This document shows positions 1-64,000 of a stretch of 64,000 nucleotides of DNA, piece by piece. The stretch is from Chloroflexota bacterium (GTDB lineage: Bacteria > Chloroflexota > Dehalococcoidia > Lucifugimonadales > UBA3495): the NCBI GenBank assembly GCA_009837355.1, contig VXTR01000060.1:1-64000 (forward strand). The letters run 5' to 3'. Below the pieces are notes generated by a model. It searched no databases. It saw nothing but the letters and a program-made list of their open reading frames with translations, and was not told the origin of the DNA. Position numbers and translations under genes: made by a program. Within the stretch, counting starts at the first letter, position 1; every line of letters begins with the position of its first letter.

Positions 1-115
1 GGGACTGACGGCGACCAAAGTGAATTCCGGAAACCGACCTCAGGCAGGCTACCCACCAACCACAGGAGGCCAACCCCAACGAACACCGAACACCACGTAA
101 CCAACCGCCAACCCC

Positions 116-149
116 GAACCCGCGCCAAACCCGAACCCGCGCCAAACCC
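116..149. repeat. Two tandem copies of a 17-nt unit
   Basis: The unit GAACCCGCGCCAAACCC occurs twice head to tail, ending just before a TATAAT hexamer. It lies in the 188-base non-coding leader of the first gene. It could be a direct-repeat operator or simple slippage; the sequence does not decide. Confidence 0.6.
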
Positions 150-151
150 GC

Positions 152-157
152 TATAAT
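152..157 (+). promoter_or_regulatory. Putative -10 element (TATAAT)
   Basis: A perfect TATAAT stands 31 bases before the ATG at 189. No good -35 hexamer is seen 16-18 bases upstream, where the tandem repeat lies. A GGAGG ribosome binding site follows at 172-176. Confidence 0.4.
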
Positions 158-188
158 GCCCCCATCCCAACGGAGGCCATAGCCCAAC

Positions 189-1832
189 ATGGACGGCAAG
201 ACCACTTTCGCCACCATTCTGCAACGGGAAGGCGTGGACGTAGTTTTCTGCTTCCCCAACAACATCCTCATCGACGCCTGCGCCGCCGCCGGCATCCGCC
301 CCATCATCTCCCGCATGGAACGCACCGCCGTCAACATGGCGGACGCCTACAGCCGCGTCAACAACGGCGCCAAGAACGGCGTCGTCCTCGTCCAGGGCGG
401 CCCCGGCATCGAAAACGCCTTCTCCGGCGTCGCCCAGGCTTACGCCGACTCGTCGCCCCTGCTCATGGTGCCCAACCATCCGGGCACCCGCCGGCACGGC
501 ATGTCCTCCGACTTCGACGCCGCCCGCAACTACCAGGGCGTCACCAAGTGGGCCGACTCCGCCAACTACGCCGACCGCATCCCCGAAATTATGCGCCGCG
601 CCTACACCCAGCTGCGCACCGGCCGACCCTATCCTGTGCTGGTGGAGATGCCCAACGACGTGCTGGCCGCCGAAATCTCCGAGGAGCAGTTCCACTACCA
701 GCCCCAGCGCAAGCGCCGCTCGGCCGGCGACCCCCGCGACGTCTCCCGCGTCGCCGAGTTGCTGGTCAACGCCCGCCGTCCCGTCATCTACGCCGGCCAG
801 GGCGTACTCTACTCCGAGGCCACGCCGGAGCTGGTCGAACTGGCCGAGCTGCTCAACGCGCCCACCATGACCACCACCCTGGGCAAGAGCGGCTTCCCCG
901 AGAACCACCCGCTGGCTCTCGGCGCCGGCGGCAACACCGGCACCAAGATGGTCGGCGACTTCCTGGCCAAGAGCGACGTGGTGTTCGGCATCGGCACCAG
1001 CTTCCAGAAGACTTTGGCCTCCGCGCCCGTTCCCGTCGGCAAGACGGTCATCCAGTCCACCATCGACAAGAAGGACCTCAACGGCGAATACCCCCTGGAA
1101 GAGATAATCGTCGGCGACGCCAAGCTGGTGCTGGGTCAGCTCATCGAGGAGGTCAAGGACCGCCTGGGCGCGGACGGACGCCGGGGCGACGAGTCCGTGG
1201 CCGCCGAAATCCGCCAGGTGCGCCAGGAATGGCTAGCCGAGTGGATGCCTCGCCTGTCCAGCAACGACGCGCCCATCAGTCCCTACCGCGTGGTGTACGA
1301 ACTCAACGCGCGGCTGGACAAGGCCAACAGCATCGTAACCCACGACTCCGGCAACCCGCGCGACCAGATTGTGCCCTTCTACGCCGCCACCACGCCCCGC
1401 GGCTACATCGGCTGGGGGAACTCCACCCAGCTGGGCAGCGGTCTGGGCTACGCCATGGGCGCGAAGGTGGCCTTCCCCGAAAAGACCTGCGTCAACCTGA
1501 TGGGCGACGTGGCCGTGGGCATGGCCGGCACCGACTTCGAGACGGCGGCCCGCGAGCAGCTGGGCATCATCACCGTCATTGTCAACAACGGCGCCATGGG
1601 CGGCTACGAGAAGAACATTCCCATCGCCACCGAACGCTACCGCACCAAGTACGTAACCGGCGAGTACGCGGCCATGGCGACATCGCTGGGCGCCCACGCC
1701 GAGCACGTAACCGACCCCAATGAAGTCGGCCCGGCCATCGAGCGCGCCAAGGAGATTTCGGCGACGGGCCAACCCTGCGTCCTGGAAATCATCACCCGCG
1801 AAGAGCCGGTGTTTTCCCAGTACTACCGCTGA
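189..1832 (+). CDS. Thiamine diphosphate-dependent enzyme, acetolactate synthase-like
   Basis: 547 residues with the three-domain layout of the ALS/benzoylformate decarboxylase family: N-terminal pyrimidine-binding domain (catalytic-type Glu44 in SRMERTAVNMADAY), central domain, and C-terminal pyrophosphate-binding domain. The metal/TPP motif reads MGDVAVGM near residue 438 and continues to VNNGAMGG, so the usual GDG is GDV here while the Asp and Asn ligands remain. Such enzymes decarboxylate or condense 2-oxo acids, but the substrate cannot be read from sequence. Start supported by GGAGG at 172-176. Two other TPP enzymes of the family lie at 44070 and 62950, so this is not obviously the biosynthetic IlvB. 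Confidence 0.85.
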   Translation: MDGKTTFATILQREGVDVVFCFPNNILIDACAAAGIRPIISRMERTAVNMADAYSRVNNGAKNGVVLVQGGPGIENAFSGVAQAYADSSPLLMVPNHPGTRRHGMSSDFDAARNYQGVTKWADSANYADRIPEIMRRAYTQLRTGRPYPVLVEMPNDVLAAEISEEQFHYQPQRKRRSAGDPRDVSRVAELLVNARRPVIYAGQGVLYSEATPELVELAELLNAPTMTTTLGKSGFPENHPLALGAGGNTGTKMVGDFLAKSDVVFGIGTSFQKTLASAPVPVGKTVIQSTIDKKDLNGEYPLEEIIVGDAKLVLGQLIEEVKDRLGADGRRGDESVAAEIRQVRQEWLAEWMPRLSSNDAPISPYRVVYELNARLDKANSIVTHDSGNPRDQIVPFYAATTPRGYIGWGNSTQLGSGLGYAMGAKVAFPEKTCVNLMGDVAVGMAGTDFETAAREQLGIITVIVNNGAMGGYEKNIPIATERYRTKYVTGEYAAMATSLGAHAEHVTDPNEVGPAIERAKEISATGQPCVLEIITREEPVFSQYYR

Positions 1833-1863
1833 TGACAAGCCTTCCATTGATATGAGGAATGAG

Positions 1864-2154
1864 ATGAAGGAATTAACACACATCGGAATAGCGTCTTCGG
1901 CAAAAGTGCTGACCGTTCTGATGGGAATCGTGGGCCTGATTCTGGGATTGGCATATTCCGTTGGCGGAGCGTTTTACGACGTGATCGTGGGACAGGTATC
2001 TTGGGGCGGTACAGGACTTGCCTTCGCAGCGATTCCCGGAATGACCGCGATGTTCGCCGGCGGCGGGCTGGCGGTGGGCATAATCGCGCCCCTGTTTTAC
2101 AATCTGTTAGTCAGATGGACTGGCGGGCTAAAGGTGGGCATTAATCCGGATTAG
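1864..2154 (+). CDS. Small membrane protein with two or more hydrophobic segments
   Basis: 96 residues, not recognised as a named family. Residues about 12-35 and 50-85 are hydrophobic and glycine-rich, which suggests two or three membrane helices; the end is GGLKVGINPD. The ATG at 1864 is preceded by AGGAA at a good distance; an in-frame ATG at 1852 is an alternative. It follows the TPP enzyme by 31 bases on the same strand and may be cotranscribed. Function unknown. Confidence 0.6.
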   Translation: MKELTHIGIASSAKVLTVLMGIVGLILGLAYSVGGAFYDVIVGQVSWGGTGLAFAAIPGMTAMFAGGGLAVGIIAPLFYNLLVRWTGGLKVGINPD

Positions 2155-2238
2155 GCTCATTGGCAAGCCATGACCAATGCGGCGGCTTTGACAACGCACC
2201 CTGCGCCTCCTTGCTGCGAGCGGTTTAACCACCTTCCC

Positions 2239-3837
2239 ATGCCCGACCTACCCATCATCGTCATTGGCGGCGGGCCGGCCGGGTCCTGCGTGAGCGCGCT
2301 GCTCGCCCGGCAAGGACACCCGGTCGTACTGCTGGAACGCGAACGCTTCCCCCGCGCCCACGTCGGCGAGTCGCTGCTGCCGGCCAGCATACCCATCCTG
2401 GACGGCCTGGGCGTGCTGGACGAGGTGAACCAAGCCGGCTTCACCGTCAAGGCCGGCGCCACCATGATCTGGGGCGTTGACCGGCAACCCTGGGGCTGGC
2501 ATTTCAGCGAAACCAACGCCAGCAACCCCACCTCCTACCAGGTCTGGCGGCCCGAATTCGACGCCATCCTGCTCAACAACGCCCGTCGCCTCGGCGTGGA
2601 CGTGCGCGAGGGCTGGCAGGCCACCGGCGTGATGTTTGACGACGACGGAACCGCCATTGCCGTCCGGTGCCGTCCCACTGACAGCTCCGGTGGCACTCGC
2701 GAGCTGCCTGCTCGCTACGTGGTGGACGCCAGCGGACAGGGCGGGCTGTTATCCCGGCAGCTGGGCCTGCGCCAGTGGGATGACTTCTTTCGCAACCTGG
2801 CCGTGTACGGCTACTACCAGGGCGGCGAACGCCTGCCCGCGCCCGACCAGGGCAACATCCTGATTGAATCCCAGCCCGACGGCTGGCTGTGGCACATCCC
2901 CCTACGCGACGGCTGGGCCAGCGTCGGCGCGGTGGTGGACGCCGAAACCGGCCAGCGCGGCATCCGCGAACTCGGCCCGCAGCGCTTCTTGGAGTCGCAG
3001 ATCGCCGCCGCGCCGCAGTTGGCGGATATGCTGGCGTCGGCGCGGTTCGTGTCCGGCCCGGAGGTATTGCGGGATTGGTCCTACCGCTGCCAGTCGCTGC
3101 ACGGCCCCGGCTACATCCTGGTCGGCGACGCCGGCTGCTTCATCGACCCGCTGTTTTCCTCCGGCGTACACCTGGCGCTGACCTCGGCGACCCTGGCGGC
3201 CGCCGCCGTCGCCTCCGCCCTGGAAGATCCCACCATCGCCGGCCCGGCAGGACAGGTGTACCAGCAGCTCTACTACAAGGAATACGGCCACTTCCGGGAG
3301 CTGGCCAGGCTGTTCTATTCCAGCAACCGCACCGCCGATTCCTACTTCTGGGAGGCGCGCCGCCTGCTGGACGACGACCCATCCCTGACGCCGCGCCAGT
3401 CGTTCATCCAGGCGGTGGCCGGCCAGCCGCCCCGGGGCTACGAGCGCGCCGTGCTGTCCCACGGCCACGCTCCCGCAGCGTTCGGCGCCAGCGTCGCCGC
3501 CGTGGAGTCGGAACGCCAACGCCGTCAGGAGCAGGGTTTGCCGCCGGACGTTCCCCTGCATCTGGCCGAAGGCGTGCGTCTGCAACGCCAGCCGGTGCTG
3601 GCCGATAACCGGTTCGTGTGGGGCGTCGGCCTGGTTACCGACGGCCACCCTGAAGGTCTGCCGTGCAGCGCGCTGGTGGCCCAACTGCTGACCCGCCTGA
3701 ACGGCCGGCGAACCACCATCGACGCCATCGCCGACCTCTGCAACGGAATGGACGCCGCCACCATCAGGCAGGTCGAGCCCGCAGCTCGCCAGGCCCTGCA
3801 AATCCTGTACGTGGACGGGGCGATAACTACGGCTTAA
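2239..3837 (+). CDS. FAD-dependent oxidoreductase, flavin-dependent halogenase-like
   Basis: 532 residues. An N-terminal Rossmann motif GGGPAG binds FAD; FPRAHVGESLLP follows, as in tryptophan-halogenase and geranylgeranyl-reductase-like flavoproteins. The sequence WLWHIP matches the WxWxIP motif of flavin-dependent halogenases, and VKAGA holds a Lys at about the place of their catalytic lysine. GDAGCFIDPLFSSGVH is the second FAD motif. About 100 C-terminal residues form an extra domain (from VLADNRFVWG) that looks like a small winged-helix or PqqD-like module. I chose the internal ATG at 2239 because the family begins at MPDLPIIVIGGG. Halogenase activity is inferred; it may be a monooxygenase. 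Confidence 0.75.
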   Translation: MPDLPIIVIGGGPAGSCVSALLARQGHPVVLLERERFPRAHVGESLLPASIPILDGLGVLDEVNQAGFTVKAGATMIWGVDRQPWGWHFSETNASNPTSYQVWRPEFDAILLNNARRLGVDVREGWQATGVMFDDDGTAIAVRCRPTDSSGGTRELPARYVVDASGQGGLLSRQLGLRQWDDFFRNLAVYGYYQGGERLPAPDQGNILIESQPDGWLWHIPLRDGWASVGAVVDAETGQRGIRELGPQRFLESQIAAAPQLADMLASARFVSGPEVLRDWSYRCQSLHGPGYILVGDAGCFIDPLFSSGVHLALTSATLAAAAVASALEDPTIAGPAGQVYQQLYYKEYGHFRELARLFYSSNRTADSYFWEARRLLDDDPSLTPRQSFIQAVAGQPPRGYERAVLSHGHAPAAFGASVAAVESERQRRQEQGLPPDVPLHLAEGVRLQRQPVLADNRFVWGVGLVTDGHPEGLPCSALVAQLLTRLNGRRTTIDAIADLCNGMDAATIRQVEPAARQALQILYVDGAITTA

Positions 3838-4408
3838 CCCACGTTTCCGACCACGCGCAGCAGGCTGTGCTGCTCTGGGCCGAGCCGCGTATCTCCGGCG
3901 ACACAACCCCCGGCAGTGACCGGTCTCCCACTGTAATCTGCGCCTGCCGTGCCGGGAAGAAACAGCTGTACACGCCGTGGGTGCGGCCCGACGCCTCGCC
4001 GGCCGGGTTGTTAAGCATGTAGGGCGTCAGGAAATCGTGCCAGCTCAAAACGACGGTCTCCGACGACGCGGTGACGATCTCGTTGTAGGCGCTGGAAATG
4101 TCGCCCGACCTGCTGAACTCAGCGTTGATCACGGGCTGCGAAGTGTCGCCAAATTCCGGGAACAGCATGCTTTCGATCTCTTCCTGCACGTAGCGGGTCA
4201 TCGCGATGTTGTCGGAATACACGCGCACCTGGTCGCCGTCCAGGTCATCGCTCTTAAGGAACAGCACGTGCCCGGCGCCGGCCGGCGTCCACAGCACGCG
4301 CCAGTGGCTGGTGCGGGTAGTCTGGGGGCCGCCCTCCTCGGGAGAGAGGCGAATGAACGAGTTTTCTCCGGTCAGGCGTATCTGGACGGGATCAACGGGG
4401 CTGGTCAT
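3827..4408 (-). CDS. Hypothetical protein (193 aa)
   Basis: Soluble-looking acidic protein with no motif I recognise and no signal peptide. It contains VRVYSDNIAMTRYVQEEIESM, cut here to its core, and ends in a cysteine pair STACCAW. A strong ribosome binding site (GGAGGTGAT) precedes the ATG. Its stop overlaps the convergent flavoprotein gene by 11 bases. It is 18 bases downstream of the aldolase gene on the same strand, so the two are probably one operon, which may mean a role in the same catabolic route. Confidence 0.65.
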   Translation of the reverse strand: MTSPVDPVQIRLTGENSFIRLSPEEGGPQTTRTSHWRVLWTPAGAGHVLFLKSDDLDGDQVRVYSDNIAMTRYVQEEIESMLFPEFGDTSQPVINAEFSRSGDISSAYNEIVTASSETVVLSWHDFLTPYMLNNPAGEASGRTHGVYSCFFPARQAQITVGDRSLPGVVSPEIRGSAQSSTACCAWSETWVKP

Positions 4409-4426
4409 AAAATCACCTCCGGTCGG

Positions 4427-5203
4427 TTAGAGCTTTTCCGCCGCTGCTCGCATGGTCTTCAGGTATTCGTTGCTGGCGCCCTGGATCAGCCGGCCGACGG
4501 TGTTGTGGAAGTAGCGGACGCCCAGCTCCAGGTAGTGTGGCACCAGGTTGTCGGGACAGCTGCAGCCGGCCGTGACGCCGGCCGCCGCAATCTGCTGCAC
4601 GCCTTTCTCCACCAGCGCCTGGACTTCCGGATGGGTCTGCTGGCCGGGGTAGCCCATGCTCTGGGACAGGTCGCCGGCGCCGATGAAATAGACGTCCACG
4701 CCCGGCACCTTGACCAGTTCCGGTATGTTCTCGATGGCCTCCACCTCTTCCAGCATCAAGCACACCAGGGTGTTGCGGTTGGCGTCGGCCACGTAGTCCG
4801 GCGTGGCCTGGTTGAACCCGTACTCTCCCGGCCGGCCGCCGCTGAACAGTCCGCGCTCGCCATCCGGGAAGTACTTCACCGCCGACACAGCGGCCCGGGC
4901 TTCCTCGGCGGTGTTCACGTGGGGCACCTGCACGCCCCAGGCTCCCCGATCCAGGAACGGCGCGATTATCTCCGGGCGGTTGCCCACGGGCCGCACAATG
5001 GGCGCGGTGCCCGAATACTCGGCGGCGCGAATCATGTCCTCGGCCGAATCAACGGTGATGCTGCCGTGCTCGTTGTCGATGAGCACCCAGTCGTAGCCCA
5101 GGAAACCCAGCATCTCCACCACCACCGGCGAGGGAAAGGTAATCATGGAGCCGAAAACGGGCTGTCCCGCCGCCAGCTTCTGCTTCATCGTGTTTTCGCG
5201 CAT
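4427..5203 (-). CDS. HpcH/HpaI-family aldolase
   Basis: 258 residues, the usual length of the class II pyruvate aldolases that split 4-hydroxy-2-oxo acids or malyl-type substrates. It contains the family sequence VLIDNEHG, a metal-binding Glu in MLEEVEAIENI and an Asp in FIGAGDLSQSMG. The ATG at 5203 has AGGAG upstream. Homologues act in aromatic and sugar-acid breakdown; the exact substrate cannot be assigned. The hypothetical gene at 3827 follows it closely. Confidence 0.88.
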   Translation of the reverse strand: MRENTMKQKLAAGQPVFGSMITFPSPVVVEMLGFLGYDWVLIDNEHGSITVDSAEDMIRAAEYSGTAPIVRPVGNRPEIIAPFLDRGAWGVQVPHVNTAEEARAAVSAVKYFPDGERGLFSGGRPGEYGFNQATPDYVADANRNTLVCLMLEEVEAIENIPELVKVPGVDVYFIGAGDLSQSMGYPGQQTHPEVQALVEKGVQQIAAAGVTAGCSCPDNLVPHYLELGVRYFHNTVGRLIQGASNEYLKTMRAAAEKL

Positions 5204-5338
5204 CGTGCCCTACTCCTGTGGTCCATCACCAGAGTTCAATCAACAGAACTGTTCGCATCCTATTGCCCGCAGCCCGCCCCGTCAACAGCGCCTTTGCCCT
5301 TGCCAGCCTGTGCTTTGCCTACTATGATACGTAACGCC

Positions 5339-5872
5339 ATGTCAGAACGCGAAGTACGCTACAAGCTGGGCGCAGTCCAGTTCGTCTCCGCCGAGACCTT
5401 CGGTCGTCCCGGTCGCCGCACTTTCCGCCTGGTCGCCGAGGCCGGTCGAGCCCAGTCTTTCATCTGGCTGGAGAAGGAACAGCTCCTCCAGCTTGGCCTC
5501 TTTCTGCAGCAGGCCGTCCGCCAGCTTGGCGACTCCGCTCAGTCCCGGCCCAGCGCGCCCGGCGAGGACTCGTGGATCGGCGACCCGCTGGAGCAGGACT
5601 TCCAGGCCCGCCAGATGCAGTTGCAGTACGACCAGGACGCCAACTGCTTCGTCATCCACGCCTTCGAGGGCGAGGAAGACGACCCCAACGCCGGCGCGCA
5701 GACCTCGGTCAGCTTCTGGATGACAATGACCCAATCCTCCGAGTTGGCCGACGCTGCTCTGCGCATCTGCGCCTCCGGACGGCCGCCCTGCTTCCTCTGC
5801 GGTCGGCCCATCGACCCGGAGGGGCATCAGTGCGACCGGGCCAGCAGCCACGCCATCTTTGAAACCGGCTGA
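5339..5872 (+). CDS. DUF3090 family protein
   Basis: 177 residues. The C-terminal signature CFLCGRPIDPEGHQC, with four metal-ligand-like cysteines and a histidine, and the N-terminal half (RTFRLVAEAG, FIWLEKEQL) identify DUF3090. In Actinobacteria and Chloroflexota this family sits beside an SCO1664-family protein and a histidine-phosphatase-type gene; here only SCO1664 follows, 20 bases on. An in-frame ATG at 5324 is an alternative start, and TATGAT at 5323-5328 resembles a -10 hexamer, so the start is uncertain. Role unknown. Confidence 0.85.
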   Translation: MSEREVRYKLGAVQFVSAETFGRPGRRTFRLVAEAGRAQSFIWLEKEQLLQLGLFLQQAVRQLGDSAQSRPSAPGEDSWIGDPLEQDFQARQMQLQYDQDANCFVIHAFEGEEDDPNAGAQTSVSFWMTMTQSSELADAALRICASGRPPCFLCGRPIDPEGHQCDRASSHAIFETG

Positions 5873-5892
5873 CCATTGCCGTCTCTGTTCCC

Positions 5893-6630
5893 GTGATTGC
5901 CGGCGAACCCTCCGACCTCGACCTGCTCTGCCGCGGCGAGTTTCTCAGCTGGGACCTGACGCCGGCCGGTTCCAACTACACCTTCCTCGCCGAGCTGTCC
6001 CTTGACGGACGCTCAGGCCAGGCCATCTACAAGCCCCGCAAGGGTGAAATTCCGCTGTGGGACTTTCCCAGCGGCACCTTGTACAAGCGCGAGTGCGCCG
6101 CCTACCTGCTCAGCCGCATCCTGGGGTGGGATTTCATACCCCTGACCATCATCCGCGACGGCCCTCATGGCATCGGCTCGGCACAGCTCTTCATCGACCA
6201 CGACCCCAGGGAGAACTACTACACCATCTCCCGGGATAGCCTTGATGAAGCCGACGCCGACCAGCTCCGCATGATGTGCTGCTTCGACCTGGTGGCCAAC
6301 AACACCGACCGCAAGGCCAACCACGTCATCCGCGGCATTGACGGCAAGCTGTGGGGCATCGACCAGGGCCTGACTTTCCACGCCGACATGAAGATACGCA
6401 CCGTCATCTGGGACTTCGGCGAGGAGGAAATACCCGACCGGCTGCTGGAACCCCTGCGCCGTCTCTGCGGACAGTTGCTGTCACCCAACGGGGAAGTGGC
6501 CGAGTTCCTGTCGCTGCTGGACGATGAGGAAGCCCGCGCGCTGATGCAGCGATTGCAGTGGGTGTTGCAGGAGGGCGTCTTCCCCGGCGTTCCCGGCCTG
6601 CGCCGCCGACGGTCGCGCCGGGGCGAATGA
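5893..6630 (+). CDS. SCO1664 family protein (PI3/4-kinase-like fold)
   Basis: 245 residues beginning at a GTG. Recognisable family blocks are AIYKPRKGEIPLWDFPSG, LYKRECAAYLLSRILGW, VANNTDRKANHVI and LWGIDQGLTFH. The last two resemble the catalytic and metal-binding loops (xNxDRxxxN and DxG) of phosphatidylinositol-kinase-like proteins. It forms a two-gene unit with the DUF3090 gene, as in other phyla. The C-terminus is an arginine-rich tail (LRRRRSRRGE). The phosphotransfer activity is inferred from fold-level motifs only. Confidence 0.82.
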   Translation: MIAGEPSDLDLLCRGEFLSWDLTPAGSNYTFLAELSLDGRSGQAIYKPRKGEIPLWDFPSGTLYKRECAAYLLSRILGWDFIPLTIIRDGPHGIGSAQLFIDHDPRENYYTISRDSLDEADADQLRMMCCFDLVANNTDRKANHVIRGIDGKLWGIDQGLTFHADMKIRTVIWDFGEEEIPDRLLEPLRRLCGQLLSPNGEVAEFLSLLDDEEARALMQRLQWVLQEGVFPGVPGLRRRRSRRGE

Positions 6631-6639
6631 CGAATCAAC

Positions 6640-7293
6640 TCACGCCAGCAGGCCGTAGTCGAACTCCTCCAGGTTCTCGATGATGACGTCCGCCGCCGAC
6701 AGGTCCAGGTGCCGCGTCGAATCCGTCAGCGTGCATACCGTGTAGGCTCCCGACGCCGAGGCTGCCGCCAGCCCGATGGGGGAGTCCTCGATGGCCACGC
6801 ACTGGCTGGCTTCCAGCCCGATGAGCCGTGCCGCCTTGATGTAAATGTCTGGCGCCGGCTTGCCGTTCTCAATGTCGTCGCCACCCAGCGCAACCGGAAA
6901 GGCGTCGGACAGGCCGATTACCTCCAGTTTCAGGTTCACCCACTCGCGCAGTGACGACGAGGCCACCGCGATGGGCAGGCCCCGCCGTTGCGCTTCAGCA
7001 ATCAGGGCGCGCACGCCGGGCCGCGCCGTCAGGTCGGAGCGCAGCACTTCCTTGACCACCTCATTGTAGCCGGCCAGCAGTTGCGCCGGCGTCTGGGGTA
7101 TGTCCCGCAGCTCTTTAACCCGTATCCAGGTTTCCTCAACGGTGGTGCCCAGCAGGTGGCGGTTGTTCTCCTCCTCCGTGATGGGCGCGGCGCCGCAGCG
7201 TTCCACCATCACGTTCACCGCCTTGTGAAACAGCGGTTCGCTGTCCACCAGCACCCCGTCCATGTCAAACAGAATCCCTTTGTATCCGGCCAT
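6640..7293 (-). CDS. HAD-superfamily hydrolase, beta-phosphoglucomutase-like
   Basis: 217 residues. It has HAD motif I in FDMDGVLVDSEPL, motif II in AVASSS, the Lys of motif III in NGKPAPDIY and the acidic pair of motif IV in AIEDSPIG. Cap type and length fit subfamily IA sugar-phosphate phosphatases or phosphoglucomutases. I took the internal ATG at 7293 because MAGYKGILFDMDG is the normal family start. It faces the SCO1664 gene end to end with nine bases between stops, and lies 73 bases after modC on the same strand. Confidence 0.88.
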   Translation of the reverse strand: MAGYKGILFDMDGVLVDSEPLFHKAVNVMVERCGAAPITEEENNRHLLGTTVEETWIRVKELRDIPQTPAQLLAGYNEVVKEVLRSDLTARPGVRALIAEAQRRGLPIAVASSSLREWVNLKLEVIGLSDAFPVALGGDDIENGKPAPDIYIKAARLIGLEASQCVAIEDSPIGLAAASASGAYTVCTLTDSTRHLDLSAADVIIENLEEFDYGLLA

Positions 7294-7366
7294 CTCTGAC
7301 GCTTCTCCTGACCCTTGATTGCCCACAACCGCGTTTATGCGCAACGATTATATCCCAAGCATTTGA

Positions 7367-8476
7367 TCACTCGCTGAGCAGGAAGCAGGACGACGCCTTG
7401 AAGATCGCCCACAGCGGCTGCCCCGCCTCAATCCCCATCGCCTCCAGCGACGTGCCCGTGATGTGGCACCGCAATAGCGTCCCTTCACAGTCCAGCGCCA
7501 CCTCGTAGCCCGGGGGACGCAGCTCCACGCCGGCCACCACGCCGGCCCACGTGTTCCGCGCCGACGACTGCGGCAGCGGCCCCGATGCCAGGATGATGTC
7601 CGACGCCCGGATGCCCACCGTAACCGCGTCCCCCACCGCGCAGCCGTCGGCCAGCGGCGTCTCCAGCGTCCGCTCTCCCGCCGCGCAGACCATGGTGCCG
7701 TCCTGGGGACGCCGGGCCGACACGCGCATATCCAGCAGGTTTTCCACGCCCACCAGCCGGGCCACTCGTCCCTGCCCGGGTTGCTCCAGCACGGCCAACG
7801 GCGGGCCTTCCGCCACCGTGCGGCCGGCGTCGATGATTTGCACCCGGTCGCCCAGGGCCAGAGCCTCCTCCCGGCTGTGGGTAACCAGGATGGCCGGCAC
7901 GTCGAGCTGGGCAATGGTGTCCCGCAGCTCCGCGCCCAGCTCCCGCCGCAGCTCCATGTCCAGCGACGCAAACGGCTCGTCCAGCAGCAGCAGGTCGGGC
8001 GAAGGCGCCAACGCCCGGGCCAATGCCGTCCGCTGCTGCTGCCCGCCCGACAGCTGCCAAACGCGGCGTTCTTCCAACCCGTCCAGCCGCAGCCGCTCAA
8101 TCAGCTCGGCGACGCGACGTCGGGCCGGCTCCCTTCGCCGGCGTTCCAGGCCGTAGGAGACGTTCTGCCATACCGTCAGGTGGGGAAACAGGTGATTCTG
8201 CTGCGTAACGTAGCCCACCCTCCGGCGGTGCGGAGGCAGCCACGTCGGGCCGCTGTCGCTGCTCTCGTTGCCGGCGAACACCGTCCGCCCGGCGATTTCG
8301 ATGCGGCCGGATTCGGGCCGGGCCAAGCCGGCAATAGTGCGCAATGCCGTGGTCTTGCCGGCCCCCGACGGCCCGAAGAGCACCAGGATGCTGCCGGCCG
8401 GCGCCGCAAAGGACAGCTCCAGCCTGAAGTCGCCGGCACTGACCGTGAAGTGTCCGCCTGTGGCCGGCCGGCTCAT
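7367..8476 (-). CDS. modC: Molybdate ABC transporter, ATP-binding protein
   Basis: 369 residues. Walker A GPSGAGKTT, signature LSGGQQQRTALARAL, Walker B LLLLDEPFASLD and the switch His in LVTHSREEAL are all intact. The C-terminal third carries a MOP/TOBE-type domain (from WAGVVAGVEL to CFLLSE), which in ModC binds oxyanion. The start ATG overlaps the modB stop as ATGA, so the two are translationally coupled. Specificity could include tungstate; the operon order A-B-C supports molybdate-type uptake. Confidence 0.92.
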   Translation of the reverse strand: MSRPATGGHFTVSAGDFRLELSFAAPAGSILVLFGPSGAGKTTALRTIAGLARPESGRIEIAGRTVFAGNESSDSGPTWLPPHRRRVGYVTQQNHLFPHLTVWQNVSYGLERRRREPARRRVAELIERLRLDGLEERRVWQLSGGQQQRTALARALAPSPDLLLLDEPFASLDMELRRELGAELRDTIAQLDVPAILVTHSREEALALGDRVQIIDAGRTVAEGPPLAVLEQPGQGRVARLVGVENLLDMRVSARRPQDGTMVCAAGERTLETPLADGCAVGDAVTVGIRASDIILASGPLPQSSARNTWAGVVAGVELRPPGYEVALDCEGTLLRCHITGTSLEAMGIEAGQPLWAIFKASSCFLLSE

Positions 8477-9291
8477 GCCGTCGCCTCCTCGCGCCGACGC
8501 AGCAGAAAGCCCAGCAGGCCCAGGGCCAGCGCCGACATCAGCAGCATCAGCGCCGCCAGCGCCAGCGCCTCGCCCAGGCTGGATTCCATCGTCGTCATTA
8601 TCGCCAGCGGCATGGTTTGTGTGCGTCCGGTCAGGTTGCCGGCGAACATTATCGTCGCGCCGAACTCCGACACTGCCCGGGCCCAGGCCAGCGTTGCCCC
8701 GGTCAGCAGCGACGGCCACGCCACCGGCAGCGTAACCCGCCAGAATGTGGCCCACGGCGATACTCCCAACGTCTGGGACACCTCTTCGTAGGTCGGGTCA
8801 ACGCCGGCGAACCCGATGCGCGCCGCCCGGATGTAAAACGGCGCCGCCACGAAAATCTGCGCAAATATCACCGCGCCGGTGGTGAAGGGCAACGCGATGC
8901 CCACCGAGGCCAGGGCTGGCCCCAGCAGCCCGTGCCGGCCGAAAGCCATCAGCATCGCCACGCCGGCCACCACCGGCGGCAGCACGATGGGCAGCTCCAC
9001 GAAGGCGTCAACCACCCTCAGCAAAGGCCAGCGTCGCCGGGCCAGCAGCAGCGCGAAGGGCGTGCCGGCCACAATCACGATGGCCAGGCTGGTTACGCTA
9101 GTGATTGCGGTGAGCCGGAGGGCCTGCAGCGTGGCCGGCCCGGTGAGACCGGCCACGATTCCCTCCTGCTGGCCGGCCCGCACCAGCAGCGCCAGGATGG
9201 GCAACCCGATGAAAAGCGTGTAGATGATCGTGGCCGCCACGCCGGCGGGAGCCAACGCGCCCAACGCCGCGCCGCCGTTGCCTCTACCCAC
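8473..9291 (-). CDS. modB: Molybdate ABC transporter, permease
   Basis: 272 residues with several hydrophobic helices and the cytoplasmic EAA loop EEVSQTLGVSPWATFWRVTL that docks on the ATPase. I chose the GTG at 9291, which overlaps the modA stop and has GGAGG at 9298-9302; the open frame extends further upstream but only into modA-coding sequence. Coupled to modC by a four-base overlap. It forms the membrane pore of the molybdate/tungstate importer. Confidence 0.9.
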   Translation of the reverse strand: MGRGNGGAALGALAPAGVAATIIYTLFIGLPILALLVRAGQQEGIVAGLTGPATLQALRLTAITSVTSLAIVIVAGTPFALLLARRRWPLLRVVDAFVELPIVLPPVVAGVAMLMAFGRHGLLGPALASVGIALPFTTGAVIFAQIFVAAPFYIRAARIGFAGVDPTYEEVSQTLGVSPWATFWRVTLPVAWPSLLTGATLAWARAVSEFGATIMFAGNLTGRTQTMPLAIMTTMESSLGEALALAALMLLMSALALGLLGFLLRRREEATA

Positions 9292-10138
9292 CGCTCGCCT
9301 CCGACGCCTGGCATGGGTAAGCTGCGGTGGCCGGCGGGGCGAAGCCGTGCTCTCGCAGGATGGCCTGTCCGTTATGTCCCTGCACAAAGCCGATGAAGGC
9401 CAGCGCAGTCTCCAGCCGGCCGCCGGCCAGGGCCGCGATGGGATACTTCGCCGCCGGGTTGAACTGCTCCGGAATCTCAACGACCCGGACGGCCCCGGCG
9501 TACTGGGCCGCTTTGGCGTCGGTTTCGTACACGATGCCGGCGTCCACCTCGCCCAGGGCGACCTTCTGCGCTACGCCCCGCACGTTGGCCTCGTTGGTTA
9601 CCACGTTGGACAGCGCGGCGTCGGCGAAGCCGTCGGGGAATCCCGCGTCGGCGGACAGCAGCCCCAGGGTGTCGCGAGCGTAGGCGCCGGCGGGAACTTC
9701 GGCGGCAGCCAGGGCGATGGTTACGCCGGGGGTCGCCAGATCGTGGAGAGACTGCACGGCGTCGGAGCCGGCCGGCGCGGCAACGGTCAAGCGGTTGGCC
9801 GCGAAACACTGCGGCGCGCTGCCCAGCAGCCCGGCCTCCTTCACCGCCACCATCTGCCGCCAGTCGGCGGAGGCGAACACGTCGGCGGACGCTCCGTGCT
9901 CCAGCTGAGTGCGCAGGGTCTGGCTGCCGGCGAAGTTGAAGGCAACCCGCACGCCGGGGTTGGCCGCCTCAAAAGCCGCTCCCAGCGCCCGCAAGGACTC
10001 GGCCAGCGACGCGGCGGCGAATACCGTGAGCGTTGCTTTGTCAGCATCTCCGCCGTTGCCATCCGATACTGTCCCGCAGGCGAAGACCGTGGCAGCTATC
10101 GCCAAAGCGGCGGCAAAAAGGGCAAAGGGAACCGTCAT
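9284..10138 (-). CDS. modA: Molybdate ABC transporter, substrate-binding lipoprotein
   Basis: 284 residues. A hydrophobic signal segment ends in a lipobox-like TVFAC, so Cys21 is probably lipidated and the protein held on the outer face of the membrane. The mature protein begins TLTVFAAASLAESL, a ModA hallmark whose Ser/Ala residues contact the oxyanion; FASADWRQM and DAGIVYETDA are further family blocks. First gene of modABC. I saw no convincing molybdenum-cofactor riboswitch in the short gap before it. Confidence 0.92.
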   Translation of the reverse strand: MTVPFALFAAALAIAATVFACGTVSDGNGGDADKATLTVFAAASLAESLRALGAAFEAANPGVRVAFNFAGSQTLRTQLEHGASADVFASADWRQMVAVKEAGLLGSAPQCFAANRLTVAAPAGSDAVQSLHDLATPGVTIALAAAEVPAGAYARDTLGLLSADAGFPDGFADAALSNVVTNEANVRGVAQKVALGEVDAGIVYETDAKAAQYAGAVRVVEIPEQFNPAAKYPIAALAGGRLETALAFIGFVQGHNGQAILREHGFAPPATAAYPCQASEASGG

Positions 10139-10148
10139 AACTCGGCAA

Positions 10149-10177
10149 TTGTAACAAAACCCCTACCCTGCTATGAT
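10149..10177 (+). promoter_or_regulatory. Sigma70-type promoter of the MFS gene
   Basis: TTGTAA (10149-10154) and TATGAT (10172-10177) are separated by exactly 17 bases, about 50 bases before the MFS start. The divergent modA gene begins at 10138, so control of both genes may overlap here. Confidence 0.5.
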
Positions 10178-10226
10178 TGGACGGCAGCCGCCGCCCGGTG
10201 GCCGAACCTCTGCCCCAAGAGGAGCT

Positions 10227-11696
10227 ATGACTTCCAAATCCGCAGCGCAAGCGGCCCCGCCGATGTATTTCGGATGGTACATCGTCGCCACCTGCTTCTT
10301 CGTGGCTTTCCTGTCCATCCCCGGCCGCCAGGGATTCGGACTCTTTGTAACCGAAATGGAGCCGACCTTCGGCTGGAACCGCGCCGATATTTCCTGGGTC
10401 GGTTCCATCGGTTTCCTCATCAACGGCGCCATGCAGCCCATCATGGGCGCGCTGTTCGACCACTACGGCCCCCGCAAGGTTTTCGGCTTCGGGCTGGTGG
10501 TGATGGGCTTGGCCATTATGAGCCTGGCCTTCATCATGGACCTGGAGTTCATGGTCAACCTGGGCTTCCTGAAGATACCCCTCGACCTGCTTTGGTTCAT
10601 CGGCGTGTTCTCCATCGTGGTCAACACCTGCCTCAGCGCGGCGTCGATAACCAATATGCTGGCGCTGGTGGTCCGCTGGTTCCGGCGCAAGCGCAGCAAG
10701 GCCACCGCCCTGGCGGCCTGCGGAACCTCCATCGGCGGCCTGCTCACCATCCCCTTCGCCGCCTACCTGATGGGCGTCATCGACTCGTCGGGGATAATGC
10801 TGGGCGACGTGCAGTTGGCCGGCTGGCGCACCGTGTGGTTCCTGCTGGGTATGATTGTCGTCTTCGTGGCCGCGCCCCTGGCGGTGTTTTTCCTGCGTCC
10901 CAACCCGGAGTCCATGGCCCTGAATCCCGATGGCGACCCCGACCCGGACGGAGCGCGCGCCGGCTCGGCGCCGGCCGCCCGTTCCACCGGAGCCTACGAG
11001 GTGGACAGCTGGCGCAAGTGTTTCAAGACGCCCCCGATGTGGCAGCTGTCCGGCGCCTACGTGGTCTGCGGCATTACCACCGGGCTGCTCAGCATCCACT
11101 TCATTCCCTACGCCGAGGACGTGCTGCCCGAAACGGTGAACTTCCTGGGCGGCGCCTGGGATGAAAAGGTATTCGCCGGCCTGGTCTTCGGCATAATGAC
11201 CGGCCTCAACGCCGCCGGGGTCATCATCACCGGATTCCTGGGCGACCGCCTGCGCCGCAAAAACGTGCTGGCGGTGGTGTACGCCACCCGCGGCGTGGCC
11301 TTTATGGCCCTGGTGTTCCTGCCGCTGATGGGCTACGGCATGGCCGGGCTGATTGCCTTTGCCCTGCTGTCGGGAATGTCCTGGGTGGCCAGCGTACCGC
11401 TCACGTCAACCCTGACGGCCGACGTGTACGGCTTCAAGGCCCTGGGAACCATCAGCGGGTGGGTATTCTTCTCCCACCAGATCGGTTCTTTCATCAGCAT
11501 CCAGCTGACCGGCTACGCCTACCTCTGGTTCGGCAACGACTACACCTGGCCGTTCCTCATTGCCGGCCTGACGCTGATTCCCGCCAGCATCGCCGCGTTC
11601 AGCATCAACGAATATCGCTACTCGGGACGTTACAACAGCCAGTCGGCCGGCGGGCCACAATTGGCCACGGCGGGAGCCGGCCCCCGCGCGTACTGA
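10227..11696 (+). CDS. MFS transporter, oxalate:formate antiporter-like
   Basis: 489 residues with about twelve membrane segments. The N-terminal block YFGWYIVATCFFVAF, the loop DHYGPRKVFGFG and RWFRRKRSKATALAACG are typical of the OFA/monocarboxylate branch of the major facilitator superfamily. A hydrophilic stretch (about residues 235-265, rich in Asp, Pro, Ala) separates the two halves. Start at 10227 follows AGAGGAGCT. A paralogue with the same organisation lies at 23638 beside a TcuA-like dehydrogenase. The substrate is probably an organic acid but cannot be named. Confidence 0.88.
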   Translation: MTSKSAAQAAPPMYFGWYIVATCFFVAFLSIPGRQGFGLFVTEMEPTFGWNRADISWVGSIGFLINGAMQPIMGALFDHYGPRKVFGFGLVVMGLAIMSLAFIMDLEFMVNLGFLKIPLDLLWFIGVFSIVVNTCLSAASITNMLALVVRWFRRKRSKATALAACGTSIGGLLTIPFAAYLMGVIDSSGIMLGDVQLAGWRTVWFLLGMIVVFVAAPLAVFFLRPNPESMALNPDGDPDPDGARAGSAPAARSTGAYEVDSWRKCFKTPPMWQLSGAYVVCGITTGLLSIHFIPYAEDVLPETVNFLGGAWDEKVFAGLVFGIMTGLNAAGVIITGFLGDRLRRKNVLAVVYATRGVAFMALVFLPLMGYGMAGLIAFALLSGMSWVASVPLTSTLTADVYGFKALGTISGWVFFSHQIGSFISIQLTGYAYLWFGNDYTWPFLIAGLTLIPASIAAFSINEYRYSGRYNSQSAGGPQLATAGAGPRAY

Positions 11697-11702
11697 TACC
11701 GG

Positions 11703-11957
11703 ATGATCGGCGGAGCGTTGAACGCGCTGCTGCTGGCGGTGGGCCTCCATCACGGCGAGGCCGACCCCACGCTGCTGCAGTGGATAATGACCGCGCTCAG
11801 CCACATCCTGCTGGGCACGCTGGGGTTCACCGAGCTTACCGTGGTCATCATCATCGGCATCATCATCCTGGCCATGCCGGCGCTGATCGTGATTGCCTAC
11901 TGGGCGAACACGCGGCGGGGACGCGGGAACAACGGGCCTACGATCGACTCAGGGTGA
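11703..11957 (+). CDS. Small membrane protein (84 aa)
   Basis: Begins 6 bases after the MFS stop, so it is probably cotranscribed with it. Two hydrophobic stretches are visible, a weak one at the N-terminus and a strong helix in ELTVVIIIGIIILAMPALIV, followed by a positive RRGRG turn that suggests a cytoplasmic C-terminus. No family recognised. It may be an accessory subunit of the carrier, an inference from position only. Confidence 0.55.
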   Translation: MIGGALNALLLAVGLHHGEADPTLLQWIMTALSHILLGTLGFTELTVVIIIGIIILAMPALIVIAYWANTRRGRGNNGPTIDSG

Positions 11958-11984
11958 ACGGCCCGATTCCTGCCGGGCAAGTGC

Positions 11985-12013
11985 TTGCCGGCGGCATTAA
12001 TAAAGGGTAATAT
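11985..12013 (+). promoter_or_regulatory. Sigma70-type promoter of the 64-aa gene
   Basis: TTGCCG (11985-11990) and TAATAT (12008-12013) with a 17-base spacer, about 125 bases upstream of the ATG at 12137. The implied leader is over 100 bases long. Confidence 0.45.
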
Positions 12014-12136
12014 ACCTGCGCTGCCATTATCGTCATTGGCCGGCCGTGCGCCGCGGGCAGGCCGAAGCGATTTTCAGTCGGCGGTGGCAGGGGAACCCCA
12101 GGGCCGCTGACAAACTGGAGGAGGTAACAAACCGTT

Positions 12137-12331
12137 ATGTTCGACAAGAATTCGCTGGATGCGCTGTTTGAAGAGCTGAGAGACGAGTTCGAGCTGGAGA
12201 CCGACTGGGAGGACATCCAACGGGACGCACACCTGGCGGTGGCCTACGCTGACGCGGGCGTCCTTGACGACCAGAAGGGTGGCTTGGACGCGCGTATCGT
12301 CGAGTACGTCGTGCGGCACAACCCGGGCTAG
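12137..12331 (+). CDS. Small acidic protein (64 aa)
   Basis: An independent single-gene unit: promoter-like hexamers at 11985-12013, a GGAGGAGGT ribosome binding site, the gene, then a strong intrinsic terminator at 12353. The protein is acidic at the N-terminus (LFEELRDEFELETDWEDIQRD in outline) and ends VEYVVRHNPG; it probably folds as helices. No family recognised. The complete expression signals support it being real. Confidence 0.65.
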   Translation: MFDKNSLDALFEELRDEFELETDWEDIQRDAHLAVAYADAGVLDDQKGGLDARIVEYVVRHNPG

Positions 12332-12352
12332 CCAGCCGGAAATCGCCCATTG

Positions 12353-12385
12353 AAACCCCGCAGGTACCAACCGGCGGGGTTTTTG
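12353..12385 (+). terminator. Rho-independent terminator
   Basis: Nine-base arms AAACCCCGC (12353-12361) and GCGGGGTTT (12374-12382) flank a 12-base loop and run into TTTTT. It ends the 64-aa gene. Confidence 0.85.
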
Positions 12386-12387
12386 CA

Positions 12388-13380
12388 TCACAACGCCGCC
12401 GACCCGGTCGCCTCCGGGTTGGCGCAGGCTTCCATCGGCTCACCCCGCAGGCCGGCGACCAGGTTGCGGGCGGCGAGCTTCATGGTATTCAACCGCGTGG
12501 GCAGCGCGGCGCTGCCGATGTGCGGCGTGATGACCAGGTTGTCCAGCGTCAGCAGCGGGTCCTCGGGGGCGATCGGTTCCGGCGCGGTTACGTCCAGCGC
12601 AGCCCGGGCGATTTGGCGGTCGCGCAGGGCGACGTACAGCGCGGCCGGGTCCACCACCGGGCCGCGGGACACGTTGATCAGTATGCTCGACGGCTTCATC
12701 AGCTCCAGTTGCGGCGTGCTGATGAGATGGTGGGTTGCCGGCGTCAGGGGCACGCTGAGCACGACGAAATCGGCCTGGCCCAGCAGCGCGCTGAACTCTG
12801 CGTAACGCACGCCGTACTCCGCCTCCACGTCCGGGTAGCGCGTGCGGGAGTGATAGACGATGTCCATGTCGAACCCGCCGGCGCGCCGGGCGATTTCCCG
12901 GCCAATCTGCCCCATGCCGACGATGCCCAGGCAAGCCTCATGAACGTCCTGACCCAGCCAGTGGGTGGGATGGAACTGGATTTGCCAGCCGCCGGCCCGC
13001 ACCCAACGCGCGCTCTCCGACGTGCGCCGGGCCGCGCCCAGCAGCAGGGCAAAGGCCAGGTCGGCGGTAGCCTTGGCCAGCACGCCGGGGGTGTAGCCCA
13101 CCGGGATGCCCCGGCGAGTGGCCTCGGCCACGTCCACGTTGTCCAGCCCCACGGCCAGCTGGCTGATGACGCGCAGGTCGGGCGCGGCGTCCAGCAGGTC
13201 GGTGTCCACCCGGTCCATAATGGTGGTTAGGATGCCGTCGGCGTCGGCGGCCAGGCCGCGCAGTTCCGATACGGATGGCGGCGCTTCGTCGGGCCAGACC
13301 TCAACGTCGGCCACGGCCCGGATGATGTCCAGGGCGTCGGGCAGCAGGCTGCGGGTAACCAGGGCTTTGGGTCGCGGCAT
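12388..13380 (-). CDS. D-2-hydroxyacid dehydrogenase
   Basis: 330 residues, typical for the NAD(P)-dependent hydroxypyruvate/glyoxylate reductase family. The dinucleotide motif GIVGMGQIGREIARR lies mid-protein; the substrate Arg is in INVSRGPVVD, an acidic partner in DVTAPEPI and the catalytic His in VITPHIGSA. The substrate could be glyoxylate, hydroxypyruvate or a branched hydroxyacid. It stands alone, with its 3' end close to the terminator of the opposite-strand small gene. Confidence 0.9.
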   Translation of the reverse strand: MPRPKALVTRSLLPDALDIIRAVADVEVWPDEAPPSVSELRGLAADADGILTTIMDRVDTDLLDAAPDLRVISQLAVGLDNVDVAEATRRGIPVGYTPGVLAKATADLAFALLLGAARRTSESARWVRAGGWQIQFHPTHWLGQDVHEACLGIVGMGQIGREIARRAGGFDMDIVYHSRTRYPDVEAEYGVRYAEFSALLGQADFVVLSVPLTPATHHLISTPQLELMKPSSILINVSRGPVVDPAALYVALRDRQIARAALDVTAPEPIAPEDPLLTLDNLVITPHIGSAALPTRLNTMKLAARNLVAGLRGEPMEACANPEATGSAAL

Positions 13381-13450
13381 GGCACTTCACCGTCGTCAGG
13401 ATGCAGGGATTGTAGTGTCCCGACGTGCCGGCGGCAATCCATTGGCGGAC

Positions 13451-13481
13451 AAAGAAAAGCACCTCCGCATTATGGCGGAGG
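13451..13481 (-). terminator. Rho-independent terminator on the minus strand
   Basis: Read on the minus strand, GCCTCCGC pairs with GCGGAGG across a six-base loop and is followed by TGCTTTTCTTT. It ends the 102-aa gene that stops at 13536. Confidence 0.8.
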
Positions 13482-13535
13482 CGCTGAGCAGGCTCAATCC
13501 TTGGACACGCTCAGGATGAGCGTGGTTGCGGATGA

Positions 13536-13844
13536 TTACACTTTGCGATGCAGGGTTTTGGTAAAGCCCCGGTACTCGGCAATCTCCCGGTTCACCCGCT
13601 GCCGGTCGGTCATGGCCGGGCCGGTGATGGCATCCCAGACGCGTACCAGCGTGGCGAAGATAGCAGTGTGAATCAGCGGACGCCGGGAAGCGGGAGCCTC
13701 CCACTGCTTGAGCAGCTCGGCCGGGGTTTCCGGTACGTTGGAGATGTCAACAGAGGGAGCCGGAGCAACGACCACGGCGGGCGTGGCAGTAGTTTCGGCA
13801 ACCGCTGCGGTGGCTTCGTTTTCGGTTTTCTGTGCGGTAACCAT
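13536..13844 (-). CDS. Small alanine-rich protein (102 aa) with its own strong promoter
   Basis: The N-terminal half is low-complexity and rich in Ala, Thr, Val and Pro, so likely disordered. The second half (PAELLKQWEAP to LHRKV) is basic and probably helical, with FATLVRVWDAITGPAM. No family recognised. The gene has a near-perfect promoter at 13895-13923, a hairpin next to a strong AAAGGAGC ribosome binding site, and a terminator at 13451-13481. This suggests high expression of an abundant small protein. Function unknown. Confidence 0.7.
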   Translation of the reverse strand: MVTAQKTENEATAAVAETTATPAVVVAPAPSVDISNVPETPAELLKQWEAPASRRPLIHTAIFATLVRVWDAITGPAMTDRQRVNREIAEYRGFTKTLHRKV

Positions 13845-13860
13845 TCGGTTTGCTCCTTTC

Positions 13861-13877
13861 GGCTGATAACGTCAGCC
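13861..13877 (-). promoter_or_regulatory. 5' leader hairpin
   Basis: On the minus strand GGCTGA and TCAGCC form a six-base stem around CGTTA, three bases before the AAAGGAG ribosome binding site of the 102-aa gene. It could affect mRNA stability or translation. Confidence 0.4.
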
Positions 13878-13894
13878 CGTGTTTATTTATATCT

Positions 13895-13923
13895 ATGATA
13901 CGCCCGGCATAGTATCGTGTCAA
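13895..13923 (-). promoter_or_regulatory. Consensus-like sigma70 promoter
   Basis: TTGACA (13918-13923) and TATCAT (13895-13900) on the minus strand, spaced by exactly 17 bases, directly upstream of the 102-aa gene. The same TTGACA-17-TATCAT arrangement precedes the Lrp gene at 40576-40604. The AT-rich flank stands out from the GC-rich genome. Confidence 0.75.
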
Positions 13924-14042
13924 CAGATATTTTTTCATAATCAATATCGTATTTTATGATGCAACGTGCAGCCGGCAGTAGCCCACTGCCCCGGTTTCCG
14001 GATTCCACCATCCAACGCATCATTCCCGCGCCGAACCTCGTC

Positions 14043-14062
14043 ATTCCCGCGCCGGCGGGAAT
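14043..14062. repeat. dRS3-like inverted repeat
   Basis: ATTCCCGC and GCGGGAAT arms around GCCG, flanked by GTC and CCAG. A half copy (CATCATTCCCGCGCC) lies just before it near 14018. The same element occurs at 48210 and 62038. The form resembles the dispersed dRS3 repeats of Neisseria and similar elements in other genomes. Confidence 0.75.
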
Positions 14063-14095
14063 CCAGGGGAGGGGAGGGTTCAGGAGCGAGTGAGG

Positions 14096-15538
14096 CTACA
14101 GCGCCAGCTTGCCCGGGTTCATGATGCCGGCCGGGTCCAGCGCGCGCTTGATGTCCCGCAGCGCATCCCGATTGGCGCCCAGCTCCCGGCCCAGCAGGTG
14201 GTTCAGCTTGACGCCGACGCCGTGGCAGTATTCCATCACGCCGCCCATGTCCTGGGCCAGGGTCAGCACCTCGTCCACGCCGGCCGCCAGGTTCGCCCGC
14301 ACGCCGGCGTCGTAACCGTCGCGGCCCACCACGGGGCCGGCGTCGTCGGGCACCACCAGCATGGAGAAGAACTCGGGCCGGCTCCACAGGCAGTATTCCA
14401 CCACCCGGATTTTGCGGGCCGTCAGCAGCTCGTCCGCCCGGCGGCGGTATTCCAGCACCCGGTCGGCCGGCAGGCTCATGTGCAGATAGTCGAAGGTGCG
14501 GCCCCACTGTCGCCGCCAACGCTCGGCACGGGGGCGGCCCAAAGCCGTCTCGCGGTAGTTCAGGGCGGAGTCGTGCCGCCGCCGCCAGTATTCCCGCGTT
14601 GACTGCGGCCCGATGTCCCAGCCGCCGGCGGCGGAACAGACGGCGACGGTGCGCTGCAAGGCGGCGTCAACGCCCTCCCGGTAGCCTTCAAAGAGCAGGT
14701 GCAGCTGGATGCCCTCGTGGTCTTCCGTCAGGTCCAGCAGCGCCGGACGAATGCCCAGGGCGGCCATCTCCGCAACGGCGGCGAAACCATCGGCGAAGTC
14801 GGCGAACTCCATGGTGGCGTAGGCGTTGGCCTCCGGCTGGCGGAACACCTTGACCGTCGCCCGGGTGATGACGCCGAACACACCCTCCGAGCCGATGAAC
14901 AGCCGGTTGAGGTCGGGGCCGGCGGACTGCTTGGGCACGGGCCGCGTCTCGATAACCCGGCCGTCGGGCAGCACCACTTCCAGCGCGACCACCTGGTCGC
15001 CCATGGGGCCAAAAGCGGCGGCGCGATAGCCCACGCCGTTGGTGGAGATGGCTCCGGCCACGGTGGCGATGGGCACACTGTAAGGGTCGTGCCCCGGCAT
15101 CAGGCCATAGGGCTGCAAAGCGTCGTACAGCTCTTCCAGCACCATGCCGGCCTGGACCTCGGCGGAGAGCGACCCGGCGTCCACGCTGAGCAACCGGTTG
15201 AGGCGGCTTACGTCCAGGATGATGCCGCCCATCACGGGGAGAATGCCGCCCATCACGCCGGTGCCGCCGCCGTAGGGTACGACCGGGACGGCCCGCTCCT
15301 GCGCCAGCGCGACCACGCGAGACACCTCTTGCGTGTCGGCGGGCCGGACGATTGCGTCGGCCAGGCGGTCAAAGGCGGCGTCCGCGTAGTAGGCGCGGTA
15401 GGGCGTCAGCGCGTCGGCGGAGTAACGGTCGATGGCGTCGGGGTCGGTGAGGACGTGCTCCGCGCCCACGATTTCGCGCAGGCAGCCGGCCACCTGCTGC
15501 CAGTCGATGGGAGAGGCTGAACCGCGCAGTTCGGACAC
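14096..15538 (-). CDS. FAD-binding oxidase, GlcD-like
   Basis: 480 residues with a PCMH-type FAD domain (VPVVPYGGGTGVMGG, then GAISTNGVGYRAAAFGPMGDQV) and a C-terminal FAD-oxidase domain (YCHGVGVKLNHLLGREL, LKRALDPAGIMNPGKL in outline). The family oxidises 2-hydroxyacids such as glycolate or D-lactate, or alkyl-glycerone-type substrates. It starts at a GTG. The 2-hydroxyacid dehydrogenase gene lies nearby on the same strand but is separated by the 102-aa gene, so a joint role is only possible. Confidence 0.87.
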   Translation of the reverse strand: MSELRGSASPIDWQQVAGCLREIVGAEHVLTDPDAIDRYSADALTPYRAYYADAAFDRLADAIVRPADTQEVSRVVALAQERAVPVVPYGGGTGVMGGILPVMGGIILDVSRLNRLLSVDAGSLSAEVQAGMVLEELYDALQPYGLMPGHDPYSVPIATVAGAISTNGVGYRAAAFGPMGDQVVALEVVLPDGRVIETRPVPKQSAGPDLNRLFIGSEGVFGVITRATVKVFRQPEANAYATMEFADFADGFAAVAEMAALGIRPALLDLTEDHEGIQLHLLFEGYREGVDAALQRTVAVCSAAGGWDIGPQSTREYWRRRHDSALNYRETALGRPRAERWRRQWGRTFDYLHMSLPADRVLEYRRRADELLTARKIRVVEYCLWSRPEFFSMLVVPDDAGPVVGRDGYDAGVRANLAAGVDEVLTLAQDMGGVMEYCHGVGVKLNHLLGRELGANRDALRDIKRALDPAGIMNPGKLAL

Positions 15539-15584
15539 GATGGAGCCGGGCAGGGAATGGCGTGGCGGGCGGAAGTTGCGGCGC

Positions 15585-16958
15585 TCAGCCGGCGCTCTGC
15601 CGCTGCCACTGGGTGCCCTGCGGCCCGTCCTCCAGCGTTACGCCCTGCTCAGACAGGCCGTCGCGGATCTGGTCGGCCAGGGCGAACTGCCGGGCGGCCC
15701 GCAGCTCGGAGCGTACCGACACCAGCAGGTCGATGAAGGGCGCGGCGGCCAGGTCGGCGTCGTCGTCAGGACGCTGGGCGAAGGTGAGGCCCAGTACGCC
15801 GCCCAACTCGCGCAGCGTGGCCTGCCCGTCGCCAACGCTCTGGCCGGCGTCGCGGCCCCGGTTGATGTCCCTCGCCAGGTCGAACAGCGCGGCCACCGCC
15901 TGCGGAGTGTTCAGGTCGTCGTCCATGGCGTCGGCGAACCGGGAACGATGGGAAGCGGCGTCAACCTGCGGGCCGGAGCCGTTGCTCGGCGTCAGGGCGT
16001 GGCGGACTCGGTCCAGGCTGCGCTCGATGGCGGCGGCGCCTTCGTCGCTGTAGGCCAGCGGGCTGCGGTAGTGGCTGCTCAGGAAGTAGAGGCGCATGGC
16101 GTCGGGGCTGTAACGCTCCAGGGCCTCTACCACGGACACCAGGTTGCCCAGCGATTTGCTCATCTTGTCGGAGCCCAGCTGCAACAGGCCGTTGTGCATC
16201 CAGTAGCGGGCAAAAGGCCGGGCGCCGGTGTAACATTCGCTCTGGGCGATTTCGTTTTCGTGGTGCGGAAACACCAAATCCTGGCCGCCGCCGTGGATGT
16301 CCAGTTGCTCGCCCAGGTATTCCAGCGACATGGCGGTGCATTCGATGTGCCAGCCGGGTCTTCCCGGCCCCCAGGGGCTTTCCCAGGAAGGCTCGCCGGC
16401 CTTGGCGCCCTTCCACAGCACGAAGTCCATGGGGTGTTCCTTGTTCTCGTCCACCTGGATGCGCGCGCCGGCGATCATGCTGTCCAGCGTGCGGTGGCTG
16501 AGCTTGCCGTAGTCGTCCTTGCTGGTGACGCGGAAATATACGTCGCCGGCGGCCGGGTAGGCGTGGCCCCGGTCAATCAGGCCGGCGATGGCGTCGATGA
16601 TCCGGGGAATCTCGCGAGTAGCCCGAGGGTATTCGGCGGCCCGCTGAATATTGAGGGCGTCCATCGTGCTGAAGTAGTCGCCGATGAACTCCTCGACCAG
16701 TTCGTCCTCCGACACGCCGCTTTCCTGGGCGCGCTGGATAATCTTGTCGTCAACGTCGGTAAAGTTCTGGACGTGGCGTACCCGATAGCCCTTGTATTCC
16801 AGGTAACGCCGCAGGGTGTCGAAGACCACGTAACTCAGGGCGTGTCCGACGTGGGTTGACGAGTACGGCGTTACCCCGCAAACGTACAATTTTACTTCGC
16901 TGGGGTCGGCGGGGACGAAATCTTCGACCTGTCCGCTCAGGGTGTTGTAGAGCTTCAT
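15585..16958 (-). CDS. cysS: Cysteinyl-tRNA synthetase
   Basis: 457 residues. The class I HIGH signature is in [21 protein letters not shown] in DKMSKSLGN, and the zinc site includes the early Cys of YVCGVTP. The C-terminal block [20 protein letters not shown] is characteristic of CysRS. The CGVTP form also occurs in mycothiol ligase MshC, but the length and this C-terminal tail favour CysRS. Start at 16958 (MKLYNTLSG) rather than the upstream ATG. It follows ispF by 26 bases. Confidence 0.93.
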
Positions 16959-16984
16959 AGCTGGCCGGGTGTGATGGCCCGGCT

Positions 16985-17470
16985 TCACGAGCGGGAGAGG
17001 AGCGCCACGGCGGTGGCGGCGATGCCTTCTTCCCTTCCGGTGAAGCCGAGGTAGTCGGTGGTGGTGGCCTTGACGCTGATTTGCGGCGGCTGGATGGACA
17101 GCGCGGCGGCGATGTTGCCGCGCATTTCCGCCACGTGGGGCGACAGCCGGGGCCGCTGCGCCAGCATTGTAGCATCAACGTTGACGATGCACCAACCGTC
17201 GCCGGCGATAACGCCCGCCGTGCGTTCCAGGAGCAGCAGGCTGCTGATGCCGGCCAGGGACGAGTCGCCCGGCGGAAAGTGCATCCCGATGTCCCCGGCG
17301 CCGGCTGCCCCCAGCAGGGCGTCAATGATGGCGTGGCTGAGCACGTCGCCGTCGCTGTGTCCGGCCAGACCCCGCGGATGGGAGATGGCTACGCCGCCCA
17401 GGATGAGGGGCCGGCCGTCGGCCAGGGCGTGGGCGTCCGCTCCCGTTCCTACCCGGTACTCAACTGTCAT
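16985..17470 (-). CDS. ispF: 2-C-methyl-D-erythritol 2,4-cyclodiphosphate synthase
   Basis: 161 residues. Metal ligands are visible in GTGADAHAL (DxH) and in [20 protein letters not shown]; the CDP-binding block is [12 protein letters not shown]. It makes the cyclic diphosphate of the MEP isoprenoid pathway. I used ATG 17470; a TTG at 17479 is in frame. Order on the minus strand is ispD, membrane protein, ispF, cysS, an operon-like run in which ispD and ispF bracket an unknown gene. Confidence 0.94.
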
Positions 17471-17498
17471 CTTATTCAACGGACGCGCCGGGCCTTGG

Positions 17499-18026
17499 TC
17501 AGTCCTCGATGTCCTTCAGCATCCGGTGAGCGGATTCCAGGTCGTTCAGCGAATCGCTGTTGGCGATGATTGGAATGTAGGCAACGGTGACGGCGAATAC
17601 GAACAGCAACCCGGAGCAGATGGCGAAAGCCACGGCCCCGGCCTCCGGATTGACCACAACGGCGTCGTGGAATCTCTCCGCGTAGGTGTCCATCCCCGGC
17701 GGCAACGTCAGGTTGTACTGCGCGGCCAGCGGCATCAGAATTAGAACCAGGCTGACCATGGCAATTAGGAGCCAGAAGACCAGCCAGAACAGGAACTTGT
17801 TCCGTTCCAGGTTCACCCGAGAGCGCAAATGTTCCAGGCGGGCGGGAGCGACCTGTATGTTGAGTCCGGCGGCGTTGGCGCGCAGGAAGTTCGTATATTC
17901 CCGATATCGCTGGCGATGGGCGTTGCCGGCAGCCATTTGAACAGCCTCCGAACCAATAGCAGCACAGCTTATGAGAGCGGTACCCAGAGATTTGTCGTCG
18001 CCGGATAGTGGCAACGGCGTTGACAT
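17499..18026 (-). CDS. Membrane protein between ispD and ispF (175 aa)
   Basis: Two hydrophobic segments are seen: KFLFWLVFWLLIAMVSLVLI near residue 80, and VAFAICSGLLFVFAVTVAYI near residue 130. A hydrophilic N-terminal half precedes them (RQRYREYTNFLRANAAGL) and a short acidic tail follows. No family recognised. The start is uncertain (ATG 18026 or 18059; neither has a clear ribosome binding site). Placement between two MEP-pathway genes suggests cotranscription, not a role in the pathway. Confidence 0.55.
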   Translation of the reverse strand: MSTPLPLSGDDKSLGTALISCAAIGSEAVQMAAGNAHRQRYREYTNFLRANAAGLNIQVAPARLEHLRSRVNLERNKFLFWLVFWLLIAMVSLVLILMPLAAQYNLTLPPGMDTYAERFHDAVVVNPEAGAVAFAICSGLLFVFAVTVAYIPIIANSDSLNDLESAHRMLKDIED

Positions 18027-18070
18027 TATATCGCCGCCGCACGGGATGATGCCAGCCATCCGCGGGTTGG

Positions 18071-18820
18071 TTACGGAATTTTTCCGTCGGCCCCCGGTTG
18101 CGTATCGCCGGCCAGCCCGTCGCCGGCCAGAATCTGCCTCACTACGGCCAGGTCCTCAGGAGTGGTTACCTTCAGGTTGTCGTAGCTGCCTGGAAAAACG
18201 CGTACCGTGTGCCCGGCGGCCTCGGCCATGGCGGCGTCGTCGGTGTATTCGCCGGCGGCGGCCCGGTGAGCCTCCAACAGCATGTCGTAATCAAACACCT
18301 GGGGGGTTTGAGCGGCCCACAGGGTGGCGCGGTCGGGCGTGTCCGTGATGACGTCTCCGCGGCCCACCACCTTGATGGTGTCCTTCACCGGAACGGCGGC
18401 CACCGCCGCGCCCCACCGCCGAACGGCGTCCAGCGCGCGGGCCAGCACGTCATCGGCGATGCCGGGCCGCGCGCCATCGTGAACGGCTACCCAGCGACAC
18501 CGCCCCAGGGCCGTCAGCCCGGCGTACACCGAGTCCTGGCGCCGGGCCCCGCCGGCGCAAACGGCCTGGATTTTGCCAATGCGGAGTTCTTCAACCATCC
18601 TGCGCGAGCGGTCAACGGATTGGTCGGCGACTACCAGCACGATGCGCGCCACGGCGTCGGATCGGGCCAGCCGGCGCAAGGTGTGGGCAATCAGCGGAAC
18701 GCCGTGCACCTGGGCGAAGGTTTTGTCCGTTCCGCCCATGCGGGTACTGCGGCCGGCGGCGACCACTACCACGCCGAGACGGTCGTCGTTGCTGCTGGCC
18801 GAATTGCTTGCGATTGACAT
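18071..18820 (-). CDS. ispD: 2-C-methyl-D-erythritol 4-phosphate cytidylyltransferase
   Basis: 249 residues. The CTP-binding loop is VVVVAAGRSTRMGGTDKTF, with the catalytic Arg and Lys; further blocks are GGARRQDSVYAGL, VAVHDGARPGI and TPQVFDYDMLLEAH. The protein performs the third step of the MEP pathway. The C-terminal tail (GDGLAGDTQPGADGKIP) extends slightly beyond the family core. First gene of the ispD-to-cysS run. Confidence 0.93.
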   Translation of the reverse strand: MSIASNSASSNDDRLGVVVVAAGRSTRMGGTDKTFAQVHGVPLIAHTLRRLARSDAVARIVLVVADQSVDRSRRMVEELRIGKIQAVCAGGARRQDSVYAGLTALGRCRWVAVHDGARPGIADDVLARALDAVRRWGAAVAAVPVKDTIKVVGRGDVITDTPDRATLWAAQTPQVFDYDMLLEAHRAAAGEYTDDAAMAEAAGHTVRVFPGSYDNLKVTTPEDLAVVRQILAGDGLAGDTQPGADGKIP

Positions 18821-18947
18821 ATTGGCTGGCGGGAGTTTTCAGGAGTCATGTAAAAAATTGCGCTAGCGTCCGCCGCTGTTGATAAGTGATAATATGTAGC
18901 CAGTTCAACACTCCGGTATTCTAACACCAGAGGTCAAGGGGGATATT

Positions 18948-19397
18948 ATGGCTGCATTGGAATTGGCCTACCGGGCGCAAACGTACAGCTCAGGCACCCA
19001 CGGCCGCGCAATCTGTAACGCTCGCACGCATCACTGGGTAGCCGACGATGGCGGCGGCGACGCGGTCTATTCCGGCGAGTTGTTCCTTTCCGGCATCACC
19101 GCCTGCGCCGTCAACATGGTGGAGCGAATCGCCGTTACGGATGACGCCCCGGTGGACTTTATGGAAGTTTCGGCGGAAGCGTACCGCGACCCGGACGCAA
19201 CGCCCGGCGACCTCACCCTGTACGCCGACGTGCGCGTCCACTTCAAAATCTGGGGAGTGGACGACGACCAGGGCAACTACCTGGTGGACACCTGGAAAAA
19301 GCGTTGACCGCTGTACGGTTCGGTCGCCGTGGCGACCCCCAGCACATCGGTAACCGCTGAGTTCGTTGCCGAACCCCGCCCGAAGCACGGCGGTTAG
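18948..19397 (+). CDS. OsmC-like protein, probable selenoprotein (Sec120 at in-frame TGA 19305-19307)
   Basis: Read through its TGA, the frame gives 149 residues, the normal OsmC length, and stops at TAG 19395-19397. The N-terminal part holds the first redox Cys in LFLSGITACAVNMVERIA. The second conserved Cys of the family, in a W-K-x-R-C-P-L-Y-G-like context, is here the TGA: WKKR-U-PLYGSVAVATP. The text after the TGA is therefore clear family sequence. A SECIS-like hairpin follows at 19308-19343. OsmC-like selenoproteins are known from marine metagenomes. OsmC/Ohr proteins reduce peroxides through this thiol pair. The unread alternative is a 119-aa product without its resolving residue, or a pseudogene. 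GGGGGAT precedes the ATG. Confidence 0.8.
19308..19343 (+). promoter_or_regulatory. Putative bacterial SECIS element (OsmC-like gene)
   Basis: Directly after the TGA, GCTG (19310-19313) pairs with CAGC (19340-19343), and GGTCGC (19322-19327) pairs with GCGACC (19332-19337) under a CGTG loop (19328-19331). The apical loop starts 20 bases after the TGA and contains a G at its second place, as SelB-binding bacterial SECIS elements require. Confidence 0.65.
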
Positions 19398-19493
19398 CCA
19401 GGCCCCCGCGGGTTCATCATCGAAATCCTGCTGTCCATATTCACAGCGGGCCTCTCGGAGACGGCTGCCGGTCATCTGAAAGATTTTGCCATC

Positions 19494-21509
19494 GTGATGG
19501 CGATTGCCGCCGCCGGGTTGGCCTTCGCCCGGCTGGTCTGGCAGCCGCCGGTTTTGGGCTATCTGCTCGCCGGACTGCTCATCGGCCCGTTCACGCTGCC
19601 CACACCGGTCATCAGCAACCTGGACACCATCGAGCTGATGGCCGAACTGGGGCTGGTGCTGCTGCTGTTCGGCATCGGCCTGGAACTGGGCTGGCGACGC
19701 ATCCGGGAAGTCGGCTTCCTGGTCCTGGTCATCGGCGTGGTTGAAATCACCACGCTGACCCTGCTGGGAGTGCTGATTGCCAACAAGATGCTGGGCATCT
19801 CCGGCCACGGCGGGCTGTACCTGGGCGGAGCAATGGCCATCAGCAGCTCGGCCATCCTGCTGAAAGGGCTACGGGACGGCGGAAACCTGCGCACCGGATG
19901 GGGACAAACTATCGTCGGCATCCTCCTGGTGGAAGACTTCGCCGCGGTAATCCTGTTGACGCTGATGGCCGGCCTCGCCACCACCGGCTCCACCGACCTG
20001 CTCGGCATCGGCTGGCTGGTGGCGAAACTGGCGATCTTCTGCATTGCGGCCCTGGCTTTCGGCACGCTGCTGGCCCCCCGGCTGATGCGGCTGCTGTCCC
20101 GGACCAGGTCAGATGAAACGCTGCTGCTGGCTTCGCTGGGCTGCTGTTTCGGGCTGGCCTTGGGCGCTGAGTTCCTCGGCCTGTCCGCGGCGGCCGGCGC
20201 GTTCATCATCGGCATGGTAATCGGCGACACCGACGCGGCCGGCCGCGTTACCCGCCTGGTCAACCCGGTGCGCGATATGTTCGGCGCGCTGTTCTTCATG
20301 TCCATCGGTATGTTGATTGACTACCGCACCCTGGACGATTTCATCCTGCCGGCGCTGGTGGTGGTAGGAGTGTTCATGGCCGGCAAAATTGTCGCCAACA
20401 CCATCGGCTCCATACTGTCCGGGCGGAGTACGCGCCAGTCCGTGCAAGTGGGCCTGACGATGCCGCAGATGGGCGAGTTTTCGCTGGCCATCGGACGGGT
20501 AAGCGCGACGGACGCCGTGGTCAGCGTGGCCATCGGGCCGATCCTGGCCATCGTCGTGGCCATAACCTCCATAATAGCTCCTCTCACGTCCCGGCTGGCC
20601 ACGCCCCTGTGCAACTGGGCAACCCGACGCTCTCCGCCCACGCTGGTCGAAGTCAACCTGGCAATCCAGGTGGGCATCCAAACCTTCTGGTCGGCGTTTT
20701 CCCTGCCGGGCCAAAGGGGAAGGATACTGAAGAACCTGGTGCGCCGGATGCTGATTAACGTGCTGATTATCGCCGTGATTACTGCTGTGGGGACGGTCTG
20801 CGCGTACACTCTGCCCGACCTGCTGGCGGGACTGCTGCCGGTGTCCGCCGACCTGCTGGGGTTGATAATCGGCGGCGCGTCGGTGGGGCTGATGGTGCCC
20901 GGCGCCATTGCCATCTGGCGAGAGTTGCGGACGCTGGCCCGGTTGACCGACCGATTGGCCCAGCGGGCCAGGCCCAACCGGCCGCAACGATACACTTTCC
21001 GCGCGCTGATCCAGGACGGCCTGGCGACGGCGCTGCTGCTGCTCTTGGTACTGGCGCTAACCCCGCTGATAATCCGCCTGTTTGCTCTCGGCACCCTGTC
21101 CACACCGCTGCCAATAATGATACTGGTGATTTCGGCGGTGCTCCTGGTGTTTGTGGGTTTCCACATCCACCGCGTGCTGGAGGCGACGTTCCACGACACC
21201 TTTGCGGCGTCAACGGCGGTGACGGGATTGACGACTACGACGACATCGGCGGCAGCGCCGGATGACTCGCTGGAGCCCATTGACGCCGAAACGCCCGCGC
21301 TGCATGACGGACGGCATGAGCCCGTGGGCCGGCCGGCCACCGCAACGTCGCTGCCGGCCAGGACAAGGGGCGACACGGAACTCATAGATGCCGAGGAAAG
21401 CCTGTGGCGTATGCTGGAAGAACGCGTCGCCATCCTGCGCACTCCGGACCGCCCGGAGGATGAAGGCCGGCCGGCGCCGGCCCGACCCCAGCGTACGGAA
21501 AGCGATTGA
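19494..21509 (+). CDS. CPA2-family cation:proton antiporter, KefB-like
   Basis: At least 671 residues. About twelve membrane helices with the family blocks QPPVLGYLLAGLLIGPF, FGIGLELGWRRI, GAMAISSSAILLKGL, ILLVEDFAAVILL and FFMSIGMLID. The C-terminal ~150 residues are soluble, with a low-complexity linker and no clear TrkA-N Rossmann motif, so regulation may differ from KefB. A second hydrophobic pair occurs near residues 420-470. Homology extends upstream of the GTG at 19494 (HLKDFAIVM) in frame back to 19398, yet that stretch has no standard start codon. The true start is thus doubtful. It may export K+ or Na+ in exchange for H+. Confidence 0.8.
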   Translation: MMAIAAAGLAFARLVWQPPVLGYLLAGLLIGPFTLPTPVISNLDTIELMAELGLVLLLFGIGLELGWRRIREVGFLVLVIGVVEITTLTLLGVLIANKMLGISGHGGLYLGGAMAISSSAILLKGLRDGGNLRTGWGQTIVGILLVEDFAAVILLTLMAGLATTGSTDLLGIGWLVAKLAIFCIAALAFGTLLAPRLMRLLSRTRSDETLLLASLGCCFGLALGAEFLGLSAAAGAFIIGMVIGDTDAAGRVTRLVNPVRDMFGALFFMSIGMLIDYRTLDDFILPALVVVGVFMAGKIVANTIGSILSGRSTRQSVQVGLTMPQMGEFSLAIGRVSATDAVVSVAIGPILAIVVAITSIIAPLTSRLATPLCNWATRRSPPTLVEVNLAIQVGIQTFWSAFSLPGQRGRILKNLVRRMLINVLIIAVITAVGTVCAYTLPDLLAGLLPVSADLLGLIIGGASVGLMVPGAIAIWRELRTLARLTDRLAQRARPNRPQRYTFRALIQDGLATALLLLLVLALTPLIIRLFALGTLSTPLPIMILVISAVLLVFVGFHIHRVLEATFHDTFAASTAVTGLTTTTTSAAAPDDSLEPIDAETPALHDGRHEPVGRPATATSLPARTRGDTELIDAEESLWRMLEERVAILRTPDRPEDEGRPAPARPQRTESD

Positions 21510-21570
21510 AGGTCTGGGAAAGTGCTAAAATACCGCCAGCGAACCTAACCTCCAGGGGAAAGACTGCACG

Positions 21571-22488
21571 ATGCGTATCTGCTCATTTTTGCCCTCGGCC
21601 ACCGAGATTGTTTATGAGCTGGGGCTGGAAGACTCCCTTTACGGCGTAACCCACGAATGCGACTACCCGGCGGCGGCCAGGAGCAAGCCCTGGGTAGTGC
21701 GCAGCGTTTTCGAAGGAACCAACCCCAGCAGCGGCGAAATCAGCCGCGTCATCTCCGAACGCCTGGCCGAGGGCCTGGGCATCTATCACATTGACCAGGA
21801 GATACTGGACGCGGCCAACCCCGACCTGCTGCTCACCCAGGCCATCTGCGAGGTTTGAGCGGTCTCCTCTCGGCAGGTTGCCGAGTCCACCGCCAACATG
21901 GCAAAGCAGCCTGAGGTGCTGTCCCTGGACCCTCAGTACCTGGGGGACGTGCTGGAAGACGTGCGGCGGGTTGGCCGCGCCACCGGTTCGGAGGCCGTGG
22001 CCGACCGCGTAACGTCCCGGATGCAGGAACGCATCGACGACGTAACCCAGCGGGCATCGCTGGCGGATACCCGCCCGAAAGTGCTGCACCTGGAATGGAC
22101 CGACCCCTTGATGTGCGGCGGCCACTGGGTTCCCGAGATGGTCGAACTGGCCGGCGGGACCAACTGCTTCGGCGACAAGGAGATGGGGTCCTTCCCGCTG
22201 GAGTGGGACGCGGTGGTAGAGAGCCAGCCGGAGGTCATCGTGCTGATGCCCTGCGGTTTTGAGGTGCCCCGGGCCTTGCAGGACGTGCCGCTGCTGACCG
22301 AAAAGGAAGGCTGGGACAAGCTGCCGGCGGTGCAAAACAACCGGGTCTTCGCCATCGACGCCAGCAACTACACCAGCCGCTCCGGCCCGCGCCTGGTCAC
22401 CGGCCTGGAGATACTTGCCGAGATGACCCACCCGGAGCTGTTCTCCGGCATGGTGCCCGAAATGGGCGCCCGCCGCATCTACGCCTAG
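21571..22488 (+). CDS. BtuF-like cobalamin-binding protein, probable selenoprotein (Sec96 at in-frame TGA 21856-21858)
   Basis: Read through one TGA, the frame yields 305 residues covering the whole family: MRICSFLPSATEIVYELGL, THECDYP, then TQAICEV-U-AVS, LEWTDPLMCGGHWVPEMVEL, VIVLMPCGFEV and SRSGPRLVTGLEIL. Related proteins normally read C-x-V-C-A-V-S at this site, so the TGA replaces the second Cys of a CxxC pair, giving CEVU. A textbook SECIS-like hairpin follows at 21859-21893. There is no signal peptide, as is usual for this cytoplasmic-looking branch of periplasmic-binding-protein-like folds. Conventional annotation would give two fragments (21571-21858 and 21898-22488). The role of the CxxU pair is unknown; metal or corrinoid binding or redox are possible. 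Confidence 0.82.
21859..21893 (+). promoter_or_regulatory. Putative bacterial SECIS element (BtuF-like gene)
   Basis: It begins at the base after the TGA. The lower stem GCGGT (21859-21863) pairs with ACCGC (21889-21893). An internal loop follows, then a perfect seven-base upper stem CTCGGCA (21869-21875) with TGCCGAG (21879-21885). The apical loop is GGT (21876-21878). A GGU-containing loop 17 bases after the UGA matches the SelB-binding determinant of the E. coli fdhF element. Confidence 0.8.
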
Positions 22489-23174
22489 TTCAGCCGCGGC
22501 CCCTTGAACGGCGTGTTCTGCTCCACCTGTTCGGCGACGATGCGATTGGCCTGACGCATCAAGGACAGCAGTTTTTCCAGCTGCTCCCCGGCCGTGCGCG
22601 CCTCCAGCAGGTCTTGCCGCACGTCCGGCGGCAGCGGCAGGCTGACCGCCAACGCCGTCGCCGAGGTGCGCGCCAGGTCGATGGCGCTGTCGGGAACGGA
22701 CACCTCCCGGTCCCAGCCGCCGGACATGGCAGTGAGGTGGCGCTGCAACTGGATGTACTGCTCGCGGACGCCGGCCACGGCGGTTGACGATACGACGCCC
22801 TCTTCGTCCTCGATGTAGCGCACCAGCCCCACCAGGTGCGGCGTCGTCTGCACCGTTTCCAGAAGCTCGAAGCGACGCTCGCCCCGGGTCAGTATGTTGA
22901 GCCGGCCTTCCTGCAGCCGCTGCACCTGGGAGACGCGCGCCGTAGTGCCCACGGAGTGGGGCGACGCCGGCTCGCCCACCTCGTTGCCTTCCTTGATGAG
23001 CAGCACGCCGAAGGGTTCGCTGCGCCGGACGCAGTCGCCAATCATCGCCTTGTACCGCTCCTCAAAGATGTGCAGCGGCAGCGGCATCCCCGGGAACAGC
23101 ACAACGTTGTTCAGTGGAAACAACGGCAGTTCAACGTAGGAACCGGGGGGAAAGTCGTCGGGATTGATGGCCAT
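22485..23174 (-). CDS. LON peptidase N-terminal (substrate-binding) domain protein
   Basis: 229 residues corresponding to the Lon N-terminal domain only; no AAA or protease part. The block ELPLFPLNNVVLFPGMPLPLHIFEERYKAM (core PLFPLNNVVLFPG) and FGVLLIKEGNEVG are diagnostic, followed by RLNILTRGERRFEL and helices to the end. Stand-alone LON-domain proteins are common and poorly understood, possibly adaptors for proteolysis. Its stop overlaps the convergent BtuF-like gene by four bases. Confidence 0.88.
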   Translation of the reverse strand: MAINPDDFPPGSYVELPLFPLNNVVLFPGMPLPLHIFEERYKAMIGDCVRRSEPFGVLLIKEGNEVGEPASPHSVGTTARVSQVQRLQEGRLNILTRGERRFELLETVQTTPHLVGLVRYIEDEEGVVSSTAVAGVREQYIQLQRHLTAMSGGWDREVSVPDSAIDLARTSATALAVSLPLPPDVRQDLLEARTAGEQLEKLLSLMRQANRIVAEQVEQNTPFKGPRLN

Positions 23175-23230
23175 GATGCGGCAGTATAACGGGGCGACCC
23201 GGCAGCGGCAACTTTCGGGAATATGAAAGA

Positions 23231-23254
23231 CCCCCGCTCCGACGAGAGCGGGGG
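23231..23254 (-). terminator. Terminator hairpin
   Basis: Nine-base perfect arms CCCCCGCTC and GAGCGGGGG around CGACGA; on the minus strand TCTTTCAT follows. It lies just after the 80-aa gene and before the LON-domain gene. Confidence 0.7.
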
Positions 23255-23285
23255 CCGTAATGACGAAATAAACGCCAGCCGTCGG

Positions 23286-23528
23286 CTAGTGCGCATCCGG
23301 TGGGCGGTTGTGGATGGCCTTGGTGCCCTTCTTGAAGATGCAGGTGCGGATGTTGTTCTCCAACTCGGTGGGGTCTTCCACACCGGGATAGCGCTCCTTA
23401 GCCTCCGGGCTGGCCAGGTAAGCGTACATCTTCTGGAGCACGTCCTCTTCCGAGTCGCCCACGATGACGGTGCGGTCGCGGGGGTCGGAAAGGAAGTTGC
23501 TGGGTCGGGCGTAGTAGACGTCAGGCAT
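23286..23528 (-). CDS. Hypothetical protein (80 aa)
   Basis: Starts at MPDVYYARPSNFL with a strong AAGGAGGAGG ribosome binding site, and is followed by a terminator. The open frame extends further upstream, but without a plausible start. Contains TVIVGDSEEDVLQKMYAYL and IRTCIFKKGTKAIHN, suggesting a compact alpha/beta protein. No family recognised. It lies downstream of the MFS gene and may be a separate unit. Confidence 0.6.
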   Translation of the reverse strand: MPDVYYARPSNFLSDPRDRTVIVGDSEEDVLQKMYAYLASPEAKERYPGVEDPTELENNIRTCIFKKGTKAIHNRPPDAH

Positions 23529-23637
23529 AGTTTCCTCCTCCTTGCAAGGCTGCCGTCCGCCCAGCGGACGACCATCGCTTACGGTAGCAGATTGATACAC
23601 CAAAAAGCGGCGGGTTGTCAATGGCAGTCGGGCTGCG

Positions 23638-24954
23638 TCACGCCGCCGTCGGCGCCGGCTGGTAGCGCACCGAGTAGCGCCGTTCCCGGATGGTGAAGGC
23701 GCTGATGGCCGCGGGAAAGAGCAGGGCGGCGGCGATGGAGAAGGTCAGAATGTAGTTGCCGGTGAAGTCCCGCAGGTAGCCGGCCAGCAGCACGCTGCTG
23801 AACCCGCCCAGCTGGTGGAACAGGAACGCCACCCCCGATATCGTCGCCAGCGACTTCAGGCCGTACACCTCGGCCGTCAGCGACGTGGTCAACGGCGCGG
23901 TGGCAATCCACGACAGGCCGGCCACCACCGAGAATATCAGCAGTCCCGCCAGCACCGGTATGCCAGGCACCACCAACGACGCCACCAAGATGACGTAGCC
24001 GCAGCCCCGGCAGAAATACACCGCCGCCAGCCAGTTCTTGCGTCCGCCGATGCGGTCGGAAATCCAGCCGGCCCCGGTGGCTCCCAACGCGTTCAGGCCG
24101 GACATCAGGCCGAATATCAGCGCCGCCGTCTGCGGCTTGATGCCCTCCTCCACGGCCATGGGCACGAAATGCACCGACAGCATGAACGTGGTGGAGCCGC
24201 AGATGAAGTAGGAAAAGCTCATCTGCCAAATTGGGAAGGACTTGAACGCCTGCCGCCAGTTTTCGGCGAACAGCGGCTGCGGCGGAGGAGTCGTAACGCC
24301 TGGCGAACCGGCCGGCCCGCTGGCCGGCTCCGGGTCGCCGTCGGGAGTCAACCCCTTGCGCGCCGGGTCGTCGTGCAGGAATATGAACGCCAGGGGTATG
24401 CCCAGCCCGAGGGTCATCAGGCCCAGCACAACCCACGACAGCCGCCAGTCAATCAGCGTGATGAGGTAGGCGGCAAAGGGCACCAGGATCAGCCCACCCA
24501 GGGACATCCCCGAGGCGTTCAGCCCGATAACCAGCCCCCGGCGCCGGCGGAACCACTTGCTCAGCATCGCGCCGGTGTTGGTCAGCGACGTGCCGCTCTG
24601 CCCCACGGCGGCCACCACGCCGAACACCGCGATGAGATACCACACGCTGCCCGTCAGCGCCATCAGCAGGGTGGACGCGCCGACGACGAAGATACCGGCT
24701 ATCACCACGATGCGGACGCCCACCCGGTCGAACAGATAGCCCATAAAGGGCTGGGTTACGCCGTTGAGCAGCGCGCCCAGGGCGGCAGCCCACGACACCA
24801 CCGTGCGGTTCCACTCGAACTCCGCCTCCATGGGCACGACGAAGGCGCCGAAGGTGTTGCGCGTCCCCATGGTCAGGAACGCGATGAACATACAGGTGGC
24901 GACTACGAACCACCCGTAGAACATGCCGGAACGCGCCGGATTGCTGGCCGCCAT
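23638..24954 (-). CDS. MFS transporter, oxalate:formate antiporter-like (second copy)
   Basis: 438 residues with twelve predicted helices. It has FYGWFVVATCMFIAFL, the loop DRVGVRIVVIAG and KWFRRRRGLVIGLNASG, the same pattern as the carrier at 10227. A Pro/Gly-rich loop with DGDPEPASGPAG lies between the halves, also as in that paralogue. It lies 28 bases downstream of the TcuA-like gene on the same strand. By analogy with the tricarballylate operon, a dehydrogenase plus carrier, it may import the dicarboxylate or tricarboxylate that the enzyme uses (inference). Confidence 0.88.
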   Translation of the reverse strand: MAASNPARSGMFYGWFVVATCMFIAFLTMGTRNTFGAFVVPMEAEFEWNRTVVSWAAALGALLNGVTQPFMGYLFDRVGVRIVVIAGIFVVGASTLLMALTGSVWYLIAVFGVVAAVGQSGTSLTNTGAMLSKWFRRRRGLVIGLNASGMSLGGLILVPFAAYLITLIDWRLSWVVLGLMTLGLGIPLAFIFLHDDPARKGLTPDGDPEPASGPAGSPGVTTPPPQPLFAENWRQAFKSFPIWQMSFSYFICGSTTFMLSVHFVPMAVEEGIKPQTAALIFGLMSGLNALGATGAGWISDRIGGRKNWLAAVYFCRGCGYVILVASLVVPGIPVLAGLLIFSVVAGLSWIATAPLTTSLTAEVYGLKSLATISGVAFLFHQLGGFSSVLLAGYLRDFTGNYILTFSIAAALLFPAAISAFTIRERRYSVRYQPAPTAA

Positions 24955-24982
24955 ATCGTCGTGTCCTATTCCCTTGCGGTTT

Positions 24983-26488
24983 CTAAACGTCCTTCAGGGC
25001 CAACGCGTCCTCACCGGCGCTGTTGCCCGCCAGCCGGCCGAACACCATGCCCGCGCTCAGGCCGCTACCGCCCGGGTAGTTGTGATAGAACAGCCCGCCC
25101 ACCATCTCGCCGGCCGCGTACAGGCCGGGGATGGGGTCCTGGGCGTTGGTTACCACCTGCCCCCGGTTGTTCACCTTGACGCCGCCGAAGGTGAAGGTTA
25201 TGCCCGTAGTTACCGCCCAGCCGCGATAGGGAGGCGTGTCGATGGTCTCGGCCCAGTTGGTCTTGTTCACCGCCAGCCCCTCGGTGCGCCGGCCGTCCTT
25301 CACCGTGGCGTTGTAGGGAATGTCGGTACGGACAGCGGCGTTGTACTCCTCGATGGTGCGCGCCAGACCCTGCGGGTCGATGTCCAGCATCCGCGCCAGC
25401 TCCTCGATGGAGTTCGCCTCGGCGGTGGTGGCCTGCGGAATCCAGTACTCGTCGCGCAGCAGGTGCTTCACCTTGTCGTCGAAAACCTGGAAGCACAGGC
25501 CCTGGGGCTGCTCCATCAGCGCGCGCCCGTAGGTTACGTAGGTGTAGTTGCGGAAGTCCGCGCCCTCGTCCAGGAACCGCTCGCCGTTGATGTTCACCAT
25601 CAGTCCGAAGGGATACGAGTGCTTCTGGAACAGCTCGGTTACCGTGCGGTCGCCAAACGTTGGCGCGTTCATGTCCCAGGCCACGGCGTGGCAGGACGAC
25701 CAGTGCCCGTAGCTCTGCGCGCCCACGTCCAGCGCCATCTTGATGCCGTCGCCGGTGTTGTAGGGGATGCCGCGCACTTTCACCGTCTCCCAGCCGGGGC
25801 CCAGGTAGCGGCAGCGCATCTCGGCGTTGGCCTCGAAGCCACCGGCGGCCAAGACCACGGCGCGGGCGGCGATGTCCTCAAATCCGTCCGGCCCCTTCAC
25901 CCGCAGGCCGGCGACCCGACCCGTCTGGTCCTGTATCAGCGATACGCCCTCGGTGGAGTAGCGCACTTCCACGCCCAAGTTCTGGCACACGTCGAACTGT
26001 TGGTCGGACAGGCCCTTGCCGGCACCCACTGCTTCCACTACCAGGCCGCCCCAGAAACGGAACTTGTCGCCGTCCCGGAACGCCTGCCGTCCGAAGGACA
26101 GCACGAAGCGGACGCCGTGCTCCTGCAGCCACTTCATGGTCGGATACGAATGGCTCACCAGGATTTCGGCCAGCTCCGGGTCGGACAGGCCGTGGGTAAC
26201 GCGCATCATGTCGTCGTAGAACTGGTTCTCGGTGTACTGGCCCACTTCAATGGAGTTGGCCTCGGTTTCCGACATATCGGGAATCAGGCCCTTGATGTCG
26301 TCCAGGCCGTTGTAGGCAAAGCGGATGATGCCGCCGGTGAAGTAGGTGTTGCCGCCGCGGAAGTATTCGGGCGCTTTTTCAACGACCAGCACGGATTGGG
26401 TCTGCTCGCGGGCGGCGATGGCGGCGGAGAGGGCGGCGTTGCCGGCCCCCACGATGATTACGTCGTAAACGGTGTCGTTAGCAGGCAC
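24983..26488 (-). CDS. tcuA: FAD-dependent tricarballylate dehydrogenase-like (TcuA family)
   Basis: 501 residues. FAD motif DVIIVGAGNAALSAAIAARE at the start, the FRGGNTYFTGG glycine loop, LAAGGFEANAEM, and the C-terminal GLYAAGEMVGGLFYHNYPGG-type motif place it in the FAD-binding-2/flavocytochrome c family nearest TcuA. These enzymes oxidise tricarballylate to cis-aconitate; other substrates in this fold are fumarate or 3-ketosteroids. No heme or covalent-flavin domain is seen. Cotranscribed with the MFS gene downstream. Aconitase at 36408 could take cis-aconitate onward. Confidence 0.8.
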   Translation of the reverse strand: MPANDTVYDVIIVGAGNAALSAAIAAREQTQSVLVVEKAPEYFRGGNTYFTGGIIRFAYNGLDDIKGLIPDMSETEANSIEVGQYTENQFYDDMMRVTHGLSDPELAEILVSHSYPTMKWLQEHGVRFVLSFGRQAFRDGDKFRFWGGLVVEAVGAGKGLSDQQFDVCQNLGVEVRYSTEGVSLIQDQTGRVAGLRVKGPDGFEDIAARAVVLAAGGFEANAEMRCRYLGPGWETVKVRGIPYNTGDGIKMALDVGAQSYGHWSSCHAVAWDMNAPTFGDRTVTELFQKHSYPFGLMVNINGERFLDEGADFRNYTYVTYGRALMEQPQGLCFQVFDDKVKHLLRDEYWIPQATTAEANSIEELARMLDIDPQGLARTIEEYNAAVRTDIPYNATVKDGRRTEGLAVNKTNWAETIDTPPYRGWAVTTGITFTFGGVKVNNRGQVVTNAQDPIPGLYAAGEMVGGLFYHNYPGGSGLSAGMVFGRLAGNSAGEDALALKDV

Positions 26489-26581
26489 AGTGGCACCTCA
26501 AAGGCCAGCCGGCGCAGGTTCGGCCGGCAGCGGATTTGCAGCGTTGATGATACCACAGGGGCAAGCAACAACGGCGGGAGA

Positions 26582-27745
26582 CTACAGCGGCTCCGTCCCC
26601 TCGCTCAGGATGGACAGGTATTCGTCATAAACGAACAAGCGGTTGCGACTTCGGTCGGTGAACTCTTGAGCTATGCCCATCTCAACAAGTAAGTCCATAC
26701 CCGAGGATGCGCCAGGAAAGGACAGTCCAGTATGCCGTCGCACGTCAGGAAGCGAAAGGATGGGACGCAAGGTTAGCGCTTCATGCACGCGCAGCCCGGA
26801 GTTGGCGCGGCGTCCGCTTTGCTGGATACGGGAGCGGTGGTATGCAAACAGGTCTGATAATTGTTGCGATGTGGCAATCGCTCCCTCCGCCGTTTCGCGC
26901 ACTCCATCCAGAAAGAAAGCCAGCCATCGCTCCCAATCTCCGGTGCGGCGTACCCAGTCCAGCATCTGGAAATATACTGACCTGCGTTGCTTGAAGTACA
27001 GGCTCAAGTACAAAACCGGCTCTTGCAATACACCGGCTTGGTAAAGCATCAGGGTAATGAGCAGTCGCCCCACGCGCCCGTTGCCGTCAAGGAACGGGTG
27101 GATGGTTTCAAACTGCAAGTGTGCGAGCCCGGCCCTCAGCAAGCTAGGCATACCGTCGTCGGTGGCGTGGATAAATTCTTCCAAGTCTCCCATGCATCCA
27201 GGCACTGTATGGGGTGGTGGAGGTACAAAGTCGGCGTCGCCGGGACGCTGCCCGCCAATCCAGTTCTGCGAGGTGCGAAATTCGCCGGGATGCAAGCGGC
27301 TCCCTCGTCCGCTGGAAAGCAGGATGCCGTGCATTTCCCGGATTAGTCGGTTAGACAGCGGAAACCCACCGCGCATCCGTTCCAGCCCGTGCTCAAGCGC
27401 CGCAACGTAGTTGGACACTTCGGTAATATCGTCAACCGGAACGCCGGGCGCTTCGTCCAGTTCGGACAGCAGCAAGTCCGCCAGCGATGACCGTGAACCT
27501 TCAATCTGCGAAGACAGAACGGCCTCTTTGCGCACGTAGGAATAGATAAAGAGGGATTTGTCCGGTATCAGCATGGCTATAGTATTCAGGCCACCCAATG
27601 CGAATGATGCCGCCTCCATAGATTGCAGCAGCCGTCCATCAAGCTCCAGTTCCGGATCTGGGGGCAACGGATCCGGGATAAAGGCGTTGACTCGTTCGTC
27701 GCCGGTTACGCACACCTCGTATCGCCCGATCGCTCCGCGTTCCAT
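26582..27745 (-). CDS. Fic family protein, class II (N-terminal inhibitory helix)
   Basis: 387 residues. The catalytic motif is HPFLDGNGRVGRLL, complete with His, acidic and Arg residues. An inhibitory-helix signature of the (S/T)xxxE(G/N) type is at SSQIEGS, about residue 80, so activity is auto-inhibited in the class II manner. A C-terminal winged-helix-like region ends the protein. Fic enzymes usually AMP-ylate target proteins. The gene's base composition looks lower in GC than its neighbours, suggesting transfer. It lies immediately downstream of the phage cassette on the same strand. I chose ATG 27745, which follows AGGTAGG. Confidence 0.87.
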   Translation of the reverse strand: MERGAIGRYEVCVTGDERVNAFIPDPLPPDPELELDGRLLQSMEAASFALGGLNTIAMLIPDKSLFIYSYVRKEAVLSSQIEGSRSSLADLLLSELDEAPGVPVDDITEVSNYVAALEHGLERMRGGFPLSNRLIREMHGILLSSGRGSRLHPGEFRTSQNWIGGQRPGDADFVPPPPHTVPGCMGDLEEFIHATDDGMPSLLRAGLAHLQFETIHPFLDGNGRVGRLLITLMLYQAGVLQEPVLYLSLYFKQRRSVYFQMLDWVRRTGDWERWLAFFLDGVRETAEGAIATSQQLSDLFAYHRSRIQQSGRRANSGLRVHEALTLRPILSLPDVRRHTGLSFPGASSGMDLLVEMGIAQEFTDRSRNRLFVYDEYLSILSEGTEPL

Positions 27746-27872
27746 AATGACTAAACCTACCTGCCTTATTAAGCGCAACTGAATAACGGTGATGCCTATT
27801 CAGTTTTAGCGTCTAAATCTTAACACTGGTCAACGTTGCCAGTCAACACGCCGACGCTGGCGTACCCTTCCC

Positions 27873-29888
27873 CTACACCCCCATCAACCACCACCGCGCC
27901 TCCCCATCCCCGCCGCCGGCGACGCGCACCTCCATTCCCTCCAGCAGCCAGGCCCCGGCAATGCCTTGCGCGTCAGCCTCCACCGCCATCACGTCGGACA
28001 GCCGACCCTCCACTGCCGCGCCGCGGTTGCCAGCCGTGGCCAGCGGCAGCGCAAGTTCCAGATGCGAACGCCTGGAGGAACGCTCGGCCAGCCGCGCCTC
28101 CGCCGCAGACTGCGCCGCCGCATAATGGTCTGCGTACCGGCAGCGTACCAGCCTACCCCGTTGCAGTCCGGTGATGGTTGAAGAACCGGAGGACGTGGAC
28201 TCGACCCGCGCGGCGCTGGAACTCTGCGCCCGCCAGCAGTGGTTAGCGGTCAGCTCCAGCCTTTGCAGGTAAGCCGTCGCCGCGCCGGTGTTGCGGATGC
28301 GCAGCACGTGGCCCTTGCCCAATACGCCGGATTCCGCCTCGGCCACCAGCGACACGGTAACGTTGTCCGACACGTCGGCGCCATCCCCGGCAGCATCGTC
28401 GGTAGCCGTATAATCCGTGCCGGCCACCAGCGCGGCGATGCCGTCGATAACGTCCCAGGCATCCGGCGCCGCCAGCAACCGCTGCTCACCGTTGGCCGGT
28501 ATCTCCAATGCCTCGTTGAGACTCCAAACCCGCTGCCGTCCCGCATCCGATGAGCGACGGTAGCGGAAGGTAACGGCGTCTTCCAACGCGGTATCCTCGC
28601 TGCGGCGTAACACGCCGGCGTAAGCCCCGGTTCCGCCGGCGGTGTCGGCAATGGAGAACCGGGCCAGCGACGCCGGGGTTTGGTGATTGCGAATACCGGC
28701 CCGCACCGACGCCGCCTCCAGCCGCACGCGGCCCAAACCGTCGGCGTAAATTAGCCCGTGCTCTTCCCGCTGCAAGCGACGCAGCGCCCGGCCGGCCGAT
28801 ACGTCCCACACCGCCCGCGGGCCTCCGGTCAGCAGAACCCGCCCGTTGTCCAGCGCGTAGCCGTCGGGCGCGATGCCGGCCCAGCCCAGGATGGCGGCGG
28901 CAACTTGGCCGGAACGCATCACGCCGCCGTCCAACTTCCGGTACAGCAGGACGGATTCCAGTCGCTCCATCCCGTCAGCGGCGGTGACGCGGCAAACGCC
29001 GGCGGCGTGGTCGGGCTCAATGGCCGTGATGCGCCCGACGAACAGGCTACGGCCCACGTTGAACTCACCCCAGCGGTCGATCGCGTTGCCGAAACCCCGC
29101 CACAGGCCGTGACGACCGGATGCCGGCGCATCGGCAATCCCAACGGCGGCCAGCAACGGCTTGCGAACCGTTCCGGCAGCGTCGAGCTTGGTGGCATAGA
29201 CGCGCACGCTGTCGCCGGTCTGCTCAACCTCCAATTCGTGCCAGGCTCCCGCATCCAGCGGGCTGCCGGCAGCCAGGGTGGTGATGTTTCCGCCGGATAC
29301 CCGCTCCAATCGGCTGGCGTTGTTGGTGAATCGCAGGCGCAGGCAGTCGTCCTTGCCGACGCAGCGCAGCACGAATCCGCCCAGGCCGTTGCTGCCGCGC
29401 CGGAAACGGGCCGTCAGCGTCGCCAGCGGGTCGTCGGTATCCACCAGCGCCACCGAGTCCGCAGGCGGCCAAACGCCCGTCGTACCGCGGGCCGTTCCGT
29501 CGGACACCGGGAACCCGTTGCCTTCCGTAGCGATTACCTGCCATTTCACGGAACCGTTGACGACGCTGCGGTCGTGCAGGTCAACGGACGCGCCGCCGGG
29601 AGTGGCAAAGTCGTCGTGAATATAACCGGCGCGCAGCCACACCTCCCGGCCGGTTCCAACGTTGTCGCCCAGCGGCCCGTTGACATTGCCCGGCGTGTAG
29701 CGATGGTCATGGTTTCGCAGCGTGAGTTCCACTTCGGCCGGCGGCGCAAACTCCGGCACGGGCAGGCCGCAGCGTCCCCACCGCCAGCGCAGGCCCAGCA
29801 CGTCGTCGGACGCGTCCACGCCGGCCGCGCCCCAGATGCCCTGACCGTCCCAATCAATGCGTGCTTGCCAGCGAATTTCTCCGCTCAT
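27873..29888 (-). CDS. Phage-like tail/baseplate protein (671 aa)
   Basis: Begins MSGEIRWQARIDWDGQG and contains blocks seen in phage tail-tip or host-contact proteins: LTLRNHDHRYTPGNVNGPLG, GRVRLEAASVR, and beta-rich repeats (LTGGPRAVWDVS). Much of it looks like a jelly-roll/beta-sandwich protein. No catalytic motif seen. Its ATG overlaps the stop of the upstream gene as AATGA, typical of tightly packed phage late genes. Likely last structural gene of the cassette. Specific role (fibre, tip or adhesin) cannot be told. Confidence 0.65.
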   Translation of the reverse strand: MSGEIRWQARIDWDGQGIWGAAGVDASDDVLGLRWRWGRCGLPVPEFAPPAEVELTLRNHDHRYTPGNVNGPLGDNVGTGREVWLRAGYIHDDFATPGGASVDLHDRSVVNGSVKWQVIATEGNGFPVSDGTARGTTGVWPPADSVALVDTDDPLATLTARFRRGSNGLGGFVLRCVGKDDCLRLRFTNNASRLERVSGGNITTLAAGSPLDAGAWHELEVEQTGDSVRVYATKLDAAGTVRKPLLAAVGIADAPASGRHGLWRGFGNAIDRWGEFNVGRSLFVGRITAIEPDHAAGVCRVTAADGMERLESVLLYRKLDGGVMRSGQVAAAILGWAGIAPDGYALDNGRVLLTGGPRAVWDVSAGRALRRLQREEHGLIYADGLGRVRLEAASVRAGIRNHQTPASLARFSIADTAGGTGAYAGVLRRSEDTALEDAVTFRYRRSSDAGRQRVWSLNEALEIPANGEQRLLAAPDAWDVIDGIAALVAGTDYTATDDAAGDGADVSDNVTVSLVAEAESGVLGKGHVLRIRNTGAATAYLQRLELTANHCWRAQSSSAARVESTSSGSSTITGLQRGRLVRCRYADHYAAAQSAAEARLAERSSRRSHLELALPLATAGNRGAAVEGRLSDVMAVEADAQGIAGAWLLEGMEVRVAGGGDGEARWWLMGV

Positions 29889-30313
29889 TCCCACACTCCC
29901 AGCTCCACCGGCCCGTCCTGGCGAAACGTTGCCTCAAAGCGCACCGGCTCGCCGGCCCGGCTGCCAATGCGGTATGACAGACATACGAACTGGCCGGACA
30001 CGCGCCGCTGCCCCCTGGCCTTGCCCGCTGGCCCGTACTGCACCGTCACCGAACGCCCCACGATGCCCGACAACACCGCGTCCGGCCCGACCTCCGGCGC
30101 GTCGTCCCACAGCCCGGACAGGGTGAACTCCTGGGCCACCTCCGGCCCGGCCAACGTGCGCGCCGCGTCGTCGTTCACGCCGGTAACGTCCCGCCCGCTC
30201 AACTCTCGTCCCAGCGGGCCGACGCGCTCCATCCAGGGCGACAGGTCTCGCAGCACGCCGTCCCCGTCCGCAACGGCCACGTAGCTGTGGCCGGCGCTGG
30301 CGTATCCGGTCAT
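29885..30313 (-). CDS. Phage-like tail-tube-type protein (142 aa)
   Basis: Begins MTGYASAGHSYVAVADGDGV and contains MERVGPLGRELSGRDVTGVN, FTLSGLWDDAPEVGPDAVLS and VTVQYGP, the pattern of major tail-tube proteins of siphophages, including the conserved FTLSG strand. It starts 2 bases after the connector gene stop and overlaps the downstream gene by four bases. Identification rests on pattern and context, not on a long alignment. Confidence 0.6.
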   Translation of the reverse strand: MTGYASAGHSYVAVADGDGVLRDLSPWMERVGPLGRELSGRDVTGVNDDAARTLAGPEVAQEFTLSGLWDDAPEVGPDAVLSGIVGRSVTVQYGPAGKARGQRRVSGQFVCLSYRIGSRAGEPVRFEATFRQDGPVELGVWE

Positions 30314-30315
30314 GG

Positions 30316-31179
30316 CTACACCCCCAGAACCGCGTTGCGGCGACGATGCGGGGCGAGCAAGGCCCGTACCGTGGGAGAGACGCCCCCAACGTCTCTCCCA
30401 TCTGCTGCCGGGGAGCCCTCCGACAGCGGGAAAGGCCCGCCAAACCTCTCCCGCCACCAGACGGCGGCCTGCAGCAGGCACGCTTCCGCCACCGCCTCCG
30501 GGTAGCGGTACACCGTCAATCCGGCGCCCGCTGCGTGAGCCGCAGCGTCCGTTCCGTTGACCCCGCGCTGCACGGACAGCGTGGTTGCGCCTTCGCCGGC
30601 CGCTGCGCCGGTTACGTACAGCTGCTCGTCGCCAATGCGGACGGTGTGGCCGGCCGACAGCGGGATCGCAGCGTCGGCGCTGACCGACGCCACCGTAACC
30701 GTTCCGTCGCCGATGCCCACGGCGGAGCCGGCGGCGACCCGCATTCCGGCGTCCTCCCGCACGTCGCCGTAACCCCAAATCCCGCTGATGGCAACGCCGG
30801 CCCGGTTCAGCGGAAACCGTCGCCGTTCGCCCGATGCCAGCAGGATGCGCGTGTAGGGCCGTCCACCCGGTTCCGTCGGCGCTGCGTTCAGCGGATACAG
30901 CAGCCAGTCCGCCGACGGCCAACACTCCCACCGGCCCGAGGCATCCCGCACCCGCAGCTCGCTGACGGCAACCAGGTCGGACACCGTCAGCGTTGCCCGG
31001 CCTCGACCGTCAAACCGGCGTTCTCCGTGAACCGCCGCAAAGCGCCGGTCGCAGTAGCCGTCAATCCACCGTGAGGCCGCCTCCAATAACCCCAGCAGCC
31101 GCCCGTCGTGGGCATTGTCCGTAACGTTCAGAACCGACGGCGACTTCAGCGTATCCAAATCTGAATAAGCGTTAGACAT
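30316..31179 (-). CDS. Phage-like head-tail connector protein (287 aa)
   Basis: The N-terminal block LLGLLEAASRWIDGYCDRRF and the C-terminal VAEACLLQAAVWWRERFGG are the helices of gp6/gp15-type head-completion proteins. Between them lies an inserted beta-rich middle (IGDGTVTVASVSADA, QLYVTGAAAGEG), longer than the usual ~100-aa connector. It lies 92 bases after the capsid gene, the order expected in HK97-like head modules. Confidence 0.65.
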   Translation of the reverse strand: MSNAYSDLDTLKSPSVLNVTDNAHDGRLLGLLEAASRWIDGYCDRRFAAVHGERRFDGRGRATLTVSDLVAVSELRVRDASGRWECWPSADWLLYPLNAAPTEPGGRPYTRILLASGERRRFPLNRAGVAISGIWGYGDVREDAGMRVAAGSAVGIGDGTVTVASVSADAAIPLSAGHTVRIGDEQLYVTGAAAGEGATTLSVQRGVNGTDAAAHAAGAGLTVYRYPEAVAEACLLQAAVWWRERFGGPFPLSEGSPAADGRDVGGVSPTVRALLAPHRRRNAVLGV

Positions 31180-31200
31180 AAACTCTCCATTATGGTAAAG

Positions 31201-31247
31201 CCCCTCTCCCCTTGTGGGCGGAACGTCCGCCCCTGGCGGGAGAGGGG
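31201..31247. repeat. Nested inverted repeat after the capsid gene
   Basis: Outer arms CCCCTCTCCC (31201-31210) and GGGAGAGGGG (31238-31247); inner arms GGGCGGA (31216-31222) and TCCGCCC (31226-31232). On the minus strand a CTTTA follows, so it may partly terminate capsid mRNA. Confidence 0.65.
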
Positions 31248-31271
31248 TTGGGGTGAGCGGTGTGTCCGTCG

Positions 31272-32600
31272 CTACACCGTGATGTTGTACTGCAAGGCGG
31301 TGTGAGTCGCCGAAGCCCGGGCGCCCGTGCGCTCCATGAAGGCCAGGCGCATGCTGACCACCATCACGTTCTGCCGTTTCTGGATGTCCCGGGTGGTTTC
31401 AATCATCAGCTCCCGGCGGAACCCCAGCCGCCACTGGGTCCGGTTGACGGCCAGCAGGCGGCCTTTGGTGTTATTGCTGCCGTCGTCGGTTACCTTGCCG
31501 TCCGCGTCCGATTTGGCCATCTGCTCGGAGACGATGACCGGGATGCCGTCCACCTGGGCCAGCTGCCCGTTGAGCAGCGTCGCCTGGGACCCCAGCTTGT
31601 CCAGCGTGCGGAACTCGTCGATGCCCAGGGACTTGATGTAGGCCCCCACGTCGGCGACGTAGGCCAACTCCGACGGGCGCACGCCGTACTTGCCCAGCAG
31701 TCCCCGGGCCTCGTTGAACATATCCGCGCTAGGCGCGGCGGCGTGGTTGTTGGCCTGGCCGGTGTTGTCCACCAGCGGCAGATGCAGCAAGCCGTCGAAA
31801 CCCACCAGCCAGTGCGCCTTGCCCGCCATGGACGCGGCAATGGTCGCGCCGTCGGCGTTGATGTTGTTGGTCGTCGTGGTGTCGGCGTTCAGCAGCACGT
31901 CGTCGATGACCTCGACGGCGTTGCGCACCAGGGTGCTACGCACCTCCGCCGCCATGGCGATAACCGCGTCTTCGTCCAGGGTCAGCGACCAGGGCACTTC
32001 CGCCACCAGTTCGTGAGCCGTCAGCGTCCGACGGGCCGTGGTGAGGGCCGTCTCGGTAACGGCGGTGTTCTCAACCCCCGGATACCAGGACACGTTGCCC
32101 AGCTGCAGCGGTATCTCAAAGGGGTTGGTGGGCATATCCACCCGCGCGAACAGCGATGCCACGTGGGTGGCCACGTTGACGTCCGCCCACAGCGCGGCGG
32201 CTTCGCCGGTGGCGACCAACTCGTCGCCGCTGCCCGCCGTCGTGCTGTCCATGGCCGCCTTCAGGTTCGCCTGCCAGTCAGCCAGCAGGCGGGGGTTCAC
32301 GTCCCCAGGCTCACGCTGCTGCGCCGCCAGGACGCTGCGCACACAGGCCAAATCCAGGGCGTCCATCCCCCGGTACTTCCCGAATGGGACGCGGGGACGC
32401 TCGCCGCCGCCGTACTGCGCCAGCATCGCCTGGCGTTCGCCGGCCCGTTGCTTCTCGGTAAGTTCGTTCACCGCCCGGCCCAGCCGTTCCAGTTCCTCCT
32501 GCAACGGCGGAATATCGGCGTCCAGCCGCTGGCGGTAAAAATCCCGCACCTCGGCCACTTCGTTCTTGATGGTTTCCAGTTCCCAGCTCGAAAGCGTCAT
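31272..32600 (-). CDS. HK97-fold phage major capsid protein
   Basis: 442 residues. The N-terminal ~60 residues form a coiled coil (delta-domain-like, IPPLQEELERLGRAVNELTE), which is the scaffolding part removed by the prohead protease in HK97-type phages. The body carries FEIPLQLGNVSWYPG, TLDEDAVIAMAAEVRSTLVR, DDVLLNAD, and the C-terminal RRELMIETTRDIQKRQNVMV typical of the family. GGAGAA precedes the ATG. Located after the protease and before the connector, the canonical order. Cryptic prophage, gene-transfer-agent or domesticated particle are all possible. Confidence 0.85.
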   Translation of the reverse strand: MTLSSWELETIKNEVAEVRDFYRQRLDADIPPLQEELERLGRAVNELTEKQRAGERQAMLAQYGGGERPRVPFGKYRGMDALDLACVRSVLAAQQREPGDVNPRLLADWQANLKAAMDSTTAGSGDELVATGEAAALWADVNVATHVASLFARVDMPTNPFEIPLQLGNVSWYPGVENTAVTETALTTARRTLTAHELVAEVPWSLTLDEDAVIAMAAEVRSTLVRNAVEVIDDVLLNADTTTTNNINADGATIAASMAGKAHWLVGFDGLLHLPLVDNTGQANNHAAAPSADMFNEARGLLGKYGVRPSELAYVADVGAYIKSLGIDEFRTLDKLGSQATLLNGQLAQVDGIPVIVSEQMAKSDADGKVTDDGSNNTKGRLLAVNRTQWRLGFRRELMIETTRDIQKRQNVMVVSMRLAFMERTGARASATHTALQYNITV

Positions 32601-32727
32601 ACTTTTGTGTTCTCCTTTTTCGGATTGGTTGTCATTCCCACACTCACACCGTCATTCCGGCGGAAAGCCTGTCCCATACTTGAAACGGGGCCGGAATCCA
32701 CAGTTCATCAATGTCAGCTCGCGCTCT

Positions 32728-33279
32728 TCACCTCCTCAACTCCCGCAGCAACGACACCACCTCGGCAGCCGCTGCGCCGCCGTGCCCGTCGCTCCGTAGC
32801 AGCGCCCCCTGGTTCGCCGGCACCGGCACCGCGCTGATTTCCAGCAGTTCCTGCTCCAAAAACCGGATGCCTAGGAATGCCCCGGTGCGCGCGTCACGCC
32901 GTTCCTCGAACCGCAGCGGTCGGAATCCTACCGACACTCCCTGCTGGTAGCCGCTGCGATACAGCGCCTCAACCTCCCGGGCGAACTCGGTGGGGGCGAA
33001 CTCCAGGTGGGCCAGCAGGGCCCGGCCGTCGCTCCATACCGACTGGGCGCGCCCGATAGCCGGCCGGCGATAGTCGTGGGCCCACAGCACCACCGGGTTC
33101 GCACGGTATGCGTCCAGACGCCAGCCTTCCGGCGACACCACGTCCCCGTGTCGGTCCACGGCGCCCGAGGACACGACGAAAGTCAGCGGCTCCCCTGGCG
33201 ACGGCACGGCTTTGCCGTCGTGGTGGTCTCCACGGCCATCCGTCGGCGGCCCCGGCGTCCACTTGCACACCTTCAGCAT
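32728..33279 (-). CDS. HK97-family prohead protease
   Basis: 183 residues. It starts at MLKVCKWTPGP with a GAGGAGG ribosome binding site. The body VDRHGDVVSPEGWRLDAYRA, PVVLWAHDYRRPAIGRA (catalytic-type His) and YQQGVSVGFRPLRFEER (catalytic-type Ser) match the phage prohead protease family, and the end LEISAVPVPANQGAL is diagnostic. It would process capsid subunits from the adjacent gene. The upstream portal and terminase expected before it are absent; the next gene upstream is a VOC enzyme, beyond a terminator. Confidence 0.87.
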   Translation of the reverse strand: MLKVCKWTPGPPTDGRGDHHDGKAVPSPGEPLTFVVSSGAVDRHGDVVSPEGWRLDAYRANPVVLWAHDYRRPAIGRAQSVWSDGRALLAHLEFAPTEFAREVEALYRSGYQQGVSVGFRPLRFEERRDARTGAFLGIRFLEQELLEISAVPVPANQGALLRSDGHGGAAAAEVVSLLRELRR

Positions 33280-33330
33280 CAGCGCCTCCTCGCCGGTGCG
33301 ATGTCGGGGCGGAGAGATGCGTCGGCAATA

Positions 33331-33377
33331 CAAAAAGCCGGCGGAACCGACCCGGCGTCAGGTCGGTCCCACCGGCT
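33331..33377 (-). terminator. Strong intrinsic terminator before the phage cassette
   Basis: On the minus strand a 17-base stem (33361-33377 with 33336-33352, two wobble positions) closes on an eight-base loop and runs into TTTTTG. It is 51 bases upstream of the protease start, so it either ends VOC-gene transcription or acts as an attenuator of the cassette. Confidence 0.75.
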
Positions 33378-33458
33378 GTTTCCAATTAGATTTATTCCAG
33401 CCTAACCCGCCGTCAGGCTTCCCGTCAACGGGCCGCTGTCATCCATTTGCAAATTGTT

Positions 33459-33484
33459 CAGGGGCGAATAATCATTCGCCCCTG
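33459..33484. repeat. Palindrome CAGGGGCGAAT-N4-ATTCGCCCCTG
   Basis: Eleven-base perfect arms around AATC, in the gap between the VOC gene and the phage cassette. A near-identical element occurs at 52365-52392. Probably a REP-like dispersed palindrome. Confidence 0.75.
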
Positions 33485-33513
33485 TGCTGTTTGGTGAGTC
33501 TGTCCGGCGTCGC

Positions 33514-33999
33514 CTAGTCGTCGCCCACGGCTGCCGGCTCCTCGATGGGGTCCAGCTGCCACGGGAAGTTGCCCTCGAACAGGAACCCGTCCTTGTTGCC
33601 CCATTCCGACTCGGGAGATTCGTAGTAAATCTCAATCTCGTTGTCGTCGGGGTCGTAGATATAGACGCCCATGGAGATGCCGTGGTCGCCCAGCCTCTTG
33701 AACTTGACGCCGTGCTCCTTGCACCGCTGGTACAGCTCCTTGAGGTCGCGGAAGGAATTCATCTGCCAGGCCATGTGGGCCATGCCCACCCGCCGGTCTT
33801 CCGGCCCGGGGGCGTCCATCCCCAGGGGAATCAGCGCCAGCTCGTGGGACATGGTGGTGTCGGCGGACAGGAACGTCATGCCGCCGGGCCGGCCCGTCAT
33901 TACCGTCAGGCCCAGGATATTGGTGTAAAAGTCCACGCTGCGCTCGATGTCGCGGACCTTGATGACCAGATGGCCCAACTGCTTGGGTGTGTAAGCCAT
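33514..33999 (-). CDS. VOC-family protein, extradiol dioxygenase/glyoxalase-like
   Basis: 161 residues. Metal-ligand-type residues: His in LGHLVIKVRD, His in VGMAHMAWQM and Glu in NEIEIYYESP, as in type I extradiol dioxygenases (e.g. catechol 2,3-dioxygenase). IERSVDFYTNILGLTV is the VOC signature. Single-module length suggests a dimer of paired domains. Substrate unknown. RBS GGGAGG lies upstream of the ATG. Confidence 0.85.
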   Translation of the reverse strand: MAYTPKQLGHLVIKVRDIERSVDFYTNILGLTVMTGRPGGMTFLSADTTMSHELALIPLGMDAPGPEDRRVGMAHMAWQMNSFRDLKELYQRCKEHGVKFKRLGDHGISMGVYIYDPDDNEIEIYYESPESEWGNKDGFLFEGNFPWQLDPIEEPAAVGDD

Positions 34000-34115
34000 T
34001 AGAGTGCCTCCCTGGATAGCGCGATTGGCGTATCGGATTTGCCGGCATTATAACGCACCGGGCCAATTATGTGCACGTTGGCAAATTATGGTAAAACCCC
34101 CTGTAAGATTCAGTA

Positions 34116-34142
34116 TTGCCGGCCCGGTTCGGTTAGTATAAT
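34116..34142 (+). promoter_or_regulatory. Putative promoter of the fusion gene
   Basis: TTGCCG (34116-34121) and a perfect TATAAT (34137-34142), with a short 15-base spacer, about 50 bases before the ATG at 34189. Confidence 0.4.
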
Positions 34143-34188
34143 CTAGCAGCGCCGGCCGTTGGAGTTTTCGGGCTACTCTCAGCTGACG

Positions 34189-35955
34189 ATGGATGCGCGG
34201 TTGCTGATGACGGAAACCATACGACATAGCACGCCCCCCGGCAGCGCGCCGCACGGCGCGGCTCCCGACAGTTTGCAGCCTCCGGTAGACTGGCCGGTCA
34301 ACGGCGCCTCCAACGGCTCCGGCCTGGTGTTCAAGCCCGCCACCGAGGCCTGGGAGTTCGACGAGATTTTCCAGCTCAACTATGCCTCCTTTGTCGAAGA
34401 GGTGCCCCAGCATCCCGCCAACGACGATCACGCCCTGGTGGACCGTTTCCACACCGAGAATACCTACTTCATCTGCCGGCGCGAGCACGAACTCCTCGGC
34501 ATGATTTGCGTCCGCGACCGTCGGCCCTTCTCCCTGGACCAGAAGCTCGGCCGCCTGGAAGACTACCTGCCCCAGGCCGAGGGCGCGCGCCTCTGCGAGG
34601 TGCGCCTGCTGGCGGTGCGGCCTGATTTACGTCGCTCCCGCGTCCTGCCCGGCCTGCTCACCATGATGGCCCGCTACTGCCACGAAGGCGGTTACGACTA
34701 CGTGGTGATGTCGGGCCGCGTGTCCCAGCAGCGGCTCTACCAGCGCATCGGGTTCATACCCTTCGGCCCGATGGTCGGCGACGACGACGCGCCCTATCAG
34801 CCTATGTATCGGCCCGTGGGCAACGTCGCGGTGGAGTTCGCCGGCCAGTTCCACGAGGACGTTGACGCGCCATCCGGCGACCCGGTGATACTGACCCCCG
34901 GCCCGGTGGCCATGCCGGAAACCGTAGCCCAGGCCTTCCGGCGTCCGCCGCTGTCTCACCGTCTGCCCGAGTTCCGGCGGTTGATGCGCAGCTCCCGGCA
35001 GGGCTTGTGCCGACTCACCGGCGCCAATCACTGCGCGATAATGGTCGGCTCCGGCACCATGGCCAACGACGTGGTGGCCGCCCAGCTGTCGCGCCTCAAC
35101 GCGCCGGGTGTCATCGTAACCGCCGGCGAGTTCGGTGAACGCCTGCTTGACCACGCCAACCGCATGGGCCTGCGCTACACCGCCGTGCAGCATCAATGGG
35201 GCGCGCCCCTGGACTACGACCGCATCGAGCAGGCGGTGGCCGAAACCTGTTCAGAAAGCGATGCCGGCGGCTGGCTGTGGACGGTGCACTGCGAAACGTC
35301 CTCCGGCGCGCTGGCCGACCTGCCCCGGCTCAAAGCCATCTGCCGGAAGCGCAACGCCCACCTAGCCCTGGACTGCATCAGCAGCATCGCCGCAACGGAG
35401 GTTGACCTGTCCGGCGTCCGGCTGGCCAGCGGAGCCAGCGGCAAGGGGCTGGCCGCCTATCCCGGCCTGGGGCTGGTATTCTGCCAGGAACGTCCCGAAC
35501 CGGATCCCGCGCTGCCTCGCTACCTGGACCTGGGCCTGCACTGCGCCGGTGAAGACGACGGCGCCGTGCCTTTTACCCTGTCCTCAAACCTGCTGGCCGC
35601 GTTGGAGGCCGGCGTTGCCCGCCAGACGCCGGAACTGCTGGCCCAGGTCGAAGCGGATGGCCGCTGGCTGCGTCAACAATTGCGCGCCCTGGGTCTCACG
35701 TTGGTGGCATCCGAGGCGGAGAGTATCGGCGCGGTAACCACCATCGCGCTGGCCGAGAAGGGCATAGACTCGGAGCAGATGGGCCACGCGTTGGAATCCC
35801 TGGGCTTCTGCACGTCCTACGCCAGCGGCTACCTGCGCGAGCGCAACTGGCTGCAAATCTGCCTGCTGGGTGAAGTGAGCCGCCCCCAACTGGAGCGGCT
35901 GCTGCCCGTCCTGGCGGCGCAGCTGGATGCCCTGACCCGCGTTCAGACAGGCTAG
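34189..35955 (+). CDS. Fusion of a GNAT/acyl-homoserine-lactone-synthase-like domain and a class V aminotransferase
   Basis: 588 residues. Residues about 45-220 resemble GNAT-type acyltransferases of the autoinducer-synthase/PEP-CTERM-associated branch (YFICRREHELLGMICVRD, RLCEVRLLAVRPDLRRSRV, YQRIGFIPFG). Residues about 235-580 are a fold-type I, class V aminotransferase like alanine-glyoxylate or phosphonate transaminases (ILTPGPVAMPETV, MVGSGTMANDVVAAQL, HCETSSGALADLPRL), with the PLP Lys about residue 419 in GASGKGLAAYPGLGLVF. Two enzymatic modules on one chain suggest consecutive steps, e.g. amine formation and N-acylation. Start uncertain (TTG 34159, ATG 34189, ATG 34207). Confidence 0.78.
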   Translation: MDARLLMTETIRHSTPPGSAPHGAAPDSLQPPVDWPVNGASNGSGLVFKPATEAWEFDEIFQLNYASFVEEVPQHPANDDHALVDRFHTENTYFICRREHELLGMICVRDRRPFSLDQKLGRLEDYLPQAEGARLCEVRLLAVRPDLRRSRVLPGLLTMMARYCHEGGYDYVVMSGRVSQQRLYQRIGFIPFGPMVGDDDAPYQPMYRPVGNVAVEFAGQFHEDVDAPSGDPVILTPGPVAMPETVAQAFRRPPLSHRLPEFRRLMRSSRQGLCRLTGANHCAIMVGSGTMANDVVAAQLSRLNAPGVIVTAGEFGERLLDHANRMGLRYTAVQHQWGAPLDYDRIEQAVAETCSESDAGGWLWTVHCETSSGALADLPRLKAICRKRNAHLALDCISSIAATEVDLSGVRLASGASGKGLAAYPGLGLVFCQERPEPDPALPRYLDLGLHCAGEDDGAVPFTLSSNLLAALEAGVARQTPELLAQVEADGRWLRQQLRALGLTLVASEAESIGAVTTIALAEKGIDSEQMGHALESLGFCTSYASGYLRERNWLQICLLGEVSRPQLERLLPVLAAQLDALTRVQTG

Positions 35956-36314
35956 TTCAGCAACGCCAGCACCCGATTGACGAAGTTACGCACCATCTCC
36001 GGGTCCCTTTCCAGTTCGTAGTCTTCCATGAACAGGTGGTAAAAGTTGGCGTGGAATTTCTCCGCGATGGCGAAGCCTGAGGCTATCTCACTGTCGCTTT
36101 GCTCTTCGGCCAGCCTCACTGCCGCAATTTTCAAGTCCCGGTGGCTGCCGTATTTCCAACCCCGCCGCTGGGCCACCGCAATAACGGCCTGCGACGCCGC
36201 CCCCCACAACTTCTCCGACCCCTGAGCCTCGTCGCCGGCGGCAAACTCCCGCTCGGACGCGGCCAGAAACTCCAAGGCTGCCGCCGCTCGGCGCTGCTCA
36301 GTCATCGTAGTCAT
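35952..36314 (-). CDS. PaREP1/HEPN-like helical protein (120 aa)
   Basis: All-helical, with EKLWGAASQAVIAVAQRRGW, HRDLKIAAVRLAEEQ and FHANFYHLFMEDYELERD, the pattern of small HEPN-superfamily proteins related to PaREP1. HEPN proteins often act with a nucleotidyltransferase partner or as RNases, but no Rx4-6H catalytic pair is obvious and no partner gene is adjacent. The stop overlaps the convergent fusion gene by four bases. Confidence 0.6.
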   Translation of the reverse strand: MTTMTEQRRAAAALEFLAASEREFAAGDEAQGSEKLWGAASQAVIAVAQRRGWKYGSHRDLKIAAVRLAEEQSDSEIASGFAIAEKFHANFYHLFMEDYELERDPEMVRNFVNRVLALLN

Positions 36315-36347
36315 AATTTACTTTACCATACCCTGGCTTGATTGACG

Positions 36348-36376
36348 GCGGGGGCAAGTTTCAAACCTGCCCCCGC
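36348..36376. repeat. Inverted repeat GCGGGGGCA...TGCCCCCGC
   Basis: Fourteen-base arms with one mismatch around a short loop, between the aconitase stop and the 120-aa gene. No T-run follows, so it is a repeat or a weak terminator. Confidence 0.6.
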
Positions 36377-36407
36377 TCGTTTCTGAACCTGTTGCTGCGC
36401 GCTATTG

Positions 36408-38684
36408 CTACGCGCCTTCCAGGTTCTTCATGTGGTTCATCGCGCTGCCGGCGCGGAACCACGCAATCTGCGTGTCGTTCATCGTGTGACGCAGGTTCAG
36501 CGTCTCCTCGCTGCCGTCGGCGTGCTTCAGTACGGCCTGCACCGGGCGGCCCGGCGCCAATTCGTTCAGCCCCACCAGGCTCATCCGGTCGTCGTCCAGC
36601 ACCCGATCCCAGTCCGCCGGGTCCTCAAAGGTCAGCGGCAGCAGGCCCTGCTTCTTCAGGTTGGACTCGTGGATGCGGGCAAAGCTGCGGGTGATGATGG
36701 CCGCCGCGCCCAGCATCCGGGGCGACAGGGCGGCGTGCTCCCGGCTGGAACCCTCGCCGTAGTTCTCGTCGCCGATGGCCACCCAGCGGATGCCCTGGGC
36801 GCTGTAGGCCCGCGCAATCTCCGGGATGGGCATAATCTCCTCGCCGGAGAGCTGGTTCTTGCCGGTGCCGGTGTCGTCGGTGTAGGCGTTGTTGGCGCCC
36901 AGGAACATATTGTCGCTCAGGTTGTTCAGGTGCCCGCGGAACCGCAGCCAGGGGCCGGCCGGCGAGATGGAGTCGGTGGTGGTCTTGCCCTGGGTCTTCA
37001 CCAGGACGGGAATGTCCTCAAAGTCATTGCCGTCCCAGGGATCCCAGGGCTGCAGCACCTGCAGGCGGTTGCTGTCGGGGTCAACGCGCACTTCCACGTC
37101 ACTGCCGTCTTCCGGCGGATCCACATACAGATCGGCGCCGGGGTCAAAGCCGGTGGGGGGCACTTCCGGCGCTTCCGTCGGCGGCTGCAGCATGAACTCG
37201 TTGCCGTCGGCGTCCACCAGCGGGTCGGTCAGCGGATTGAACGACAGGCTGCCGCCCAGGCCCATGGCCACGGCCAGCTCGGGACTGGCGATGAAGTTCA
37301 TGGTGCCGGCGTTGCCGTCGTTGCGGCTGGGGAAGTTGCGGTTGTACGACGTTACGATGCTGTTGTCGGTGCCCCGCGCCTCCGGCCGGTTCCACTGGCC
37401 GATGCAGGGACCGCAGGCGTTGGCCAGCACCGTCGCGCCGATTTCCTCCAGCGCCGCCTGCTGTCCGTCCCGTTCGATGGTGGCGCGCACCTGCTCGGAG
37501 CCGGGAGTAACCAGCAACCCCGAGGCTGCGGTAACGCCGCGCGCCGCCGCCTGTCGCGCCACGTCGGCGCAGCGTTCCATGTCTTCGTAGGAGGAGTTGG
37601 TGCAGCTGCCCACTAGGGCCACCGACACCCTTTCCGGGAACCCTTCCCGTTCGGTCTCGGCCTTCAGCGCCGAGATGGGCCGCGCCCGGTCCGGCGAATG
37701 CGGGCCGGTAACGTGGGGTTCCAGCGTGGACAGGTCAATCTCCACGATGCGGTCGTAGTACTGCTCCGGCTGCTGTTCAACCTCCGGGTCGGACCGCAGC
37801 AGGTGGACGTATTCCTCGGCGAGTGCCACCAGGTCGCCCCGGCCCGTGGCCCGCAGGTAAGTGGCCATCCGCTCGTCGTAGGGGAACACGTCGCCAGTGG
37901 CGCCCAGCTCGGCCCCCATGTTGCAGATGGTGCCCTTGCCGGTGGCGGAGATGGACGCCGCGCCCGGCCCGAAGTACTCGATGATGGAGTTGGTGCCGCC
38001 GGACACCGTCAGCTCCAGCGCCAGCTTGATGATGACGTCCTTGGGCGCCGTCCAGCCGCTCATCGCGCCGGTCAGCTTGACCCCGATGATTTGCGGATAG
38101 CGCACTTCCCAGGGCAGCCCGGCCATCACGTCCGCCGCGTCCGCGCCGCCCACGCCGATGGCCAGCGAACCCAGGCCGCCGCCGTTCACCGTGTGCGAGT
38201 CGGTGCCGATAATCAGCGCGCCGGGGAAGGCGTACTTTTCCAGCACCACCTGGTGGATGATGCCCGAACCGGGCTTCCAGAATCCCATGCCGTAGCGGCG
38301 GCTGGCCGATTCCAGGAACTGATAGACCTCGTTGCTCTCGTTCAGGGCGTCCTGCAGGTCGGAGGACGCGCCCACCCGCGCCTGGATCAGGTGGTCGCAG
38401 TGCACGGTGGTGGGCACGGCGACGCGGTCGCGTCCGGACTGCATGAACTGCAAAATCGCCATCTGGCCGGTAACGTCCTGGTGCGCCACCCGGTCGGGCC
38501 GCAGGTTGATGTAGCTGTCGCCGGGGCGCAGGTCGGCGTCGGCCACGTCGTCCAGGTGGGAGAGCAGCAGCTTTTCGGACATGGTCAGCGGGCGGTTCAG
38601 CCGCGCGCGCACCTGCGTCAGCTTTTCATCCATCTTGCGGTAGGTTTCCCGCACGAATTCCGGCGTGGAGTCAATGTTACTCAT
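36408..38684 (-). CDS. acnA: Aconitate hydratase
   Basis: 758 residues, the length of mitochondrial-type and bacterial AcnA-related aconitases. The three 4Fe-4S ligands are visible in SCTNSSYEDMERC (one) and NACGPCIGQWNRPE (two). HCDHLIQA, GTDSHTVNGGGLG and GEGSSREHAA are catalytic or swivel-domain blocks. It interconverts citrate, cis-aconitate and isocitrate. The start ATG has a GGAGGAG site upstream. The 275-aa ferredoxin-like gene lies 15 bases upstream on the same strand. Confidence 0.95.
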   Translation of the reverse strand: MSNIDSTPEFVRETYRKMDEKLTQVRARLNRPLTMSEKLLLSHLDDVADADLRPGDSYINLRPDRVAHQDVTGQMAILQFMQSGRDRVAVPTTVHCDHLIQARVGASSDLQDALNESNEVYQFLESASRRYGMGFWKPGSGIIHQVVLEKYAFPGALIIGTDSHTVNGGGLGSLAIGVGGADAADVMAGLPWEVRYPQIIGVKLTGAMSGWTAPKDVIIKLALELTVSGGTNSIIEYFGPGAASISATGKGTICNMGAELGATGDVFPYDERMATYLRATGRGDLVALAEEYVHLLRSDPEVEQQPEQYYDRIVEIDLSTLEPHVTGPHSPDRARPISALKAETEREGFPERVSVALVGSCTNSSYEDMERCADVARQAAARGVTAASGLLVTPGSEQVRATIERDGQQAALEEIGATVLANACGPCIGQWNRPEARGTDNSIVTSYNRNFPSRNDGNAGTMNFIASPELAVAMGLGGSLSFNPLTDPLVDADGNEFMLQPPTEAPEVPPTGFDPGADLYVDPPEDGSDVEVRVDPDSNRLQVLQPWDPWDGNDFEDIPVLVKTQGKTTTDSISPAGPWLRFRGHLNNLSDNMFLGANNAYTDDTGTGKNQLSGEEIMPIPEIARAYSAQGIRWVAIGDENYGEGSSREHAALSPRMLGAAAIITRSFARIHESNLKKQGLLPLTFEDPADWDRVLDDDRMSLVGLNELAPGRPVQAVLKHADGSEETLNLRHTMNDTQIAWFRAGSAMNHMKNLEGA

Positions 38685-38699
38685 GTGATTCGCTCCTCC

Positions 38700-39527
38700 T
38701 CAGAAGGTAACTGTGCTTCCGTACTTGTCCATCAGCGCCAGGAACAGTTGGTGGCGCAACGGATTGGCCGCGGCGTTTTCAGAGCGGCGCAGGTAGATTC
38801 GATAGACCGTTTCCAGTTGATCGTCCCCCATCCAGATGCCGTAGCTGGGCATACCGTTGCCCATGGTCCGATGGGTGAACTCCAACCGGCGAATGCGGCT
38901 CAGCTGCAGGGCCACTCGGCCGTCGCCGTCCGTCGTCAGAACCGCGATACCGCCCTCAGCGTCGGGTTTTCCGCTGCCGTCCACAAACTCCAGGTTGTCC
39001 AGGGTCGCTGGTATGGACACGGTCGCGGCGGCGTTATGCACCATAACTACGGCCTCGCCCAGCCCGATAGCTGCCTTGCCCATGCCGGACCGACAATCGG
39101 ACAACAGCATCCGCAGCAGGTCGATATCCGGCGGCTGCCCGGGGGTATGCAACGCGTCCAGCGGCGCAGCGCTGGCCGGCAGGTTGTCTTCGATGACCTG
39201 CGCCACGTTGTCGGGAATGGGGGCGAAGTTCACCCGTCCCCGGCGGGTTACGGTGGCTTCCCCGCAGATGGAGCCGTAAAGCAATTTCTCGCCGGACCAA
39301 CGCCGCGCCACGTCGAACCTTGGCCCATAGGTGCAGCCCAGGATGCAACCCGCGGTGGTAATCTGCACCTGGCCCAGGTCATCAGCGCTGACCGCATCTT
39401 TGAATTGATGCAGGATCGCGTCGGCGTTGCGTCCCCGGTGATACCAGCGCCCGCAACCGTACTCGTCGGTGCAGACGACGATGTTCAGGTCAGGGCGTGG
39501 AGCAGGCCGGTTATCTGTCGAAGTCAT
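38700..39527 (-). CDS. Thioredoxin-like [2Fe-2S] ferredoxin domain protein with a heme-utilisation-like C-terminal domain
   Basis: 275 residues. N-terminal cysteines in VVCTDEYGCGRWYHRG and ITTAGCILGCTYGPRF follow the pattern of the thioredoxin-like 2Fe-2S family (about residues 15-75). Residues about 115-275 (VVMVHNAAATVSIPATLDNLE, FTHRTMGNGMPSYGIWMGD, ANPLRHQLFLALMDKYG) resemble the HugX/ChuX/HemS heme-handling fold; this second assignment is by pattern and weak. It precedes acnA by 15 bases, so a link to Fe-S supply or iron metabolism is plausible. Start at 39527. Confidence 0.6.
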   Translation of the reverse strand: MTSTDNRPAPRPDLNIVVCTDEYGCGRWYHRGRNADAILHQFKDAVSADDLGQVQITTAGCILGCTYGPRFDVARRWSGEKLLYGSICGEATVTRRGRVNFAPIPDNVAQVIEDNLPASAAPLDALHTPGQPPDIDLLRMLLSDCRSGMGKAAIGLGEAVVMVHNAAATVSIPATLDNLEFVDGSGKPDAEGGIAVLTTDGDGRVALQLSRIRRLEFTHRTMGNGMPSYGIWMGDDQLETVYRIYLRRSENAAANPLRHQLFLALMDKYGSTVTF

Positions 39528-39669
39528 TGGGCTGTGTGGTCGGCCGACTGGCGGGATGGGATAAAACGTCCGCCCGGCTGCTGAGCGCCGGGCGGAAGGA
39601 TGTTGACACTGTCGCTGCGCTGCCGGCCGCTCGAACTGCCGACGCGGACGGCGCGCGTCCGGCGCGGGG

Positions 39670-39912
39670 CTACTTGTCGAAGTAGTCGTAGTTGATCTTG
39701 ATGTACTCCTCATACATCGCCGGCACCGCTTCCTCGGCGAAGATGGCCGTCACCGGGCACACCGGCTCGCAGGCGGCGCAGTCAATGCACTCATCCGGGC
39801 TGATGAAGTACATGTCGTCTTCGTCGGTGGTGTAGATGCAATCTACCGGGCAGACGTCAACGCACGCGGCATCTTTGACGCCGACGCACGGCTCGGTGAT
39901 GATATAGGTCAT
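39670..39912 (-). CDS. 7Fe-type ferredoxin
   Basis: 80 residues with MTYIITEPCVGVKDAACVDVCPVDCIY and DECIDCAACEPVCPVTAIF, the two cluster motifs of FdxA-type 3Fe-4S/4Fe-4S ferredoxins (first motif widened, second C-x2-C-x2-C-x3-C). Acts as a soluble electron carrier. Tyr-rich C-terminus. Single gene, opposite to no partner; the gap on either side is about 140 bases. Confidence 0.92.
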   Translation of the reverse strand: MTYIITEPCVGVKDAACVDVCPVDCIYTTDEDDMYFISPDECIDCAACEPVCPVTAIFAEEAVPAMYEEYIKINYDYFDK

Positions 39913-40056
39913 GGCGGCTTTCCCCTCGGTTGGCTGTGGTCTTTTGCGTGTCTTTGATGAACTTGATTCAGGGCGGCAGAGGCGATTTACAAGCCACCCC
40001 GAGCGGCGGACAGATTATAGCACGGCCCACGGTCAATGCAACCGGATTGCCGGGCA

Positions 40057-40491
40057 TCAGACCCTGGTGAACCGCTTCTTGGTGGAAAGCGTAACGAAGG
40101 TCTGCGTCTTCTGCACTCCGTCGATGACGCCGATGCGGGTGCGCAGGAAATCCCCCAAGCTCTCGGCGGACTCCAGCGCCGTCCACACGAAAACGTCGTA
40201 GGGCCCGGTGGCCACCACCACGTAGTGCGCTTCGTCCAGGTCGGCGATGGATTCGGCCACGGAGTCGGACTTGCCGGGGCCGGTTTCCAGGCCGATCAGC
40301 GCCGTGGTTCCGTAGCCCATCTTCTCCAGGTTGGGCACGGCCACCACGTGGACAATGTCGTCCTTGATGAGACGGCGCAGCCGGCGCCGCACGGTACCCT
40401 CGCTGACCCCCACGGCCCGGGCGATTTTGGCGTTGGATGCCCGCCCGTCGGCCTGGAGGATGCCAATTATCTTGAGGTCAAGTTCGTCCAT
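40057..40491 (-). CDS. Lrp/AsnC-family transcriptional regulator
   Basis: 144 residues. An N-terminal helix-turn-helix (DLKIIGILQADGRASNAKIARAVGVSEGTVRRRL) is followed by a RAM ligand-binding domain (AHYVVVATGPYDVFVWTALES). I chose ATG 40491, where MDELDLKII is the usual beginning. A consensus-like promoter lies at 40576-40604. Lrp-type proteins bind amino acids and often regulate themselves; targets here are unknown, though the EamA exporter next door is a plausible one. Confidence 0.92.
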   Translation of the reverse strand: MDELDLKIIGILQADGRASNAKIARAVGVSEGTVRRRLRRLIKDDIVHVVAVPNLEKMGYGTTALIGLETGPGKSDSVAESIADLDEAHYVVVATGPYDVFVWTALESAESLGDFLRTRIGVIDGVQKTQTFVTLSTKKRFTRV

Positions 40492-40575
40492 TGCTTTGGT
40501 TGACTCCGTGCGTAAATCCGCCCGACTGCCCCAGAGCATTCAGGCGAACAGTCAGGCGTAAATTGTTGACGGTTG

Positions 40576-40604
40576 ATGATATGCTCTGCGCTGCCGATTG
40601 TCAA
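40576..40604 (-). promoter_or_regulatory. Consensus-like promoter of the Lrp gene
   Basis: Minus-strand TTGACA (40599-40604) and TATCAT (40576-40581) with a 17-base spacer. It lies between the EamA stop and the Lrp start in an AT-rich gap with several short inverted repeats that could be Lrp sites. Confidence 0.7.
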
Positions 40605-40705
40605 TTATCAATGCGCCTGAATTGCCATAATTCGTTTAATCTGCGACGGATTCACCGTCAATAACCCCATTTGCGCGCATCATATACGTAAAAACGCAAC
40701 CCGCT

Positions 40706-41680
40706 TCATCCCAGGCTCAGCGCGCTCACTCCGCCCACTATCATCACGATGGAAATTCCCTTCACCGCCAGCGCCCGCGGCGTCAGCGATTCGTCCAGCA
40801 GCTGCCACCGCACCCGCGACAGTATCGTTGACGCCACGAACACGAACAGCGGACGCGTCGCCAGCACCGCCGCCACCAGCGACGCCGGCCCCAGGCTGTA
40901 AGCGTACACCGACAGCAGGATGGACAACGCCGGCATCAGCGACTCTCCGAAGATCAGCATCGCCAGCACCGCAGGCTCCTTCACCGCGCCCGCCAATCGC
41001 CGCACGCTCTCCCGGCCGCCGGACAGGCCCACCGCGACGAAAACCACTCCCACCGTGGCCTGCTGCATTCCGAAAACCGTCAGCACGGGCAGCTCCGCGT
41101 TCAGCGCCGCCTTGGCCACCACGAAGCTGCCGGCGGCGCACAGCGCGCTCAACAGCAGTATCGCCGGCCCGTAGATGGCCGAGGAGTCGCCCAGGGTCAG
41201 CGCCGCCGTGCTGGGTACGCTGACTCCCGTGCCGGAGCCGATGCGTCCGTAGGGCCGTTCCTGGTACAGCCGCACCGAAATCAGCACCGCGCCGGCGACC
41301 ACCAACGCAATGCCGCCCCACTGGCCGATGGAGATGCGCTCGCCCAGGAACAGCAGCGCCAGGATGGCCACGTAGATGGGATTGGTCTGGGCGATGGCCA
41401 CGGCGCGGGATGCTTCCATCAGGCGCAGTCCGCGGAACAGCAGCACCACCGACGCGCCCATCAGCAGGCCGGCGACCACCGGCGACGTTGCCACTTGCCA
41501 CGACACGCCGGCCGGCAGGCCCACCGCCAGGGTAACCGCGATGCCGTACAGCACTCCGCAGACGCCGCACCACAGGCAAAGCGGCGCCACGCCGCCCAGA
41601 TGAAAGGAGAGCAGCCGCTTGTCGCAAACGCTGACAAAGCAAAACGCCAGCGAACTCCCCAGCGCAAATAACGCCCACAT
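40706..41680 (-). CDS. EamA/DMT-family transporter
   Basis: 324 residues in ten hydrophobic segments, arranged as two EamA repeats (first WALFALGSSLAFCFVSVCDK, second from SAIYGPAILLLSALCAAGS). The signature EASRAVAIAQTNPIYVAILALLFLGERI is typical of metabolite exporters (amino acids, purines, sugars). It sits upstream of the Lrp regulator on the same strand, a common arrangement for amino-acid efflux. Substrate not determinable. Confidence 0.9.
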   Translation of the reverse strand: MWALFALGSSLAFCFVSVCDKRLLSFHLGGVAPLCLWCGVCGVLYGIAVTLAVGLPAGVSWQVATSPVVAGLLMGASVVLLFRGLRLMEASRAVAIAQTNPIYVAILALLFLGERISIGQWGGIALVVAGAVLISVRLYQERPYGRIGSGTGVSVPSTAALTLGDSSAIYGPAILLLSALCAAGSFVVAKAALNAELPVLTVFGMQQATVGVVFVAVGLSGGRESVRRLAGAVKEPAVLAMLIFGESLMPALSILLSVYAYSLGPASLVAAVLATRPLFVFVASTILSRVRWQLLDESLTPRALAVKGISIVMIVGGVSALSLG

Positions 41681-41810
41681 ACGAGTTAGAGTATCAGGCT
41701 AGGCCGCTACTTCGCAAAGAGGGCCCGCTCTCAAATGCCCCGTGCCCTCCACAATTCCCACATCTCACCCGCCTTGCTGTTGTCACAAATCCATCCTTCC
41801 ACGCGCACCA

Positions 41811-42008
41811 CTACCGCCGGCCAGACATCACAAGCGGCTTGCCAACAGCAACCTCCACCCGTGCGAAGTACGCCTCATAACAGCCGCCTTGCAGGTATAA
41901 CGGTAACCCACTATAGTGTAAATCCGCGACGAGATTTTCGTGGCTCCATTGCAAAACTGAGGTTTCAACACTGTGCTGCTTACATACGCTTACTGCGCCC
42001 TCGTTCAT
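41811..42008 (-). other. Possible gene fragment
   Basis: A 65-aa open frame in the 290-base gap after EamA. It reads like protein (LQWSHENLVADLHYSGLPLY, YEAYFARVEVAVGKPLV), and in-frame sequence upstream to a stop near 42057 continues (HLIELDASAYTRRR), but no start or family is clear. It overlaps the start of the opposite-strand broken gene. It may be the remains of a gene that once belonged to the low-GC islet. Confidence 0.3.
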
Positions 42009-42990
42009 CCGGCGTCTAGTGTACGCGCTGGCGTCCAGCTCAATCAGGTGGCTGTCTCATCGTCTGGACCGCTACTTGATTTACTGATTGATGTTTTCAA
42101 CCGTGCCGAGTCCGAATGCGATATCGATCTGGTCTTTAGACCGGATGCCAATCGAACACAGAATAACGAATGCCGAAATATGCTCATGTCATTCGTACGA
42201 AACCCGTCACTTCAGACTGGCCACAGCATAGCTCGGCGACTAGAATCAGTCACCCCGCCGCAAGCCGGATTGGCACTTTTATTCTTATTGCATGGCTCTG
42301 ATAGTTATGGCAACCACCGGCTAGTGGTTTCACGCTTCCCTGCTGAATCTGGAATTCTTGCCCAAGAAGGTCGGTGCAAGCTTGTCTCTGGATTTTATCG
42401 AGCAAGTGTTTTTGAAGAATGCCTCTGCGTATAAAAGTGCTTTCTTCAAAACCGAGCACGTTGCTGCTGACTTTTCAGGTGGCAGCACCATGGATGGCCA
42501 AGCACGGAACACGGGCAAACCGGCCGAATATTGGGTACAGAAATTTCTCATGTCTGAACTATTAACTACTGATGTTAGCGGTACACGGTTTCTAGCTACA
42601 GCAGTAGGTGAAGCAGTCAAAACTGAAACAGACACTCAAATCAGGCAAGAACTGCTTGCAGCGTCTACCCTGATGCGAGGGTTTGATGGCATCACTCAAT
42701 CTACTGAGTCGTTACTAGCGACGTTGCCGCTCACTCAGCCGGCTGTTCAAGCCATCACGAGCCGGCTTTCTAGACCCGAATCGGCGCGCGACGTGTTTAG
42801 GTTCAGTGCAACCGAGTATGATAAACACGTACGTTATCGAACGGTGGATCTAGACAACGGAGCAACCTTAACTGCGCCTAGCAATGATTTTTCAGATGTC
42901 TTCCAAGAAACGCCATTAAGCGACGATGGTCGGGTGCGGTTCACAACAGAAGGGAAAGTCTTGGATAGACGGCTCAGGAGAACGAAATGA
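41973..42990 (+). pseudogene. Frameshifted gene of unknown family (about 340 aa when joined), partner of the alarmone synthetase
   Basis: Two overlapping frames carry one continuous protein: the first ends ...VVSRFPAESGILAQEG, and the second resumes in a different frame with ASLSLDFIEQVFLKNASAYKSAFF. Removing a single base near 42370 joins them; no classic slippery heptamer is visible. The joined protein has PSLQTGHSIARRL, YWVQKFLMSELLTTDVSGTRFLATA and a C-terminal VDLDNGATLTAP. I do not recognise the family; the layout faintly recalls nucleoid-associated YejK proteins. The N-terminal start (GTG 41973) is uncertain. Its end overlaps the RelA/SpoT gene by four bases, so they form an operon. 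GC is visibly lower than around it. Confidence 0.6.
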
Positions 42991-43658
42991 CGCGACCGCG
43001 CCAATATGAGCAACGGTACAATACGCTCCCTCCAGTCAGAGATGCGATCGAGAGTAGGCTGTTGGCGATTTGTTCTGATCTACCGCACATAGATCGGATA
43101 ACTTGCAGAGTAAAAACCCCAGAAAGTTTTGCCAAGAAGGCAGACAAGCTTGATGCGGAAGGTTGGCCTATCTACGAAGCACCGCTGTCACAAATCCAAG
43201 ACCAGATAGGCACTCGTATCTTGGTCCTATACCTAAGCGACATTCGCAAAATAGAAGAAGCGGTGTTACCGCATTTTCAGGAGGCAGAACATAAAGCGAT
43301 CGAACCTGGTCCGGCCTCATTTGGATATTTCGGAGAACACTGGCTACTGGCCATACCCAATAACCTCATCCCTTCGATGGTGGACCCAGAGGACGTTCCG
43401 CCGTTCTTCGAATTACAGGTCAAGACATTATTTCAGCACGCTTGGTCTGAAGCAGAGCACGATCTGGGCTACAAATCCCCGCAACTCTTAACACCCTCAC
43501 AGCGCCGGTTGTTCGCTTACGCATCCGCACAGGCTTGGGGAGCTGACAGAGTATTCGAGGAATTATTTGGAGAACTTGTTGTAGAAGAAAATACCGATGG
43601 GTTGACCTCTACAGCGCAGCACAAAATTCGGCAACAGTCAGGCCGGCGTCGCGGATGA
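42987..43658 (+). CDS. RelA/SpoT-domain protein (small alarmone synthetase-like)
   Basis: 223 residues. Synthetase motifs appear in order: CRVKTPESFAKKADKL (Arg/Lys/Ser/Lys GTP-site), DQIGTRILVLYLSDI (catalytic-type Asp and Arg), FGYFGEHWLL (His after the Tyr motif), and FELQVKTLFQHAWSEAEHDL (Glu and Gln, then the conserved HDLGYK). No hydrolase or TGS/ACT domain, so it would make (p)ppGpp or a related alarmone without its own hydrolase. Such stand-alone forms occur in toxin-antitoxin (toxSAS) and anti-phage systems. Translationally coupled to the preceding gene; its end overlaps hicA convergently by 50 bases. Confidence 0.82.
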   Translation: MTRPRQYEQRYNTLPPVRDAIESRLLAICSDLPHIDRITCRVKTPESFAKKADKLDAEGWPIYEAPLSQIQDQIGTRILVLYLSDIRKIEEAVLPHFQEAEHKAIEPGPASFGYFGEHWLLAIPNNLIPSMVDPEDVPPFFELQVKTLFQHAWSEAEHDLGYKSPQLLTPSQRRLFAYASAQAWGADRVFEELFGELVVEENTDGLTSTAQHKIRQQSGRRRG

Positions 43659-43830
43659 GGCGGCGTAGTGTTCCCTTGGCCACCGTCCGATGATCTGGCA
43701 CCGAGAGCGACGCCATTTCTCCCGGCTTGGTCATCACGATATGACTGCCCCGCTGACGGGCCACGTTCCAGCCAAAACGCTCAAAGTTGCGTACCGTTTC
43801 CCGCCCACTCAATACCGGCAGCTGGGGCAT
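43609..43830 (-). CDS. hicA: HicA-type toxin (mRNA interferase)
   Basis: 73 residues. LPVLSGRETVRNFERFGWNVARQRGSHIVM (core RQRGSHIVM with the catalytic-type His) and SVPDHRTVAKGTLRRLIRDAGL are the HicA double-stranded-RNA-binding fold. HicA cleaves mRNA when freed from HicB. Its start abuts the hicB stop (shared base 43830), so the order is hicB-hicA. The 3' end overlaps the convergent RelA/SpoT gene. Confidence 0.92.
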   Translation of the reverse strand: MPQLPVLSGRETVRNFERFGWNVARQRGSHIVMTKPGEMASLSVPDHRTVAKGTLRRLIRDAGLTVAEFCAAL

Positions 43831-44036
43831 TACAGCGCTACTTCAACTTGCCGCGTCTCCACCGTCAACGGCAGACCCTGCTCGGCGCGCACTTCGATGC
43901 AGAGTGCAATGGCCTCCCGGATGTTGGTGATAGCCTCATCCTTCGTATCGCCCTGACTCACGCAGCCGGGAATCGATGGGCATTCCACAATCCAGACGCC
44001 ATCCTCGTCCCGATCGATGGTAATCGTCATTTTCAT
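43830..44036 (-). CDS. hicB: HicB-type antitoxin
   Basis: 68 residues. ITIDRDEDGVWIVECPSIPGCVSQGDTKDEAITNIREAI is the HicB RNase-H-like fold (shown in parts: CPSIPGC, GDTKDEA). No C-terminal DNA-binding domain; the short form neutralises HicA by direct contact. A GGAGGATGG site precedes its ATG. Confidence 0.9.
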   Translation of the reverse strand: MKMTITIDRDEDGVWIVECPSIPGCVSQGDTKDEAITNIREAIALCIEVRAEQGLPLTVETRQVEVAL

Positions 44037-44069
44037 CGTTCCATCCTCCTCTCTGTCTCTGCCGTTCCC

Positions 44070-45680
44070 CTACCCCTCAAACGGCGTCGGCATCATCCCC
44101 ACCGGCACCTCAATCAGCGCAGGGGCGTCCGCGGCGATGGCTATGCGCAGCGCTTCTTCCAGCGCTTCCGGCCCTTCCGCTCGCATCCCGCGCACGCCGT
44201 AGGCCTCGGCCAGCTTCACGAAGTCGGGGTTGTGCAGTTCCGCGCCCGTTACCCGACCGTCAAAGCGATTCACCTGGTCCCGCAGCACGTTGCCGTAGGC
44301 GTTGTCGTTAAACACCACCGCGATGGCGTTGATGCCGTGCTGCACCGCCGTGGCCAGCTCCTGCGAGTTGAACAGGAACCCGCCGTCGCCGCACAACGCC
44401 ACCACCGGACGGTCGGGCTGCGCCACCTTGGCCCCCAGCGCCGTGGGCCAGGCGTAGCCCAGGTTGCCCGAATAGCTGGACGTGATGAACGTCCGAGGCT
44501 CGTAGGTCGGCCAGAAGGCCCGGGCGTAGTAGCCCAGCTGCGTCATACCCGACACCAGGATGCCGTCCTCCGGCACCGCCGAGCGCACCGCCGCCAGCAG
44601 CGACTCCTGCGGCTCGGGACGCAGCGCCGAGTCCTTCCGCCTTTGGCGCAGGGCCACCACCTCGTCGGCCATGGACGGACGCGAACCCGTCTGGATGCTA
44701 TCGGCCAGTTTGGCGTCAACCTGCTCCATCACCGTCCGCGCGTCGCCGGCCACGCCGTAGGTGTTGTCCCAGTTGCGGCCCAACTCTTCGGGGTCGATGT
44801 CAATCTGCACCACCCGCTGCCCGTCCAGCCAGGCGGGGAAGGCCATCCGGCTGCCCACGCCCAGGATGACGTCAAAGTTCGGCTCTGACTTGGCCACCGG
44901 GTCGTTGCGCAGCCGCAGCGCGCCCAACGCCAGCGGATGCCGGTCGTCGATAGCGCCCTTGCCCTCGGCGGTGGTGATTACCGGCGCCTGCAAACGCTCC
45001 GCCAGACGCACCAGAGCCGCCGAACCCTCCGACGCAATCACGCCGCCGCCGGCCCAGATCAGCGGACGCTGCGCTCCGGCCAGGATGCGCGCCGCCTCCG
45101 CCACCTGCTCGTCCGACGCCGCCGGACGGGGGTAACCCTCGGCCTCCAGGAGCGTAACCGTGCCCTGGTCGGCCATAGTCTCCGGCGGCATCTCGATTTC
45201 CACCGGACGGGGCCGGCCCGTGGTCAGTTGCCGGAACGCCTCGTGCACCGCCGCCGGCGCCTCCTCGGTGGTCATAATCCGCCGCACGTGCTTGGTGATG
45301 GGGCGGATGGTGTCCTGCTGGTCGTTCACCTCGTGCAGCATCCCCCGGTCCACGCCGATGAGGTCCCGCTCAATCTGCCCGCACACCACCAGCACCGGCG
45401 AGGATGCCGAGTAAGCCGTGCTCAATCCCGCCGACGCGTTCAGCAGGCCCGGCCCTGGCACCATCAGCGCCGTGCCCACGCCGCCGCTGGCCCGGGCGTA
45501 GCCGTCCGCCATGTACGTCGTCGCCTGCTCGTGGCGCGTGGTGATGAGCCGTATGCCCGGCACGTCGTTCAGCGCGTCCAGCGCGTGGTACAGCTGCACG
45601 CCGGGCAGCCCGAAAATCACCCGCACGCCCTCCAGGTACAACGAACGCATCAAAGCTTGGCCGCCGGTCATCGTGGGCAT
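44070..45680 (-). CDS. Thiamine diphosphate-binding enzyme, acetolactate synthase-like
   Basis: 536 residues. The start LMRSLYLEGVRVIFGLPGVQLYHALDAL, RHEQATTYMADGYARASG (catalytic-type Glu) and the C-terminal GDGGFLFNSQELATAVQ to FNDNAYGN motif (intact GDG...N) show a full TPP/FAD-type decarboxylase. No obvious regulatory subunit gene adjacent, so it is more likely a catabolic 2-oxo-acid decarboxylase or oxalyl-type enzyme than IlvB. It stands 34 bases after hicB on the same strand. Confidence 0.87.
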   Translation of the reverse strand: MPTMTGGQALMRSLYLEGVRVIFGLPGVQLYHALDALNDVPGIRLITTRHEQATTYMADGYARASGGVGTALMVPGPGLLNASAGLSTAYSASSPVLVVCGQIERDLIGVDRGMLHEVNDQQDTIRPITKHVRRIMTTEEAPAAVHEAFRQLTTGRPRPVEIEMPPETMADQGTVTLLEAEGYPRPAASDEQVAEAARILAGAQRPLIWAGGGVIASEGSAALVRLAERLQAPVITTAEGKGAIDDRHPLALGALRLRNDPVAKSEPNFDVILGVGSRMAFPAWLDGQRVVQIDIDPEELGRNWDNTYGVAGDARTVMEQVDAKLADSIQTGSRPSMADEVVALRQRRKDSALRPEPQESLLAAVRSAVPEDGILVSGMTQLGYYARAFWPTYEPRTFITSSYSGNLGYAWPTALGAKVAQPDRPVVALCGDGGFLFNSQELATAVQHGINAIAVVFNDNAYGNVLRDQVNRFDGRVTGAELHNPDFVKLAEAYGVRGMRAEGPEALEEALRIAIAADAPALIEVPVGMMPTPFEG

Positions 45681-45813
45681 AACAACACTCTCCTGATAGA
45701 TAATTCAGCATCTGAACCCGCCGCGCTCATCCGCCGGAAGGCCAAACTACCATAGCACACCACCCCCACCCTGTCATTGCGGGGTTGGTTTTACCTGGAT
45801 GGGCCGAAATAAC

Positions 45814-45841
45814 AAAAAGGGGCGGGTTTGGAACCCGCCCC
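45814..45841 (-). terminator. Terminator GGGGCGGGTT...AACCCGCCCC
   Basis: Ten-base perfect arms (45819-45828 and 45832-45841); the minus strand continues into TTTTTG. It ends the GYD-domain gene. The stem core recurs at 51978. Confidence 0.8.
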
Positions 45842-45867
45842 AGACGTTGCCAATACGCTCTGCCGCC

Positions 45868-46188
45868 CTACGCCCCCGGCGGACGGTAGTTCACCGTCTT
45901 GTTCACCGCGGCGTCGATTTCCTCCGGCGTAATCAGCTGCACCGTGCTGATGCTCAACGCTCCGCCGGCCGTGATGACCAGCGATACTGCGGCGGCGGTG
46001 GTCGCGTCCGGCAGGTCGAACACCATGTACAGGTCTGCGCCGCCGAAGGCGTAGTAAAACGACTCCAGCGCCCCGCCCTGCTCCTTGGCCAGACTCTCAA
46101 AGACCTGTCGCCGCGAACTGCCGCCTTCTTTCAGCAATCCCTGCATTCCAGCGGAAGTGTAGTTCGCCTGGTATAGATACTTGGGCAT
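45868..46188 (-). CDS. GYD-domain protein
   Basis: 106 residues, the small ferredoxin-fold GYD family (KYLYQANYTSAGMQGLLKEGG, GADLYMVFDLPDATTAAAVS). These proteins resemble dimeric alpha/beta-barrel members and often accompany catabolic enzymes, but their role is unknown. Start at 46188 (MPKYLYQAN). Followed by a terminator at 45814-45841. Confidence 0.88.
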   Translation of the reverse strand: MPKYLYQANYTSAGMQGLLKEGGSSRRQVFESLAKEQGGALESFYYAFGGADLYMVFDLPDATTAAAVSLVITAGGALSISTVQLITPEEIDAAVNKTVNYRPPGA

Positions 46189-46226
46189 GATATGCGCTCC
46201 GGTTGTTTGTGATTGCGCCGAGGCGT

Positions 46227-47228
46227 TTACAGGACATGGTACATCAGACGGTGGTCGCGCAGCACGTCCGCCGCGAAGTCGTTTTCCACGTCGCGCCACA
46301 CCGAGTGGATGTGGTTGGCGCCGTTCTGGATGTTATCGAACTCGACGATGAAGTGTCCGCCGTGGATGCGATAGTAATGGTCGCGGCCACGGTCAAGGCC
46401 GCCGGCCCAGACCAGGCGGAAGTCGTCAATGCCGGACTCCCGGATGGCCGCCATGCGCTGCTCGGCGATGGGCGCGGGCACACCGTTGACGTACTCCGAG
46501 ATGAGCGTCATCAGGATTTCCTGCTGCGTTCCGTTCATCTCGCGAGCGGCCAGGCCCTCGTCGTTGTGGACCGGCTGCTTGCTGGTGTTGTAGCCCAGGA
46601 TGTCCCACGGCGCCTTGTCGTGGATGACCGCCTTGCTGCGCTGCCCGGCGTCCAGCGAGCCAATCAGCTCGATGGCCAGGTCCTCGCGCTGGCCCAGGAT
46701 GCGCAAACCTTCCTTCGGACCCTTGCGAACCTCGGCGGGGTTGGCCCCCAGGAAGAAAGGCGTTACTGCGATGACCTGGTCGCCCCACACGCTGTAATGG
46801 ACCGACAGGTGGTGCCCCTCGACGCGCCAGCCCCAGGGGTCGGCCCGACCCGGGTCGCCGAACACCGTCCAGTAGTAAAGCTCCGGATCCCGGGAGAAGG
46901 TAACCTGCCCCCATTCCGCTTCCAGCGGCCCCAGCACCAGCTCGTGCTCGATGATGAGATTGGCCTGCCGGTTGGTGTCGTCGGTCAGGCCGGTGGCCAG
47001 TAGCTCCAGGGCCAGCGTCCGCTGCTGCTCGTTCATATCCCGCAGCGGCAGGCCGTGGCGATTCAGCGGCGGGTAGTACCAGAAAATGCGCTCGCCGTCC
47101 AGATAGTGATAGGTGGCCTTGTCGCGCTGTGCGCTGTCCAGGCTGGCCACCCAGCGCCGGGCGGAGTCCACCATGGCCGCGGCCACCTTGGCGTGGGGAT
47201 GCGTGTAACGTTCGGCTTCGGTAGTCAT
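46227..47228 (-). CDS. DUF3500 family protein
   Basis: 333 residues with ATYHYLDGERIFWYYPP, GDPGRADPWGWRVEGHHLS, FLGANPAEVRKGP and HYYRIHGGHFIVEFDN, the highly conserved DUF3500 blocks. The function of this family is not established. It lies 38 bases upstream of the GYD gene on the same strand. Many bacterial copies carry a lipoprotein signal; none is seen here. Confidence 0.9.
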   Translation of the reverse strand: MTTEAERYTHPHAKVAAAMVDSARRWVASLDSAQRDKATYHYLDGERIFWYYPPLNRHGLPLRDMNEQQRTLALELLATGLTDDTNRQANLIIEHELVLGPLEAEWGQVTFSRDPELYYWTVFGDPGRADPWGWRVEGHHLSVHYSVWGDQVIAVTPFFLGANPAEVRKGPKEGLRILGQREDLAIELIGSLDAGQRSKAVIHDKAPWDILGYNTSKQPVHNDEGLAAREMNGTQQEILMTLISEYVNGVPAPIAEQRMAAIRESGIDDFRLVWAGGLDRGRDHYYRIHGGHFIVEFDNIQNGANHIHSVWRDVENDFAADVLRDHRLMYHVL

Positions 47229-47314
47229 CGCAGATGTGCTCCTGAAAATTGCTGTGGGTTGCGGATGTCGGCAGTGTATTGGCGCGCAACGCACGGTGTC
47301 AAGAAACGCCCCAC

Positions 47315-48148
47315 CTACCCCCGCCGCTCCAGGTTCCGTATCGCTTCCTCGATCCGACGCACCTGCTCGGCGTCTCCCGACGACAGCCGATAGCAGCGGT
47401 CCAGATACAGCTGCGCCAGCTGCACCGACGCCGCGCTCGTCTCGCTGGCCGCCGCCACCAGCGCGCTGATGCTGTACTCATCTGGCAGGTGCCGACCCAG
47501 CGCGGTCATCTCGGCGGTGATGTCCGTGATGGCTGTATTGTCGTTCCCCTCCTGGGCGAAGCGCAGCCGGCCCAACAGGCGGCCCATCTCGGCCAGACGG
47601 TCGCCCTCGCTCATAAAGCTCCACAGCACCTCGTTCACGCCCAGTCCCGCCGTGTCCTCATCGCCCGTCGTCCCGGCTGCCGGCGCGTCGGCGGAGCCGG
47701 CCAGCGGTATGGCAACGTCATCGGCCGGAGCGGCCACCGCACCGGCGCCCGCCGTATTGGCCGCCTCGTTCCAGGCGTCTGCGTATTCCTGCACCGCGCC
47801 GGCCACCGATTCCATCATCCGGGCCAGATCGTAGGAGAACATATTGCCCCCGTACACCAGGTCGTCGTTGCGCAGGTTTGCCAGCCTCACCAGCCGGTCA
47901 TGGCCGCCCTCCACCAATTCCGACATCGGGGGCATGGCAAATGCGGCGAAGTTGGCCAGCGGGCCCGAGTCGCTGCTGCCCAAGTGGGCCGCCAGGAACG
48001 GCGGGACGTACTTCGTCAGGTCGGCAGTGATGGGCAGCGTCACGATGTAAGTGCCGTACACGTGGTCCGGTTCGGTATCCACCCGATAGTAAAGCAGCGC
48101 ATGGCCCCGGGGACGCAGGGGATCGCCAATCTCAAACTGAATGTCCAT
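47315..48148 (-). CDS. Hypothetical protein (277 aa)
   Basis: Starts MDIQFEIGDPLRPRGHALLYYRVD. The N-terminal ~130 residues look globular (VYGTYIVTLPITADLTKYVPP, VYGGNMFSYDLARMMESV). The middle is an Ala/Gly/Asp-rich linker (GAGAVAAPADD), then a helical C-terminus (AQLYLDRCYRLSSGDAEQVR). No family recognised. The open frame upstream of 48148 runs into a dRS3-like repeat, which supports the later start. Confidence 0.65.
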   Translation of the reverse strand: MDIQFEIGDPLRPRGHALLYYRVDTEPDHVYGTYIVTLPITADLTKYVPPFLAAHLGSSDSGPLANFAAFAMPPMSELVEGGHDRLVRLANLRNDDLVYGGNMFSYDLARMMESVAGAVQEYADAWNEAANTAGAGAVAAPADDVAIPLAGSADAPAAGTTGDEDTAGLGVNEVLWSFMSEGDRLAEMGRLLGRLRFAQEGNDNTAITDITAEMTALGRHLPDEYSISALVAAASETSAASVQLAQLYLDRCYRLSSGDAEQVRRIEEAIRNLERRG

Positions 48149-48209
48149 AAGCTGAGTATAGATTAGGTCGGCGGCAATGGCAAAGCAATTCCGCCCACCC
48201 TTACTCGTC

Positions 48210-48229
48210 ATTCCCGCGCCGGCGGGAAT
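48210..48229. repeat. dRS3-like inverted repeat
   Basis: Second copy of ATTCCCGC-GCCG-GCGGGAAT, flanked by CGTC and CCAT, in the divergent gap between the hypothetical gene and comM. Confidence 0.75.
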
Positions 48230-48372
48230 CCATCCCACGCCTCGCTGGTCGTCTTTAGTCCTTTTCTAAAATTGATGACATTTGCCCGTTGTGTACAAAC
48301 GTTCTGCCATGCTACGGTTCTGCCACGCCGCTCCATCGGCGGCGAAATTTACACCACTGAGGTAGCAACACC

Positions 48373-49905
48373 ATGCTCGCAACCGCTCAAACCTGCGCCG
48401 TCATCGGTCTGGACGGCCAGATTATTCAGGCCGAAACCGATATTTCGCCCGGCCTGCCCGCCTTTCACATCGTCGGCCTGCCCGACACCGCCGTCCAAGA
48501 GGCTAAGGAGCGGGTCCGCGCCGCCGTCCGCAACAGCGGTTGCGAGTTCCCCATGCGCCGCATCACCGTCAACCTGGCTCCCGCCGACCTGAAGAAAGCC
48601 GGCCCGGCCTACGACCTGCCCATCGCCGTCGGCATCCTGTTCAGCACCGGCCAGGCGCTGCCGCCCGTGGAGCCGGCCATCTTCCTCGGCGAGCTGTCCC
48701 TGGACGGCGGTCTGCGCCACACCGCCGGCATCCTGCCCATGGTCTGGGTGGCCCGCGAGCAGGGCATCCGCTCCGTATTCGTGCCGGCGGTGGACGCCGC
48801 CGAGGCCGCACTGGTGGAGGGTATGCAAGTCTATCCCGTGGCGACCCTGGCCCAGCTGCTGGCCCATCTGCACGGCGAGGCGCCCATCGAACCCTTCCCC
48901 CACAGCGGCGTCTATCTCAACGGCAACCGCAATCCGCCCGACAATACCGACCTGGCCCACATCCGCGGCCAGGATCACGCCAAGCGCGCCCTGGAAGTGG
49001 CCGCCGCCGGCTTTCACAACATCCTGTTCAGCGGGCCGCCCGGCTCCGGCAAAACCCTGCTCGCCCGCGCCCTGCCTGGCATCCTGCCCTACATGACCCC
49101 CGACGAAGCCCTGGACGTCACCAAGATTTACAGCGTCAGCGGCAACCTCCCGCCCGACAGCCCCCTCATCGCCCAGCGACCCTTCCGCGCGCCCCATTAC
49201 ACCATCTCCAACGCCGGACTGGTCGGCGGCGGCCGACTGGTCCGACCCGGCGAAATCACCCTCAGCCATCGCGGCGTGCTGTTCCTGGACGAACTGCCGG
49301 AGTTCGGCCACGCCGCGCTGGAATCCCTGCGGCAGCCCCTGGAAGACAAAACCGTAACCATCACCCGGGTCAGCGGCACCGTAACCTACCCGGCCAGTTT
49401 CATGCTGGTCGCCGCCATGAACCCCTGCCCCTGCGGTTACGCGTCCCATCCGCGCAAGCAGTGCGTCTGCAACCCGTCGTCCGTGGCGCGCTACCGGCGA
49501 CGCATCAGCGGCCCCATGCTGGAACGCATCGACATTTTCGTGGAAGTGCCTCCGGTGGAGTACGACAGCCTGCTGGAACGCAACGGAGCCGAGCCGTCGG
49601 CAGCCGTGCGCGACCGCGTCGCCGCCGCCCGCGCCGTCCAGGAATCACGCTTCACCCAGGACGGCGAAGCCCCCTCGCTGACCAACGCCGAGATGTCCGG
49701 CTCCAAAATCTGGGACTACTGCAACTTGCAGGACGACGCCGAGACCTTGCTGCAGCGCGCCTCGCAGCAGCTCGACCTGTCCGCCCGCGCCCTGCACCGC
49801 GTGGTCAAGGTAGCCCGCACCGTGGCCGACCTCGCCGGCTCCGACCAAATCGGCCCGGCCCACCTGGCCGAAGCCCTGCAATACCGCGCCCGCGGCCTCG
49901 GCTAA
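48373..49905 (+). CDS. comM: YifB/ComM-family magnesium-chelatase-like AAA+ ATPase
   Basis: 510 residues. Order: an N-terminal Lon-protease-like domain (GLDGQIIQAETDISPGLPAF, IVGLPDTAVQEAKERVRAAV), an AAA+ core with Walker A SGPPGSGKTLLARALPG and Walker B LFLDELPEF, and a C-terminal Mg-chelatase domain with CPCGY and C-x-C (CVCNPSS). ComM is a hexameric helicase that aids branch migration during natural transformation. RBS GAGGTAG. Single gene. Confidence 0.93.
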   Translation: MLATAQTCAVIGLDGQIIQAETDISPGLPAFHIVGLPDTAVQEAKERVRAAVRNSGCEFPMRRITVNLAPADLKKAGPAYDLPIAVGILFSTGQALPPVEPAIFLGELSLDGGLRHTAGILPMVWVAREQGIRSVFVPAVDAAEAALVEGMQVYPVATLAQLLAHLHGEAPIEPFPHSGVYLNGNRNPPDNTDLAHIRGQDHAKRALEVAAAGFHNILFSGPPGSGKTLLARALPGILPYMTPDEALDVTKIYSVSGNLPPDSPLIAQRPFRAPHYTISNAGLVGGGRLVRPGEITLSHRGVLFLDELPEFGHAALESLRQPLEDKTVTITRVSGTVTYPASFMLVAAMNPCPCGYASHPRKQCVCNPSSVARYRRRISGPMLERIDIFVEVPPVEYDSLLERNGAEPSAAVRDRVAAARAVQESRFTQDGEAPSLTNAEMSGSKIWDYCNLQDDAETLLQRASQQLDLSARALHRVVKVARTVADLAGSDQIGPAHLAEALQYRARGLG

Positions 49906-49957
49906 CGACGACTGGTCCCGCCCGTCCCTTGCCCAATCCTATGCAAATGGGTAGCAT

Positions 49958-50455
49958 ATGACCAACCGGAACCCGAAATACGACGATGCTGCCTGGGTGT
50001 CCCTTTTCAGCGTCCCGCTGCATCGCATCAGGCCGCACTTCTGGACCTTCAGCGCGTGCTTCGTCGCCACCCTCATATTCTACATCTGCGCCCACACGAT
50101 AGCCGCCGATAACCCTTCCTGGCGTCAGACGCCGACACTGGTGATGGCCGACGCGGCCCGCGCTGGCGCTTTCTGGCTCTTCGCCAGCCCAATCCTGTTG
50201 GAGGTAGCCATCATGGTATTCGCCGCATTGTACAACCACGAAAAGCGCGAAGAAGGCCGACGCGAGGGCCGCGAAGAGGGTATCGCTGAGGGCCGTGAAG
50301 AGGGCATCGCCGCAACCAACGCCGCCTGGCGTGCCTGGAACGACCGCCGCCTGGCCGCCGAAGCCAACGGCGAATCCTTTACCGAGCCGCCACCCGACGT
50401 CGTCAACAACCCGCCCAGCGGAGCGTCTGACTCGGCAGCGCAAACGCCTACCTGA
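49958..50455 (+). CDS. Membrane protein with Arg/Glu-rich repeats (165 aa)
   Basis: Two hydrophobic stretches (FWTFSACFVATLIFYICAH and FWLFASPILLEVAIMVFAAL) are followed by REEG-type repeats (REEGIAEGREEGIA) that look like a charged coiled coil, then a Pro/Ala tail. Function unknown. The gap to the next gene is short; it lies 52 bases after comM but no link is implied. Confidence 0.6.
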   Translation: MTNRNPKYDDAAWVSLFSVPLHRIRPHFWTFSACFVATLIFYICAHTIAADNPSWRQTPTLVMADAARAGAFWLFASPILLEVAIMVFAALYNHEKREEGRREGREEGIAEGREEGIAATNAAWRAWNDRRLAAEANGESFTEPPPDVVNNPPSGASDSAAQTPT

Positions 50456-50551
50456 CGGATTCGGCGAAACCGTCTATAATCCCTGCGAATCGCGGCCGGC
50501 CCGCTCCCGTCTGTATCCCACGCCGGCCACCTCAACAGGAGACGGCATCTA

Positions 50552-51523
50552 ATGGCAGTACGAGTCCTGGACGTTCACGCTCATATCACCCCGGCCAGCG
50601 CCCTGCGCGCCATGCAGAGCGGCGACAACTGGTTCGGCATCAGCGCCCCCGCTCTCTACAACCAGCACCGCTACAACCCGCGCACCTTCTGGACGCCCGA
50701 GCAGCGCATCGCCGATATGCAGTCCCTCGGCGTGGACTTGCACGTCCTCTCCAGCAACGCCAGCCTCTACTTCTATGACCTGGACACCGACCAGACCCTG
50801 GCCATGCACCGGGAGTGCAACGACTATGTCGCCCAGCTCAGCCAGGAATATCCCGACCGTTTCGCCGGCCTGGCCCACCTGCCCATGCAGGACGTCGGCG
50901 CTGCCATCGAGGAACTTACCCGCGCCGTGGAGCAGCTCGGTCTCAAGGGTGCCATGATCGGCGACCAGGTCAACGGGCGCACCTTTGACGATCCCTACTT
51001 CAACCCCCTGTGGGCCACCGCCGAACGCCTCGGCGCCATGTTCCTCATCCACCAGGGCGGCGACACCGTGGTTTCTTCCCGTCTTGACCGCTACCATCTC
51101 CCCAACACCATCGGCAACCTGGCCGACCGCGCCGTAACCTTCGCCGCTTTCGTATTCGGCGGCGTCATGGACCGCTATCCCGATCTAAGAATCTGCCTTT
51201 GCCACGGCGGCGGCTACGCCTGCTACGGTGTCGGACGCATGGACCGCGGCTGGCAGGTTCGCCCCGAGGCCCGCGTCAACATCGACCAGCCCCCCAGCGC
51301 CTACCTCAGCCGCTTCTACTACGACTGCCTCACCCACAGCGAAGAGGGCCTGCGTATGCTCATCGACATGGTCGGCATCGACCAGGTCGTCTTCGGCACC
51401 GACTGGCCCTTCGATATGTGCGCCGACTGGCCCGTCTCCTGGCTCCTCGGCCTCGAAAGCCTCTCCCGCGACGAAAAAGACGCCATCCTCTTCGCCAACC
51501 TCGAACGCCTCCTCAACATCTAA
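50552..51523 (+). CDS. Amidohydrolase, ACMSD-like
   Basis: 323 residues with VRVLDVHAHITP (HxH metal site), a His in FLIHQGGDTVV, and VVFGTDWPFDM (Asp ligand), the layout of the aminocarboxymuconate-semialdehyde decarboxylase family of amidohydrolases. These use one divalent metal for non-oxidative decarboxylation or hydrolysis. RBS CAGGAG before the ATG. The VOC gene starts 36 bases on, so they are likely one catabolic unit. Confidence 0.9.
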   Translation: MAVRVLDVHAHITPASALRAMQSGDNWFGISAPALYNQHRYNPRTFWTPEQRIADMQSLGVDLHVLSSNASLYFYDLDTDQTLAMHRECNDYVAQLSQEYPDRFAGLAHLPMQDVGAAIEELTRAVEQLGLKGAMIGDQVNGRTFDDPYFNPLWATAERLGAMFLIHQGGDTVVSSRLDRYHLPNTIGNLADRAVTFAAFVFGGVMDRYPDLRICLCHGGGYACYGVGRMDRGWQVRPEARVNIDQPPSAYLSRFYYDCLTHSEEGLRMLIDMVGIDQVVFGTDWPFDMCADWPVSWLLGLESLSRDEKDAILFANLERLLNI

Positions 51524-51559
51524 CCAATCTCCACCCCCACACACCGGAGGGAACTTCCC

Positions 51560-51955
51560 ATGGGACTCATCGCCGACAACATCCGCCTCAAGGCCATCAA
51601 CCACATCACCTACAACGTCCGCGACAAGGACATCGCCCTCAAGTGGTATCAGGAAGTGCTGGGCGTCATGCAGATTCCGAAGATGGTGGATAACGATAAT
51701 CTCTACTGGCTCCAGCTGCCCAGCGGCGCCATGGTTCACATCATCGAAAACCCCGACGCCCCCTCGGCGCCTTCCCATCACACCGCCTTTGAGGTGGATG
51801 ACATCTCCGCCGCCCGCGACGAGTTGCAGAACATCGGCGTGGAATGCACCGACATTCAGACCCGCCACGACGGTCAGCAAGCCTTCTACTTCCACGACCC
51901 CGACCACAATCGGCTGGAAATCTGCACCAAGTCCGGCTTCGGCGTCCTCGTCTGA
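51560..51955 (+). CDS. VOC-family protein (131 aa)
   Basis: Ligand-type residues: His in INHITYNVRD, His in SHHTAFEVDD and Glu in HNRLEICTKSGF. DIALKWYQEVLGVM is the VOC signature. A metal-dependent lyase, dioxygenase or isomerase is possible. GGAGGG precedes the ATG. Followed by a long palindrome at 51978-52008. Confidence 0.88.
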   Translation: MGLIADNIRLKAINHITYNVRDKDIALKWYQEVLGVMQIPKMVDNDNLYWLQLPSGAMVHIIENPDAPSAPSHHTAFEVDDISAARDELQNIGVECTDIQTRHDGQQAFYFHDPDHNRLEICTKSGFGVLV

Positions 51956-51977
51956 GCCGCTGGACGACTCGAAAGCG

Positions 51978-52008
51978 AATAGGGGCGGGGTTGAACCCCG
52001 CCCCTATT
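51978..52008. terminator. Bidirectional terminator palindrome
   Basis: Fifteen-base arms AATAGGGGCGGGGTT and AACCCCGCCCCTATT around one base. It lies between the VOC gene and the opposite 104-aa gene and may serve both. Core shared with 45814. Confidence 0.75.
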
Positions 52009-52032
52009 CTTAGGTTCGCGACCGCGAATGCC

Positions 52033-52347
52033 CTACGGCCTCCCCATCGAGTACCGGTTCAGTATCCCCAGGTACGCCCGCTGCCCCTCCACCGCAATCG
52101 CCGTCCGGTCGGCCAGATACTCGGCCCACACCGATTGCGTCAACGCCGTTGCCTTGCCTGACGGCGTGTAGGGATTTGCCGGGTCCAGCCCGGCAAATCC
52201 CTGCATCCGCGCGCCAATAGACTTCGCGCTGCGCTCCAGGGCGGACGCCAACGCCAGCACTTCACGGCTGTCACGCGCCACCTTCCCCCGGTACAAGTGC
52301 AAAACCGCCAGGTCTTCAATCCGTTCCCATTTGCGTGCGGGAGGCAT
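52033..52347 (-). CDS. Small protein with a helix-turn-helix-like region (104 aa)
   Basis: Contains LASALERSAKSIGARMQGFAGLDP, similar to a DNA-contacting helix unit found before HNH endonuclease domains (LGR-x-x-x-S-x-x-x-K-L-x-N-F-x-x-L-D-P). The HNH part is absent here. Role unknown; it may be a stand-alone recognition protein or a fragment. Confidence 0.5.
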   Translation of the reverse strand: MPPARKWERIEDLAVLHLYRGKVARDSREVLALASALERSAKSIGARMQGFAGLDPANPYTPSGKATALTQSVWAEYLADRTAIAVEGQRAYLGILNRYSMGRP

Positions 52348-52364
52348 GATGTACGCACCTATGC

Positions 52365-52392
52365 GTAGGGGCGAATAATCATCCGCCCCTAC
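52365..52392. repeat. Palindrome GTAGGGGCGAATAATCATCC...
   Basis: A second copy of the element at 33459-33484, with one mismatched base in the arms (GTAGGGGCG / CGCCCCTAC). It lies between two minus-strand genes. Confidence 0.75.
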
Positions 52393-52413
52393 TCTCGTTG
52401 AACCACGTGGTTT

Positions 52414-53964
52414 CTACCGGCCTTCCTTGATGAACTCGGCGACCCGCTCGCCGATGGTCATCGACGTTACGTTGGTGTTGGCGCGGATGCAGTCAGGCAT
52501 CACGCTGGCGTCGGCCACCCGCAGGTTGCTTACGCCCTTCACGTGCCCGAACTGGTCCACCACCGCCATGGGGTCACTGTCCGGCCCCATCTTGCAGGTG
52601 CCGGAGATGTGCTGCGACGTGGTAACTTCACGTGCGACCCAGGCGTCCAGCGCCTCGTCGCTCTCCAACGCGTCCGCCGGCGGCTCAATGCACTCCTGGA
52701 TGAGATTCTGGAACTGGGGATGGTCCGCCAACTGCATGCACAGGCGCACCGAATCCCGAAGCCGCACCCGGTCCGACTCTTCCTTCAGGTAGTTGTAGTC
52801 CAGGAAGGGCTGCTGGTAAGGGTCTGTGGACTGCAAGCGCATCTGCCCGGCGCCCGCCGCCAGCTGGATGCCCGTGCTCATGCGAATGCCCAGCGGCACC
52901 ATGCGGTCGCCGCCCCGGTTGATGCGCTCCGTGGCAAAGGACTGCATGCTGATTTTCATGTCGTTGCGCAGGTCGGAACCGTCGGCGGTATAGCGCAGGC
53001 ACAGCTGCGAACGCGGCGCCAGACCGTCCAGCTCAACCTCCGGCTTGGTGCGCCAGGTGCACCACACGGTGGGATGGTCCCTCAGGTTCTGGCCCACGCC
53101 CGGCGAGTCATGCACCACCGGAATCCCTATCTCCCGCAGGTGCTCCGCCGGCCCGATGCCCGACAGCATCAGGATGTGTGGCGAACCAATCGCGCCGCTG
53201 CTCAGGATTATCTCATCGCCCTCGGCAACGAAAGTCTCTCCGCCCGATTCTAATTGCACGCCGGTGGCCTTGTCGCCATCGAACAGTATCCGATGCACGT
53301 GGCAGTTGGCCTTGATGGTCAGGTTCAGGCGGTGCCGCGACTCCGACAGGTAGCCCAGGTTCGTGCTCATGCGAATGCCGTTGGGGTTGTTGAACGGCGT
53401 CGGCCCCACGCCGTAGGAATCGGGATGGTTGTGGTCCCAGGTCTCCGGGAAGCCCGCCGCCACGCAGGCCGCGTTGAAAGCGTTCTGAGCCGGCAGCCAC
53501 GACTCCCGGGCGAAACGGTGCATCACGATAGGGCCTTCCCCGCCGTGAAAGTCGTCATTGCCGTAGTCTGTATCGGTCTCGATGCGTCGGAAGATGGGCA
53601 GCAGCTTGGTGTACGACCACTCGTCGTTGCCCTCGGCGGCCCAGCCGTCGTAGTCCTCCGGCACGCCCCGCAGGAATACCTGCCCGTTGATGGCGCTGGA
53701 ACCGCCGGTAACCTTGCCCCGCGGCACCATGATCTCCGGCGACGTGTCCGTGCCCTTGCCCACGAACTGCCAGTTGTGGTCGCTGACCATGATGTCAATC
53801 TCGGTGTTGTAACCGAACTTGACCTCTTCCGGCAGGTGCTCGAACTCAGGGTAGTCCGGCCCGGCCTCAATCAGCAGCACGTGCTTGCTGTGGTCTTCCG
53901 TCAGCCGGCTGGCGATAATCGACCCGGCCGATCCGGCCCCGATGACGATGTAATCGTACTTCAT
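52414..53964 (-). CDS. GMC-family FAD oxidoreductase (choline dehydrogenase-like)
   Basis: 516 residues. FAD motif YDYIVIGAGSAGSIIASRL; GMC signatures RGKVTGGSSAINGQVFLRG and LSSGAIGSPHILMLSGIGP; and C-terminal SQHISGTCKMG with the catalytic His (and N-T-N-V). The family oxidises alcohols such as choline, glucose or aliphatic alcohols. Start at 53964; a GGAG-type site lies a few bases upstream. Its exact substrate is not evident. Confidence 0.92.
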   Translation of the reverse strand: MKYDYIVIGAGSAGSIIASRLTEDHSKHVLLIEAGPDYPEFEHLPEEVKFGYNTEIDIMVSDHNWQFVGKGTDTSPEIMVPRGKVTGGSSAINGQVFLRGVPEDYDGWAAEGNDEWSYTKLLPIFRRIETDTDYGNDDFHGGEGPIVMHRFARESWLPAQNAFNAACVAAGFPETWDHNHPDSYGVGPTPFNNPNGIRMSTNLGYLSESRHRLNLTIKANCHVHRILFDGDKATGVQLESGGETFVAEGDEIILSSGAIGSPHILMLSGIGPAEHLREIGIPVVHDSPGVGQNLRDHPTVWCTWRTKPEVELDGLAPRSQLCLRYTADGSDLRNDMKISMQSFATERINRGGDRMVPLGIRMSTGIQLAAGAGQMRLQSTDPYQQPFLDYNYLKEESDRVRLRDSVRLCMQLADHPQFQNLIQECIEPPADALESDEALDAWVAREVTTSQHISGTCKMGPDSDPMAVVDQFGHVKGVSNLRVADASVMPDCIRANTNVTSMTIGERVAEFIKEGR

Positions 53965-54081
53965 ATGGATGCGCTCCTCGCCCCGCCGGTTCCGACGCAA
54001 TGCGCCCCGTCTGGCGGCATGGATTCAGCCGCCATAATATACGGGGCGCAGTAACGGCGCAAGCGCATCCCTGTCCAGGCT

Positions 54082-55104
54082 TTAGCCCGAAGCCGCGCCT
54101 CCCACGGTTTCGATGATGAGCCGCGTCACCGTGTAGGGGTCGCAGTTGGCGTTGGGACGCCGGTCTTCAATGTAACCCATGCCATCCCGGGCCACCTGCC
54201 ACGGAATCCGAACCGACGCGCCGCGGTCGGACACGCCGTACCGGAACTCCCGGTAGGAGCAGGTCTCGTGCAACCCGGTCAGCCGCTCTTCAATCCGGTC
54301 GCCGTAGTTGGCGATGTGCAGGTCGTGGCGGGTCGACAGCGCCTCAGCGGCGGCCACGCAGGCATCGTAGTTCTCCCGCATCCGGTTGGTGGAGAAGTTC
54401 GTGTGGGCCCCGGCGCCGTTCCAGTCACCCTTCACCGGCTTGGGATCCAGCGTCGCGCTGATGCCCCGGCGCCCGTCAACCGTCTCTACGTCCTCGCCGA
54501 TGCGATACAGCAGCCAGCGGGCCAGCCACAGGTGGTCGCCCACCGCCGGCGCGCCAATCGGACCAATCTGGAACTCCCACTGGGCCGGCATAACCTCGCC
54601 GTTGATGCCGGCGATTTGCAGGCCGGCGTACAGGCAGGCGTCCATGTGCTGCTCCACCACGGGCCGGCCGAAAACCTCGTCGGAACCCACGCCGCAGTAG
54701 TATCCGCCCTGGGGCGCCGGAAAACCGTTGTCCGGCCAGCCCAGCGGCTTGATGCCGTCAAAGAAGGTGTATTCCTGTTCAATGCCGAACCAGAAATCCA
54801 GACCGGCGTACTGCTCCGCGGCGGCGGCGCAGGAGGCTCGGGTGTTGGAGGGGTGCGGCGTCATGTCGGTGAGCAGAACCTCACACATCACCAGCTTGTT
54901 GTTGCCTCCCCGTATCGGGTCGGGAACCACCAGCGCCGGACTCAGCACGCAGTCCGAGTTTTCGCCAGGCGCCTGGTTGGTGCTGGAGCCATCGAACCCC
55001 CACACAGGCGGATCTTCCCCATCGGGAACGATTTTTGCCTTCGAACGGAGCTTGGCAGTAGGCTGCTGTCCGTCAATCCAAATGTACTCTGCCTTGTAAC
55101 TCAT
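54082..55104 (-). CDS. glnII: Glutamine synthetase, eukaryote-type (GSII)
   Basis: 340 residues, the short GSII form, not the ~470-aa GSI. YIWIDGQQPTAKLRSKAKI, VWGFDGSSTNQAPGENSD and CVGSDEVFGRPVVEQH (part) are GSII blocks; GAGAHTNFSTNRMRENY carries ATP/glutamate ligands; DRGASVRIP holds the last Arg. No adenylylation loop is needed in GSII. GSII occurs in some Actinobacteria, Rhizobia and Chloroflexota. It assimilates ammonium. Single gene. Confidence 0.94.
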   Translation of the reverse strand: MSYKAEYIWIDGQQPTAKLRSKAKIVPDGEDPPVWGFDGSSTNQAPGENSDCVLSPALVVPDPIRGGNNKLVMCEVLLTDMTPHPSNTRASCAAAAEQYAGLDFWFGIEQEYTFFDGIKPLGWPDNGFPAPQGGYYCGVGSDEVFGRPVVEQHMDACLYAGLQIAGINGEVMPAQWEFQIGPIGAPAVGDHLWLARWLLYRIGEDVETVDGRRGISATLDPKPVKGDWNGAGAHTNFSTNRMRENYDACVAAAEALSTRHDLHIANYGDRIEERLTGLHETCSYREFRYGVSDRGASVRIPWQVARDGMGYIEDRRPNANCDPYTVTRLIIETVGGAASG

Positions 55105-55202
55105 TGAACAAACCTCAAAAGCCAGATTGTCATACGATTATACCCGAACTTTGTCGCCGTCGGCGTCTTGAAACAAAGATTTTACAATCCCGCCCGGCGG
55201 CT

Positions 55203-55985
55203 CTAGTGCATCACCAGCCCACCGTCCACGTTTATCGTCTGTCCCGTTATGTTCCGCGCCCCCGGACTGGCCAGGAACGCCGCCATCGCCGCAATGTCCT
55301 CCGGCTCGTTGGCCCGCCCGATGGGAATGTTCGACGCCCGCTGCGCCTGCAGCTCCGCTACCGATATGCCGGCATCCGCCGCCCGTTGCTCCATCGTCGT
55401 CGTGGACATTGCCGTCACCGTCGAACCGGGACAGATGGCGTTCACGTTGATGTCGTACCGCGCCAGCTGGTACGCCGCAATCAGCGTCATCGAAATCACC
55501 GCCCCCTTGCTCGCCGCGTAGGCCGCATTCGACGTGCCCCGGTAGCCCTTGCCCGCGATCGACGCGATGTTGACGATGCGCCCGCCATTGCCCTGCTCAA
55601 TCATCTGCCGCGCCGTCCGCTGCATCACGAAGAACGCGCCCCGGGCGTTCACCCGGTGGATGCGGTCCCAGTCCACCTCCGTAATGTCCATGATGTCCAG
55701 GTAGCGGGTTACGCCGGCGTTATTCACCAGCACGTCCACCCGCCCCAGCGACCGCACCGTCTCGGCAATCACCCGGTCAATATCCCCGCCGTCGCCAATG
55801 TCGGCGGCGATGGCCACGCTTTCCCGCCCGGCGGCCCGCACGTCCGTCGCCGTCTCCTCCACGTTGTCGGCCATAATGTCGGTAACGGCAACGTTGGCTC
55901 CATCGGCAGCCAGCGCCAGCGCCGTAGCCCGGCCCATCCCCCTGCCGGCCCCCGTAACCAGCGCAACCTTACCTTCCAAAGACAT
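55203..55985 (-). CDS. Short-chain dehydrogenase/reductase
   Basis: 260 residues. Cofactor motif TGAGRGMGRA, then NNAG (VLVNNAGVTRYLD), and the catalytic Ser-Tyr-Lys in NIASIAGKGYRGTSNAAYAASKGA. The end GQTINVDGGLVMH is typical of the FabG-like branch. NAD(P)H oxidoreduction of a hydroxy/keto compound; the substrate is unknown. It lies 17 bases upstream of the MBL gene. Confidence 0.92.
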   Translation of the reverse strand: MSLEGKVALVTGAGRGMGRATALALAADGANVAVTDIMADNVEETATDVRAAGRESVAIAADIGDGGDIDRVIAETVRSLGRVDVLVNNAGVTRYLDIMDITEVDWDRIHRVNARGAFFVMQRTARQMIEQGNGGRIVNIASIAGKGYRGTSNAAYAASKGAVISMTLIAAYQLARYDINVNAICPGSTVTAMSTTTMEQRAADAGISVAELQAQRASNIPIGRANEPEDIAAMAAFLASPGARNITGQTINVDGGLVMH

Positions 55986-56002
55986 GACGAATCTCCTCCA
56001 AT

Positions 56003-57136
56003 TTACAGCGTCCGCAGCAGTTCCTGGTAGTTCTCCCGGCCCGTCCGCCGCAGCCGGTGGTCGTCGGTTACTTCCATGTCTCCGGCATCCTCCAGCAGCT
56101 CGATGTGGGCCACCACCTCGGTCAGCGCCGCGAAAAAGTTGCCGCCCTCCAGCTTGCGTCGCTCGAAAGTCAGACGGGTAACGTCCTCCAGCGGCTGCGG
56201 TTCCGGCCCCGCCGTTACCAGGATGCGACCCAGCCGCCGCGCGTGGAACCGAATCAGGTCGCCGGCCCGCTGCGTCGTCTGAAAATTGAACTTGTGATTG
56301 TTGTACAGCCGGTGCGCCGGCAGCACCGCCACCTCCGACCCCAGGTCGGCCACCCGCTGCAGCGAGCGCAGGTAGGTCAGCAGTCCAAAGGATTCGTCCG
56401 GGTCCTGGTAGTGCACCGGCAGGCTGTTCAGCACCGCTCCGTTGAACGCCGTTTTCATCGTCGGATGCGGGCTGATTTCCGGCAGCACGTGGTCGCCGGT
56501 AAACACCATCCCGTCCCCTGGCCCGTTTTCAATGACCGCGCAAATCTCGTCCGGCGAATGACCCGGCGCGTGCATATACGTCAACGCTCCCTGCTGCTCG
56601 CCGTGGGCGATGTGATGGCCCACCTGGTGCGTGCGCCGCGACGCCATGTAGCGGTCCCGTTCTTCCGAGTTCGACGGGCTGAATCCGTTGGCCTTCGCCG
56701 TTTCCCACATCGCCTGGTGAATGGGAGAGGACGCCATGAACTGCAGGTCGCGCGGATCAAAGGGCAGCAGCGGCTGATAGATGTCATGGGCCCACAGCTC
56801 GGCGTCCGATTGCTCGATGACCCGCGCCACGCCGCCGTCGTGGTCGGCGTGTCCGTGGGTGATGATCACCCGCTCAATGTCGCTGACTTCCAAGCCTCCC
56901 AACGCCATGCCCGACTTCAACAGGTCAAACGAGACCTCCGCCCCCGGGTCGATCAGCGTCAAGCCTTCGTTTTCAAAAATGTAAGCCCAGGTCGGCCCGG
57001 TGTGCGAATATCCCTCCTGCGGTACGGCGACGGTGTGAATCCGGCGACCCTGCCCGTCGGTCAGGCGCAGGGTCATGCCGTTGCCGGCCGAATCGCCGCT
57101 GCGGAGGACATCCACCTCCGTGAAGTAATCGGGCAT
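56003..57136 (-). CDS. Metallo-beta-lactamase-fold hydrolase
   Basis: 377 residues. The zinc motif VIITHGHADHDGG (HxHxDH) is followed by His in HAPGHSPDEICAV and FTGDHVL, as in glyoxalase II-type and lactonase enzymes. A C-terminal helical domain of ~100 residues (HNHKFNFQ etc.) follows. Start at 57136 with GGAGGAT upstream. The gene lies 17 bases downstream of no clear partner but the SDR at 55203 is on the same strand, so they may be cotranscribed in the order MBL then SDR. Confidence 0.88.
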   Translation of the reverse strand: MPDYFTEVDVLRSGDSAGNGMTLRLTDGQGRRIHTVAVPQEGYSHTGPTWAYIFENEGLTLIDPGAEVSFDLLKSGMALGGLEVSDIERVIITHGHADHDGGVARVIEQSDAELWAHDIYQPLLPFDPRDLQFMASSPIHQAMWETAKANGFSPSNSEERDRYMASRRTHQVGHHIAHGEQQGALTYMHAPGHSPDEICAVIENGPGDGMVFTGDHVLPEISPHPTMKTAFNGAVLNSLPVHYQDPDESFGLLTYLRSLQRVADLGSEVAVLPAHRLYNNHKFNFQTTQRAGDLIRFHARRLGRILVTAGPEPQPLEDVTRLTFERRKLEGGNFFAALTEVVAHIELLEDAGDMEVTDDHRLRRTGRENYQELLRTL

Positions 57137-57266
57137 CTGGACAATCCTCCTCCGAGCCAGCGTGCTGTTCAACGCAACCGCCGCGCTCCGGGCAAGCATT
57201 ATACCCCGTAATCCCAGCGGCGGCGACGTGATAGAATTGCGCCCATAACCCCCGGGAGGTTCTACT

Positions 57267-58058
57267 ATGTCCGAGATGCGCCAGGGCGCGCGGTTGCAAG
57301 GCAAGGTTGCCCTCATTAGCGGCGCGGCCAGCGGCGTCGAGGGCGAGTTGATGGGCTTCGGCGGCGCGGCGGCCCGCATGTTCTGCAGCGAAGGCGCGAA
57401 AGTCGTCCTCGGCGACATCAACACCGAAAGCGGCGAGCGCACCGCCGAGCAGATTCGCGCCGCCGGCGGCGATGCCATCTTCGTCAAGCTGGACGTTACC
57501 AGCGAGCAGGACTGGATTGACGCCGTCGCCGCCACTGTATCCGCCCACGGCAAGCTCAACGTCCTGGTCAACAACGCCGGCACCGGCGCCCGCTACACCG
57601 TTGAAGAAACCACCGAGGCCGCCTGGGACGGACAGATTGACGTTCACGCCAAGGGCACGTTCCTGGGCACCAAGTACGCCGTGCCCGAACTGCTCAAAGC
57701 CGGCGGCGGTTCCATCGTCAACATCTCCTCAATCTACGGCCTGGTGGGCAGCCCCACCTCTACCGCTTATCACGCCGCCAAGGGCGCAATCCGCCTGTTC
57801 ACCAAGTCCGCCGCCATCCAGTACGCCGGCGACAACATCCGCATCAACTCTATCCACCCCGGCTACTGCCGCACGCCGCTCACCGACCGCAGTTACGAGG
57901 ACGAAAGGCATTTCTCCTGGATTAACGAGCGGATTCCCATCGGGCGCGTGGGCAACGCCGACGACATCGCCTACGGCATCGTCTTCCTGGCCTCCGACGA
58001 GTCCTCCTATATGACCGGCTCGGAGCTGGTCATCGACGGCGGCACCACCGCCCAGTAG
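57267..58058 (+). CDS. Short-chain dehydrogenase/reductase with a variant cofactor loop
   Basis: 263 residues. The glycine-rich loop reads ISGAASGVEGELMGFGGAA, with extra residues compared with the usual TGxxxGxG. NNAGTGARYT, the catalytic NISSIYGLVGSPTSTAYHAAKGA and MTGSELVIDGGTT are normal SDR blocks. GGGAGG precedes the ATG. Divergent from the MBL gene across 130 bases. Confidence 0.88.
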   Translation: MSEMRQGARLQGKVALISGAASGVEGELMGFGGAAARMFCSEGAKVVLGDINTESGERTAEQIRAAGGDAIFVKLDVTSEQDWIDAVAATVSAHGKLNVLVNNAGTGARYTVEETTEAAWDGQIDVHAKGTFLGTKYAVPELLKAGGGSIVNISSIYGLVGSPTSTAYHAAKGAIRLFTKSAAIQYAGDNIRINSIHPGYCRTPLTDRSYEDERHFSWINERIPIGRVGNADDIAYGIVFLASDESSYMTGSELVIDGGTTAQ

Positions 58059-58084
58059 CGCATAGAGCCGGGCGGGAGCGAATC

Positions 58085-58552
58085 ATGGCCGCGACCAAAG
58101 AGCGGGTGCTGTTCAAAGAGCACGGTGCCCTGGTTACCTACGAGCGGTTCGTTGAGCCCCAGGGCAAGGAATACCGCATCGAGGACATCCTCTCCGTCGA
58201 ATTGGAAATCGTCGAAGAGGAATCCGACCGGCAGCCCATCCGCTGGTGGCGCACCGTGGGCGGCGGCGCCGTAATCGGCTTCGCCGTTGCCGCCGTGGGC
58301 GGATTCGCCGGCGCCTGGCTCACCATGGGCATCTTCATAGTGCTGGCCGCCGCCGCCGTAACCTGGTGGAGCAACCGCATCCGCTCCAACAAGTTCAAGG
58401 TCTATCACGTCATCGTAACCCTGCCCACCAACCGGCAGGACCGCCAGGAGCACCGCATCGTCTCCTCCACCAGCCGCTTCTTCAGCGAACGCCTCAAGGT
58501 CGCCCTCGAACGCGCCATCATTGAACGCCCCGCGCGCTACGAAAACCGCTAG
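58085..58552 (+). CDS. Small membrane protein (155 aa)
   Basis: Residues about 55-105 hold two adjacent hydrophobic helices (VGGGAVIGFAVAAVGGFAGAWL, shown in part, then TMGIFIVLAAAAVTWW). The N-terminal EHGALVTYERFVEPQG and C-terminal FKVYHVIVTLPTNR suggest flanking beta domains. It resembles DUF6232-like proteins, a weak guess. RBS GGGAG. It lies 26 bases after the SDR and its stop overlaps the quinone-reductase-like gene. Confidence 0.55.
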   Translation: MAATKERVLFKEHGALVTYERFVEPQGKEYRIEDILSVELEIVEEESDRQPIRWWRTVGGGAVIGFAVAAVGGFAGAWLTMGIFIVLAAAAVTWWSNRIRSNKFKVYHVIVTLPTNRQDRQEHRIVSSTSRFFSERLKVALERAIIERPARYENR

Positions 58553-59523
58553 TCCGATACGTCAATCACCACCTTGCCCACCGTGGCCGCCCGCACCGCC
58601 TCGTGCGCCCCGGCGGTGTCTTCCAACGGGAAGTGCGGCCCGTCCATGCCCGCCAGTTCACCCGACGCCAGCCAGCGGTTGGTGTCTTCCACGCCGGCGC
58701 TCTTCGCCTCCTCCGGCATATCGTACACCAGCACGTGCCGCACGTTGACGTTGCTCACCGGGAACTGGAAGGCCGGCGCCGGCCCGTCGCCGGCCGCGTA
58801 GATGGCAATGCTGCCGCCCCGCTTGATTATCCGCTGGCTGACGCCAAAGTTGCCCGAATAGTCCACCTCCACGATGAGGTCAACACCCTCGCCGTTAGTC
58901 AGCTCCAGGATGCGCTCCGCCGTATCCTCGGTGCGGTAATTCACCGTGTGGTGCGCTCCCGCCTGCCGCGCGATTTCGGCCTTGGCGTCCCCGCTCACCG
59001 TGCTGATGATGTTGGCCGCGCCACCAAGCCGGGCCATCTGCAATGCCATGTTGCCCACCGCGCCCGCTCCGCCGGGCACCAGCACCGTCTTGCCGCTCAC
59101 CGACCCGTCGGCAAACACGCAGCGATGCGCCGTCAACGCCGGCACCCCCAGCCCTGCCGCCAGCCCGAAGTCCACGTTGTCCGGCAGCGGCACGGCGCGG
59201 ATGGACGGCTGCACCGTGTACTCAGCGGCAGTCCCAAAGGGCCGCCCAAACTGCGACTGATACAGCCAGACCCGCTCCCCGATGCGGCTTTCCGGCACGC
59301 CCTCGCCCACCCGGTCGATAATGCCCGCGCCGTCCTGATTGGGAATCACCCGCGGAAAACTCGTCCCGGGGCCGGCAACCTGCCGCCGTTTCCAGTCCGA
59401 CGGGTTCACGCCCGAGGTAACCACGCGGACGCGTACCTCGCCCGGCCCCGGCTCCGGGTCGGGCATTTCGCCCACCTGCAAAACCGAAGCGTCCCCATTT
59501 TGTTCATACCAGACTGCGCGCAT
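58549..59523 (-). CDS. Zinc-independent medium-chain dehydrogenase, quinone reductase-like
   Basis: 324 residues of the MDR superfamily. GVNPSDWKRRQV and NQDGAGIIDRVGEGV mark the catalytic domain; VLVPGGAGAVGNMALQMARL is the NADPH loop. The Cys ligands of zinc-dependent alcohol dehydrogenases are missing, so it is closer to NADPH:quinone reductases (QOR). Single gene. Confidence 0.9.
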   Translation of the reverse strand: MRAVWYEQNGDASVLQVGEMPDPEPGPGEVRVRVVTSGVNPSDWKRRQVAGPGTSFPRVIPNQDGAGIIDRVGEGVPESRIGERVWLYQSQFGRPFGTAAEYTVQPSIRAVPLPDNVDFGLAAGLGVPALTAHRCVFADGSVSGKTVLVPGGAGAVGNMALQMARLGGAANIISTVSGDAKAEIARQAGAHHTVNYRTEDTAERILELTNGEGVDLIVEVDYSGNFGVSQRIIKRGGSIAIYAAGDGPAPAFQFPVSNVNVRHVLVYDMPEEAKSAGVEDTNRWLASGELAGMDGPHFPLEDTAGAHEAVRAATVGKVVIDVSD

Positions 59524-59551
59524 TAACAACACTCCCAATGCAAACTTTCAC

Positions 59552-61030
59552 TCATTCCCGCTTGTCTTTCGCCCTGCTCCGCCGCGCACCGGCCAGCGCC
59601 AGCAACCCGGCCGGCCCGGCCAGCAGCGCCAACGACGCCAGCTCCGCTGAAACTGGTCCGGACGACGCCGGCGCGGCTCCACAACCGCCGCCCGACGCCG
59701 ACGGCGCAGATGCTGCTGCAGTCGGCGTCGGCGCCGGCGTGTAGGTGGGCGCGGGTTCCGCGGTTGGCGTCGGCGGCGCTGCCGTCGCCGTCCCTCCCGC
59801 TGACTGAACCACCGCCGACCCCGCCGGCTCTGAGGCTGAAGTCGGCGTCGGCCGGCGCGTGGGCAGTACCTGCAGCGGCGGCAATGCCGGCGTCGCCATC
59901 TCCCGGTACGCCAGCCCTACGCTCTCCCGCCACTCATTATCCAGCTCGTCTATCGTCAGGCCGTAGGCCGCCGCCAGCGCCTTTTCAAGGTTGTGGGTCT
60001 CGCGCAGATTTGCAAACAGCTCTGCCATCGGCTCCGGGCCATAGGTACCCAGCATATGGCTGACTACCGAGTGGCCCTGGCCATAGTTGCGCAGCGTCTC
60101 CCGCGGCGTTCCGGCAAAAGTGCGCAGCCCGGTCAGCGGCGGAACCTGGTCGTTGTGTATCGCGTTGCCGATATAGCGTTCGTACTCGTTGTTGGGTTCC
60201 CGCTCCGAATACACCGCCAGTCCTTCGTTCAGCCACTTGTGCACCTGCAGGTAAGCGCTGCCGGCGGCGTCGGCCACCAGCAAATGGGTGAACTCATGGG
60301 CCGTGGTGGTCAGCACGCTGTTCAGCGAACCGTCAACCAGCAGCGTGCGCTCGTTGCTGAAGGCTTGGCCCACGGTGCGCAGTTGGGTCGCCGCCACCCG
60401 CGACGATGGTCTCAGCGCCTCCCGCATATGCCGGTAGTCCGAATAAACCACAACGCTCATCGGCTCGGTCAGTTCAACTCCCAGGATCGGGCCCATGTAC
60501 TCGTAAGTATTGACCGCCGCTGCCAGCACGGCCTCGGCCCGCGCCTCGGCAAGGTCGTCGTAGCTGTAGTAGTACACGTCAATCAGGCCCGACGATTTCA
60601 GGTGCCAGTCCAGACCGGTGTTGAGATAGACGAAAGTCTTCGGTTCGGTCTCCAGATTGCTGCCGTCGGCGGTGCGGATGTCGTAGTAGTATTCCAGCCG
60701 CGTGCCGGTGGGAATGTACTCGTTGGCCGTCTTGCTCCTGAAGTGCGCGGTTCCGGAAATATGACCCCCCGGCTCGAACTCCACCGTCCGGTAGGTCGTG
60801 CGCGTGGATTGCCCCAGCTTACGCACGTACACCCGGATTTCCTCCACCTGGCTGGCGCTGGCCACGTCAATACGGAACAACAGGCCATCGGGAAACAGAT
60901 TTTCAACCTCTTCCCCGACGACCGTGATGCTATCCTGCGCCGCCGCGTCTCGTGGCAGCGCCAGCGGCAGGGCGCCTATGACGGCGATAAGAGCGATTAG
61001 AGCGGCAATGATGAGGCTCGGCTTTTTCAC
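59552..61030 (-). CDS. Secreted or anchored peptidase-MA-like protein
   Basis: 492 residues. A signal peptide (LIIAALIALIAVIGALPLAL) begins it. The HEFTH zinc motif in LTTTAHEFTHLLVAD and the downstream Glu in WLNEGLAVYSE are the gluzincin signature (peptidase MA-like, PF13485 type). After a Pro/Thr/Ala-rich linker (ATAAPPTPTAEPAPTYTPAP), a hydrophobic C-terminal helix with basic tail (RRSRAKDKRE) probably anchors it in the membrane. Function may be extracellular proteolysis. Single gene. Confidence 0.8.
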   Translation of the reverse strand: MKKPSLIIAALIALIAVIGALPLALPRDAAAQDSITVVGEEVENLFPDGLLFRIDVASASQVEEIRVYVRKLGQSTRTTYRTVEFEPGGHISGTAHFRSKTANEYIPTGTRLEYYYDIRTADGSNLETEPKTFVYLNTGLDWHLKSSGLIDVYYYSYDDLAEARAEAVLAAAVNTYEYMGPILGVELTEPMSVVVYSDYRHMREALRPSSRVAATQLRTVGQAFSNERTLLVDGSLNSVLTTTAHEFTHLLVADAAGSAYLQVHKWLNEGLAVYSEREPNNEYERYIGNAIHNDQVPPLTGLRTFAGTPRETLRNYGQGHSVVSHMLGTYGPEPMAELFANLRETHNLEKALAAAYGLTIDELDNEWRESVGLAYREMATPALPPLQVLPTRRPTPTSASEPAGSAVVQSAGGTATAAPPTPTAEPAPTYTPAPTPTAAASAPSASGGGCGAAPASSGPVSAELASLALLAGPAGLLALAGARRSRAKDKRE

Positions 61031-61233
61031 TTTAAACGTTCCTGAGGCGGTTTCTTGTATTTCAATACGCTCAGCGGCTGACAGAGGATTTTACCATCCG
61101 GCGCTGACCGCACGCGCATCCTTGACCGCCGATGCGCCCCGCCCTACAATCCTAACGTCCCTGCGCCCGCTCGTGCACCATAGCAGAGCGCGCATCTCTG
61201 CCCATTAACCCAAAAACTCCGGTGGCGAAACCT

Positions 61234-62004
61234 ATGCCCATCAAAGTCGGCCGCGTGCCCTACCTGGAAGCCGAACCTTTCTACTTCGACATGGAACGCC
61301 GCGGCTTCGAGCTGCGCGATACCAATCCCCGGCAGCTGGGCGACGCCCTGGCCAGCGGCGAACTGGACGCCGGCCCGGCACATCTCTCCGACGTATTCCG
61401 CCTGGAAGACCGCTTCGAGCCGGTCAGCGGTTTCTGCTTTTCCACCCAGAACCGCGCCATGAGCGCTTGCCTCTATTCGCAGCTTCCCATGGCCGAGCTG
61501 GGCGGCGTCACCATCGGCGTGTCCGACGAAGACGTAACGGCGGTCAAGCTCGTGGAAGTGCTGCTCCGTCGCAAGTACGGCGTCGCGCCCGGCCAGTTCG
61601 CCGTCCGGCCCGGCGACGTGATACGCCCCGACGAAACCTTCGACGCCTTCCTCCTCATCGGCAACCGCGCCCTGCGCCGGCGCCGCGGCGTCCGCGGATT
61701 CGCCCACCGTTTCGACCTAGGAGAGGAATGGACGCAATGGACCAACCTCCCCTTCGTCTTCAGCCGCTGGGTAGTCCGCAAAGACCTGGACGACCGCACC
61801 AAGGCGGTGCTGGAAGACGCCCTCTACGTCGGCCTGGAAGAGGGCGTGGACGGCCTCTATCACCTCAACGAACCCCGGGACGAGCTGCTCATGCTGCCCC
61901 GCGACGTGGTGGAATACGTGCAGGGCATCCGCTACTACGTGGGCCGCTCGGAACAACAGGCCATCGCCCGCTTCCGCGAGTACCTCGCAGATTTGGGCGG
62001 CTAA
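61234..62004 (+). CDS. mqnA: Chorismate dehydratase-like (MqnA family)
   Basis: 256 residues (GTG 61222 is an alternative start). VGRVPYLEAEPFYFDMERRG, GELDAGPAHLSDVFRLED, and LGEEWTQWTNLPFVFSRWVV fit the MqnA/MqnD periplasmic-binding-fold family; the last block is typical of MqnA. MqnA converts chorismate to 3-enolpyruvyl benzoate in the futalosine route to menaquinone. The MTHFR-like gene begins 77 bases on. Confidence 0.8.
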   Translation: MPIKVGRVPYLEAEPFYFDMERRGFELRDTNPRQLGDALASGELDAGPAHLSDVFRLEDRFEPVSGFCFSTQNRAMSACLYSQLPMAELGGVTIGVSDEDVTAVKLVEVLLRRKYGVAPGQFAVRPGDVIRPDETFDAFLLIGNRALRRRRGVRGFAHRFDLGEEWTQWTNLPFVFSRWVVRKDLDDRTKAVLEDALYVGLEEGVDGLYHLNEPRDELLMLPRDVVEYVQGIRYYVGRSEQQAIARFREYLADLGG

Positions 62005-62037
62005 TTACCCCTCCGTTATTCCCGCCCTCCACTCGTC

Positions 62038-62057
62038 ATTCCCGCGAAGGCGGGAAT
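62038..62057. repeat. dRS3-like inverted repeat
   Basis: Third copy: ATTCCCGC-GAAG-GCGGGAAT, flanked by CGTC and CCAG, between mqnA and the MTHFR-like gene. Confidence 0.75.
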
Positions 62058-62081
62058 CCAGGATAACTACTGCTGCGGTGA

Positions 62082-62930
62082 ATGATGATGAAAGTAACCG
62101 ACCGCAGCAGCGCAACCACCGGCCGGCCCGCGTTCATCTGCGACTACTCGCCACCCCGTTCCGGCCGGCCGGAGCATACGCCCGAACCACCCGCAGAAGC
62201 CGACTTCGTATCCGCAGCCTACAATCCGGGCCGCGCCGTGCGGGTCAACTCCGTCGCCATGGCCGCCGCCCTGCGCCACCGTTACGCCGCCAACCCGATT
62301 TTCACCCTGGCCACCCGTGACATGAACCGCCTGGCCCTGGAATCCCTGCTCCTGGGCGCCCAGGCCCTGGAACTGGAAAACGTCATCGTCGTGGCCGGCG
62401 ACCCCTTCGGCTCGCAGGACGCCGCCGCCACCGTCAACGACTACCGCGCCACGGAACTCATCGCCGCCATCGCCCGGCTCAACTCCGGCATCGACTACCG
62501 GGGACGCGGCCTGCGCGCCCCCACCGACTTCTGCATCGGCGCCACCGTAGATTTGGGCCGTGGGTTGGAGGAAGAGGCCCAGCTAGCGGTACGCAAAGTG
62601 CAGGCCGGCGCGCACTTCCTCATCACGCAGCCCGTGTACGACCCCGCGGCAGTGCGCCGATTCAACGATGCCTGCGGCGGTCTCACCGTTCCCGTCTTCT
62701 ACGGCGTCGGACTGATGGAACCCGACGGCGTTTCCTTCGCCGCCGTGCCCGATTGGGCTGACGACGCCCTGGCCGCCGGCCGCTCCGGCGTGGACATCGC
62801 CCTGGAAGTGTGGACCAACCTGCAGGCCGCCGGCGCTACCGACTGCTACCTCGTACCCCCAATCCGCCGCAACGGAGCGCGCAACTACCAGGCCGCCCGC
62901 GAATTTCTACAACGGGCGGCCAACGGATAA
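62082..62930 (+). CDS. Methylenetetrahydrofolate reductase-like protein
   Basis: 282 residues with an MTHFR TIM-barrel pattern: a strand FICDYSPPR, NPIFTLATRDMNRLALESLL, ENVIVVAGDPFG, FCIGATVD and GAHFLITQPVYDPA, where the Gln is part of the folate site. It is shorter than MetF and lacks the usual N-terminal Glu in a standard place (possibly the FICDYSPP region). Short MTHFR-like proteins occur in anaerobes and Chloroflexota. Linked by position to mqnA, with no obvious functional tie. Confidence 0.8.
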   Translation: MMMKVTDRSSATTGRPAFICDYSPPRSGRPEHTPEPPAEADFVSAAYNPGRAVRVNSVAMAAALRHRYAANPIFTLATRDMNRLALESLLLGAQALELENVIVVAGDPFGSQDAAATVNDYRATELIAAIARLNSGIDYRGRGLRAPTDFCIGATVDLGRGLEEEAQLAVRKVQAGAHFLITQPVYDPAAVRRFNDACGGLTVPVFYGVGLMEPDGVSFAAVPDWADDALAAGRSGVDIALEVWTNLQAAGATDCYLVPPIRRNGARNYQAAREFLQRAANG

Positions 62931-62949
62931 TCGGCGTAGGAAAACGCCC

Positions 62950-64000
62950 CTACGGCCCCCACGGCGGCGCGGCGGCCACGTCCCCGTCGCTTACAATGTC
63001 CACCACCGCCGGACGGTTCGCGCTCACCGCCTGGTCCAGCGCCGAGTTGATCTGGTTCGGGTCCGTAACCCGTATCCCCAGCGCGCCCATCGATTCCGCA
63101 ATCTGCGCGAAGTCGGTGTCGTTGAACCGCCACAACTCCCCGGAGTTCCCTCCCTCGCGACCCTCGTAGGCCGCCTCGTCGCCCCGCCGGTCCTGGTTCA
63201 GCCCGCCGTTGTTGTGCACCACGATCACCGCGTTGATGCCGTAGCGCACCGCCGTCTCCAGCTCGCCGATGTGGTACCACATCCCACCGTCGCCGGTCCA
63301 GCACACCACCGGACGGTCTGGTACGCCGCACTTGGCCCCCAGCGCCGCCGGCAGACCCCAGCCCAGCGAACCGGCGGCCCGTAGATACGACTGCCCCGGA
63401 TGGTGCAGCTCAACCATGCTCCCCGTCCAGATGCCGGCGTGCCCCGTGTCCGCCACCAGCACCCCGTCCGACGGCAGAAAGTCCGTCAACTCCTGGCACA
63501 GCCGCTCCGGGCGAATCGGCACGGCGCCCGAGTTCAGCACGTCGTGATGCTCGTCCCGCCAGTTCTCCACGTGTTCCTGCGCCTGCGACACCCAGCCGGC
63601 GTTGCCCCCGGTGGGTTCCAGCACGTCAATCAGCCGCTCCAGCGTCCGCTTGGCATCGCCCAGCAGCCCATACGCGCCCGGATACGACCGTCCCAGCTCG
63701 CTGGCGTCAATGTCAATCTGCACCGTCGGCGTGCCCACGGCCGGCAGCCGCCAGTCCAGCGTAACCTGGCTCCCGGTGTGGCTCCCGATGAACAGCACCA
63801 GGTCGGCCTCGGAAACCACCCGGTTGGCCGACCAGCGCGAGTAGCTGCCCACCACGCCCACGGACAGCGGGTGATTTTCAGGGATGCAGCCCTTGGCGTT
63901 CAGCGCCGTCGCCACCGGAATGTTCAGCATCTCCGCCAGCCGCACTACCTCCGCCTCCGCGCCCGATGCCGTTACGCCGCCGCCGGCCACGATCACCGGA
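62950..64000 (-). CDS. Thiamine diphosphate-binding enzyme, partial (runs off the window)
   Basis: C-terminal two domains of a TPP enzyme; the frame is open to the window edge and the N-terminal domain lies beyond. The central domain has IVAGGGVTASGAEAEVVRLA and VQIDIDASELGRSYPG. The TPP motif is intact: VCWTGDGGMWYHIGELETA to VVHNNGGLNQ. The sequence resembles acetolactate synthase-like and oxalyl-CoA decarboxylase-type enzymes. The stop is at 62950, 20 bases after the convergent MTHFR-like gene. Confidence 0.88.
   Translation of the reverse strand, partial: PVIVAGGGVTASGAEAEVVRLAEMLNIPVATALNAKGCIPENHPLSVGVVGSYSRWSANRVVSEADLVLFIGSHTGSQVTLDWRLPAVGTPTVQIDIDASELGRSYPGAYGLLGDAKRTLERLIDVLEPTGGNAGWVSQAQEHVENWRDEHHDVLNSGAVPIRPERLCQELTDFLPSDGVLVADTGHAGIWTGSMVELHHPGQSYLRAAGSLGWGLPAALGAKCGVPDRPVVCWTGDGGMWYHIGELETAVRYGINAVIVVHNNGGLNQDRRGDEAAYEGREGGNSGELWRFNDTDFAQIAESMGALGIRVTDPNQINSALDQAVSANRPAVVDIVSDGDVAAAPPWGP

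Follow-up and report, generated by a model that had tools for sequence, protein, structure and literature searches.

What is a TGA doing inside an OsmC-like reading frame? The window analyzed here, 64,000 nucleotides from contig VXTR01000060.1 of a Chloroflexota draft genome, contains a frame that runs from ATG to TAG with a single internal TGA and, when that codon is read as one residue, yields a protein of 149 aa. The original prediction assigned selenocysteine (Sec) to this codon, at the second redox cysteine of an OsmC-like protein, and its coordinates for the TGA and for the frame on to the TAG proved exact (Table 1). In what follows we ask where residue 120 sits in the fold, whether the TGA is read through and by what means, and how the product compares with selenoproteins already known.

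Table 1. Coordinates of the OsmC-fold gene and its elements within the window
Feature	Position	Strand	Basis
OsmC-fold selenoprotein gene, 149 aa, Sec as residue 120	18948..19397	+	Translation with TGA as U; Pfam OsmC; same TGA in 53/53 order relatives
Putative ribosome-binding-like site, AAGGGGG, 5 nt upstream of ATG	18936..18942	+	Sequence; inference
Cys53 codon, canonical first (peroxidatic) cysteine	19104..19106	+	Invariant in 75/75 Sec forms, also in four Cys forms; aligned with first Cys of Ohr/OsmC structures
UGA, predicted selenocysteine 120, canonical second (resolving) cysteine	19305..19307	+	TGA in 75/75; TGC/TGT in four distant homologues; aligned with CP motif of Ohr/OsmC
SECIS hairpin, GGUCGC-CGUG-GCGACC	19322..19337	+	Compensatory changes at pairs 15-30, 18-27 and 21-24 after TGA; RNAalifold
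TAG, true stop codon	19395..19397	+	Sequence; relatives end at similar length with TAA, TAG or later TGA

The OsmC fold and its redox pair

The PF02566 (OsmC) profile scores the product at 33.6 bits against a cut-off of 27.5, with a match that spans the TGA (residues 35-129, E 5e-8), and also matches 19/19 members of alignment A1. An AlphaFold model of moderate quality (mean pLDDT 65, shallow alignment) matches OsmC/Ohr chains with VIA-align Z scores of 10-13 over about 95-115 residues. By profile score and by fold alike, the protein is a member of the OsmC superfamily. Which of the two redox positions does the TGA occupy? In profile alignments to PDB structures, Cys53 falls on the first cysteine of OsmC/Ohr proteins and residue 120 on the second; examples are ...GYAAC...VCPYS... 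(A. baumannii OhrB, 9jx6) and ...GACTAMT...KCPVHKT... (9wo1). The original prediction was right about the second position, and the first cysteine that it named is present as Cys53, invariant in the 75 Sec forms described below. Profile-profile comparison with NF041052-type proteins sets C53 on their Sec and U120 on their Cys with a poor probability of 1.7%, and we therefore base the positional assignment on the PDB profile alignments.

Ohr attacks the peroxide with its first Cys, which then forms a disulfide with the second; lipoylated proteins reduce this bond, and catalytic Arg19 and Glu51 of the X. fastidiosa enzyme activate the first Cys (PMC5962072). Here the catalytic Arg aligns with Thr17, three residues before an invariant Arg20, and the catalytic Glu with Gly43, adjoined by a near-invariant acidic Glu44. 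Because both residues are out of register, Ohr-type peroxidase activity is not assured. The TIGR03561 (Ohr) score is 14.8 bits against a cut-off of 88.85, and by this score and the displaced Arg and Glu the gene product would be placed outside Ohr proper.

How might the pair work? In the mechanism that we propose, a small hairpin downstream of the UGA would recruit SelB, which together with tRNA-Sec would translate codon 120 as selenocysteine; Sec120, at the resolving-cysteine site of Ohr/OsmC peroxidases, would then face the invariant Cys53. Fold and motif make a Cys53-Sec120 selenenylsulfide cycle reducing an organic or lipid hydroperoxide the most likely activity, and a substrate of another kind is improbable. 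Leaving aside the order of attack, we are highly confident of the selenoprotein reading and of the pairing of Cys53 with Sec120. As to the order itself, we favor, with moderate confidence, attack on the peroxide by Cys53 and resolution of the resulting sulfenic acid by Sec120.

Could the same selenoprotein work with the roles swapped, Sec120 being peroxidatic and Cys53 resolving, as the mirror image of ordinary Ohr? Redox selenoproteins usually have Sec at the attacking position, and the out-of-register alignment of the two activating residues of Ohr, Arg and Glu, points the same way. Cys53, however, is invariant and sits where the fold normally has its peroxidatic residue, and the catalytic positions have Arg20 and the acidic residue 44 nearby, so that we regard a swap as possible but doubtful. 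Under a swap, the gene might tentatively be set apart as a separate subfamily of OsmC-fold selenoenzymes with the attacking Sec at the second site, and one genome would then contain two mirror-image OsmC selenoenzymes with different substrates or reductants.

Conservation of the TGA and the downstream hairpin

Homologs were sought in 147 related genomes and in 400 genomes drawn from Chloroflexota. The gene is present in 53 of the 147, with exactly one TGA in each. In all 53, that TGA is the codon of residue 120 and is followed by P-L/I-Y-G/K-S/T/A-V-A-V-A-T; the protein flanking it is invariant among these relatives. The phylum survey contributed 23 further TGA forms, 22 of them alignable in full; with the partial L114 left out, the two surveys give 75 distinct TGA-bearing genes, and the TGA falls at the same codon in 75/75. 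Cys-form homologues, which the original prediction proposed to look for, do exist, in more distant relatives: four genes (L089, L110, L112 and L113) have TGC or TGT at exactly the TGA column and continue in frame, and all four keep Cys53. The gene thus shows the exchange of a conserved in-frame UGA with Cys by which bacterial selenoproteins are recognized. Nor does any relative end before the PLYG segment, the frame continuing in 53/53 order relatives, in the 22 from elsewhere in the phylum and in the four Cys forms. The genomes hosting the Cys forms still have SelA. About three Sec/Cys changes are needed on the tree, which is poorly resolved. A scan of genome contigs with the gene returned only close relatives, by name SAR202 and Dehalococcoidia metagenome-assembled genomes, and a plasmid search gave no match.

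Bacterial SECIS elements are hairpins just downstream of the UGA with a G in a small apical loop (PMC1088965). Such a hairpin lies 15-30 nt after the TGA and can be drawn as a 7-bp stem tipped by GU or as a 6-bp stem with an NGUN loop. All seven pairs form in 74/75 sequences, against 5.8% expected from codon-shuffled versions in which codons were redrawn from the family's own usage. Among 12 distinct hairpins there are 13 two-sided changes, a number never reached in 10,000 shuffles. Pairs 15-30 (G-C to C-G, A-U and U-A), 18-27 (C-G to U-A) and 21-24 (C-G to G-C and A-U) covary; on the tree they changed no fewer than 3, 6 and 10 times, respectively, and almost entirely at third codon positions. 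The loop, 20 nt after the UGA, reads xGUx, and its two center bases are GU in 75/75. The original prediction had drawn a two-stem hairpin with a CGUG loop, of which the upper stem-loop is real and the lower stem is not conserved: RNAalifold on the 75 sequences returned the upper stem alone, and the neighboring positions that form the second stem of the minimum-free-energy fold are unpaired across relatives. Folding of the single sequence is unremarkable (z -0.83), so the support for the hairpin is comparative. The hairpin is missing from the four Cys forms, in which the VAVAT segment has drifted as well; this suggests that the peptide segment may be held in place partly by the RNA.

Does the conservation instead reflect a true stop, leaving a truncated protein of 119 aa followed by a conserved RNA hairpin that acts as attenuator or terminator? 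TGA does serve as an ordinary stop here, and the hairpin that comes after it is strong. Within the genus, however, single-change codon pairs beyond the hairpin are 338 synonymous versus 128 non-synonymous in this frame, the remaining two frames giving 62/413 and 36/448; as the synonymous excess is confined to this frame, coding continues past the hairpin. Codon-phased conservation of this kind, Cys homologs that read through the TGA column and hairpin changes almost only at third codon positions all argue against a stop, and we consider it very unlikely.

Selenocysteine decoding and the genetic code

Translation of the TGA as selenocysteine calls for a decoding apparatus, and the genome encodes one. 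Its tRNA-Sec scores above the Rfam cut-off and is confirmed by ARAGORN with anticodon tca; SelA, SelB and SelD are also encoded, the SelD gene itself with an in-frame TGA. Absence of these genes, which the original prediction recognized as fatal, can thus be set aside. Across the phylum, SelA accompanies the gene in 24/24 cases (Fisher p 0.005), which is weak support because SelA is common there (322/400 genomes). Two of the 53 order genomes with the gene are without a full SelA, both of them incomplete drafts.

Might a variant code assign UGA here to one of the standard amino acids (Trp, Cys or Gly)? The Cys found at the TGA column in homologs would fit such a code, but the CysS, IspF, Na/H antiporter and an MFS gene of the window end in TGA, from which it follows that the code is not reassigned, and the Sec-decoding genes are in place; we judge this reading highly improbable. 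A pseudogene or a sequencing error, for which nothing speaks beyond the source being a metagenome-assembled genome, has a negligible probability, since the same TGA recurs in 75 distinct genes whose genomes are independent of one another and in some cases complete single-contig chromosomes. Insertion of Sec at UGA 120 is, to our reading, a near certainty, with all the support that sequence comparison can give.

The order of genes is mostly kept within the genus: ispD on the opposite strand, the osmC-type gene, a PF00999 antiporter of the Na/H-exchanger family and a PF01497 periplasmic-binding (BtuF-like) gene. This last, two genes downstream at 21571-22488, has an in-frame TGA of its own (21856-21858, motif CEVU) with 88-92% conservation through the TGA in 11 relatives, and is a second selenoprotein candidate; the CxxU BtuF type is already in the selenoprotein inventory (PMC13188914). 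At one further locus (L043, genome G134), the frame downstream of the osmC gene runs into a putative arsenite-methyltransferase-type protein.

Comparison with known selenoproteins

How does this gene differ from the OsmC selenoproteins already described? The first OsmC-like selenoproteins to be reported came from the Sargasso Sea and had the motif UxxT (PMC1088965; PMC2398784). The proteins from marine metagenomes to which the original prediction referred are of this UxxT type, in which Sec takes the place of the first cysteine. The window gene shares with them the PF02566 fold, a UGA with a bacterial SECIS and Cys/Sec exchange within the family, but in the UxxT type Sec comes first and Cys second, an order that is reversed here. 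The classical UxxT kind also occurs in other genomes of the order (L140-L143, UTAMT-type, ...GAUTAMT...RCPVHRTL).

NF041052 (OsmC_like_Se, OsmC-related (seleno)protein) is alike in belonging to the OsmC superfamily and in its in-frame TGA, and two copies occur in the same genome, but its motif, FUEMTQ...NGCWVR, has Sec at the first site in place of the second. The window gene product scores 16.7 bits against the NF041052 cut-off of 95, and no NCBIfam model covers the gene. At the first redox cysteine, where both UxxT and NF041052 types have Sec, the codon of Cys53 is TGC or TGT in 75/75. The genome has four OsmC paralogues in all: the window gene, two of NF041052 type (G000:C78, L118/L122; G000:C74, L119) and one with no in-frame TGA (G000:C4, L117).

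Ohr/OsmC thiol peroxidases (TIGR03561; 9jx6, 4mh4, 4xx2) resemble the product in fold, in the two-residue redox pair and in the CP motif at the second site; they differ in that the window gene has Sec for the resolving Cys and the catalytic Arg and Glu out of register. In CxxU redox selenoproteins (AhpD-like, SelW-like; PMC13188914), Sec is likewise the second residue of a Cys/Sec pair, but these have other folds and a pair adjacent in sequence, whereas the pair here is 67 residues apart.

An inventory of 2026 recognizes 119 prokaryotic selenoprotein (sub)families, gives each new Sec position a subfamily of its own and enters the OsmC-like selenoprotein once, as UxxT (PMC13188914). In the freely accessible literature searched, we found no paper joining OsmC with a second-position Sec. 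On comparative grounds, we conclude that the window gene is a genuine selenoprotein whose Sec position defines a new subfamily within the OsmC selenoproteins, absent from that inventory (PMC13188914). The subfamily is spread through Chloroflexota, and standard gene calling would cut it at residue 119, as was anticipated for this gene. Alongside the NF041052 and UxxT types, it would provide natural mirror-image enzymes in one fold and even in one genome, so that the contribution of Sec at the peroxidatic position could be compared directly with its contribution at the resolving one.
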